Source: Setophaga petechia
Taxonomy: Eukaryota > Chordata > Aves > Passeriformes > Parulidae
Assembly: GCA_024362935.1 (NCBI GenBank)
Contig: JANCRA010000007.1
Location: 22,779,003-22,843,002, forward strand
Length of the DNA stretch: 64,000 bases
Reading direction: 5' to 3'
In this document: in pieces, positions 1 to 64,000 of the stretch
Position numbering within the stretch: the first letter of the stretch is position 1
How the letters are laid out: every line of letters starts with the position of its first letter
Made by a program: the position numbers and the translations under genes
The notes under the pieces: model-generated
Seen by the model: only the letters and a program-made list of their open reading frames with translations
Told to the model about the DNA's origin: nothing
Database searches by the model: none

Positions 1-487
1 CCTTGTCTAGTAACTGACAGGTGCAAAGTGCTTTATAGCCTTTGTTTGGGGCTGCCCGATTAGGCAGGGACAGAGGATCAGTGTCTGGACCTGTCTGTCA
101 GGTGCCTGGCGTGGGGGGGGCAGACGCACAGAGCTCCCCTCCGTTCTCAGCCTCCTCCTTGCAAGGCTGGGGGGGGGGGGGGGGGGGCGGGGCAGGGACC
201 ATCCTGGGACTGACACTCTGTCCTCGGCCACCCCCCCTCTGGACACCGTGGCAGCGTCGACTTGTGCCCTGTCACTGCTGGCTGAAGAGGGGGGGTTGAA
301 AGGTGTCACCTCAGAACCAGGCTTCATGATGGGAAGGTGGCATCTCCCGGTGAAGGGGCAGCAGGATAGTGAATTTGGATGCCTGCACGAGGCCAGTTCT
401 TACAGGGACCCCCAAGCCCCGTCCTGGAGGTGATGCTCCCTGAGGACATGGCAGTGCAGCCCTCATCTCCCATTCTCCCCTGTGCAG
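1..487 (+). other. Last-but-one HPSE2 intron (3' part), with a poly-G tract
   Basis: Intronic sequence upstream of the penultimate HPSE2 exon. It holds a run of 19 consecutive G residues at 169-187 followed by CGGGG, a strong potential G-quadruplex on the + strand. No exon or other feature is seen here. Confidence 0.75.
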
Positions 488-882
488 TCACAACTATGTC
501 CGGGGATCCATCACCCTTTACATCATCAACCTGCACCGCTCCCGGAAGAAAATCAAGCTGGCAGGGACGCTGCGGGATAAGATTGTCCACCAGTACCTGC
601 TTCAGCCCTATGGCAAGGACGGGCTCCACTCCAAGTAAGTTTGATGCTGGTGGCTGGGACTGCCACCACTGTCGCACCCTCAGTGCCACTGCGCTGACCC
701 TCTCCTGCTCCCACAGGTCGGTACAGCTCAACGGGCAGCCGCTGGCCATGGTGGATGACGGGACCCTCCCCGAGCTGAAGCCTCGCCCTCTGCGGGCCGG
801 CCGCACCCTGGTCATCCCCCCGCTGACTATGAGCTTCTACGTGGTGAAGAATGTGAACGCGCTGGCCTGTCGGTACCGATAG
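488..882 (+). CDS. HPSE2: HPSE2, last two coding exons (partial gene)
   Basis: C-terminal end of heparanase-2, a secreted, catalytically inactive heparanase relative that binds heparan sulfate and competes with heparanase-1. Two exons are visible. The first (488-634) follows a CAG acceptor, encodes SHNYVRGSITLYIINLHRS and its continuation, and ends at GTAAGT. The second (717-882) opens after CCACAG with SVQLNGQPLAMVDDGTLPEL and closes with NVNALACRYR-stop. The junction is phase 2 (AA|G, Lys) and the frame stays open, giving about 103 residues that match the vertebrate HPSE2 C-terminal beta-sandwich nearly residue for residue. The rest of the gene lies upstream of the window. HPS1 follows on the same strand, as in human. 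Orthology is essentially certain; nothing looks broken. Confidence 0.95.
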
Positions 883-1597
883 CCTGCGGCCCAGCAGGGA
901 CTCGCCAGCCCCGCTCCTGCCCCTGTGCACTGCCCAGGTCACGCTGCCTGCTCGGCGGCCCATGCAGCCTCGCCGTGGGGCCGTGCTGGGCAGCTCCACG
1001 CCGTGCCCTCATCCTCACCCCCAGGATGTTCTCCCCCTTGGGACCATCCTGCCCTGTGACCGCAGAGCTCCACGTGCCCTGGCCACCATCCCGCCAGAGC
1101 AGTGCGACAGTCAATTTGTAGGGCCTGCCATCCTCCTCCTGTGAGCTGCGAGAAGCACCCGGGCCCTGGTGCCCACTGGCTGCAGGGAGGGTTCGGGTGC
1201 TGAGCCCCGGTACATCCCGGACGAACACCCTCCCCGACCCCCTGGTCCCGCTGCCCCTCGGGACGACCCCTGCAGCAGCCGGACCTGCTCCCCGGCGGCG
1301 GGCAGTGCTCCGGTGCAGCAAGCGCATGGAAGCAGCTCCCTCTGCTGCCGCCGGGATGCCGCCAGCCGGCCTGGCCCGCCGCGGGATGCACCGGGCGGGG
1401 CGGGGCGGGGCGGGGCAGGGGAGGGAGCGCCAGGGCCGCCCCGGGCGGGCGAGCTCGGGCTCCACGGCGGGAAATGTTGATAATTAAATTATACATCCCG
1501 GAGCGGCGGGCCGAGAGCGTGTCCTGCCCGGGAGAGTGGCGGTGTCGCGGGCAGGAGCAGTTGCGACGCGCCCAGGCGCTACCGGAGGTGTAATAAA
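883..1597 (+). other. HPSE2: HPSE2 3'UTR with two candidate poly(A) signals
   Basis: No coding signal follows the HPSE2 stop. ATTAAA at 1483-1488 lies in a short AT-rich island, and a canonical AATAAA lies at 1592-1597 just before T/G-rich sequence. Either could end HPSE2 transcripts. Five tandem GC boxes (GGGCG repeats, about 1397-1420) lie between the stop and these signals. They may be Sp1 sites, or fold as a G-quadruplex, near the HPS1 promoter. Confidence 0.5.
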
Positions 1598-1667
1598 GTT
1601 GGGCTCTCAACCTCGCCGGCGTCTTCTGTCCGCCGCGGACCGGGCCGGGCCGGGCGGGCGGGAGCGG

Positions 1668-1895
1668 TGCCGCTGTCACACGATGCGGTGTGGGGTCACA
1701 CGGTGCGGAGCCGCTGTCACACGGTGCGATGCGGGGTCGTGCGGTGCGGGGTCACACGGTGCGGTGCCGGGGTCACACGGTGCGGTGCCGGGTCACACGG
1801 TGCCGGGGTCACACGGTGCCGCTGTCACACGGTGCGGTGCCGGGTCACACGGTGCCGGGGTCACACGGTGCCGCTGTCACACCGGTGCGGTGCCG
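1668..1895 (+). repeat. GC-rich minisatellite upstream of HPS1
   Basis: Imperfect tandem array built from a GTCACACGGTGC core followed by variable GGTGCCGGG or CGCT spacers, about a dozen copies with a period of roughly 12-23 bp. It ends about 135 bp before the HPS1 start codon, so it lies in the promoter or 5'UTR. The copies are close to identical, which suggests recent expansion and likely length variation. Confidence 0.85.
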
Positions 1896-2215
1896 CTCCG
1901 GGCCGCCGGGGGCGCTGCGCGCGTGGGCGCGGCGGTCACGCGCGGCGGAGCAGGAAGCGGCGCGGGCCGGGTGGAGCCGCCCGGTGCCGGTGGAGCCGCC
2001 CTGTCCCGGTCCCGGTGCTCCCCCCTGGCCATGCGCTGCGTCCTGATCGCCAGCACCGCGGCCGAGCTGCTCTTCTACTGGGCCGATGCCGCCTTCCTCC
2101 GCCGGCTGCGGTCGTCCCACGCCGGGCAGGTGGGGCGGGGCGGGACGGGGCGGCGCGGGTGCGGGTGCGGGAAAGGAGCGCGGGGTGCGCGGTCGCGCGT
2201 GGGCGCTGACCGGGA
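1890..2215 (+). promoter_or_regulatory. HPS1: CpG-rich HPS1 promoter / first-exon island
   Basis: Dense CpG and GC boxes surround the HPS1 start codon and first splice donor, typical of a housekeeping promoter. No TATA box is evident. The transcription start cannot be placed from sequence alone. Confidence 0.5.
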
Positions 2216-5200
2216 GAGTGTGGCACAGGGCCCGGCGCTGGAGGACAGCCTCAACACCCTCTTCGCCCCCCTGATCATTTCCTGCGCCGCGCTGCTGGAG
2301 AAGCTCTCCGACACCTATACCTGCTTCGCCACCGAGGGCGGGCGGCACCTCCACGTCCTGCACATGGTAGGACCGGCACCGGGACCCCTGAGCGGCACCG
2401 GGGACCAGGGGCCGCATGACCCCGCTTGACCCCACTGGCGTTTGCAGTTCGGGGACTGCCTGTACATCGCAGTGAACGGCGACGGGACGCAGAGCGAGGA
2501 CGACCTGCGCCGGACGCTCTTCGTGCTGCGGCGCTTGGTGGAGGCTCACTGTGGGCTCGTCACGCTCGACTCGCACCTCATCCGCAAGGAGTGAGCAGGC
2601 ACAGCCACCGGCACAGGGTGGCATGTCGGGTTGCTGGAGGGCTGCCCTGAGCTGCCTTCATGAGCACCGGCGGGTGGGAGTGGGTGTCTCCAGGTGGGAC
2701 CCCCCGCTTTGCAGCAGGACCCCTGCCTGCTGGGCTACAGCTGGGTTTTGGTGTGTCAGTCCCACGCAGGGAGCTGGGTTTTGGTGTGTCAGTGTCACGC
2801 AGGGAGGGGACAGCCACCTGTCTGTTTGCACTCTGTGATGCTGCAGGTTGCGGCCGGCTGATTCGGAGCAGAGGGAGCGCGTGTGGAGCCTGCTGCGGGG
2901 CCTCCTGGAGACGTACAGCCACCTGCGGGAGGAGGACCAGAGCTTTGCAGTGGAGGTACCAGTGATCTGGGCTGTCCCTCACTTTTGGGGTGTTCCAGGG
3001 GTGGGAGGCTGCATGGAGTCCCAGGATGTGGGAAAAGGCAGTAGGCTGGGGACTTTAGGGCAGCTCCCTGGAGCAATGGAAGCTCAGACCTGCCCCTAGG
3101 ACTGCAAGGCTGGGGCTAAGGGAGCTCAGCAGCCTCCCCTCCTCCTGCACCCCAGGCCGTGGAGCGGCTGATCCATCCTCAGCTGTGTGAGCAGTGCATC
3201 GAGTTCCTGGAGCGACAAGTGGTGCAGCACATCAATGCCAGCCCCGAGCGTGGCGCTGATGAAGTGGGCCATGCCTTCCTCCTGGTACACACCAAGCTGC
3301 TGGCCTTCTACTCCAGGTGTGCCCGGTACCACCACCCTCCCCAGGGCAGCCATTTGTCCTCCCAGCTGACCCTGTCCTTCTCTGTCCTGCAGCCGCAACG
3401 CCAGCTCCATCCGCCCTGCCGACCTGCTCGTCCTCATCCTCCTGGTTCAGGACCTGTACCCCAGCCAGAGTGCTGAGGAGGAGCTTGGCCCACAGGTGCT
3501 TCAGGGCAGGACTGGGGGTGCAGTGAGTCAGGGTGCTCCCATCATGGGGTGATGCCTTGACAGCTGGGGCTTAGGGTTTTTTTCTCTCTTTTTGAAAGCC
3601 CACAGCAGGGAATGTTCTCCCTCAAGGACCCAAGAGAAGTGAGAGCATCCCTGTGAGTGGCCCTGGCTCCCATGGAGCTGCAGAGAAGGACTCAGATGAC
3701 CAAGTGAGTCCTTGAGATCAGGAGTTGCAGGGTGGGATTGCTGGGAGGGCTGCCTGTATCGCTGCTATGGCTGACCCATTTGTTTTTGCTGGCAGGACAC
3801 AGATGATCTCTCTGCGCCTGAGGTGTACTACACACCTGAGCCCTCGCCAGGCGGGCACAGTACAGGTGAGTGCCCAGCTGGGCAGCAGCCGTGCCCTACA
3901 CCCCCAGCCCTGCAGCGGCCCCAGGGCTCTGGTGGGGTTGGAAGGGTGCCCTGCCATGTTCTCTGCAGGCAGCGAGAGCTGGTCAGAGGGTGCTGAGATG
4001 CTGAGCATCGGAGAGGTGGATGCTGCAGACGTCCAGGTGAGCACAGAGTCCCGCAACACCTCCCAGCTCCACACCTCACCAGCCTGTCCCAGTGCCTTTT
4101 GCAGATTCTGGTCCTCATCACTCTCTCTTGCTGTGCTGCAGCTGTGTGTACCCCATGTCCCCCATGTTGTGCATATTTGTGACAGCTCTGATCTCCTTCT
4201 CTGAGGCATTGCTTACAACGAGCTGTCAGCAGAGAGGAAGCGGGGCTGCTTCAGAGCAGTCCAGTGTCTCCCTCTGCTGCCGTTGGGCTTTCTGGGTTGC
4301 TTCCCTGATGGATGCTGCAACACCTCACACATCGCAAGCAAACACTGGCCTTAGTTTAAGGCATTTGCAACCTTTGTCTTTGCAACAGTCTTCTTCTTCT
4401 CTGCCACTCCTTTGGGGTCCCTAGGCACTTTACTTACTGCTGATCTTTTGCTTCATGGCCCCTCCAGCTCTTTTGGTTCTGTCTGGCCTGGTTGCAGCTT
4501 TCAAGACAATGCTGCATCCCTACAGAGCACTCTTGGTGCGAACTCTCTCATCCCCACAGGGGACTGAGTATCTCCCCTGTCTTCCCAGATGGCAGAGGAC
4601 TTGCTCCAGACCTTAGGGCCTCTGGTCCCTGAAGCTTCAAACCCCAGAAGGATCTTTCTGGATGCCAGCCTGCGGGAAGGTTACTGCCCCTTGCTGCCAC
4701 ACACCATGCACTGCCTCCCGCTCTGGCCAGGCATCTCCCTTGTGCTGCTGACCAAGGTGAGCTGCCTCTGAGGTGAGGGGAGCTGTGTGGGACTGGCTCC
4801 TGCCTGACCCACCTCTCCTTTCCCTGGCAGGGCCCCATGACCCAGGTGGCCATCACCTTGTACCAGCTGCTGGATGGTTTCTTGGTGCTGGAGAAGAAGC
4901 TGGAAGAGGGACCAGAGGTGGGAGTCGCACGCTCCTACCCATTCCTCGCTGAGCTGCGGCAGCGCATGGACAAATTTGTGAAGAAGCTGAGTGGACAGGA
5001 CATCCAGGTAGGTGTGGGGACATGAAGACCCTGTCCTGTTTTCTCCACAGCCTGACACTGTCCTGTCTCTTTCTAGTTGCAGAACACCTGGTTGGACTTT
5101 AAGAACAAGATATTTTCACGGAGTGAGCCTGGGAGCTCCCTAGAGTGAGTAAGGGGAAGCCATGGAAAATCTCCAGGACAGGCAGGGACCTTTCCCAGCC

Positions 5201-6715
5201 TGGGGACCAGCACAGCTGTCCCTGCAGTGCTGGGGTCTGTGTCCAAACTCAGCTGTCGGTGTCCCCTGGCTCAGGCTGCTGCAGTCAGTGGCCAACGTGA
5301 AGCGGCAGCTCTGCTCCGTGTACCGCCAGCTCTTCCTGACCTCTGCTGGCCACAGCCTGTCCCAAGGGCTGCGGGACCGTGCTCAGAAACTCATGAGGTG
5401 AGTGCAGGGGGATGGTCAGCATCGCCAGGGGGCTGCCACACACCCAGCTCTGCTGGGGCTTGTGGGTCCTGGCCTCTCACCGTGCCTCTTCTCGGCAGGG
5501 AGAAGCTGCTGGACTGGCGGGACTTCCTGCTGGTGAAGAGCAGGCGCAATATCACCATGGTGTCATACCCATCCCTGCAGCTGGGGACCCAACCTGCCAA
5601 CGGGGTGTCCCTAAGGGGGTAGCAGATGTGGGAGTGGGACTCTGGCACCGGGATCAAGGGGAGGAATGTAGTGGGCAAAGGTGGTTTCCCGAGGGGCTGT
5701 CCTAGAAGGGCACCAAAGTTGTTGGACACCCTTAACCCATTCCACGTACCTGGAAGACTTCCCTGGCCTGGTGCACTTCATCTATGTGGACCGCACAGCC
5801 GGACAAATGATGGCACCATCACTTAGTGTGACAGAGAAGTCCAGCTCAGAGCTGGGCAAGGGTCCCCTGGCCACCTTCATCAAGAAAAAGGTATTGTTCA
5901 TGGGGTAGGTGTGGGATGGGAACCACAGAAGAGGGTGGAAGTTGGAGGGGTTTCTGCTCAGGCTTCATGTGTCTCTTGTCCCCCAGGTCTGGTCCCTGAT
6001 CACACTGGCCCGTCGATACCTGCAGAAGGGCTATACAACACTGATGCTGCAGGATGGCGACTACTGCTGCTCCTACTTCCTCTGGTTTGAGAATGAGATG
6101 GTATGTGGGCCCAGGAAGGAGCTGAGCCCTCTTTCCCTGGGCCAGGGAGCAGGGCTGTAGGCCTAGCCAGCTCTGACTGCTCAGTGGTCCCATCCCAGCT
6201 CCTGCCCTCTGCTGTCATTTCTCCCCAGGGCTACAAGCTTGAGGTGATGGAGGTACCGGTCCTGTCTGATGATTCTGCTCCCATTGGGATGCTTGCAGGG
6301 GACTACTACAGGTGAGCAGTTGCCAGCCCTGTGGTTTAGCACCAGGGCTCAAAGCTGTGATGGCACATGGGTCCCTGTGGGTGATGCCAGGATGCCAGTG
6401 TTGTGGTGTCACTGGAGTTGCCCCAGCCCATCTCCCAGCCTGGTGCCATGGTTTTGCTGTGTCTTTGCAAAGTGCTTTACAGAGGGAAGGTCGTTGGAGA
6501 GGGTTGCCTGTGTGCACTTGTACCTGCCAAGCCCCTGTCTTCTCCTCCACAGGAAGTTGCTGCGTTATTACAGCAAGAACCACCAGGCAGAGGTAGTGAA
6601 GTGCTATGAGCTGCTGACCTTGCACCTGGGCATCATCCCCTCTGAGCTCGTGGTGCAGCAGGCCTACGACTTGGCCCGGCGCCTCTGGGAGCCATCCCGC
6701 ATCCCTCTGCTCTGA
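2031..6715 (+). CDS. HPS1: HPS1, BLOC-3 complex subunit 1 (complete, 18 coding exons)
   Basis: Subunit of BLOC-3, which with HPS4 acts as the guanine-nucleotide exchange factor for RAB32/RAB38 in melanosome and lysosome-related organelle biogenesis; loss causes Hermansky-Pudlak syndrome in mammals. Exons: 2031-2129, 2229-2366, 2448-2590, 2847-2955, 3156-3316, 3393-3495, 3599-3703, 3796-3865, 3969-4036, 4589-4756, 4831-5007, 5077-5144, 5275-5397, 5499-5564, 5746-5890, 5987-6100, 6229-6311, 6553-6715. Phases agree throughout and give 700 codons, the same length as human HPS1. It begins [17 protein letters not shown] (first longin strand) and ends [13 protein letters not shown]. The most conserved blocks are [18 protein letters not shown] and [17 protein letters not shown]. 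The Ser/Glu-rich middle (exons 7-9) is the variable linker. The intron before exon 15 is a U12 AT-AC intron. A poly(A) signal ATTAAA follows the stop by about 30 bases. Confidence 0.96.
5565..5745 (+). other. HPS1: U12-type AT-AC intron of HPS1
   Basis: No GT-AG pair joins exon NITMVS to exon YLEDFPG in frame. An intron starting ATACCC and ending TTCCAC does, restoring V-S-Y-L-E-D exactly. CCCTTAACCC, a close match to the U12 branch-site consensus TTCCTTRAC, lies about 11 nt before the AC end, the spacing expected of minor-spliceosome introns. I recall that human HPS1 was among the genes reported to carry an AT-AC intron. Confidence 0.88.
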
Positions 6716-6742
6716 GCTGCCTCCAGCCGCCATGGGGCCGGG

Positions 6743-6748
6743 ATTAAA
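6743..6748 (+). terminator. HPS1: HPS1 poly(A) signal (ATTAAA)
   Basis: First poly(A) hexamer after the HPS1 stop, followed within 30 bases by GT-rich sequence (GGGTGTGTGGGTG), as expected for a cleavage site. Confidence 0.7.
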
Positions 6749-6759
6749 GTGGGTGTGTG

Positions 6760-7951
6760 GGTGCTCCCAGAGCCTGGGTTGCTTTCTCAGTGTGTGTATG
6801 CCATGCCATGGATTGTGCCTGTAGGCAGGGCCAGACAACTTCCCATCCTTCAGCCTGGCCAGGGCTGGCACTGTCCCTCTTCCTGCTCCCCGTGCTTTTC
6901 ACTGCCACCCAGCAGCCTCTGGGGACAGACAGAGGGTGGGGCCGAGAGGTTGCTGGCAAATCACTGTCTTGCTGAAAAGTGCATTTCCAGAGCAGGATTT
7001 ATAATGTTAGCTTGGTATTGCTGCCAGGTTTTGGCCAGAGATCAAGATAATGTAGCCAAACCTGAGTGGAGCAATGGTCTAGGGTGCATCCCCCTTCCCC
7101 CTCACCCCCAAATGTGGGGTGCAGGGCCCTCAGAGGTTTGGTAGGCTCTGAGGAGGTGCAGCCCATCCTGCACTGCCTTCCCCGCACCCAGGCACCAGTT
7201 AGCCACAGCTCTGAGCTTAGCTGGGAACAGCGAGTAAATCCCGAGGCAGCTTATGTGTTTCCCAGGCACGTCTGGGCTCAGTGCACTCCAAACCTCAAGT
7301 ACAGCTGGGAATGGGGCCAGCCCCAAGGGACTCACGTAGCCACTGCCCCTTGTTGCTCCCATGCCACTCGCTGGAGCTGGGGACAGCAATTCAGGCAGCA
7401 CTGGACCATGACAGGGCCTTTGCCCCATCCTGCTGAGCTGGAATTTGCCCTGCTGAGCAACAGTTCTGGATTCAAAGCCAAGCTCATTCCCAAACTGCCC
7501 CTTCTCCTGCTGCTTTCAGGGCTTTGCTTGGGGCTGTGGGGGGGGGCCAAACTCCGTCTGTCCTGCCGTGCTTGGCCCATCATCCCAGCCATGTGCCTCT
7601 GGGTCATCCTTGGAGCACAGCAGGAGCTGGGGCAGGGCGCTCTCAGGCTGCCCCCTGCCTGCTCAGCACCGTCCTGGGGTACAGCCTGGGGAGCCCCTGG
7701 CACGCTGCTGAGCCCAGGCAGGATGTGGCCCCTTCTCGGTCCTCGGGCTCGTCTCCGGCCCCGCAGCTAAACCGCGCCGGGTCCGCGCCTCGCTGGGGCA
7801 GCAGCAGCAGCAGCGGGTGCCTCTGTCCTGAGCAGCCTCCCCGCCTCCTCAAGGCGTTCCCCGCCCTGGCCCCCCATCCCTCCCTGTGCCCGGAAGCCCT
7901 GGGAAAAGTTCCGCCGTGGAAGCAAAGTCCAGGCGGCCGGACAGGGCAGCC
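6760..7951. other. HPS1-PYROXD2 intergenic region and PYROXD2 promoter
   Basis: About 1.2 kb with no recognisable gene. The last 200 bases become CpG-rich and contain a CAGCAG run near 7800, consistent with a TATA-less PYROXD2 promoter and 5'UTR. Nothing else is supported. Confidence 0.6.
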
Positions 7952-10900
7952 ATGGCCGGGCGCTGGGGGCTCCGGGGAACGCTCGGTCCGGGCTGCTCGT
8001 CCCGCTGGCCGCAGGGCTGGCGTCTGTCCCTGCGGCCGCCAAGAGCGCGTTTGGCCCATGCCGGGGCCGCCGCCCAACTGCAGCAGGAATACGACGCGGT
8101 GGTGATCGGGGCAGGTAACAGAGCCAGCGAGCGAGAGTCGAGCTGCGGGCGGGGACCCACATCTGCCCTCCCCCCAGGGCAGGTAGCAGAGGAGCAGCCA
8201 GGTGGGGACCGCAGTAGTGCTGGACGCATTGCAAACCCCCAGGCTGCTCCTCATGCCTGGGACGACGCAGGGGTCTGGCACAAATTGCAGCCCCCCAGCA
8301 TCAGAGCACTGTAGGAGCATCTGCCTTGTGCACTTTTGTCCCCCTTTGCTGCAGCATTAGGGCCAGGGCTGTAGGGCTGGGGAAGGATTCCCCTTGTCAC
8401 CTGCATCCCTGTGTCTAGAGCCTGTTTTTGGGGTGGCTGTGGCAGCCCCATGCCCCAGGCACGGCAGGGTGCCCTGTGCTGTGCGCCCATCACCAGCTCT
8501 GGGCTCTGCTCATCTCCCTCTCTTCTTGCAGGGCACAACGGGCTGGTGGCAGTGAGTACCTAGAGTGGCGTGCTGCCTCTCCTCCATCCCCAGGGGACAG
8601 CAAGGGACTGGGAAGGGTCTACGCTGAGAGCAAGGGAGGGCTTTGGTGGCAGTGCCCATGGGGCTGGGGCTCCCACAGGCCCTCCCTAGTCTGGGGGGCA
8701 CTGTGTGCAGGAGGGTGCTGATGTTGGCAGTGGCAATCCCGGCTGGTGGGATGGCAGTGTGCCCCGTGCTCCCCACAGGCTGCCTACCTGCAGCGGGCAG
8801 GGCTGCGCACGGCTGTGCTGGAGAAGCGCCACGTGCTGGGCGGCGCCGCGGTCACTGAGGAGATCGTGCCAGGTACCCCGGCGTGCCCCTTGTCCCTCTG
8901 GCCAGCCCTGGTGGTGGACATTCCCCACCACCCCTCATGTTCCAGGGTTCAAGTTCTCCCGGGCATCATATCTGCTCAGCCTGCTGCGACCACAAATCTA
9001 TGCTGATCTGGAGCTGCAGGTACTGGCACCCGCCCTTTGCTGGGCTACTGGCAACTCCCAGTGTGCAAGCAAGGGGACCCTACTGCCAGGCTGTCCCTGC
9101 AGGGTAGCTCCTGCAGTGGGGACATCCCTGTCTTGCAGCGGCACGGTCTGAGGGTGCTCCCACGGGACCCCTACTCCTTCACCCCGCTGCTGGAGGACAG
9201 GAGCCCTCCTCGCTCCCTTCTGCTGGGACATGGCATGGCCCAGACTCAGCAGCAGATTGCTCAGTTCTCCCAGAAGGATGCCCAGGTACCAGCAGGGGCA
9301 TGCATCTGGCACAGCAAAACCCACGAGGGGCTGCCCTGCCCCTGGGGTGGCAGGGATGCTTCTGGGTGGGGTATCCATTGCACCCACCATGGTGCAGCCC
9401 TTGCTGTCCACTCTCTGTCCCCTTCCAGGCCTACCCCGAGTATGAGGCGTTCATGGGGCGCATGGTCTTGGCCCTTGACCCACTGCTGGATGCCCCTCCA
9501 GTGGATACAGCTGCCCTGGGAAAGGGTTCCCTGCTCCAGCAGCTCAGAAACCTGCAAACCCTGAAGCCCTTGCTGCAGGCAGGTACATCTGCGATGCCAG
9601 GGAACCCCGACAGCAAGGGGTGTTTGCCAGCACCTGGGATAGGCAATGCAGAGCCTCCTCAGGAGCCCAGTCTGGGCTGGCAGGCTCTGGTAGGCTTGCT
9701 CACCTTTGTCCTGCTGAGTGACCTCCAAAGCCAGCTGGGCACCAGCAGCCAGCCCTGGCACAGCCATGCAGGTCTCACACCACCTCTCCACCCCCAGGGC
9801 TGGCACTGGGGCGGCAGCTGCCCCGCTATTACGAGGTGCTCACAGCTCCCATCTCCAAGGTGCGTGCTGGCAGTGCTGGTGTGGAAACCCAGTGGCTCTC
9901 CTGCCTGCCAGGATGCTGCAGCAGCTCCCCACCCCAAGCCTGGCATAGTCTCTTTCTCCTGGGCCAGATCCTGGATCACTGGTTTGAGTCAGAACCCCTG
10001 AAGGCAACTCTGGCTACTGATGCTGTGATTGGAGCCATGGCCAGCCCACACACCCCTGGCAGTGGGTGAGGGATCCTTCCCCCTGGGGCTCATGCCTGCA
10101 CTGTCCCCCCTTGCCATGCTCTGTGCTTGGCTCTGCTGCACACCAGTACCCCACACCCTGCCCCCCTGCCTCTCCCTCCCACTGCCTGCCCAGCTTTGCC
10201 AGGGTGCCTCAGGGCTTGGTGCTGGGCAAGAGGCTGTCCCCAGCCTTGCCATATGGCTCTCCTGAGTGGCCCCCACCTATCCCTTCACTGTTTGGGCACC
10301 TCTGTCCCTGGGCTGGGCTGAGTCCTGGCTGCTGCGTCTCCCAGTAACTGAGTTTACATCCCATGAGGTGGCATGGTCCCATGGCGGGGACTGTGGGGGC
10401 TCTGGCATCATCCTCACTACCCATGCAGGGAACAGATCCATCCCCTCAGCCAGCAGCTAACCTACGGTCCTACTACCACAGGTACGTGCTGTTGCACCAT
10501 GTCATGGGTGAGCTGGAGGGACGGCGCGGGGCCTGGGGCTACGTGGCAGGCGGGATGGGAGCCCTGTCCCACGCCATCGCCCAGGCAGCCGCTGCCCGGG
10601 GAGCCCACATCTTTGCTGAGAAGGTAGGGGGTGTCTGCGAGAGGGGAGCTGCTTGGCCATCCCCACAGGCAGCAGGGATGCTCTTGGTAAAGTCCTGTCC
10701 CCTACCCGTGCCCAGGCAGTGTGCCACGTGCTGCTGGGCAGGGCCGGGGAGGCGCAGGGTGTCGTGCTGCAGGATGGGACAGAGGTGAGGAGCAAACTGG
10801 TGCTGTCCAATGCCTCCCCCCAAATCACCTTTCTGGAACTCGTTCCTCAGGTATGGAGTGCGTGGGGCTGGTGGGGGCTTGGCCTGTTGGAATAGCCCCA

Positions 10901-12196
10901 TTTTCACTGCCTGTCACGGCCAGCCTCTGCACCGGTGTATCCCACCCTAGGAGCAGCTGCCCAAGGATTTTGTCCAGCGGATCCAGCAGCTTGACACACG
11001 CTCCCCTGTCACCAAGATCAATGGTAGGTACCAGCAGGGACACTTCCACTGCCATCCCTGCTGGAGGAACACTGGTGCCAGGCTTGGCAAAAGGCTGCAC
11101 CCCACTTCATCTCCCCATCCCATGCCCAGTGGCAGTGGATCGGCTGCCCAGCTTCCTGGCTGCCCCCAATGCCCGTGACGGCCAGCCCCTGCCCCACCAC
11201 CAGTGCTCCATACACCTCAACTGCGAGGGCACCCAGCTCCTGCACCAGGCATTCACTGAGGCGGCCCACGGGCACCCCTCCAGCAGGTAGGAGCCTGCAC
11301 TGGCACACCTTGCGCTGGGGAAGGGCCAGGACAGTCATGGCTGTGGATGCTGGGGAAGGAGGTGCGGAGTGGCTGGTGCCCCTCTGCCTGCCCAACTGGT
11401 GTACTGCTCCCCCAGGCCTATGATCGAGCTCTGCATTCCCTCAGTGCTGGACCCAGGGCTGGCCCCTCCAGGCTGCCATGTCGTGTCCCTGTTCACGCAG
11501 TACACCCCGTCCGTGCTGGCGGGCGGGCGGTCCTGGGACGAGCAGGCCAGGAATGCGTATGCAGACACGGGTACGTGATGCACACATAGCCCCAGTAACA
11601 CCCGTGGGCAGAGCTGCCCTGGGCTGCACAGGAGTTTGCTACCACGTCCCCCAGGGCTGCCCAGCAGGAGTCCCTTCATCTTTCTCTAGTGTTTGACTGC
11701 ATCGAAGACTATGCCCCAGGCTTCAAGGCATCTGTCATTGGCAGGGACATCCTGACGCCACCAGACCTGGAGAGGATATTTGGGCTGCCCGGTGGAGTGG
11801 GTACCATGCGTATCAGCTCTGAGCATCGCTCTGGTGCCAGTGCTAGTGGGCACACGGGCCTGGGCCAGGCACAGCTAGGTCACACAGAACTCTGTTGGCA
11901 GAACATCTTCCATGGAGGGATGTCTCTGGACCAGTTGTACTTCGCCCGGCCAGTACCATCCTACTCTGGCTACCGGTCCCCAATTCCTGGCCTGTACCTG
12001 TGTGGAAGTGGAGCCCATCCTGGTGAGCAGAGCTGGGAGCCAGGACCCTCATGGAGGCCTGCAGAAGGAAGAAAGGGGCATGTGGAAGAGGTGCAGCAGC
12101 ATTCCCCATTTCTCCTTTCTTGCAGGAGGAGGAGTGATGGGAGCAGCAGGACGCAATGCCGCCCAGGTGGCTGTCAGGGATTTCAGGCACCTCTGA
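7952..12196 (+). CDS. PYROXD2: PYROXD2, mitochondrial FAD-dependent oxidoreductase (complete, 16 coding exons)
   Basis: Pyridine nucleotide-disulfide oxidoreductase domain-containing protein 2, a phytoene-desaturase-like flavoprotein of the mitochondrial matrix whose substrate is not settled. Exons: 7952-8114, 8532-8551, 8779-8872, 8946-9019, 9139-9285, 9429-9582, 9798-9859, 9968-10065, 10482-10623, 10716-10850, 10951-11023, 11130-11286, 11416-11570, 11690-11796, 11902-12022, 12126-12196; all phases agree (590 codons; human about 581). The N-terminus is Arg-rich and lacks acidic residues, as expected of a mitochondrial presequence. The FAD-binding motif [15 protein letters not shown] is at residues 50-64, with the acidic Glu of VLEKR at the second strand end. 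The C-terminal FAD motif is [14 protein letters not shown], then [15 protein letters not shown]. Exon 2 is only 20 nt. The start codon was chosen as the first ATG in frame with the presequence. AATAAA follows at 12470. Confidence 0.95.
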
Positions 12197-12469
12197 TGAG
12201 ACTGGTGAAACTGACTTCACCAACACAGGGTTGTGACAGCAGCATGCCCTACTGATGCCATGTGGAGCCCTGCCCATCCCCAACTTGATTCCCCAGCACC
12301 TCAGGGCAGCAGCATCTCCTGAGAGCTGGGTGTAGGCTGGCAGGGTCCCCTATGCTCCCAGCTGCTACTGTCACCTTGAACAGATGGCTGCTCCCAGCCT
12401 TGCTGCAGTGGCTCCTGGACCCTGGATGACCATGGCAAGCCTTACTCAGCCCCTGCCCGTGCCCATGGA

Positions 12470-12475
12470 AATAAA
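12470..12475 (+). terminator. PYROXD2: PYROXD2 poly(A) signal (AATAAA)
   Basis: Canonical hexamer 274 bases after the PYROXD2 stop, followed by a GT-rich stretch (GAGCACTCTGTGTTTTTTG), a normal cleavage context. Confidence 0.8.
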
Positions 12476-12499
12476 CCCCGGCCAAGGCTCTGTCATGAG

Positions 12500-14680
12500 C
12501 ACTCTGTGTTTTTTGACCAACTCATGCAGCTTCTTCTGCACTATCCACACTTGCTGGTAAGGCAGCCTTGGGGGAGCTGACAGAGAGCACAGGCACATTT
12601 CAGAGTAGTGAACAGGGACAAACAGCCCCTCACCCTGTCCTCTGCTCATTGATGCAGCCTCAGGTGTGTGCAGGACTGTTTGTATTCAGCTCCCCAGCTC
12701 CGGGCAGATCCAGACCATCCTAAGTCCTTAGAACAAGCAGGGAGCTGCCTGGATGCTGCTTTGGTGCCTGTAGTCCCCAGCTGTCCTCAGTTCCCGGTCT
12801 TGGTGGCTGTGTGTACAGCAGACACGTGCCCAGCAGCTCCGAAACCGCAGGAGCCAGGGCTGCAGCTGCCCCTCGTGCCTCACACATGCTCCTATTCCCG
12901 ACGGAAGCTGCCTGCACGTGTCCTGGCCCCGTCCCCGCGTCCCCAGGGCAGATGTTCCGTGCTGGCCACTCCTCAGCCGCAGCAGGCCCGGGGTGTGCCC
13001 CTCACCCGGGCTGCTGCCGGGAGCCGCTGGCTGCAGATTACAGAGCTCACATCCTCTCCCTGCCCTCTTCCTCCGCCAGACAATGCTCCCGATTCAGACG
13101 CCCGCCTCGCCTCCTGCCGGGCCCTAAATACGGTGCTGCCAGGGTGAGCTGCTGCACCTGAGCTGGCTGAATCAATATTGACCGGCCAGGAATAGTCCCG
13201 CAGCCCTCTGAGAATAGCCCCGCACGCCCGCCCGCCGCCCACAGCTTCCCGCGCAGGGGCTGCCCTGCTGCCGGCCGCGTATTTTTAGCTGCTGCCATTG
13301 CTGGCTGCCCGGGACTGCTGGTGCTGGCACCCTGTGAGCCCCCAGGGAGACAAGGGGCATTGGCTGACACCTCAGGGCAAAGGGGGACACCTCCAGCCCG
13401 CCGCGGTCACACGAGCGGCAGGACACAGTGCCCGTGCCGCTGCGAGAAGAGCTGGCAGGTCCCAGAGGGGCAGAGCCCGCCAGACCCCGCACCTCTGTTC
13501 TTGCTGTCCTCGGAGCGGAGGCAGAGCTGAGAGCGGGACCCAGCGCCCGCCTGACCGCACCCTGCCAGCATCTGCCGGGGGAGGAGCTCGGGGGAGGCTC
13601 CTGGCTTCACACTTAAGCAATTGATCTCCAAAACGTCGAGACGAATGAGTCACGGACTCCGCTGCTGGCCCCAACCCTGCCCTTCCCGAGGGCTTTCCGT
13701 GGCCTCCATTCTGGGGCTGGCCAGCGATTCACATCGCAGGTTCAGGACATTGTCCCGATCCCGGCCGAGGCAGAGGGCTGGGATGAGAGTGCCCTGCGAG
13801 GGGGACCCAGAGTTGTGCATCCCTGCACACCCAGAGGTGCTGGGGCTCCTTGCGAGACGTGGCGATGAGCTCACGGGCTATTCCCGGCCGTGTTGATCCT
13901 GGCTCCTCCCGGCAGGATCCGGCTGCTTTGACTCCAAACAAACAGTCCGGTGGCCACCGGCACATTCCTGGCCGGTCCCTGGGCACGGCCGGGGCACTGG
14001 GTTTCCTGTTTATCCCCATCCCACGGCGGGGCACGGCGGGCATGTGGGCAGCGGGGTGCCCCGGGGACTGGCGGCACCCCAAGCCGGAGGTTGCTCCCGG
14101 GGCAAGTCGGGCGGGGGGCGGGGGCGCATCACCGGTCCCCACGTCCCACGGAGCGGGGCTGAGCCTGAGGACCCTCACAGCCAGCCTGCTTTATGGATGG
14201 CACAGGTGATGCCCCAAGCCCTGGGAGAGCTGTGCTCCGGCTCACGGTACCATCCCATACCCTGCCGTGGTCCCTGTGCCCCCCGAGTCTTGGCCTCACT
14301 GCAGCTCCTTCAGGCATCCTGTGCCCGTGCACCCGCTCGAGCCAGTGCGTGGGTGAGAAGCTGCAAGGAATGTCCCCGGCACAGCAGTTCGTCATCTCAG
14401 GAAAGTCCGTGCTGTGCCTGGCTGCGGGACAGCCCAGCGAGGGGAGCATCCCTGACCGAGGGAATCTGGACTCGGGGGAGGCGCAGCCTCACGGCCGGCA
14501 GGGACTGTCCGGGACAGCTCACATCCTCCCGGCTGGGGAAAGGACGGGGTTTGGGTCAGGAACAGGTTTGCCCCCGTGTGCGGTGAGGCAGAGTAGGGCC
14601 GGGGGTGGGCAGGGAGCAGGGTTGGGCTCCAGACCAGAGGCGGGGGGGCGGGGGGCCCCCTCGGGTCGGCCCACCCCGCC
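12500..14680. other. PYROXD2-LOXL4 intergenic region, possible LOXL4 regulatory DNA
   Basis: No gene is recognised in about 2.2 kb. Motif-like elements occur but cannot be validated: AATCAATATTGACC (ONECUT-like, about 13167), GTATTTTTAGC (MEF2-like, about 13278) and TGAGTCAC (AP-1 consensus, about 13646). They precede LOXL4 and could be enhancers for it. Codon-like open frames in the CpG-rich part show no homology I recognise. Confidence 0.4.
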
Positions 14681-14684
14681 GCAC

Positions 14685-14692
14685 CATAAAAG
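14685..14692 (+). promoter_or_regulatory. LOXL4: LOXL4 TATA box
   Basis: CATAAAAG lies downstream of a very G-rich stretch and about 25-30 bases before the inferred start of a short untranslated exon that ends at a good donor (AGG|GTGAGT, 14843). The acceptor of the first coding exon is at 15380. A TATA-driven promoter fits an inducible, tissue-restricted gene. Confidence 0.65.
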
Positions 14693-14714
14693 CGGCTGCA
14701 GGCGGTGCCCAGCG

Positions 14715-14843
14715 GGAGGCAGGAGCTGCGGGATCCACTGCTGCCAGCGCCACCGCCACCGCCGTGTCCCTCGCCACCACCGTGTCCCTCGCCACCGCCT
14801 GCCCCGCACCGCTGCCGGTCCGGCACCACCATCCCTTGCCAGG
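14715..14843 (+). other. LOXL4: LOXL4 non-coding first exon (inferred)
   Basis: Sequence between the TATA box and the GTGAGT donor. It holds CCGCCACCGCC and a triplicated TCGCCACCACCGTGTCCC-like motif. It lacks an ATG that would join in frame to the signal-peptide exon. The start position is estimated from the TATA box. Confidence 0.5.
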
Positions 14844-14975
14844 GTGAGTGCCAGAGGTGGCCCCGGGAGGGGAGGTCTGGGTACCTGGAGGGTGGTCAGC
14901 AATCCCACCAATGCTCTGAATGAGGATGTAGAGGAAGAGGTGAGTTGACAGGGACCGGGCTGTGTGCAAGATGGG

Positions 14976-15025
14976 CAGGAATCCTGGTGTTCAGTAAGGA
15001 ATCCTGGTGTTCAGTAGAGAATCCA
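14976..15025 (+). repeat. Short tandem duplication in LOXL4 intron 1
   Basis: The 20-bp unit AGGAATCCTGGTGTTCAGTA occurs twice in direct succession, with a decayed partial copy on each side. Probably a local slippage duplication; no function is implied. Confidence 0.8.
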
Positions 15026-15399
15026 GGTGGAGGATGAAAGGGAGCACTGTGGGGCCCCTCACCCGTGTACCAAAACATGGGGCAGACAGGAAGCAACAAG
15101 AGCACAGGGCAATGTTGGTGGGGCTGCCCGTGGCTGTCAGTGCCTGGGAGGGCTGTGTCAGAGCTGGGTTACCTGGTGAAGTGGGTAGGGCTCGGGTGTG
15201 CTGTGTGTGTGGCAGGGACCAGCCCATGCATGCCCCACAGCACAGAGACAGGGATGTCACCACCATGCAAGAGGGCAGGACATCCCTCCACCATTGCCCA
15301 GCTCCTGGGGCACAGGACGGCTGCAGCTGCACCCCTACTCTGCCATGGTCCCCAAGGACTCACTGTTAGTCTGTCCCCAGGCATCCCACTCACAGAACG

Positions 15400-20294
<4,895 letters not shown>

Positions 20295-20623
20295 ACCCCT
20301 GCCATTGGCGTGGTCCCACGGGAGAGTCCGACTCCTGCACCCTGGCCCCTGTGCCCTGGCAGCACCCGACTGAGCTCAGGGACTTGCAGACTTGTGTATT
20401 TATTGATGCTGCTGCAGAGGAGGGAGATGAGTGCCAGGGGTGGTGGGGAGTGCCTGGGGGTGCCCGTGCTGCCAGCGGGATTGGAAAGTGTGGCCCAAGT
20501 ACTGCAGCAGGCCTCACCTCCAGAGCCCCAGGGCCCCCAGGTCAACTACCTCAGCCCGCCCACCCCCCATGCTGCAGCAGACTCAGGACAGTACCCAGCC
20601 ACCCATGCACCAGTCCTGTCTTC

Positions 20624-20629
20624 AATAAA
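20624..20629 (+). terminator. LOXL4: LOXL4 poly(A) signal (AATAAA)
   Basis: Canonical hexamer 330 bases after the LOXL4 stop with GT-rich sequence (GGTTCTGTGAGTTGGG) immediately downstream. A second AATAAA at about 21150 could serve as a distal site. Confidence 0.8.
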
Positions 20630-20699
20630 GGTTCTGTGAGTTGGGAGCAGGGTACTGTGCTGTAGAAGAGGAGCTACTCCTTTATCAATCCTACCCTCA

Positions 20700-22240
20700 C
20701 CTCCTCCTTTCCCTGCACTCATTCCTATTAGGATCATGAAGCCAGTCCCCAGCTGGGAACAACTTGGTCTAGGCAATGTGTCCCCAGCTAGGCAGTGTTC
20801 CCTCTGTGACACCCAGGGCCACCAACTCCCTGGCTGTCTGCATGTGGCTGGCATCAAGCAGCTCTGGCTTGCCATCAGTGGTCCCCACGGCCCTGAACTG
20901 GCTAACCCTGTGCATGCAAAAGACCCAGCCAGCTCTGTGGCAGCATGGGCTGGCAGCCAGCCCAGCGGCCACAGTGTATGCAGCTGACATGCTGGGCTTT
21001 CCCAGGCTGTCCTGGCAGCTTCCCAGACATGGGAGCTCTGGTAGGGCCACTCTGTCCGTCAAAGACACAGTGTGGGGACACAGGGAACACTGTGCCCTTG
21101 CTCTCTGTTTCTTACCTCCCATGGTCTCTATGTTTTTTCTTATAACAGGAAATAAAAGGGAATGTCACCAACACACTCTGTACTGTCTGTTCCCCAGATC
21201 ACCAGCCACGGGACAGTGCCACCCCTCTCCTTGCACACCTGTGTTCATTCCTGCCTCACTGGCAGGCACCAGCCCAGGGTGGGGGGCTGCCAGCACCCAC
21301 CTCGGCCCAGGACAAGTCAGACTGTACCCACACGTGATGGTCCCTGCACGTGGAGTTGCTGCTGGGAACACGGGGATGCACTGGAGGGGCCTGAGGCCAG
21401 AGACCGTGGCAAGGCACGTGCTGGTGGAGGCTCACCCGGCCAGGCTGGGGCTTTGAGGGATGCCGGATGGCTGGGAAGATGTTTTCCACATGAGAGCGGC
21501 TTTGCTCCCTGGAATTTCCACCGGCCAAGCCACGAGCATCCGGGAACGGCAGCCGAGATGGCTCCCAGCTGGCAGCGCTGCCGGATGGCGCAGGGGCAGG
21601 CAGCCACCGCCACAGGGTCATGACCAGCCCTGCTGCTGCCAAGCTGGGGGACAGCCAGGGGACACGGGGCAGCCACATGAGCACTTCAGCGACCAAAAGC
21701 ATGCAAACTGCTGGTAGTGGTGGTATAAAAGCATCATCCCCATCCTCACCTCCAGTGAAAGGCCCCAAAACCTCAGAGTCTGCAGAGCTACAGGGTGGGA
21801 GTGCTGGGGCACACAGAGCAGTTTTTCAGGTGCTGAGAGACGATGCAAAGCAGAGCCAAAGGCAGGTCCCAGGTGCCAGCCTCCACCCGGAGGCAGGGCA
21901 GGAAGCCCCCAGCCTGCCATGGCTGGCAGCATGGCCACATCAGAGCCCCATGTGGGGCCGGGAACACGGTCCTGCCCATGCTCTGACAAGGGCCCCGCTG
22001 TTCAGGGCTGCAGCTGCTCCGCGGAAGTAAACAGGGCTGCTGCCAGCACATTCCTCCCTGCCGTCCTACCCGACCCCTCCTGCCTGCACATCCCCCACAG
22101 CCGCAGGGGACACCCAGCAGCACCTGGGAGGGGTGGACATCCCCACAGCCCGCGGACCATGCGCAGCTGCCCCCGGCACGCACACCCTGCCCCGGTATGA
22201 AGGGAACGGGGAGCCACCACCCAGGCAAGCAAATAAAATA
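20700..22240. other. LOXL4 / R3HCC1L tail-to-tail spacer
   Basis: No gene is recognised between the two convergent 3' ends. A TATAAAAG sequence at about 21723 and a possible distal LOXL4 AATAAA at about 21150 are the only marks of note. Short open frames here carry no family signature. Confidence 0.5.
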
Positions 22241-22247
22241 AATGGCA

Positions 22248-22253
22248 TTTATT
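22248..22253 (-). terminator. R3HCC1L: R3HCC1L poly(A) signal (AATAAA on the minus strand)
   Basis: TTTATT on the + strand reads AATAAA on the minus strand, 338 bases past the R3HCC1L stop. This gives a short 3'UTR; it is the nearest such hexamer. Confidence 0.75.
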
Positions 22254-22590
22254 AGCAAAATAAAGGACAGAAACTCTCACTCACAAGGCCCTTCCAGGTG
22301 GCCAGGGCCACCCCACACAGCCCCCCATGCTCTCTGCTGAGCTCCCTGCATCCTGCTGCTGCTCCTGCTGTGGCTGGCAGCCTTGGGGGTTCTGCCCTGG
22401 GCAGGGTGGGCAGTGCTGACTGACAGCAATAGCATCCCCACAGCACCAACCAGCCCGCATGCTGCTCAGCCCTCTCGGTGAAGCAGCCCAGTGCTTTTGG
22501 ACACAGTGCAGAATCTGTCCCAGCTCTGAGACACAGAATGCTCTGCCCGCCTGCAGAGAGGGACATGGGCTGAAAGTGCAGTCTCCTGGC

Positions 22591-28714
<6,124 letters not shown>

Positions 28715-28727
28715 GGTGCCACCGTGC

Positions 28728-31700
28728 CTGCCAAGAGAGAACAGTGTCACTGTCCTGCCCGCAGCCCAACAGCCCCACGGCTGAGAGCACAGGGGGCAGC
28801 CCCTGCCCAGGTCACTGGGCTGGGGTCCCAGCACACACCCTGCCCCTCAGCAACTGGTGCACGGTGATAGATGGTGCAGCCCCAACACAGCCCCACAGCA
28901 GCGTATCTGCAGAGAGGGTTTGGGGCCCAGAGCACGCCACAGCCCTACAGCATTTGGTAGGGCACATCTGGCTTGGGGGAAGCAGGGAAATCTTGACAGA
29001 ATCACTGGGGCGCCTGCCCCACTCCAGCAGCTGTTACCTCGGACCCTCGAGCCCAAGGGACCTGAAGCAGAACACTGAGACCATGCACTACTCTGCCATC
29101 AAAAACCACAGAGAAGCCTGAGGCAGCCACAGAACAGAAAGCAAACCCCGGCACAGGGATACCCTGGCGCAGGACCATGGCATGATGCAGCCCTGCTCAC
29201 CTGCTGCCCCATCCCAACAGAGATTTATTTTTCATCATCTTTGGCAGAAGCAGGCACACCACAAGCGGCCAGGCCCCCCTGCCCCTATAAATATGCATCA
29301 GACAGGGTTTATGGAGACGGATGGTGCGGGGGGCTGCACTGTGGTTGAGGGGAAGGCAGAGTGGGGCTGGGCTGGGGCCCCATGATTAATCACTGCCCAC
29401 TCCGTTTAGGGGGATTCATCACAGGCCGCTGTCAGGTAAATCACTGGAAAAACACCTCTTCAGTAATTAATGTGAAGTGACGGATGGACAGCCCCTGGGC
29501 CCATTAATCTGGACCATCAGCGCCGACCGAGATTATGAATGTCAGGATGCATAAACTGCCGGCAGATCAATAGGGCCAGGAACCCATCCAAGGCTCTCAT
29601 TTCCGAGGCACCTCCGGTACATTAGGCTCCCCTGCACACAGCCCCTGACCGAGGCGCGAACGCTCCCCGTGGTCCCTCACCAACAGCAGCAGTGGTGCCA
29701 GCAAGGCGAGGGGAGGCCAACCACTGGCTGGAAAGTGGCTGGGGCTGCCCATGCCACACTGCATCATCCCCTCTGTAATGGATGGACAGACGCTTGCCTT
29801 GGCATGACGGATGAGTCTCCCATGGCTCTCTGGAAACCACTGGAAAAGCCCAGCAGGGCAGTACCCCTAGCGTGACCGTGGTGCCTGTGCCTGCTCTTCA
29901 AGCTGCGAAGGTGGGCAGGAACAGGAGGTGCAGGCACGGGTGCTGTGATGATACTGAGCACTATCCCAGGGCTGCCCCAACCATTTTTCTGTCTCCATAG
30001 CTCTTGTCATTTCCCCCCCCCTCTTTGATACACTAATTTTGCTGGCAGAACGATCCCCTTTATCTTTATCGACCGCAAGAAAGGAATGTATCCTACAAAC
30101 CTTCCAAGGACTGGATTAGTCATTTTTCAACACTGAGGCATTATACATTTTCTCACCGAGTGGCAGCACGAGTGCCAGAGGGGAGGGGGCACTGCAAGCC
30201 CCCCTGGCACCACCATTTCCAACCACAGATAGCTTCCAACAGCACTGAAGTGTGTTCTACTGAAGGACTCTTCCTAGCTAAGCCCAAGAGTCCCATGCCA
30301 TGGCTCATTGCTGAATGTCTTGTGGGGGTCAGTGATCTCCCCAGGCTCTCCTTCCTGACAATTTCCAGCACAGGGAGCAACCAGAAGCAGCATTGCTCCA
30401 TGCATATCCCATGTCACCTCCAAGAGCCTTTGCACATAGGATTTATGGGCTCCTCAAAAACCTGCCATTCACCTTGCCTCACCCTCCAAAGCAGATGGTG
30501 CAGCATTAGCCAGACGGCTGGTGCTAGGAACATCCTCTCCCTGCACAGCTTTGCCTCTGCCTGCCACACACTTCTGGGGAAAAGCTGCTTCCTGCAGCCT
30601 GGGAAGAAGCACGGCAGGGTGGTAGATGACCCACACTGGCAGGGATGCTGCAGCACTTTGTTTTTTCCCCACAGGGCAGCACAGCCCCTGCCCCCAGCCT
30701 ATCAAACACTTCATCAATGCCACAGCCACGGGTCAGCACCAACTAATTTCATGCTCTGGGAGGCAAAGCAATGGCCCTGGCTTTGGGTCTCATTCACACT
30801 ACACTAGGCAGGGCAACCCTACCACTTCCAGAATCTTGGACCAAGCTTGCCCCACAAAGACAGGCAGCAATGAGCAGTGCATCCCCAAAAACACCTATGC
30901 TGCCTCAGGTACTGTCTTGTTTCATGGACCTGCCTAGCAAAACAATTCAGTGCTCTGACACAACGCAGGAAAGGCCATGACACCATGGCAAAAGTGGTGA
31001 TGGGAGTGCTGCCCAGCTGTCTGCCATGTAAAGCTCACCGGCCTAGCACAACATAGCCCAGCATGGCCAGGAGGGTGCTGGATGATCAGCCAGGAGGCAG
31101 CCAGAGCTCCCTGAAGGCACAGGCTCCTCTCACACCATTCCCAGGAACACCCTGCTCACAGGGAGCTTGTGCTCATGGTATGCATTGGTGAGGTCTCAGC
31201 GAGCTGCCCGCTCAGGTGCCAGCCTGTGCTTCTCCTCTAGCAAACATCTGCAGCACACAGGGCAGCGTTCTCTCCCTGTCCTGTCGAGGGAAGGACCCCA
31301 CAAACAAGAGCAAGGCAGCCACAGTCCTGGTCAGGGAGCCTGGGAACAGGCAGGGATGCTGGGCTGTGGTGCTCATGTGGAACATGGCAGCTCCTGGAAC
31401 TGGCAGTCCCAGTGCCACACAGCACCCTCTCAGCAGGCTGCTGCATTTCCTGGTAGGCAGCTGTATTTTTAGCCTTCGAGGTTTCTAATTCCACTCAATC
31501 CATATTCCCATCAATAAAGCAGATAACCTTAAAGCCTTGGCAGTGAACAGGGATGGCAATAGTGGGGGACCAGGAGCCTTGGGGGACCTCACGCAGCCTT
31601 GGCATGCAGCTCGCACACCACAATGTCACTCTTTACAGCCTGCAGCAGATTGGGCTCTTCGAAGGGGAAAAAAATAACTACAATAACAAGATTAATAAAA

Positions 31701-33559
31701 AGACAGGTACAAGGAGATTCTAAACAGCTCCACTGGGGAACCTGCCACTTGCAGGACTCATCCCATGCCAGGCACGTGCCACGGCACACTTACCAACTGC
31801 ACAACACCAGCCCCTGGCAGCCCGGGCAAGGACTGTCAGAGGTTTTGGCTACCCTGCACCTCTCCTGCTCCCAGCAGAGCTCCAGCCCAGGCCACCTGGC
31901 TCAACAGCAGGCAACAGGGCCAGGAAAGAACCTGGATACCTGGTAGAGACGGAGCAAAGGCATGAACACAGCCACGGGTACAAGGCAAAGCAAAGCATTC
32001 AAGGAGCAAAGAGCTGCATCTGTGGCTCTTTAAGGCATCCTGTCCCCTGCTGCCAGGAGACAGAGCTCTCCAGCAGCCTCACAACACTGGCTGTGTGAGG
32101 AGGTGGCAAGAGCATCAAAGGCACTGAGATTTCAATCATGCCTTTCACTTGCAGTACTCTTAGGAGACACCTGGAATAGATGCTCTTAGGAGATACCTGG
32201 AACAAGAGAAGGGGAACATTCCAGACAGGAAGATGATTTGAAAGTCAATAGTGTCCCCTCACAGCTGCAGGGGGGCACGGGAGAGGGAAGGGACAACAAA
32301 CCAGCAGAAGGAGTTAACAGCCAGAATGCTAAGGGGAATACAAAGGACTTTACAAATATAACCAGGCAGAATCAGCACAAAAGTGAAAAGGTCTATTAAT
32401 AAACAAGGAGGGAGAGAAAATTAATGATGTCTCAAAAATAAAGATGACTCAAAAGGGAAAAATCACTGTTTTTAAACAGAAAAATGCAAATGAGGCAGAG
32501 GCCTTGCAAAAACAGCTGCAGCAAAAGCAAAAACAGCATGTCCACATAGACACAGTCACCTGGCCAGCCTGGCCAGTGCAGAGATGAACCTATTAACCTG
32601 CTGACACACAGTGCCAAGGAGAAACCAGGGCCTGAGCGATGGGTACAGCAAACAAGGCACTGATTTTCTGTGCAAGAAAGGACAACACAACCAGAGCTGA
32701 GAACAGGACAAACCCTGTTCCTATCCCCAGTGCAGAACAAAACTGGCAGTTAAAGGAGCTGGCATACCTGCACAATGAATGATGGACACTGGCTTGCCCA
32801 GAGTTATTTCAGAAGAATCACTGGGCATTCTTTTTGATAAGGCAAGCAAGAGCCAACTTAGCTGAACTTCAGGGTCTCATTTTACAGCATCTCTCAAACT
32901 TCTACTTGAATAATGAATTGTCATTAGGTGATACTGAGCAGTGAGCTGTTGTAAACACCATCCAGAAAAGACACTGTTGAAAGGATCCAAGAAATGTAAG
33001 CAGGAAACAAAGCAAGACCTAGCCTGGGAAAATGAAGTTAAAATAATCCAAAGTAGCTACCCAGGGAGCAAGAGCAGCCTGAAAAGCAAGTGCCAGAGCC
33101 CTACAGTGCATTTACACCAGGAAGCAAGTGACTGGGATGACCACCCTAAAATGTGCAAGAGGCGTATCTGGTCACCAGCATCGTGCCATGGGCCACAGCA
33201 GGCAGCACACAGAACCTCGCAGGTGGTGTGAAGGATACACGAGGAAGTCAGGGGCCTGCAGGCAGCCATGAAAGGCAGTGTCCGGCACGTGTGAGCAGCA
33301 GACACCTGTTTTACACGGCATGGCAGAGTGGCGCACCGAGCACCCAGGAGCTCCCCTGCACTCAAGGGCTGACACACGGCCCTCTGACTGTACTGGGAGA
33401 GCTATGGGGTCCCCAGCGTGCCCTTATCCGGGCATCCCGCGGCCGCCTGCCAGCGGACTGGGGACGGCGGGCAGCGCTTGGACGGGGCGAGGGGAGCAGG
33501 GCTGGGGACAAGGAAGGGACAGGGGATAAGGACCAGGGCTGGGACACCAGGGTGAGGGA
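28728..33559 (-). other. R3HCC1L: R3HCC1L 5' intron (inferred), with AT-rich islands
   Basis: Sequence between the first coding exon and the candidate CpG-island promoter. No coding exon is recognised. AT-rich, homeodomain-motif-rich islands at about 29380-29580 and 30000-30150 stand out from the GC-rich surroundings. An A-rich stretch at about 31660-31710 and a mixed AT-rich block at 32330-33060 hold nothing I can name. Confidence 0.45.
29380..29585. promoter_or_regulatory. Candidate conserved non-coding enhancer
   Basis: A 200-bp island dense in homeodomain cores: GATTAATCACTG, AGTAATTAATGTGAAGTGAC, CCCATTAATCTGG, GATTATGAATG, ATGCATAAACTG. It is non-coding, without repeat character, and sharply bounded by GC-rich DNA, the usual appearance of deeply conserved vertebrate enhancers. 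Conservation was not tested. Confidence 0.4.
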
Positions 33560-34100
33560 GAGCGGGGCAGCGCCGGGAGCGGGCAGGGTGCGCACCCCGG
33601 GCCGCTGTGCCCCGGTACCGAGCGCCCCGCCGTGCTGTGCCGGGCCGTGCCGGGCCGTGCCGCCCGCCAGGCCGCCGCCGTTACCCGTGGCCGCGCCGGG
33701 TCTCCCGTCGCTCCGCGCCGCGCCGCCGCTTCCGCCGCGCCGAGCCCGCCCCGCCGTGGGGAGCGCCGGGACCTGTAGTGCGGGACCGGCAGCGCGGCCC
33801 CGCGCCCGCCCCGCCCCGCGCCCGCCCCGCCGCCGCTCCTCCCCGCGGCCCTGGGCACACGGGCCGGTACCGCCGCCGCTCCTCCCCGCGGCCCTGGGCA
33901 CACGGGCCGGTACCGCCGCCGCCGGGGCGCACCGTGCTCAGCACGGCACCACGGGGCGGCCACGGTGCCGCGGCGGGCCGTCCTGCCCCGGCAGCGGCCG
34001 GCAGCCACCGGAAGGAGGCTCGGTGGCTGGGATGCTGGTGGACACAGGGAGAGCAACCCCCGCTCCCGCCCGCGGGAGCTGTCGGTGTTCCGTCACCGTT
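33560..34100 (-). promoter_or_regulatory. R3HCC1L: CpG island, probable R3HCC1L promoter
   Basis: Very CpG-dense sequence with many GC boxes, about 5 kb upstream of the R3HCC1L coding start, with no other gene end nearby. R3HCC1L needs an untranslated first exon, so this island is the best candidate. The exact exon and donor cannot be fixed from sequence. It contains a perfect 43-bp tandem duplication (33828-33913). Confidence 0.5.
33828..33913 (+). repeat. Perfect 43-bp tandem duplication in CpG island
   Basis: The unit beginning CGCCGCCGCTCCTCCCCGCG and ending GGGCCGGTAC occurs twice back to back with no mismatch, and a third copy starts (CGCCGCCG). It duplicates promoter GC boxes. Confidence 0.9.
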
Positions 34101-34109
34101 CAGTGTCAC

Positions 34110-37100
34110 ACAGCGGGCGGGAGCCGTGGTGGTCGCTGTGACCGGGCGGGCAGACGTGGGGACAGCGCGCTAGGAAGGCTTCGGGCCAGCCGGTGCGGCC
34201 GCCCTGGTTAGTCTGGCCGCTCCAGGGCCTCCTCCCTACCGAGCCGAAGCTCTCCGATGCGGTTTCCAACCGGCTGTTTCCCAGCCAGCTTCATGGGGTG
34301 GGTCCCGGAGGTGACCCGGGCAGAGGAATTCCCGTGGCGTGCACGCTGCCTGTCCGTGCCGGGACCGGGCAGCCGGGAGCCAGAGCGGCTTCTGCAGCTC
34401 CCCCTGGACTGAAGCTGCCGAGGGACAGGGGACCGGTCACGGGCCACCCTGGCAAGGTGCCACTGAGGCGTCACACGCGGCATCCGTGAATGGGGCTGTG
34501 CCAAGCACCTTATCCCTCCTTAGGTGCAGTTATGAGGCTGGGACCGCACATGCCTGAGGTCTGGGATACCCTGAAATACTCGGACCTTCCTGAGTGCTCA
34601 GTGTGGGTCCCAGTACAGCCCCAGGGGCTCAGACTAGGATTGGTCCAGTCATCCCACCTCAGACAAATGCCCCTGGTCAGGACAAGGAAAGCTCACATCA
34701 GGCAGGGCCACGCAGCATCCCCTGGGAGCAGCCCCTCTCCCAGCCTCATGTGGCACACAGGGGACCATGTTCCCTCTCACAGGTAATCGATGGCAGCAGA
34801 TCCTGATCGCTTTCATTATTATTATTTTCTTATGCATGTGCGCACAGGAGATTTATCGCCAGCTATGGAGGCAAAATCAATTATTCATGTTATAAATTAG
34901 AAAATGATTTATGTTTGTGGGAGGCCAAGCAGCGTGGAGCCCCTGGCCGCGTGGGAGCTGAGTTTGTCTGGCAATGGCACCAGACAGCCCCTGCTAGCAC
35001 TTACCTGGTTTCTCCATCCCTTCTGCTCCTTGGGTGCTTTACCCAGGGATGCCCCCATCCTGTCACAGGGTGACCCAAGGATGATGACTAGCAGGCAGCA
35101 ACCAGCCTCTCCCACTCTGTAACTCCAGGTGTGAGACCATGAGGAAGGTTGGGAACTGCCATGGCCCGGTCACCCTGGCCAGTGCAACAGAATGATGCTC
35201 CACAGCAGTTTCCATGGCAGCAGTAAAACAGTCCAAGCACTGCAAGGTGTGGGCTGCAGAAGGACCCCCTTCTTTTTGTCCACTAGAAACAGAATCTCGT
35301 GTCCTCTCCAGCCTCAGCCACTGTGTCTGTGCTCCTGCTTCCCTCAAAGGACACGGTGGTACCCCCCAGATTGCCACCCATGGGGACAGAGACCCACTGT
35401 GCCACTAACACCCCTATGCTCCCCAGGAAAGAGCAAATGGGTCAGGGCATCCCACCTGAACTGGTTCCTGAGCTACCCCAGAATAGTACTGTAGGGTTTG
35501 GCTTGACCATGGCTCAGCTTCTCCTGGGCTAGAGTGGTCTGAGGGGTCCTGGGAGTCTTCCCAGGCATGGAGATCCCACTCCCTAAAGGCTGACTCTAGT
35601 TCTGCATAGAGCAGGGTGGCACTGGGCTCCCACTGCTCCCAGTTTTGGGACAGGGGTTTACCTGTTTCTGCCTGCTCTGCCCCCAGCCTGGCCATGCTGG
35701 TGGGGGCTCCAGTATCCCATCAGTGGTCCCAGTACCACTGGACTCCGTCCAAAACCCACTGCCCATGCCGTGTACCCAGCGGAGTGAATGCTGGAAACCA
35801 GGCAGCCGCTCTCTGCTGATAGCTGGGATTGCTCTTGCTTCTGAAGAGTCTTGATCTAAAGCTGCCATGTCTGTGCCTCCCAGGGGACAGCACAGCAAGC
35901 CGGGAGCTGCTGCCTGGCTCTCCTTGTCTGTTTATCTGCAGCTGCATCAGCTGGGGCCATGGGGAGGCACAGGCTGAAAGGAGCAGTGCAGGAGAGAAAG
36001 GAGCTGTTGGCAGCCCCAGATCTGGGACTGATCTCAAGTGGGCTGTGCATACAGCTCCTGCTTGCACAGCATCGACTGGCTTGCACCCTGGCTCTTGAAA
36101 TGGAAAGGACAGCATGGGACAACCTCAGCTCTCCCTGACCAGCCTTTTCTCTGTAAGCCCTGGAGTCTCTTCCCAGCCCCCAGAGCCTGCCAATTCCTGT
36201 GACTCCCGGGGCTCTCAGGGAGCTGAGAACCTGCGGGCTCAACATGCTCATGGGGGTGTCAGAGGAGGCAGAGCAGGGCTGCTCCTCCCTCACTCCTTGC
36301 AGGGTTTGAGCAGGAGGAACATGGACAACCAGGCATGGTCCAAGGACGGGGAACCACCTTGTCCACAAACAAGGCTGTTGCATCCATGTCAGACCCCAGC
36401 CAGACCTGGGGACCCTCTGGGACCACACATGGGTGCAGAGGGGTCCCTGGTTGCTCTCCTCTAGTCCTAAAGGACCCAGACAACCCAAGGAGTTCAGAGA
36501 ACTTCCACCTGGAGTCCCACCAAGCTGTGGGCAGATAGGAAATGAATGAACCACCTTCTGGGGCTGAGCATTGCCTCAAGCACCTTGCTGCACCCTGGTC
36601 CCAGAGAGCACAGGGCTGGCCCATGCTTGTGTGAGCATCCCTCTGATTTATTGCTGCAGAGCAAATGCTTACAGAGTGCTTTTGGCAGAGAAAAGCTCTG
36701 GGGAACCGCAAGAGGTGTGCAGGAACAACAAGGGAATCGGCTGTCATCTCCAGGGGCAGGCTGAGCACCCGCAGTCCTGGGTCCCTCTCCCGTGCCCGGC
36801 CAGGAAACACGCTCAGCCTGTGGGGAGGGGACTGCAGAGAGCTCGGGGCTGGGGTGGATTAGATCTGCTTTGCATTATTGCACAAAGCACCTGGGGACTC
36901 GGCGGCTCGTGGCAGCGCTGTGCAATGCAAGGCAGCGGGCAGCGGTGCGGGCAGACGCTGGCGGCCGGCGGGCAGGGAAGTGGCGCGGCCCCGAGCAGTG
37001 TGGGCTGCTGTGCAGGGGGAGCCGGGCTCTCCTGCTCCTTGCTCTCCTGCACATTGACAATGAATAGGCACAGGAGGCAGTGCTTGTGCTGCAGGAATCA

Positions 37101-40100
37101 ATACTGCTCCAGGAGCGGCCTGGGTGCTCCTCCCTGCGCTCCCGTGGGAGCCATCCCCAGCGTCTCTCCCACAGCTATCGCTGCAGCCTCCTTCGCTGCT
37201 GCCTGGCTCTCCAGCACTGAGCAGCACCCTGCAGCACAGGGATGACAGCCCCAGGACTGGGGAGCTTGCTAACCTGGATAGCCTGGCTCCTTTTGGAGAA
37301 GGGGGAATACGAAGGAGAGGCCTCTTGGGAGGGATCCAGGTTTTATGTCTTGGTTGTCCATACCCCTCCTGTTGTCCAGGTTGTCCATATTCCTCCTGTT
37401 GACTCCAGTTGGCTCCCATCGACGCTGTCACAGCCTGCTCTGCCACAGTCCCTAGAAGGTACCAGGGCGCCCTGGCTGGCTCTGGAAGGCACAGATGCTG
37501 CCAGGAGGTGATTTCTGCCCAGCAGTGTTCAGAGATGTTGCAACCTGAAGCAGCTCCCAGTCTCACCCAGCGCTGGCTGTGGCAGAGATGCTGCATCCAG
37601 TGCCAGCCCTGCCCCATGGGAAGTAACTCCACTGCTTTTGATAAGCTTTAATTGATTCATCAATGGGATCCACTTGGAGCTGATAAATCTTTCAGGAGTG
37701 CTGGCAGAGGAGGCTGAGCTGTGCAGGCTGGGCATTCCCCTGCCTCCTTGCAGCTGCATGGCTTCTCTGAAGCAGCTGGCTGCCCCGAGCGTGTCCTGCC
37801 AGCCCCAGCTGGCTGCAAGCAGCAGCCCAGGCTCCCCCTCAGCCTGTTTGCTATTTCCCAACCAGGGCTGCTGTCTGGGAGGGCTGCAGCAGAGTCTGAT
37901 GCCTCTACCCTGCTGATATCCCTTGGCCCGGGAGCCCCATCCCAGCGCTTCTGGGGAGGGGCATCTTTGTCCTTGGCTGAGAAGAGCTAATGGTTCCTCG
38001 CTCCATCACAGCACCAGCCAGGTCCTTCCTCTGTCTTCCTGTCCCCTCTCCTGGCATGGGACAGAGGAGTCCCCAGGTTGGGCGCTGCTACTGGTGCATC
38101 TCCACACCAGACACGGCTCTGGGATCCCAGGGGGACAAGTCCAGCTCGTCCCATAGGGCCAAGTCCTGCAGGGAGTGGTGGAAGGCTCTGACTCCCCCAC
38201 CCCGTGTCCCAGCAGGAAGGAGGGAAAGCAGGGACAGGGACTGCGAGGCAGGAGGCAAGCACAGGCGGATCCGGTTACAGGCAGCACGGGGCAGAGAGAT
38301 CGGCAGAGAACAGCAATGCAGCAAAAAGGGCTTTTAGTGATAATAAATAATTAACATTTCTAATGATGTCCCGGCGACAGGAAGAGTCCAAGCGGGGACC
38401 CAGGGACACTGTGCACGGTGACAGGAGAGGCTGGGGACCGTGCGGGGTCCAGGGAGGCTGCGCAGAGACAGGGGCTGGGCTGTGAGAGAGCTGCAGGGCT
38501 GGGGATCCCAGGGCAGGAGCTGGGCACCCCTGGAGACCCCCTGGGTGAGCAGTGCCTGGGGTCCAGCATTCACATCCTGCTGCTGCCAAGGATGTGGGAA
38601 ACCTGCGAGGAAGAGGACTGGATTAAACTGGAAGGAGACTAAATTAAACAAACTTGGGGGTTAACCAGACTTTGGTGATGGTAATGCCTTCCCAGGGTCT
38701 GCCGTGCCCAGCGAGCACCTGAGAGGGACTCCTGCTGGCAGCAGGAGGGGACTGGGGAGGGGTGCTGGGGGAAGAAGCTCACAGGGAGTTGCTGGGACGG
38801 GTGACAGTTGCTGGGACACTGCCAGCCGCGGCACAAAGAGACCCCACGCTGAAAGGTGTCCAGGGGATGCAGGAGCAGTGTGATCTAGGGTGCAGACCAG
38901 AGACAGAGGAGGTCTGTGGGCAAGACAGGAGATCAGACACTGTGGGGCAATGGCAGGGAGGGGACAGCATGGAGAAGAGGGATTAAGCAAGCAGCCATCT
39001 GAGCATGGGAGTCCATCACTGTGAGCCACCACACAACAGGCACACAGACATGGGAGAGGTAAAGCAATCCTAGGAGGAACCAGGAAGGCATTTCTGGCAG
39101 GACTGCTGTCATGCCTGCCTGGGCCCCGAGGGACCTGCCTGTGCTGGAATCAGCCTGGAAGAGGAGCAGAGGTATCATGGGGCTGCCAGGGAGGCAGAGC
39201 CCGGGAGACCCATGAAGGGAGGACAGCAACTCGTGCCCAACACAGCACAGGCTGTGGGGAAACAGAGTGCTCACTATAAATACATCAGCAGGGTAAACGC
39301 CAGGGAGGAGCAGAGCTATTTCAGCTAAAAGACAACATTAGCACAGGAACAACTGGGGATAAATTATCCATGAATACATTTACAGTGGAAATTAGACCCT
39401 CGGAGCAGGGATGTCCCAGCACAGCCCCTCCAGAGAAAAAAAGCAGTGCCAGGCAAGAGCCAGATCGGCTGGACAGCCGAGGAATCCACAGCGTGTTTTG
39501 GTGGCAGTGTGAGCCCTCTCCTTGTGTCAAAAAGCAGCAGGGGTTTATGATGGGATGTTTGCACATCACTGCATGCACGTGTGAGTGCAGGTGTGTGTGT
39601 GTGCATGGTATGCACGCACATTTGGGTGGCAGACTGAGTACTCACACAGGCAGAGGGGGTGGCTGCTCACAGACTGTTGTGTGTATGCATGTAGGTGCTT
39701 GTGAGTGTGCTGGCAGTGTGTGTGTGTGTGTGTGCTGTGCACCCACCAGGCTGTGTGCAGGTGTCTGGCCCTCATAATGCTCTAGAAAGGGGAATGAGGG
39801 CTCCAGTGAAGTATCCTGGAGGTTAGTGCCTCCAGTCAGCATTCCTGTGCTCACCTGCACCGTTTGTACTGCACCATCTGAAATTTGCTGGAGGACATTT
39901 GCTGGATGAGTGCTCTATGAATCCAGCAGATCCTGGGTGGATTCCTGTCTCTGATCCTAGGTGGATTCCCATCTGGCTCCCAGAGCAGTACTGTCCCTGC
40001 AAGAGCCACGGGGGACATCTGGCACTGCCACCACACAGGCTTACTCTGCTTGGCAGTGCCCTGTGCCACCCCTCTGCCCACTGCAATGCAAGCACGGGGC

Positions 40101-42410
40101 AGACTGCTCCCCACCTTCCTGCTGCCTTATCCCCAGGGACAGCCTGGGGTGGCAGATAAGCCACCAGGCAGAGGGTCACCAAGCGTCAGGGCTGCCGGCT
40201 TTAAGAAGGTTCCCATTCCCTGGGAGCTGGGTCAGTATGGATGGGGCCCCAGGAGCAAGGGCCAGGGGAAACTGGGACATATTAGTCCTGGGGATGGGAA
40301 AGGGAGGTCCCAGATGTGCAAAGAGGTGGCTGGTACTCATGCTGGCCCCAGCTCAGCAGAAGAGCCTTCCCCCTCCTTCACACAGCCCTCAGTGGAGCGC
40401 AGCATCTCCCTTCCCCCCGCAGCGTGTCTGGCTGCTGCTGGCTCTAATTTCCTGTGCATTGTCCCCATCACCGTGCCACCATTCCCTGCACATCCCACCC
40501 CCCTCCGTGCACCACACTGCCAGGCTCCCTGTGCCCCAACGCCTGCGCCCTACCTCACTGCTCTGCAAACGTCCCCGCCACTGTTCTCATGCATCCCAGC
40601 TCGTTCCACTGATGCTCCGTGCTTCCCTCTGCAGCCCCTTGCAGAGAGCTCTGTCAGACCCCAAGGTGCCTTTCCCATTATGTCCCCAGTGTGGATGCAT
40701 CCAGAGGGGTGGGATGGAGACATCTAGGCCAGCACAGGGCGCAGGGACTGGTGCAAGGATGTTTGTTATGGCCTTGGCTGTTGTTGTACCAAGGCGTCTG
40801 CTGGCTGCAAAGAAATATCCTGGCAAAGTGGCGGGATCCACGGGAAGGCCACGGAGGAGCTCCAAAAGCAGCTATTGGGGAACACCCTGCAGCCCCAGGA
40901 GTGGAAAACCACCCCACTGGGTGCCAGCAGCACTGCCTGGGGGCTGCAGTGTGCAAGGTGCTCTCGGCTCGTGTGTCCTGCTGGCACTTGGCATGCATGT
41001 GCTCACGGGGAGCTGTGGGGTGAGCACACCCCAGGGACACGGCATGTACACCTGCGGGGCCACACGTGTGCGTGCATGGCACCATGTGCCCAGCCGTGCC
41101 CTGTGCTGTGCACACACCGATGCACACGCACGGCTGCACGGCTGCACGTGTGCTGCACTGGCACACCGGCAGCCCTGCCCGCATGTGTGTGTGCTCGTGG
41201 CCAGCACCAAGCCCCACTGTGCTGGCATGCTGGGTTTAGAGCCCCAGGGAGCCACTGTGCCCGGTGCCATTCGCAGTCCTGGCATGCTCGAGCTGGCTGC
41301 CTGCTGGCATGTGTGTTTGCTGTACCTGCCAGTCATGGGGAGGGCAGTGGGAGCCAGCTTTGCAGTTTGTACAAATAATTATCTGGGTGTTACCAAAGCT
41401 GGGATGAGCAAGCAGCTCGTCAGCAGGAGTGCTCACCCTGGGCACACACGCACCCATGCAAGGTTGTAGCCAGGCATGGGGCTGTGGACACTGGCGGGCA
41501 GAGCACACCCACAGCACTGGGGTGCACGGGGGCACTCAAGCACGGCATCGCACATGTGTGGCGGCCACACTGACATCCCAGTCTGGTGGGTTTGCTTGGC
41601 ATCATGGCTCAGCAGGGCAAATGCAGAGAGCTGGTGTGGTTCCTGCCCCATGGCAGTGCCCCGTAGCAGGCTCCCTGTACCTGGATGCCAACATTCTGTC
41701 TGTGAGGACCCTGCAGCAGGCAGCCACACAGCAAGCCTGGTGCTCAGCCAGGCACCCTGCAAGAGGGAGTCGTCAGCAATGAAATAAAAGGGTATTTGAT
41801 GGCTGTATGGAAGCACCTTTGTGGGAAACAATCACTGTGACTGGAGAGCTCTCAAATCTAGCAGGGAGAGAAGAACGAGGAGCAACAGGCAGAAGCTGTA
41901 GCCAGACATGTTCAATGAGAAATAAGAGCTTTAGCAGAGGAGGTGATTAGCCACTTGAAGCAGCCAGGGTGGCATGAGTTCCTGCTGTCTTCCAACATGT
42001 CTCTGCTGCTGTCTCTCACAGTGCCCACAGCCCCAGACTCTGTACTGGGGCACCTGTGAATGTGCCACACTAGGGTGACCTGGCAGCCACGTGCCCTGTC
42101 AGTGCTGTCCCAGTCCCTGCCACAGCCACTTTGTGTTTCCAGACACACACAGAGAGCTCTGTGCCCAGCCCCTCAGGAAAACAGGTTGGCAAAGGCAGGC
42201 TTACATAAATGTCATCCTGCCTGGGGCATCCACTGACTACAAGATTTTGGGCAAGTCAATGCCTTGCGTGACCTAAGATGGGGCCTTTCTTAGAGTTGAG
42301 GCTGGCTGCCATGGCACAGCCTCTCCTGGGGCCCCTGCAGAGAGAGACGGTGATGTGCAGGGTGATGACACAGGCAGGTGCTGACCCCTCGGGGTGTGGC
42401 TGAGTGTTGG
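34110..42410. other. R3HCC1L-CRTAC1 intergenic region
   Basis: About 8.3 kb without a recognisable gene. It contains AT-rich enhancer-like islands (34785-34925, about 37625-37695, about 38300-38365), TG/CA-rich microsatellite patches (39585-39610, 39714-39735) and TGCACACG-type simple sequence at 40980-41200. A 502-codon open frame (39961-41469) overlaps the latter but shows no family signature or splice logic, so it is not called as a gene. Confidence 0.55.
34785..34925. promoter_or_regulatory. Candidate conserved non-coding element
   Basis: AT-rich island with TAATCGATGGCAG, CATTATTATTATTTTC, GATTTATCGCC, AAATCAATTATTCATG and AAAATGATTTATG. These are PBX/HOX and homeodomain-like motifs packed in 140 bases between GC-rich flanks. 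Non-coding. Conservation was not tested. Confidence 0.38.
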
Positions 42411-42412
42411 AT

Positions 42413-42690
42413 TCACAGAATAATAGAATGGTTTGGGATGGAAGGGACCTTAAAGATCATCTAGTTCCAATCCCCCTGCCATGGACAGGAATGCTGCCAA
42501 CTAGATCAGGTAACCCAGGGCTCCATCCAGCCTGGCCTTGAACACTTCGAAGGATGGGGCATCTAAAACTTCTCTGAGCAACCCATTCCTGTGTCTCACC
42601 GTTGTTAATGTGAATAATTTCCTTCTAACATCTTATCTAGATCTCCCCTCTTTTAGTTTAAAACTGGTCTCCCTTGCCCTTCCAAGAAAA
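42413..42690 (-). mobile_element. CR1 LINE 3' fragment upstream of CRTAC1
   Basis: Reverse complement of a typical avian CR1 3' end: the terminal ATTCTATG-type repeat (CACAGAATAATAGAATGG on this strand), then TGGAAGGGACCTTAAAGATC, CTGGCCTTGAACACTTCGAA and ATCTCCCCTCTTTTAGTTTA. It is better preserved than the other two fragments, hence younger. It stops about 200 bases before the CRTAC1 CpG island. Confidence 0.9.
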
Positions 42691-42879
42691 CAGTCCTGCA
42701 CCAGGGGCGTGCCCAGCTCCGCTCGCTTTCCTCCTCCTGTGCCCGACCTCCGCCGCCCCCAGCCGGGTCAGGCCCCTGGCTCTGCTCGGCTCATCACGCC
42801 AGCGGCCCTTGCAGGAGCTGGGGAGCCGTGCCCAGCCATGACCCGACTGCTCCCCATCCAGCACCCCGGAGTGACCGCA

Positions 42880-43340
42880 GCGAGCCCGGACGCGCTGCCC
42901 GCCGTGGCCGTGCAGCTCTCTCGGCCGTGACTCCGGCATCCCGGGGCGCCCCTCTCCTCCCGGTACCCGGTGCCCGGGGCGATGCTCCCCGTGCCCCCCC
43001 GCAGCACCGCAGGGCCGGACCTGGCTGCGGGCGGCCCCACCCCGCGCTCCCCATTGGCAGCGGCGCCCCCGCCCCGCTCGCCGCCGCCGCCGCCGCCCGT
43101 TCTTAAGGCGCCGCGCGGGCGGGCCGGGCCCGTCGGGAGCCGGGAGCGGAGCACCGGAGGCGGAGACGCGGCGGGCGGTGAGGCGGCGGTACGGGATGCG
43201 CTCCCGCCGCCGTGGGGGCGCCGGGCGGCCCCCCTGGCCCGTGAGTAGCCGTGTGGTTTTGCTGCTCCGCGAAGTTTCCCGGGGACTCCGGGGCGGGGAG
43301 GGGCGTCTGTCAACTCCGGCACGGTCACCGGCCCGGGGAG
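42880..43340 (+). promoter_or_regulatory. CRTAC1: CpG island, probable CRTAC1 promoter
   Basis: CpG-dense sequence with GC boxes and a TTCTTAAGG TATA-like element at about 43099. It lies about 100 bases before a short open exon that splices in phase to the CRTAC1 signal-peptide exon. No other gene start is near. Confidence 0.55.
43196..43240 (+). CDS. CRTAC1: CRTAC1 first coding exon (inferred)
   Basis: ATG followed by 15 codons ([15 protein letters not shown]) ending at a GTGAGT donor in phase 0. The next acceptor (CTCCCAG, 46941) resumes in phase 0 as [12 protein letters not shown]. Human CRTAC1 begins with a short divergent stretch followed by MSRML, so the joint falls where expected. The alternative is that translation starts at the ATG at 46951 and this exon is 5'UTR. 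Confidence 0.5.
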
Positions 43341-46300
43341 AAGTTGGTGGAGGGCGGAGCGGGACCGCGGGCACGTAGCCTGTCCCCGTGGCGTGGCGGG
43401 GATGCGGGGTAGTGAGCTGGGAGGGAGCGGGAAGAAGGATGGGATGGGGATGGAAGGATGCTGGGCTGGGGAGGACCGTGCTCAAGAGGCTGTACGGTGA
43501 TGGGCGGTGTGTGCTGGGACTGGAGAGCGCTGGCAGGAGCAGCAGGACTGCGAGCAGCGAGGGACAGCCCCTCTTTATAGCGGCACTTGTTCTTGGTCGT
43601 GGCCGAGCTCGTGGAGGAGCGGGGGGAGTGGGTAGAGGGGTCCAGCCATGTACCTGCCTGTGTGGGAAGGGGCTGGCTGTGTGCTGGTGGGCCTGAGCCC
43701 CCCAAGGAGCTGGTGTCCCTCCGGGGCGAGCTCAGAGGCTAAGGTGACTGCTCATCTCCACACTGCATTGGCTGCTGCTGGCTGAGCCCCAGCCTGCCAG
43801 GTCCAGCACTGAGGAGTCCTGCATAGGAGGGACAGGCTCGCAGCAGCGAGCAGACGTCGCAGCAGGACCCAGGCTCATGGGCTTTGGCTGGAGCAGAGGC
43901 ACTGCAGGGTCTGGACTGCTGGGCATTGAGGAGCTGCGGAGGGACACTGCTGGTACTCTGGGCAGCCCAGCTGCTGTGGAAGAGGGGTCTGATGGGTCTG
44001 TGGGACGTCTCCTGCCTGTCCTCTGCCCTGGCAGGTACAGCTGTGGCAGCCTGGCAATGCTAGCAATGTTACTGGGGCACATGCAGCATGGTGGCATGAG
44101 GTGCTAGGATGTCACCATGTTGTCACCGCTTTGGGGTGCGTTTGGGGTGCAGTGATGCCCTTGCTGCATGATGTCAAGAAATGTCGTGGAGGTGACTGCG
44201 GCCCACAGCGGGACGTTGCTGCAGTGGTGGCGCGTGACATCACTGGGGTGCGTGGTGAACAGGGCAGCAATGTCACGGTGACATGCGGGGTGAGGTGGCC
44301 ACACAGGGACCTCACACCGACCTTCCCCATGATGTAGATAGGGGATGTCCATGTGTGTACAGTGAGGACATCTGGGGACAGCATCTCCCCACTTGTGATG
44401 AGAGGTCTGGGGCCCAATCGCTTGCCTGTCCCTGGGTCCCCTTCCAATCCCACGCCACCCTCCCCACTGGGCACTGCCGGCCATAGCAATGCATGGGCTC
44501 AGATGAATCCTACATGCTGCATCTCTGGGGGGCCAGCATCCTCCCTCTGGGCTACCTGGCTGCACCCTGCATGGGTGTCTTGGCACCCTCCCAGTGGCTC
44601 TGCCCTGCTTGACACCTTGGCTTTGTGTCACTAGCCACGCTGCAGAAACCCCCTGGGGTGACCTTGCCACTGGATGCCACAACACAAGCCAGGACGTGAC
44701 TCTGCTGGAGCAAGATAGACTGAGGTCTGCCCTGAATACAGGCAGGGCCCCATGGCCTCAAACCCCAGGTGAAGCTTCATGCTGAGACTGTGGTTCTATC
44801 AAAAGCATGCTGGGAATGATGAGGCCCTTCTGCATGTGACATGCAGAGCCCAAGTCTGCCCCCCTTCCCCTTCCCAAAATGGCCTGGCTCTGGGCTGGAC
44901 ATCCCTTCCCCATGGCACCAAGCACCGGATCCACTGGGAAAAGCCTTTTGTCTCCAATCAGGAGCATTGTTTCCTACTGGAAAAGCTCCATCCAGCTTGG
45001 AGGGATTTCAGCTGCAGCTGGATGAGGCAGGGGGGGCACCTGGTAACAGTCCAGGCTCTGGGGAGTGGGAGCTGGAGTGGGCAAAGACAGGAGCCCTGCC
45101 AGTGGGCTGGGGACAGCCACCCATCGTCTGGCTGTGCCTGGGAGTGCTGCAGCTCTGCTCTGCAGGGCCAGGGGCTTATGTGGCAGCCCTGCACCCCTAT
45201 GTCCACAATGTCAGTGGCTCTCCCCCGTGCTCGTTTTGGTAAGCCTGGAGTGGGGCTGTGGCAAAGGCTCCCCCTCCTTCACTGTCTGCGGAGTGACACC
45301 CAGGGACTTTCCCATCCCTCAACAACCCGGTGAACCCTGTCCCCATCATGTGTGTCTTGAATGGGACCCCTGCACTGGGGAAGGATCCAGGCTCCTGCCC
45401 CTCAAGAGCTGCTCCAGACAGTCTGGCAGGGTAATGGGCCATCACAGGAAGAGATTTGGAGCATACCTCTCCCGAGGATGGAGCTGGGGACACACACACG
45501 TCCACCCTGGATGCTGTGCCCAGGCTACAGATGGGGTTGAAGAGGAAAGGGGAGCAGGCTGGTGCAATGGAATACAGAACTATGGGTGTTGTGGGCAGTA
45601 GGGTTAAGGTTTCCTGTGCAGCTGCAGAACAGCCCCTTCCTGCCCAGCCATGTGGGCCTGGAAGCTAGTTATGGCATGGGAATCCTGGCCCCCAAGAGAC
45701 CCTTGAGACCATTCCCATCCCCAGAGGAGGCAGCAGCAGGCTGTTCTCCACAATCTGCTGGGTCTGCTGGGGTCTAAATGGGCACCTTCCCCTATCCAAG
45801 CTGGGCATATGTGGTACCACAGAGCTGCCACCACTCCTGGGCTTGCTGAGTCCAACAGCACAGGGGTCAGCTGGCAGGGGATCATTCACTCCTGGACAGG
45901 GGGACTGTTCCTGGCTGGGGAGGGCAGGAACAGTCCTGTCCGGGCACAGTCACATGCAGCATTGTCCCTTTGCAGGCCAGGTGCCCCAACCACCCCTCCG
46001 GTTTGCAAGAGGGGACCAGGCTGCTTTTTCTCCCAGCTGGAGTGCAGGCATGTGGGATCATGCCCACAGCCTGGGGACAGACAGCTCATCTCTGGGCTCT
46101 TCCCCTCTGGAGGTGACTGCCAGGCCTGGGATAAGGGGTTGCCCTACTAAGTGCCACCTTGCTCATCACCTGTGCTACAGCCAGGTCAGAGCCAGCTCCA
46201 AAATCTCTGCAGCCTTGCCAGCAGTGCTGGCAGAGGCTGTCCTCCGCAGTCCAGGTTAAATGAGCCTCTCTTCCCAGTCTCCTGTTCCTCCCAGCACCTT

Positions 46301-47270
46301 CTCATGGCTGCATCCCTGTGCAGAAGCTTTCCCTGGCCAGGCTGGAAGGAGCTCACCCTGCAGAGACCCTGGGAGGAACATTTCCAGTAGGATGGGGAAA
46401 CTGAGGCATGTGGGAGTAACCTGATAAAGTATCCCTGTGTTCTCCCTGTGAACTTCCCTAGCTCTGGAAGACCAATGGGACAGAAGACAAACTCCTTGGG
46501 CCAGTGAATGTCTTCTTCCTCTGACCCTGCCAAGGGAGCAGTGATTGACATTTTGACTTGCCAGGACCTTGGAAGCCGGTGGCACCTTAGGGCAGAGTGA
46601 GCTGGTCCAGAGTGAGCTGAGCCCAGCTTTGTCAGCCCCCTGAGCCCTCCTGCTGCCTCTCCAGTCCCTCTAGTAGGATGGGCTGCCAAGGCTGGGCTGC
46701 TGCTCAGCCCCAGCTCACTGGAGCATGGTCTTGTTCCAAGGGTGAGCAGTTCCAGGACAGTCCATGCATGGGGACACCAGAGTGACAGTGCCCAGTGGTC
46801 AAGAGACAGGTGGCGTGGTGCAGGCTGGAGTGCTGTGGCAAGGGGGAAAAGAGGGCATCTCCCATGCAAGGACAGTGGGTCTGCTTGGGCACGGTGGAGC
46901 AGAGTCTGCTCCTGAGCTGATGGGCTGTAGGTCTCTCCCAGGTGTCCAGGATGCTGGCGCTATGCCTGCTGTCCCTGGCCTGGCTCAGCGAGGGCTCCCA
47001 GCGCAGCGAGCCCATGTTTGCAGCCGTCACCCACCGCCTCCTGCCGCCTGACTACGACAGCAATCCCACCCAGCTCAACTACGGCGTGGCCGTCACCGAC
47101 CTGGATGCCGACGGTGACTTCGAGATTGTGGTGGCAGGGTGAGTGGGGCACCCCGAATGCCTCAGTGACAGCAGGGACAGGAATTCCACTCTCCTCTGTG
47201 GTCTTGTGGCCAGCTGGGGGGGTTGTGCACATTGGTGGTTGGGTTGAAGTGTGCATGCACCCACCAGTGA

Positions 47271-47312
<42 letters not shown>

Positions 47313-50300
47313 ACCCACAGAGGGTGTTGATGCCAGCTGAGTGCCTGTGTAGGACCACGTGAGTGCCCCCATCGGTCCCTTCTCTGTGGGGTGGTGGCAG
47401 CTGCCCAGCAGCCAGGGTCCACCCTGCAGTGCACAGCCAGGGTGTCCCCAGGCCGTCTCTGCTCTGCTGACAGGACTCAGCTCTCTCCAGAGATTCAGTT
47501 AATTGGCTGGAGGCTTTTTATAGTCCTTTATTGGAGTGATGGCTGGGAAGGGCCGGCAGGAGCCGGGGAAGCAGGGAGCCGTGTGCTGTGCTGCCAGTGC
47601 CCAAGTGGGGCTGGACACAGAGCAGCTGCTGACAGCAGGTCCAACCTTGGTCAGGAAGAGCAGAGACAATGGTGTAGGCTCTGTGTGTGTGCTGGCACTG
47701 CTGTGAGCTGCTACTGCATGGTATCTGTGTACACACCACTATTCTCACTCCCTAAAGGGGCTTGCACACACAGGTGTCCCCACCTGGAGAGTGTGCCCAC
47801 CTTTACCCTCACAGATCCCATCCAGCTAGATGGAGGCACTATGGTGGCAGTCAGTCAGTCTGGCCCTTATGCTGCTCTGAACATCACTGAGGCAGGAAAA
47901 GATGGGCAGCACTGGGCACCCTGGAGGGGTCTGGGCCACCACTGCCAGCTGTGCTGAGTCAAGAAGGCAGCTGGAGTTTTGTAAGCAGTCGTGGTGTCCG
48001 TTGTATAACTTGTTTACTGGTGCGTTGGGCGGGAGCGGGCGAGGAGCCAGTGGGATGCTCCGTGCTGAGAGGATTTGCCTTGTGTGGCAGTTTCCTTGCC
48101 CTGGGAAAGCTCTGCAAGCAGGGACCTGCACCCCATCCTGTACTGCTATCTGCCTGACGCCCCCTGCTTCCCTGGTGTTGCCAGACATGGGATGCCTGAC
48201 AGGGTCCTTGGTCTCCATGCACCATGCAGGTCTCTGCAGTGCCCATCATGGGGAAAATCCACCCAGTGTCCCCCCAGGGGTGAGACAGGGGCTTTTATCC
48301 CATCCTCAGTCCTCGGGAAGCCAATACCCCTGCCTACACTCACAGGTACAACGGCCCCAACCTGGTGCTCAAGTACGACAAGGCGCAGGGGCGGCTGGTG
48401 AACGTGGCAGAGGATGAGCGGGGCTCTCCCTACTACGCCCTGCGGGACCGGCAGGGCAACGCCATCGGCGTGACAGCCTGTGACATTGACGGTGACGGCC
48501 GCGAGGAGATCTACTTCCTCAACACCAACAATGCCTTTTCTGGTGAGCCTTGCCGGCGGCCGGGCCCCAGGCACAGGGGGAGCCCCGGCGCGGCTGCCCG
48601 CGACCTTCGGCGTGTGAGCGATGTGTGCGGGCTGGAGTTAATTTCTCACTTGAGTGGCTCCATTGATTGATGGCAGCACGGGTGGGACACTGAGCCCAGC
48701 CAGCCACCGAGTCAGCACTTCCAGCTGCCCATTGCCCTTTTTGTGGCACCCCAAGTGGGACAGAAGATTCCTTTCTGCCCCCTCGACTGTCCTGCCACAG
48801 CACTGTAAATCCCAGCCGTGCCCTGCAGCAGTTGTCCCCTTTGATCTCATGGCTCTCCTGTGCCTGCTGCACCAAGTCCAGTGCTGTCCCTGCTCCTGGC
48901 ATGCCTGTCGTGGGAACAAGACTTACATGCTCCAGGCTGGCACTGGGAATCCCCAGGGCTGCCTGGTTTGGTGCTCCAGCCCAGCTCTGCCCTGTGTCCC
49001 TGACCCCCAGGCAGCAGATCTGTCTTCCCAGTGCTCCTAATTACCCGGGCTGGCAGTGGCTGCTGGCACACCTGTCCCTAAATCAGGATCTGCCATTTCT
49101 GCTGTCACAAATGGTGTAGCTCGCTGACTGTGCCTGCCACTGAATCGATTTCTTTTTTAATTTTTTTTTTTTTCCTTCCTGGGGATGATCTACAGGGCTG
49201 TGCCTCATTGGGACATATTTTGGCTTAATGAGTTGATTCTTCTGTGTGTCTCCCCGTGGCCCTTAAGGGTCATGGGACTCTTGCAGCAACAGCTTCCCAG
49301 CCCTATGGCACTGTAGGGGGCTGCAGGGACAGCAGATATTTGGGGTGTTCTGGAAAAAGAGTACCTTTTCCACAACCTCCCTTGCTACAAAGCACCCTCC
49401 TCAGGAGGAGGCGGTGTGCTGGAGCCCACTGACCTGTGCCCCCTTCCCCAGGCATGGCCACCTACACAGACAAGCTCTTCAAGCTCCGCAACGGGCGCTG
49501 GGAGGACATCCTGAGTGACGAGGTGAACCGGGACGTGGCCAGCCGCTTTGCCGGGCGCTCCGTTGCCTGTGTGGACCGCACGGTGAGCAAGCAGGGTTCT
49601 GTGGACAGGGACATCTCGACCCCCTTCCCGCTCCCAGTGCCCCTTGAGTGGAGTCCTGGGGCCTGCTCCCCTTGCCCGTCCCATCCCCTGCTTGGCCAAG
49701 GGTGCCCCCCAGCTGCCCCTGGACTGTCAGGGCTAGCGACAGCCCCAGCTCTAGAGACTGTGGATGCCTGTCCACACGGTTGCCACCAGCTGATAAACGT
49801 GCCTGTCGAGGTGATTTATGTTCCTGTCACCTGCTCTTTCTTCGTCGTCCTCCTCCAGCGGTTTGTTTCCAAATGATTATCGCTAAATCAGGGTGCAGCT
49901 ACTGCACGGGACAAAGGGGGCCGTGGAAACTGGGAGGACCCGGCACGCCGGGGATGCTGGGAGGGGGGATAATGTGTCCCATGCCAGCTCTGTGACCAGA
50001 GAGCTCCTGCAGGCAATGGGGCACATCCCTACTCCTGGGATGCTTTTTGCCGTGGGCTTTGCGGAGCTCTCGCTCAGCACACAGTAGCAATGCCCACTCC
50101 CACGGAGCAATGAGAGCATTCACAGCAGGCATCCTGTGGTCCCTGTGGAGATGAGCCGCGGGTGGGTGGGTGCTGAGGCGGTGCTGCCGGCTGCAGGGCT
50201 CCGGCAGGTACTCCATCTACATCGCCAACTATGCCAGCGGCAACGTGGGCCCCCATGCCCTGATTGAGATGGATGTGGCTGCCAGTGACCCTGCCCGCGG

Positions 50301-53300
50301 TGTCGTGGTGCTGGTGGATGTGGCCGCCCAGGCTGGCGTCAGCAAGTACACAGGTACACCCGGCTGCTGTGGCCCTGCGGAGGGCACGGGGCGCTGCAGG
50401 CCGCGGCGAACGAGGGAACTCGCTGAGGCAGGGCAGCGCAGCCCGAGGTCCGTGCCACGCGTTGGGCTGCCTGACTGCCCCATCTAGTGGCAGCCCCACG
50501 GCCCGTGAAAGGCGCCAGGACCATGGATGCGCGCCTGGCATGACCCCTGTGCCCACCATCACCGGGGCTAGTCCCTCCCGAGCTCGCAGCATCCATAGGG
50601 CAGGCAGCGGGGTTTGGGAACGTAGGCGTCGGGAGGAACAAGCGCCCCATGCTGCCCCACCACCTTGGGGACTGCTGCGTGCCCCAGCGGTAAATTGTCA
50701 CTAATTAGGAGTGTTGTCACCATGGCGATGGCAGTGATTAGGGTTGGGAGTGACACAAGCGGCTGCCAGGCCCAATTAGCTCCTGATGAGAGGGATTGGA
50801 GGTGGGCAAGAATGGGACACTGCGGGGGGAGTGGAGGGGCTGCATGGTGGGGGGGTTGGGTCCACCGTGTGGGCAACACTGAGGAAACATGGGGAGCACA
50901 AACTCCCGTGGGGCACCTGTCCCCTCACCCCGGGCTACCGTCCCCAGGTGGCCGTGGGGTGGCCGTGGGCCCCATCCTAAGTGACAGTGCCTCTGACATA
51001 TTCTGCGGTAATGAGAACAGCCCAAATTTCCTCTTCCACAACCGGGGGGACGGGACGTACAGGGACGTGGCGGCTGCTGTGGGTGAGTAGGGGAAGCTGG
51101 GGGAAACACAGAGATGCTGGGGACTTCAGGGCAGGGGGTGGCTCTGCCTGCACTGGATGAGGGCGATGGGGGGACAGCCCTGGGGACCCAGAGCCCCACT
51201 GACCACAGTGCCTGAGATGATCGGGGCATCCATCAGCGCAGCAGGGATGTAAGCATGCACGTGGAGAACCTGTCTGGGGACGGTGGAGCACATCCTGGGA
51301 GGTCTGCCGGGGACAAGGAGGCAGGGAGGGGTTCCCGTCTCCCCCTGTCCCCTTGCGGTTCCCCAGGGCTGGATGACCCCTACCAGCACGGACGCGGTGT
51401 GGCGCTGGCTGACTTCAACCGGGACGGCCGAGTGGACATCGTCTATGGCAACTGGAACGGGCCGCACCGCCTCTACCTGCAGAGCGGAGCTCCCGGCCGC
51501 GTCCGATTCCGGGTGAGGGCCGGGAGCCCCCCGCACTGGCGGCTCTGCCACGGAGCCACCTCGGGCAGCGGGGCTGCCTTCGCTCTGAATTCCCTTTGAG
51601 CCCCACCTGACAGCGAGGAGGAGACCCGAGGCATCAAAGCAGGACCCAGGTGTCCTGCTTCCCGTGCCTATTGTCTGGCTGTGTCCATGCAGGACATCGC
51701 CACCCCCAAGTTCTCCATGCCGTCCCCCGTCCGCACCGTCATCGCAGCCGACTTCGACAACGATCAGGAGCTGGAGGTTTTCTTCAACAACATCGCTTAC
51801 CGCGGCTCCTCCGCCAACCGCCTGTTCCGGTAGGAGCCGGCGGGGCCGGGCACCCTGCACCCTGCGCTGGGAGCCGAGCAGCCCTCGCAGCACAGCCAGG
51901 CTCACAGGGCTCCTCTCCAGCAGTGCCACGGCTCGGGCTCGGCTCATAAAAGGCGTCGTGACTGAGCCCTTCCTGGCATCATTACCAGCCACTGTGATCG
52001 TGCCTGCAGCAGCCCCTGGGGTCCCCAGCACCGCTGATTAGCAGCTGTGTCGAAGCTTCTTCATGGCTCCTGTTAATTGTGGGGGTCAAGTCTTATTACT
52101 TCTGTGTAGCACCTCCTTGGCTCGTGTGTAGGGTGATGGGAACTGGTTGTCTACCCAATGTTTGCCCCCATGGGTGGGTAGAGGGCAAGGGTTTTGCAAG
52201 GAGCCCTTTGGAGACATCTCCAGGTTCCAGAGGGATGCAACAGACGCTGTTGCTACTCTGCAGTTCAGATCCAGAAGCTCTCATGAAACTCCTATTGCCT
52301 CTGCATGGAGTGGGGACGTGCCAACAGGCAGGGGACAGTCACATCCTCCGTCCACACCCTGTAGCCACCAAGGCTGTCACCCCTACCATGATTCTTCAGG
52401 AGGGGACTGACATGTCCAGGAAGGTTCTGAGGACTGCAGGAGCTGGCATTCATACCCTGTGTGTGTCCTTGGCAGGCTCATCCGCAGAGAACATTCAGAC
52501 CCCATTGTGGAAGAGCTGAATCCAGGGGATGCACTGGAGCCAGAGGGACGGGGCACAGGTAGGTCCACCTTGCTCTGGCACAGCACTGCTTGGCACCTTC
52601 TTTGCCTGAGGATGCCACATGCCTGGCTGAGTTATCTACCTGCTCCCCACCAACAGGCTGGAGCTCCTGTCACCCAGGAATGGCCCCATGCTTTCTCCCT
52701 CCACCCATACCTAGCCAACAGTGCCATCTCCAGTACCCCAGAGACACTCTTGATACGCCCCTTCCTGGGTGTCCACTGCTCAAAGCCAGCCTCTGCATTT
52801 GGGAAAAGGTCAGGCAGCTCCCTGTGACCCACAGCCACACAGGCACTACCTGTCCCCTCCACTGCCCAGGGTGCCAATGCACCTGACTACAGACTGCCAG
52901 CCACACTCCTGCACTGATGTCACCCCATCTTCCTTTCTGTCCCTGAATGGCTGGGAGTGCTCCCATTGCCAGTGGAAGGCCACAGCAGCAGCAAGGTCTA
53001 GTGCTAGGGAACATGGGGCCAGGCCTCAGACACAGCATGATTCTGTCCTTGCAGGAGGTGCAGTGACAGATTTTGATGGTGATGGGATGCTGGACCTCAT
53101 CCTATCCCATGGCGAGTCCATGGCACAGCCAATCTCCATCTTCAAGGGCACCCAGGTGAGTAAAGCAGGGACTCCTCGTGTTGTACCCATCTCTTCCATC
53201 CCTCCCAGCTCAATCTCTCTGTTCCCTCCCCCTTTGCAGGGTACCAGTAACAACTGGCTGCGCGTCATCCCCCGCACACGCTTCGGGGCGTTTGCGCGGG

Positions 53301-56300
53301 GGGCCAAGGTGGTGCTGTTCACGCGGCGCAGCGGGGCCCACCTGCGCATCATCGACGGCGGCTCCGGGTACCTCTGCGAGATGGAGCCCGTGGCACACTT
53401 TGGACTGGGTGAGCTAGGGGGTCAGGGGGCTGCCTCCACCCCCAGCCTCGCCTGGCACTCCCCAGGGCAGGGGCCATGTCTGCTGCCCCGGTGTCCTGCT
53501 GCACAGTAATTGTCCCTGCCTGTCACCTTAGGTATGCTGCGCTCCTAGGGTGTAAGGCTGGGGGCAGACTGCCCAGCCACTGCAGCTGTGCTGCAAGGGG
53601 CAGCTGCCCCCTTCCCCATGCCCTGCCTCCTGCTTTGCCCAGGCAGTAGGGCTTTCCCTTCCCTTTAGCTCTCCCCTGGTGCAGCCAAGCCTGCAGGGGT
53701 GTCTCTGCCCACTGCAAGGTCATCCTATGTATGCCCCTCAGAGTACATCCATGTGCGGGGGCTGTCAGCATGAGCACCTGGAGCTGGGCTTAGGGAGCAA
53801 GGGAGGACTTTGCCCCTCCATCCCTACCACCCCTCCTTTCAGCTGGCCTCCTTTCAGCCCCTGCCCATCTTGGAGACCTTCCCTTTGATGGGCTGCCCAC
53901 CTGCAGGGCGTGATGAAGCCAGCAGCCTGGAGGTGACTTGGCCAGATGGCCGCGTGGTGTCACGAGCTGTGGCGAGCAGTGAGACCAACTCTGTCCTGGA
54001 GATCCCCTACCCTCTGGATGTGGAGGAGCCACTCATGCCTGCCCCTCTGGAGGTGAGGGCCAGGTGTGGGTGTAGGGTGTGACACTTTGGGAACAGAAAC
54101 AAGGGGCTGGGCTCTGCTGGCTCAGTGGCTGCCCAGGGGTGATTCCCCCATGGTCTCTGCTTCTTCCCAAATGCAGTGCGGGCAGGGATTCTCCCAGCAC
54201 GAGAATGGACGCTGTGTAGGTGAGTGCTGCTGTAGCACAGGTGTGCCTGTACCCAGGATGCTGTAGCATAGCCCCATGAGGGACACTCTGAGACTGGGAG
54301 GTGGCTGCCTGCCACATGGCTGCGTGCCAGGTACAGCTGCCTGCCTGGCACATGGCCTGGGAATGGGACACCTGTACAGCTCCAGAGGGGCACCATGGTG
54401 TCCTAGGGAACAGCAAGAGCAATGTGCTAGGGCAGGAGGCATGGCTGGCATGTGGTAGGCTATGTGCTGCAGCCATGAGCGATGGGAGGGGCAGCAGAGG
54501 TGCAGCAGGGTGGCTGTGGCCATGCTGTGAGCCTCCTGGGCAGAGATATGGCTTATGCATGGCTGCCAATGGGGTGACCATCCAATGTACCAGGGGAACT
54601 GGAGGGACTGGCAGCCCCAAGCTCTCTGCCCAGACATCTCACACTGAGGACCCTCTTGCAGACACAAATGAGTGTACTGAGTTCCCCTTCATCTGTCCCC
54701 GGGACAAGCCTCTCTGCATCAACACCTATGGCGGGTACCGCTGTCGCAGCAACAAGCGCTGCAGCCGGGGCTTTGAGCCAAACGAGGATGGCACAGCTTG
54801 CGTGGGTGAGTGATAGCTGGGACACCCCGACCCCATGCCAGCTGGCATCAGCCCCAAAGCACCACCTTGGGATGCTGTTGCACCCCTGACAAAGGCCAGG
54901 CTGCAGCCTGCAGCCTGTCAGACGGCAGCCCAGCCACCTCCACCCTGGTTCTCTGCCTGTTTGTCTATGCCTCCCGCTGAGCTGCCACTGACTCCCTTTC
55001 TCTTTCTCTTGTTCCTTCTCTCCTTCTCTGTGCAGCTCAAGTGGCCTTTTTTGGGGGCTATCCCTCTGCTGGGAGCTGGCTGGGGCTCCCCCACAGTGCC
55101 CTCCTCCCTCAAGTCCTCGGACTCTGCCTTTGCCTTTGTCTCTATGCACTTTAAGCCCTGCCCATAACACGCCAGAGCAGCCTTGGTGGAAGGATGGGCT
55201 GGCCTCTCCCTGTCTCTCTTTTTCTGTCCTCGTCGAGCTACCCTGGAAGTGCCGGCTGGGACATAGTGGGGTGACCTGCAGTGGGACGGGCACAGACCTG
55301 GCTGTCCTGTGCCATCTCTGAGAAAGCAGCCCTGGGGCAGCCTGGCAGTGCCCCTTCCCCCACCCACCCCCCTGCCCCGGTGCTGTTCCTGCCATGCTGG
55401 TACCTTGCTCCGTCGCCTCGATACCGTACCATGTGCCTGCTGGTTTGGCCTGCGACTGTGTGCTTCACCTGCCCCCTCCTCGGTGACGGGAACCACCTCC
55501 CCAGCCCTGGCAGAGGAGGCTCTTCCCAGCCCTGCAGGGGCAGGACCCTCCTGGTCCGTTTTTTAACGTATTGACCCTACTGTTTGGAGTCTGACCCTGC
55601 TTAGTCCCAACAGTCTTCCAGCCCCTCTCCCAGAGATCCCCCAATAAACTATATCCCATCTATTAACCTGGTCTGCTGAGCTCTGCAGGGCTGAGCTGTG
55701 CTTGTGCTTCTGCCCACCCTGGGACCTGGCTGGAGAGTGGTGGTGCCCCTGGCCCAGTTCTGCACTGGAACTATAGCAAAATGTGCAGCTCTGAAGGGGC
55801 CGGGGTGCAGCAAGCAGCCCTGTCTGCACCTCAGCAACAGGGCTGGGCTGCTTTTCCCCCCTACATGCTATAACTCCACACTGCTCTCTTTACCCCCACC
55901 AGACATCGACGAGTGTGCTCAGGGCTTGCACAACTGCAGCCAGGTGTGCATCAACAGCCCTGGGGCACACAGCTGCCTCTGCCACCCAGGCTTCCGTCCC
56001 CTCGATCCGGCTGCCAGCCGGTGCCTGGGTGAGTACCTGCAGTGCCCCCCTGCCACTGCCTGGTGCTGCCCTGGCAGCAGAGGTGATCGGGGTGCCCAGT
56101 TGTGCTCACAGCCCTACTGCTGGGGGCAGAATGGACAGACTGTGGCTGTGCAGGAGCTGGTAGAGTAAGGATATCTGCCAACCAGCAGCCTTGGCACCAA
56201 GCAGTGGCAGGGATCACCTGCCTTTGTGTTCCACGTTCACCCAGCCCTGGAGCTGCCCCCTCATGCCTCCTCCATCCCTTGCCCTGCCCATGCCACATAC

Positions 56301-58288
56301 TCCCTGAACCCTTGGCACAGCTCTGACTTTTTCCCCTTCTTTCCCAGACATAGATGAGTGCCAGGCACAGCCTGGTCCCTGTGATCACATCTGCCACAAC
56401 AGCTATGGCTCCTTCCACTGCCACTGTCGCCACGGATTCTCCCTGGGTGCTGGTGGACGCTGCTGGCACAATTAGCCTGCTCTGGCACAGCCAGGTGTTC
56501 CCTGCTACCCCCCAGCACTGTGCTGGTTGCACCCAGTGCCAACAGAATAAACCCTTTCCTGCTTTGTATTCCTTGTGTGTCCCTGTCCCAGGGTCACGTG
56601 CCTGCTACCTGTCCCCCTACTCCCCTAGACTGCCCCCTCCTCTCCATCCCCTCCCTTCCCCCATGCTCAGCCTTGTGGAGCTCTGTGCAACCTAGTGTGA
56701 AAAGAGATACCCAGCCTGATTCTGTGCCCCCACAGCGTTGTCCTGCTCACCTCCCCAACACAAGAAGATGCAGGGTAGGCAGTGGGGGAAGAAGCGTGGG
56801 GTTTATTGAAGGAGGTCTCCATGCAGGGGTGGGGGGGCTCCAGCAGCAACATTGAGGCCGGGGCCACCCCACAAACACATCATGACTGAGCCAAAAGAAG
56901 TCCCACAGGGCAGGGTCCTCCCTCCAGGCTCCCAGGAGAGAAAGGCCAGCTTGGTTCAGCCCTGCTCCCAGATAGGAATTCTTCTCCTTGGGGTGCTGGA
57001 TGTCACAGGGACCCTCCTATTTCCTGCTATCTGACCGTGGACCATGAACCTCCACACCTTGCCGCCAGGCTCAGGTGCCCCTCAAGGTCCCCTCTGACAG
57101 ACCAGGTTGAGAATTGGGGCACTGGTGGCAGATGCATGCAGGACACGTGGGCAGGGGAGGACTCAGCAGTGTGAGAGGAAGGGTCCTTACGGAGCTGCCC
57201 CACTGGGCACCCTCCCTGCATTCGGGCAGGTCATGAGGCAGAGTAGGCAGGGGGCTGCTGGCAGCTGGGTACAGGCAAACTCTACCAGGACTGGGCAGGG
57301 AGCCTGTCTCACCCATGCCACAGCTCAGCCTCGGCTGTGCCGGGCCATGAATGAGTCCAGGAGACATGGCACAGGGGCAGCACCATGCCCAGCACTGCAG
57401 CTCCCTGGCCTGGACACTGGGCTGGAGAGATGCGTGGGTCCAGCTGGGGATGGTAGCAGGTCATGCAGGGAGCAGAAGCAAGTGCCCAGTGTCCTGGCAG
57501 TGAAGGATGCTGCTGGAGAGGATGTAGTGCCAGATGGGGGAAGGGGCTAGGAGAGCAGTAATGGGGCAGTGGGTGGCACAGAGCTGGGGTGAATGCATGG
57601 CCCATCATGCAGAAGAAGCGGCACCAGTGCTCTGCCAGGCCCCCTGAACAGTGCACGAGCAGCAGCCGAGCCACACCACAGCACCAAAGGCAGGCTGCCC
57701 CCAGGAGGGGATGCAGCAAGAGCAGTCAGTGCCTGTGAGTGCGGGGTTGTGCATCCCCTGCTCAGCGCTGCCTGAGGCTTTGCCGCTCCCAGCGCCTGGC
57801 AACAGGGACACAGCCAGCTGGGGCTGCCCCTAGCAGGGCAAGCTCCTTTTGCTTGTGGCAGGGGCGGCAGCACCAAGCACATGGAGGGCTGTAGGAGCCA
57901 CTTGGCAACAGTTCGGCTCAGTGGGAAGCACCTGGGATGCCCCAGCAGCAGTCCCTGTCCACAGTGGGTCCGAGCAGGGGCAGACCCACTGCGGGGGACA
58001 AAGAGCAGATGGGGGTGGGCAGCCCCACCCGATAGCCCCGGCCTCCCCCTGCTGCTCTCGCTGGGCTCAGAAGCGGGTGCTCTGGTAGTGCAGCCTGCGG
58101 AGCTCGGAGAGGCCACTGTCCCGGCAGTACGAGTCCCTGCAGGGACTCCCGGCCAGTCACCGGCCCCCCGCCCCGCCTCCACCGCCACCGCTGCTGCTGC
58201 TGGAGCTGCCGCTGCTGGAGCTGCCGCTGCTGCACCGGTCCTCGTAGATGGAGATCTCGATCTGGACCCTGCTAAGGAACACCGGTGA
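43196..58288 (+). CDS. CRTAC1: CRTAC1, cartilage acidic protein 1 / LOTUS (complete, three alternative 3' ends)
   Basis: Secreted or cell-surface beta-propeller glycoprotein. One isoform is a cartilage matrix marker; the other (LOTUS) antagonises the Nogo receptor in axons. Shared exons: 43196-43240 (inferred), 46942-47138, 48346-48542, 49452-49582, 50197-50353, 50948-51082, 51367-51512, 51693-51829, 52476-52558, 53055-53155, 53240-53408, 53907-54052, 54177-54219, 54662-54805. All phases agree. A hydrophobic signal peptide ([15 protein letters not shown]) precedes calcium-binding FG-GAP/VCBS repeats ([62 protein letters not shown]), then a UnbV/ASPIC domain ([13 protein letters not shown] to EVTWPDG), then an EGF-like module ([18 protein letters not shown]). 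Ending A (58143-58288) gives 658 residues against 661 in human; ending B gives 649; ending C gives 694. Exon 1 is the weakest call. Confidence 0.95.
43241..46941 (+). other. CRTAC1: CRTAC1 intron 1
   Basis: About 3.7 kb between the CpG-island exon and the signal-peptide exon. No exon, RNA gene or repeat array is recognised. Confidence 0.5.
47272..47311 (+). repeat. (TG)20 microsatellite
   Basis: Pure TG dinucleotide run in the intron after the CRTAC1 signal-peptide exon; likely length-polymorphic. Confidence 0.97.
49149..49174 (+). repeat. Poly(T) tract
   Basis: TTTTTTAATTTTTTTTTTTT in a CRTAC1 intron, an unusually AT-rich spot here. It could be the A-tail of a lost minus-strand retroposed copy, but no body is recognisable. 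Confidence 0.7.
55036..55154 (+). CDS. CRTAC1: CRTAC1 ending B: alternative last exon with hydrophobic tail
   Basis: Follows a pyrimidine-rich tract and GTGCAG and continues phase 1 from exon 54662-54805. It encodes [20 protein letters not shown], then [19 protein letters not shown] and a stop. The AQVAF-GGY start and the LGLCL-LYAL end match what I remember of human isoform B (LOTUS). The strongly hydrophobic, unpolar C-terminus fits a GPI-anchor signal or membrane tail. AATAAA follows at 55643. Confidence 0.82.
55643..55648 (+). terminator. CRTAC1: Poly(A) signal for CRTAC1 ending B
   Basis: AATAAA 489 bases after the ending B stop, followed by GGTCTGCTGAG, a GT-rich downstream element. 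It would terminate the shortest transcript. Confidence 0.75.
55903..56028 (+). CDS. CRTAC1: CRTAC1 ending C, first additional cbEGF exon
   Basis: Phase 1 exon (acceptor CCACCAG, donor GTGAGT) encoding [20 protein letters not shown], then [21 protein letters not shown]. This is a complete calcium-binding EGF module: DIDEC opening, six Cys, and an Asn in the beta-hydroxylation consensus position ([10 protein letters not shown]). Splicing from the shared EGF exon joins exactly in frame. I do not recall this module in the human isoforms. Confidence 0.8.
56348..56475 (+). CDS. CRTAC1: CRTAC1 ending C, second additional cbEGF exon with stop
   Basis: Acceptor TTCCCAG, phase 1. It encodes [20 protein letters not shown], then [22 protein letters not shown] and a stop. 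This is a second complete six-Cys cbEGF module that ends the protein three residues after its last Cys. With the shared module it makes three tandem EGF domains. Confidence 0.8.
56546..56551 (+). terminator. CRTAC1: Poly(A) signal for CRTAC1 ending C
   Basis: AATAAA 71 bases after the ending C stop, followed by TTGTGTGTCCC (GT-rich). It supports ending C as a real transcript end rather than leftover exons. Confidence 0.75.
56802..56807 (-). terminator. GOLGA7B: GOLGA7B poly(A) signal (AATAAA on the minus strand)
   Basis: TTTATT on the + strand, about 1.35 kb past the GOLGA7B stop and the first such hexamer on that strand. It sits only about 250 bases from the CRTAC1 ending C signal, so the two genes are almost end to end even without ending A. 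Confidence 0.7.
58143..58288 (+). CDS. CRTAC1: CRTAC1 ending A: Ala-rich last exon, antisense to GOLGA7B coding sequence
   Basis: Acceptor CCTGCAG, phase 1 from exon 54662-54805. It encodes [20 protein letters not shown], a run of Ala and Gly, then [18 protein letters not shown] and a stop. It matches the human isoform A tail as I remember it (GQSP-PRP, poly-Ala, APVLVDGDL), which is reported to be O-glycosylated. The exon covers the whole last GOLGA7B coding exon on the other strand with codon boundaries exactly aligned. No AATAAA follows on the + strand until the LTR at 59436. Confidence 0.85.
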
Positions 58289-60733
58289 GATGTGCCAGCC
58301 CAATTGCCCAGAACCCACACCCAGTCTCCCCTCACCCTTGCCATCCCCCAAGCATCCCGCTGCCCAAAGGATACGACCCTCATGCCACGTTCCAGAGGGT
58401 CAGTGAGCAGCAGCCCCCGTGGTGCATAGATCTTCTCATTCTGGTCCTGGATGTACTTGGAGATCTTCTTCAGGACCTGTCAGCACAGGGAGGGACACTC
58501 AGGGCCTGCCAGCTTTGCTGTCTACTCTGGCCTCAGTCCCATGTTCCCTGTGACATCCCTGGGCCATCCCTGTGCCCACTGGCAGCTGTGCCCATCCCTG
58601 AACCCTCCCCTGCACCTCAGCACCTTCTCGTAATGTGTCTCCATGCAGAGAAAGATGAAATAGGCAGTGGCACAGGCCAGGCACCCCTCGAGATATGAGC
58701 TGCCCCCAATCTTCTCTGCCTCAGCGTAGAAGCCATTTAGGGTTTTCACAGTTTCCTCAAAAAGTTGCCGCTCAATCTAGGACAGAAACCAGGGTGAAGA
58801 GGAGTCTGGCCAGGGACTGACTCCCTGCACCACCTTGTCCCCTTTCCTGGGGGGACTTGGAGAGCACTTAACCCTCTCCTCCCTGCCCAGCTGATGCCTC
58901 AGTTCGCAGGCCCCTGCCTACCTCCCACCCGTACCAAGACATGCTGCACCTGCAGCCTTCACCAGAGCCTCCCAGTCCCCAGGAGCACCAAAGGCCTTGC
59001 ACACCAGCCAAGCCAGCTGTGACTTCATACACCCAGCAGCACTGACTGGCCCAGGGCTTTACAACACCCCGTAAGTCCCCACACCTTTAGACCCTTCTTC
59101 CCTTTGAGTCCCCATAGGGCGCCCCCCTGTCGCTGACATCTTTTGTGAAAAATCCTTTCTTAGGATTTTTCCTGCTGGAGCTGAGAAGAAGCTCAGTAAC
59201 AAATGTAAACAATTATTATCTGCTGCTGTGGAATGCAACAGGTCCACCTGTGATTGGTCTTCTGTGGATGTTTGGATTTACTGACCACTCATAGTGAAGC
59301 TGCTATCACTCTCTGCTGAGAGACAGACTTTTATTATTCTTTCTATTCTATTCTTAGCTTAGCCAGCTTCTGAAGAAGCTCCTTTCCTTTCTATTCCCAT
59401 GTAGTGTAGTTATAATGTTATATATATCATAAGATAATAAATCAAGCCTTCTGATAATGGAATCAAGATTCCTCGTCTCTCCCATCCTCTAAAAACCCCT
59501 GTGACCACCGTCACACCCCCCCACCCTGACAACCTCTCAGACTCCCTACCCGGCTCTCCAGCTCAGGGGGAAACTTTGTCTGGAACTGGCACGTGGTCCC
59601 GTCACTGTAATCCCGCTGCACAAAGACCTTGGTGGCCAGGGACGCGCTGCGCCGCAGCTCCTGCAGGCTGTGCACCTGAGGGCAGAGGGTGAGACGGGGC
59701 CTGCGGCCAAGGGTGCTGGGCATCCCTACTGGAGGGCTGGGGAGCAGCGCCATTCCCCAGTGTCAGAGGCTGCAGGGAGCCCCTGGCACAGCCTGTGTCA
59801 CGCCATGAGCACAGCCTGGCACTGGAGGTGCGAGGCAGGGAGCAAGGGGAGGATGGAGGCAAGGGGAGGATGCTGTGGCAGCCCCCTGCTCCACAGGAAG
59901 GAGGGTGTGTGCTTTTGGCCCGGACTGGTGTCTGGTCTCACCCCCAGTGGTTCCTGCACACATGAGTGTGTGTTGCCAGCAGGCCATGGCCCACGGAGGG
60001 GACAGACCCCTGTTCCCAACAGTGCCCCAGAGCACAGCCAACCCAACAGCTCCCAACAGGAGGATGGGAGTGAGGCGAGCAGGAGCAGGGACTGGACAGC
60101 AGGGCTGCAGCAGTGGCCCAGCGTGTGGGCAGGCTGCAGTGGGGCGTCCTCATGAAAAGGACCGGCAGCCCCAGCAGTAGGTGCTAAGCCCTGACTCCCC
60201 ACAGGGTGTAAGAGCCCGTGCCAGCCCCCGAGCTGCAGCCTGTGGGGCAGCTTTGGTGGCTGGAGAAGGGGATGGAGGTGCCAGGTTGTGCCAAGGCCTG
60301 TCCCCGCACTTCCTCTGGGTGACATGGGGCTACTGCCTGCTCCGTGCCCCTCAGACCGTCTGAGGCCGTCCCGCGTCCGACCTCCGGCATTTGGGAGGAG
60401 AACCGCCAGTCCCACAGCCCAACCCAGACCCGCTCCAGCCTTCACCAAAGGCAGCCTGCAGCCACCCTGCACCTCACAGCCCTTCAGGCCCCTCACCGGC
60501 CTTTCCACGCCCACGGAGCCCTCTCTTCCCCACACCGCTGTCTCCACGGACCCCCGCCCCACGCTGTCCCCCCGCAGCAGCGCGCCCCACTCGGACCGAG
60601 TCCCGTCGGTGCCGCTCCCCGGCAGCGCAGGGCGGCGGACACCGCGGGCCGGGGAGCTCCGCCGCAGCCCGGCCCGGGGGTGCCGCCGCCGGGGCGCCCC
60701 CGCCGCGCCGCCCGCACCCACCTCCGTGGCCAT
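58157..60733 (-). CDS. GOLGA7B: GOLGA7B, palmitoyltransferase accessory subunit (complete, five coding exons)
   Basis: Golgin A7 family member that partners DHHC palmitoyltransferases (ZDHHC5 for GOLGA7B) and controls their stability and plasma-membrane localisation. Coding exons in transcript order: 60733-60722 (MATE only), 59675-59550, 58776-58624, 58476-58375, 58261-58157; phases agree (165 codons; human 167). Recognisable blocks are [40 protein letters not shown] and [20 protein letters not shown]. The Cys pair in GCLAC (residues 78 and 81) corresponds to the palmitoylated pair of GOLGA7. Then come [10 protein letters not shown] and [20 protein letters not shown], followed by a Ser/Gly tail. 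The first coding exon is only 12 nt. The last intron has U12 signals. The final exon is wholly antisense to CRTAC1 ending A. The upstream frame is open in the CpG island, but the family start at MATE is preferred. Confidence 0.95.
58262..58374 (-). other. GOLGA7B: U12-type GT-AG intron of GOLGA7B
   Basis: The donor reads GTATCCTTT, a perfect U12 5' splice site. Near the other end TTCCTTAGC resembles the U12 branch site, with the acceptor TCCAG about 11 nt beyond the branch A and no long pyrimidine tract. This choice gives R-V-I-E-I-S exactly as in human; a U2 reading would insert extra residues. The intron is 113 nt. Confidence 0.85.
59128..59515 (+). mobile_element. Solo LTR of an endogenous retrovirus in GOLGA7B intron 2
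   Basis: A 388-bp element beginning TGTCGCTGACATC and ending CCACCGTCACA (TG...CA ends), flanked by six C residues on both sides, a plausible target-site duplication. It is AT-rich, contains AATAAA at 59436-59441 near its 3' end and has no internal coding region, so it is a solo LTR in + orientation. It resembles LTRs I associate with songbird genomes. Its end is only 34 bases inside the intron from the GOLGA7B exon 2 donor. There is no gag, pol or env. Confidence 0.72.
59436..59441 (+). terminator. LTR-derived AATAAA, first + strand poly(A) signal after CRTAC1 ending A
   Basis: Reading the + strand from the ending A stop (58288) I find no AATAAA or ATTAAA until this hexamer in the LTR, about 1.15 kb downstream. 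It could end CRTAC1-A transcripts in this lineage; a non-canonical nearer site is also possible. Confidence 0.4.
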
Positions 60734-61030
60734 GGCGCGGCGGGCGCCGGGCCGGGCTGTGCCGTGCCGCGCCGGGGGGACCGCACCGCACCGGCGCCGT
60801 CTCCGGGGCCGTGCGGAGCCGCGCGGGGCCGGGCGCTGTCCGCGGTGCTGCCGAGCCGAGGGGCGGAGGCGGGCCCGGCCGCCCCGTGTGCGCAGCCGCC
60901 CGGTCCGCCGCGGCCCGCCCCGAGGCACCGGGGATGGGCGCCTGCCGCCGCCGGCGCGGAGCCCCTGCTGACGACGGCACCGGGTGCCCCGGGGCTGGCT
61001 CCGGAGAGGGGCTGCGAGGGAGGGCGGCTG
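60500..61030 (-). promoter_or_regulatory. GOLGA7B: CpG island promoter of GOLGA7B
   Basis: Very CpG-dense sequence surrounding the GOLGA7B start codon, with GC boxes and no TATA. Open frames across it in several phases reflect lack of stop codons in GC-rich DNA, not genes. Confidence 0.65.
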
Positions 61031-61099
61031 CTGTGCGTCCCGGGGGTCCAGCAGGGCGAGTGCCGCAGCCCGGTATCTGCGGGATGAGGCTGGGGGTCC

Positions 61100-61555
61100 C
61101 TGAGGGAAGCCTGGCTGCCGAGGGGGCTGCCGGAGGTGACAGAGGGTGTGAGAGATCGTGAGAATGGCCCGGCAGGGATTTGGGGAGTCCGCCGTGGGAC
61201 TGGCAGAGCGCCGTGCCGAGGGACCTCATCTGAAGCTGTTTGTTTGCAAAGGAGTTGCAGCTGGTGCTGCGATCAGAGCGCGGGCAGACATCAAAGAGCA
61301 GAGCTAACGAATTCCCCGTTATCTCTGCCCATTGACAGCTCAATTAGAGCCGGAGAAATGCCAAACGGGGGAAACAGAGGCTCTCCCGGGAGGCGTAGCA
61401 GGGGGGCTCCCAGCTGGGCTGCAGTGGGGCGAGGGATGCAGTAGCTGGGCACAGGGCCCTCAGCAGGCAGGAGAGCTGCCAGCCTGCCTCGGCACCTGGG
61501 CCGTGCTGGGGGCAGCGCCGGGCCCTGCCGGAACATCTGCTCTGGCACAGAGCAT
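61100..61555. other. Region upstream of GOLGA7B
   Basis: Non-coding, GC-rich, grading out of the CpG island. No repeat or gene is recognised. Confidence 0.5.
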
Positions 61556-61557
61556 GG

Positions 61558-61972
61558 TTAACACAGATAACACAGCTAACTCACAGCTAGCACACAGCTA
61601 ACACAGCTGACACAGAGCTTACACTGCCAACACACAGCTAACACACAGCTCACACAGCTAATACACAGCTAACACAGAACACAGCTAACACACAGGTAAC
61701 ATGGCTAACCCACACAGCTAACACACAGCTCACACAACTAACATACAGCTAACAGCTAACACAGAACACAGCTAACACAGCTAACAGCTAACACAGAACA
61801 CAGCTAACACAGCTAACAGCTAACACACACAGTTTACACACAGCTAACACAGCTGACACAGAGCTTACACACAACTAACACATACAGCTAACACACACAG
61901 TTTACACACAGCTAACATAGATAGCACACCACTAACACAGCTTACACACACAGCTAACACAGCAAACATGCC
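61558..61972 (+). repeat. AACACAGCT minisatellite
   Basis: About 415 bases of tandem AACACAGCT-type units (variants ACACAGCTAAC, ACACACAGCTTAC, AACACAGAACACAGC), period about 9-11 bp with higher-order blocks of about 33 bp (GCTAACACAGAACACAGCTA). There is no open frame of interest. Likely unstable in length. Confidence 0.92.
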
Positions 61973-64000
61973 ATAGCCAGCTGCCTGCAGCACAAGGGTA
62001 GCTCTATCTGACTCCTGCTCCCAGCTCTGACCACCAGCCCAGGATAGGGAAAATGGAGGCCTGGGGGTGGTTGGAGGATGGCAGGGTTTGTCACCAAGGG
62101 ACCAAAGGACCCATGCAGTCAGGGACCCCAGCTGGAGGGCTCATCTTCCCCACAGACACAAAGTCATGGATCCCACAGCTTTTGAGGAAACCTGCTGCTC
62201 CCAAGGGTCAGAGGAACCCTGCCAGCCCACCCTCCAGAGCAGTGAGGCACACCCTGCCTCGATGGTGACACAAAACCACAGGGCACTCCTTGAGAGGGTG
62301 CTGTGTGAAGTCTCCCATGCACCCAAACATGTGCATGTGCATTGGCACAGGCACTCGTGCATGCACTCAGGTACCCACCCAGGTGCACATGCAGTGTGCT
62401 CACACACCTAAGCCTGTCCCCAAATGTCCCCAGCCTCTGCCTGCCACCTCCTTCCTGTGCTGCATGCCACTGCCACGTCAGTGCTGGCCTGCCCGGCTGG
62501 CAGGTCCTGCCGGTTGCCATGGCAATGCTGTGCCTGCCAGGAGATGGAGTTTGCTCTCCTCTGCTGCAGTGAGGGGCCAGGAGCAGCCGTGGGGGTGCTC
62601 TCCCTGCCATCCCAGGCTCTGCCCATCATCCCACATCCTGTAGTGTAGCCCCAGGGTTGTCTCCTCTGGCTACACCAACCCAGCCCAAGCAAAGAACTTT
62701 TGGTTCTGGGCTCCATGTGCCTCACAGGCCATGGACCTGCTGTCTGCGTGTGCATGTCCCATCCTTTGGTGGGACATCCCCCCGCCACAGGGAGCTGCCT
62801 TCTGCCAGCCATACTGCCCAGGAGGTAGCAGCAGGGACAGCAGGGGCTCAGGGTAGCCTCAATGTGCTGCATGGCCCTGCTGCCTTTCCCAGGCCACTGC
62901 ACTGTGAGGAGTCCTGGCAGGGCGCTCGCCCTTCTGCTGCCTCTGCTTGGCCCAAAAGAGTGATTTTTCAGGCTGCCCAGCAGCAGGGATAAGCATGGCT
63001 GATGCCAGAGCTGCCTTTACTCCCCTACCTGGCTCCTCCCTTGCACCTGGGGTGGGCAGCTCTGACCTGTCTTGCAGACAGACCCCACAGATCTCTCCTC
63101 CCCCTCGGCCCTGGCTGACCTCCCAGAGGCCCTGTCCCTGGCCCCATGGGACACACATGGGGCACACTTGGTACCCCTATGGCCAGCCTTCAGCAGGCAA
63201 TGTGCCCATCACACCACAGCAGGCATGGCCCAGCAGTGCCCCTGCTCCAAGCCCTGAGCTTGACTCCCAGCCCAGGACCAGGGGGTGTCCCCTGTGTGTG
63301 TCTGGGTGCATGGTGCTGCATCTCATCCCAGCATCTCAACCCTCCCTGCAGTGCAAGGATGACCAGGGCCCATGGAGGACAGCTGGAGACCTGCAACCAG
63401 TCTGGGATCAACCCCTGTGGCTCCATCCTGCACCCACTGCCTGCCGAACCCCTCTCCAGCCTGTCAGACCTGTCAGCAGCTCCAGCTCAGCTTCAAAGGG
63501 GCCACAGAAGGGCATGGCAGCTGCTTCTCCTAGCACTGGAAGTGCTTTCAGTAATGGTGGGGAGCATGAGCTCACAGTCCCAGCGAGGACAACGGTGACA
63601 TTTGGGAGGCACAAACACAGCGTGATTAGCTGATAACCTTTCCTGAGAGATCCCAGGTGTGTGCACCTGGGAGGGAAAAGGGAGGGGACAAGGCCCCCAC
63701 GCTGTGAGCCTCTGGAAAACAGCTCCAAATGTCCCAGCCTGCCCCTTCCCACAGGACAAGGATAGTGCCCCAAACTGGCTCCAACTGACCCTACACACTG
63801 GGCACCCTGAGTGTGGACACCCCTCTGTGGCACCTGCAGCCCAGCTGTGTCCATCTGAGGGGTGGTTCCAGGACCCTCATTGCACTGGGAGCCCCCACAG
63901 AGGGTGTGGGCAGCCCCCCAGCCCATCCCACAGAGTCCACAGGCTGGGACACACAGCATCCTCCTGCACATGGGCAAGCAGAGGAGGATGTGGTTTCAGA
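61973..64000. other. Intergenic sequence at the right edge
   Basis: About 2 kb with no recognised exon. It contains alternating TGCATG/CACATG simple sequence at 62320-62410 and a block at 63585-63640 (CACAAACACAGCGTGATTAG, CTGATAACCTTTCC) with forkhead- and homeodomain-like motifs. By human synteny the next gene should be SFRP5, beyond the window. Confidence 0.5.

What the first reader, a model, noticed from the sequence alone, without database searches (positions are those of the whole stretch)
58143..58288. Two genes encode protein from the same bases: CRTAC1 ending A and the last GOLGA7B exon, in exact antisense codon register
Seen: the + strand exon 58143-58288 continues CRTAC1 in frame and matches the human CRTAC1-A tail. 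The minus strand of 58157-58261 is the final 34 codons and stop of GOLGA7B. Codon boundaries coincide (GAT/ATC at 58259-58261), so every CRTAC1 Ala codon GCN faces a Ser/Gly/Cys-type NGC codon, and second positions pair. Hence poly-Ala on one strand mirrors the poly-Ser/Gly tail on the other, and APVLVDGDL mirrors [10 protein letters not shown]. Human proteins recalled from memory obey the same mirror, so the overlap appears conserved for at least 300 million years. Each protein limits the other's evolution; the low-complexity tails may exist because of the pairing.
Basis: partly seen in the sequence, partly recalled or inferred. Interest (0 to 1): 0.92.

Follow-up and report, generated by a model that had tools for sequence, protein, structure and literature searches.

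The report
Antisense coding overlap of CRTAC1 and GOLGA7B
In this bird genome the last coding exon of one gene lies codon-for-codon on top of an alternative last exon of its neighbour on the other strand; gene models from mammals show the same arrangement, but most of the apparent two-way conservation is explained by only one of the two proteins being preserved.

Summary
The sequence observation is correct. The + strand exon 58143-58288 continues CRTAC1 in frame; minus 58261-58157 is the last GOLGA7B exon, in exact codon register. Annotated CRTAC1-A tails of therian mammals are reverse-complement compatible with GOLGA7B tails (0 of 36-38 codon pairs incompatible in six cases; shuffles average 17-19), so the overlap is no bird accident. 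A pangolin sequence inferred from two protein frames agrees with the bird in the 19 determined bases across acceptor, exon start and GOLGA7B stop, though one of three pangolins departs at the acceptor. GOLGA7B's Ser-rich tail also occurs in sharks and fishes. The antisense frame would be open half the time by chance. In the anchor [15 protein letters not shown]1 varies at 4 of 10 positions, by changes silent for GOLGA7B; beyond the overlap CRTAC1-A drifts, and its stop is lost in a killdeer model. CRTAC1-A looks like an ending overprinted on an older GOLGA7B exon. Use of the exon in birds is not shown. Closest known case: THRA/NR1D1. Side find: an open, coding-like frame after the GOLGA7B stop, a weak candidate readthrough extension.

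The parts
54662..54805 (+). CRTAC1 EGF exon (DTNEC...DGTACV), phase-1 donor; common upstream exon of the alternative endings
   Evidence: mammalian and bird homologs
55036..55154 (+). CRTAC1 ending B ([13 protein letters not shown]...LCLYAL*), hydrophobic tail
   Evidence: same kind of tail in many annotated bird models; AATAAA at 55643
55903..56028 (+). extra EGF exon 2 ([14 protein letters not shown]...), phase 1-1, not seen in the mammalian CRTAC1 models listed
   Evidence: similar exon in bird, turtle and lizard models
56348..56475 (+). extra EGF exon 3 ending GGRCWHN*, a third alternative CRTAC1 ending
   Evidence: AATAAA at 56546
58143..58288 (+). CRTAC1 ending A: alternative last coding exon (GTPGQSP...[18 protein letters not shown])
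   Evidence: homologous tails in 12 therian gene models; AATAAA at 59436
58157..58261 (-). GOLGA7B last coding exon, 34 codons + TGA, in register with CRTAC1-A
58375..58476 (-). GOLGA7B coding exon [10 protein letters not shown]...RGMRV
58624..58776 (-). GOLGA7B coding exon IERQLFEE...HYEK
59550..59675 (-). GOLGA7B coding exon VHSLQELRR...PELESR
58139..58159 (.). conserved core: CRTAC1-A acceptor, first codons of exon A and GOLGA7B stop; 0 of 19 determined bases differ from the inferred pangolin composite (the A of the acceptor AG is undetermined, and Manis javanica departs at the G)
58067..58156 (-). open frame after the GOLGA7[33 protein letters not shown] (candidate readthrough extension or alternative end); antisense to the CRTAC1-A splice-acceptor region
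   Evidence: its last 26 residues are in Calidris model P0096
58131..58148 (.). perfect 18-base palindrome across the CRTAC1-A splice junction, the only one of this length in the window

Best explanation
CRTAC1 and GOLGA7B are convergent neighbours. CRTAC1 has several alternative 3' ends reached from the same phase-1 EGF exon. The most distal, ending A, splices into a site 14 bases past the GOLGA7B stop codon and reads backwards through GOLGA7B's last coding exon in the same codon register. Shown: the anatomy in the bird, and the same mirror in therian gene models. Inferred: GOLGA7B's exon is the older, selected frame; CRTAC1-A arose by exonisation of its antisense strand. The mirror carries GOLGA7B's conservation over ([10 protein letters not shown] gives APVLVDGDL[DN]; AGC/GGC repeats give poly-Ala), so the CRTAC1-A tail is largely a passive shadow. 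What CRTAC1 gains is an open ending without the hydrophobic B tail, that is a soluble form instead of a membrane form, so little sequence constraint is needed. In birds the exon is probably an inherited, usable ending (about 0.55), but its use is not demonstrated. Possible regulation (inferred): in neurons GOLGA7B is transcribed and CRTAC1 stops at B; elsewhere A can be reached.
For: Anatomy and register. Therian CRTAC1-A tails: 12 of 12 hits of the tail-only search are therian models. Mirror test: 7 of 13 tails, the window included, have a GOLGA7B tail with 0 incompatible codon pairs (seal/black bear 36; two Myotis/Eptesicus 38; opossums Monodelphis/Gracilinanus 38; macaque and colobus/rabbit 37; the window's is its own DNA), against shuffle means of 16-19 and minima of 8-11. 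Killdeer partial tail: 0 of 19 incompatible with each of 15 bird tails picked by hand, the window's among them. DNA inferred for pangolin: 0 of 19 differences at acceptor/exon start/stop, 21 of 76 upstream, Fisher P = 0.010 (boundaries set after seeing the data). GOLGA7B tail older: 9 of 9 non-tetrapod tails picked from the list are Ser-rich. One-sided variation: CRTAC1 anchor variable at 4 of 10 positions in 12 tails; 17 of 18 GOLGA7B-silent changes there would alter CRTAC1. Human A and B terminal exons, B with a transmembrane domain and brain-only, A in cartilage and lung: passages of PMC4945026. GOLGA7B enriched in neurons: passages of PMC9904442 and PMC9365392. [quoted passage not shown]
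Against: No bird or reptile protein among the 103 returned joins the EGF exon directly to exon A; only killdeer P0224 carries part of it, by another predicted junction. This absence is weak: the set is clustered at 90% identity, only 7990 candidates were scored, and isoforms differing only in the tail can be hidden. Birds have another non-hydrophobic ending (extra EGF exons), so A may be dispensable. The bird A acceptor has only 11 of 20 pyrimidines, against 18 of 20 at B. The Manis javanica model has Arg where bird and Smutsia have Gly at codon 58142-58144, which removes the G of the acceptor AG there, and the A is undetermined in the composite. Six of 13 tails have no fully compatible partner in the list. 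A single-base table is not lopsided by itself: 70 changes are GOLGA7B-silent only, 97 CRTAC1-silent only. Therian sequences are gene models, not observed proteins. In mouse cartilage RACE found the B form (PMC4945026).
Confidence: 0.7

Rival explanations
1. One reading: both proteins are under selection in the overlap, each limits the other, and the low-complexity tails exist because of the pairing.
For: Perfect register; the frame recurs from marsupials to primates; acceptor core with 0 of 19 differences between bird and inferred pangolin DNA.
Against: Ser-rich GOLGA7B tails in sharks and fishes; CRTAC1 varies at GOLGA7B-silent sites and drifts outside the overlap: its stop is TGA in the window but aligns with a Trp in the killdeer model, and therian ends differ; GCT-type repeats, period 3 and 15, give homopolymers on both strands without selection.
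Confidence: 0.12
2. In birds the + strand frame is an unused relic: the acceptor AG and the open frame persist only because GOLGA7B and its 3'UTR are conserved, and CRTAC1-A is used only in therian mammals.
For: No bird or reptile model among 103 hits with the EGF-to-A junction; weak acceptor; a precedent in which platypus and bird DNA keep an antisense frame like TRalpha2 without TRalpha2 (PMC4569393, section read); P(open) = 0.51 by chance.
Against: Phase and first codons are kept between bird and mammals (more than 300 million years, recalled) in a core conserved above its flank.
Confidence: 0.38
3. The overlap is kept for regulation: GOLGA7B transcription interferes with the distal A exon, so neurons make B and other tissues make A, as discussed for Rev-erb-alpha and TRalpha2.
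For: Complementary expression statements: B brain-only, A in cartilage and lung (PMC4945026); GOLGA7B neuronal.
Against: Correlation only, from different studies; mouse cartilage has the B form although Golga7b was not detected in NIH/3T3 cells.
Confidence: 0.25

Closest known systems
THRA (TRalpha2) / NR1D1 (Rev-erb-alpha) antisense coding overlap
   Same: Convergent genes; an alternative last exon of one gene runs antisense through the last coding exon of the other; the splice acceptor lies just past the partner's stop codon (about 60 bp there, 14 bases here); the isoforms differ in function (PMC4569393: abstract and three sections; PMC3047299: abstract and passages).
   Different: TRalpha2 was not detected in marsupials and platypus lacks its splice elements; CRTAC1-A models exist in two marsupials and the exon is intact in this bird. 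The overlap here is short (35 codons) and low in complexity.
CRTAC1 isoforms A/B (human exons 15A/15B)
   Same: Same gene and, by homology, the same two terminal exons (PMC4945026 passages).
   Different: No passage seen describes the A exon as antisense coding of GOLGA7B; PMC10477339 notes gene-level overlap only.
POU5F1/TCF19 exon sharing on opposite strands
   Same: Human antisense gene pair sharing exons (PMC8493703 abstract).
   Different: Two shared exons and an intron between splice variants, not a last-exon overlap.

Membership tests
Antisense coding overlap at an alternative last exon (THRA/NR1D1 type) | Convergent genes with CDS of both on opposite strands of the same bases | tested here: met
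   in the bird; mirror in therian gene models
Antisense coding overlap at an alternative last exon (THRA/NR1D1 type) | The overlapping exon is one of several alternative endings | tested here: met
   B, extra-EGF and A endings in compatible phase; predicted from sequence and homologs
Antisense coding overlap at an alternative last exon (THRA/NR1D1 type) | Both transcripts expressed in this species | not testable with these tools
   no RNA data; bird models returned lack the EGF-to-A junction, inconclusive because of 90% clustering
Antisense coding overlap at an alternative last exon (THRA/NR1D1 type) | Partner transcription regulates choice of the overlapping exon | not tested
   only complementary expression statements in papers
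Overprinting (new coding frame on an older gene) | One frame demonstrably older | tested here: inconclusive
   GOLGA7B Ser-rich tail in 9 of 9 non-tetrapods picked; CRTAC1-A tail hits only in therians, but absence from fishes and amphibians was not established
Overprinting (new coding frame on an older gene) | New frame under its own selection | tested here: inconclusive
   one-sided variation in the anchor; no vertebrate DNA set for rate tests
Stop-codon readthrough extension (GOLGA7B) | Coding-like substitution pattern after an in-frame stop | tested here: inconclusive
   8 nonsynonymous codons against 12.2 expected, P = 0.006, best of six frames tested, one bird versus one composite pangolin sequence

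The most novel reading that the evidence does not exclude
One stretch of about 220 bases carries three stacked functions kept across amniotes: GOLGA7B's tail, CRTAC1-A read in mirror register from the other strand, and a conserved GOLGA7B readthrough extension (LAGSPCR...LRRLxYQSTRF) lying antisense to the CRTAC1-A splice acceptor; and GOLGA7B transcription in neurons decides whether CRTAC1 ends as the membrane (B) or the secreted (A) form.
Probability: 0.12. Interest if true: 0.8.

Novelty: new member of a known kind. Interest (0 to 1): 0.5.

Why it matters
Antisense coding-coding overlaps of vertebrate genes are seldom followed over long evolutionary time. This one is short, in exact codon register and present in therian models and, as DNA, in a bird; almost every change that is silent for one protein alters the other. 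That makes the question of which protein selection sees directly testable with existing genomes. It also warns that a conserved, in-frame, matching antisense peptide can be a shadow of the other gene.

Tried and rejected
Searching IMG/VR and GTDB contigs for stray vertebrate DNA of the locus gave no relative, so no vertebrate DNA alignment beyond the window was made. A search for a processed copy of the spliced junction in the bird genome found only the two exons themselves, so it says nothing. Folding of both strands around the acceptor is no more stable than shuffles (z 0.70 and -0.32). A bacterial promoter/terminator scan was empty and is irrelevant. Structures: the PDB holds a CRTAC1 chain matching up to the end of the EGF domain and two GOLGA7 chains, none matching the tails in question (with the tail alone gave only chance matches). 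I rejected 'open antisense frame = gene' because the frame is open by chance half the time. I rejected 'no bird protein has it, so birds lack it' because the protein set is clustered at 90% identity.

Literature: ten searches. In their listings, and in the passages opened, I saw no description of the coding overlap; the library holds open-licence papers only, so this is not proof that it is unpublished. Human sequence was not compared; 'more than 300 million years' is recalled.

'One frame older' was changed from met to inconclusive.

Full report
What is there. The EGF exon of CRTAC1 (54662-54805) ends in phase 1. Spliced to 58143 (ctgcag|GG) it continues as [49 protein letters not shown] and stops at 58286-58288. 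On the minus strand, 58261-58157 encodes [34 protein letters not shown] and TGA, the last exon of GOLGA7B; three more coding exons lie at 58375-58476, 58624-58776 and 59550-59675. The two frames share codon boundaries over 35 codons, and the Ser codon TCA of CRTAC1 faces the GOLGA7B stop. The window lies in a bird genome of 1.22 Gb (that it is a bird follows from the homologs); the Agelaius tricolor model P0135 is 100% identical over the 56% of the CRTAC1 query region it covers.

Is it more than chance. The open frame alone is not: with codon usage of the local exons the register antisense frame of this tail is open in 51% of simulations, the other two in 5% and 25%. Poly-Ala is what AGC and GGC codons read backwards, and the stretch is a GCT-type repeat of period 3 and 15. 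Recurrence elsewhere is the real evidence. A tail-only search returned 12 proteins, all therian gene models: deer, elephant seal (a cluster of 636), two Myotis, macaque, colobus, Tasmanian devil, opossum and four pangolin models (7993 candidates scored). Reversed and compared codon by codon with 107 GOLGA7B tails (of 121 proteins), 7 of 13 CRTAC1-A tails, the window included, have an equal-length partner with no incompatible pair; 2 have one incompatible pair, and the 4 pangolin models have two, having only two equal-length partners, both from Morphnus, a bird. Shuffled tails average 16-19 incompatible pairs, minimum 7-11. Partners are mostly related species (seal with bear, Myotis with Eptesicus, opossum with opossum); macaque and colobus pair with rabbit; no pair outside the window is of one species. 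A partial killdeer tail fits each of 15 hand-picked bird GOLGA7B tails (0 of 19 incompatible).

Pangolin DNA. Pangolin gene models read this DNA in two frames (P0131 and P0221 in the A frame, P0213 in the third frame). The two frames have no common solution as they stand: Manis javanica has Arg where Smutsia and the bird have Gly at the codon spanning the splice junction, which would remove the G of its acceptor AG. With that one residue taken from Smutsia, 103 of 108 bases are fixed. Against the bird, 0 of 19 determined bases differ across acceptor, first codons and GOLGA7B stop (58139-58159; the A of the AG is one of two undetermined), 21 of 76 differ upstream; Fisher P = 0.010. The boundaries follow anatomy but were chosen after seeing the data. 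So the arrangement is conserved as DNA, but at least one pangolin seems to have lost this acceptor.

Which frame is selected. GOLGA7B's Ser-rich tail is present in 9 of 9 non-tetrapods picked from the list: shark, chimaera, gar, paddlefish, coelacanth, lungfish, zebrafish, trumpetfish and eel, so it need not depend on pairing; whether those animals have CRTAC1-A was not established. In the anchor [10 protein letters not shown] the CRTAC1 mirror varies at 4 of 10 positions in 12 tails (P/A/T, V/I, D/N, D/N), changes that the codon table makes silent for GOLGA7B. Among the mammalian GOLGA7B proteins that carry the anchor in the list (best 120 of 787 shown), it departs only in rabbit (IEIAV), Chinese hamster (IEIAI) and a platypus model with M for the first I; the rabbit and hamster changes would in turn be silent for CRTAC1. 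Over the 35 codons, 70 single changes are silent only for GOLGA7B, 97 only for CRTAC1 and 2 for both. Past the GOLGA7B exon the CRTAC1-A end drifts: DPAKEHR* in the window, GPDKDHQWDVPATNLIA in killdeer, and varied ends in therians. Most of the conservation of CRTAC1-A inside the overlap is therefore explicable by GOLGA7B alone. The exception is the short exon start T[LP]GQ (S for T in Myotis), outside the GOLGA7B CDS but inside the conserved core.

Birds. Bird models returned end in the B tail, in one or two extra EGF domains, or in other predicted ends; none of the 103 hits joins the EGF exon directly to A in a bird or reptile. Because proteins were clustered at 90% identity and only 7990 candidates were scored, tail isoforms may be hidden, so this is weak. 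The B, extra-EGF and A acceptors in the window are all compatible with the phase-1 donor. The A acceptor has a poor pyrimidine tract, 11 of 20 against 18 of 20 at B; the GOLGA7B last-exon acceptor also has 11 of 20. A + strand AATAAA lies at 59436. I put the chance that birds use the exon at about 0.55.

How it works. Human CRTAC1 uses terminal exon 15A or 15B; B carries a transmembrane segment and is described as brain-only, A is in cartilage and lung, and RACE in mouse cartilage found the B form (PMC4945026, passages). GOLGA7B is neuronal (PMC9904442, PMC9365392, passages). The simplest mechanism: skipping B lets transcription run on into GOLGA7B, and the antisense of its last exon supplies a harmless, soluble ending. 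Interference from GOLGA7B transcription in neurons would favour B; this last step is inference only.

Known relatives. The arrangement is that of TRalpha2/Rev-erb-alpha (PMC4569393: abstract and three sections; PMC3047299: abstract and passages). That work also gives the warning used here: platypus and bird DNA keep an antisense sequence like TRalpha2 although TRalpha2 is known only from mammals and platypus lacks it. Human CRTAC1 and GOLGA7B are stated to overlap head-to-tail in PMC10477339 (passage). In ten searches (listings, with passages of the papers opened) I saw no description of the coding overlap.

Side result. After the GOLGA7B TGA the same frame reads [29 protein letters not shown] and stops. 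A Calidris model (P0096) contains the last 26 of these residues unchanged, reached by a predicted splice. The inferred pangolin version is LAGSPCREVYGRTVGLADLRRLRYQSTRF, its closing stop ambiguous. Between them 8 codons change the residue and 4 do not; random placement of the same 18 changes gives 12.2 changed (P = 0.006; the other five frames 0.03-0.57). This suggests a readthrough extension or alternative end of GOLGA7B, on thin evidence: one bird, one composite pangolin, six frames tested.

Noticed in passing
58067-58156 (-): Open frame after the GOLGA7B stop (UGA CUG G), [29 protein letters not shown], with a coding-like pattern against inferred pangolin DNA (P = 0.006, best of six frames) and 26 identical residues in a Calidris model: candidate stop-codon readthrough extension.
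   Followed up: partly
58131-58148: Perfect 18-base palindrome GAGTCCCTGCAGGGACTC across the CRTAC1-A splice junction, the only perfect one of that length in the window; not perfect in the inferred pangolin DNA.
   Followed up: partly
55903-56475 (+): Two extra EGF exons give CRTAC1 a third ending (GGRCWHN*) in this bird; turtle and lizard models have similar ones, the mammalian models listed do not.
   Followed up: partly
P0224 (killdeer CRTAC1 model): The CRTAC1-A frame runs past the window's stop position (TGA here, aligned with Trp there) for ten more residues.
   Followed up: partly
P0131 (Manis javanica CRTAC1 model): Arg instead of Gly at the codon spanning the A splice junction implies loss of the acceptor G in this pangolin; its model reads through the intron instead.
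   Followed up: partly
P0055 (Natator depressus) and P0050-P0052 (bovids): GOLGA7B models whose Ser-rich tail is replaced by a different ending, perhaps alternative splicing or a frameshifted model.
   Followed up: no
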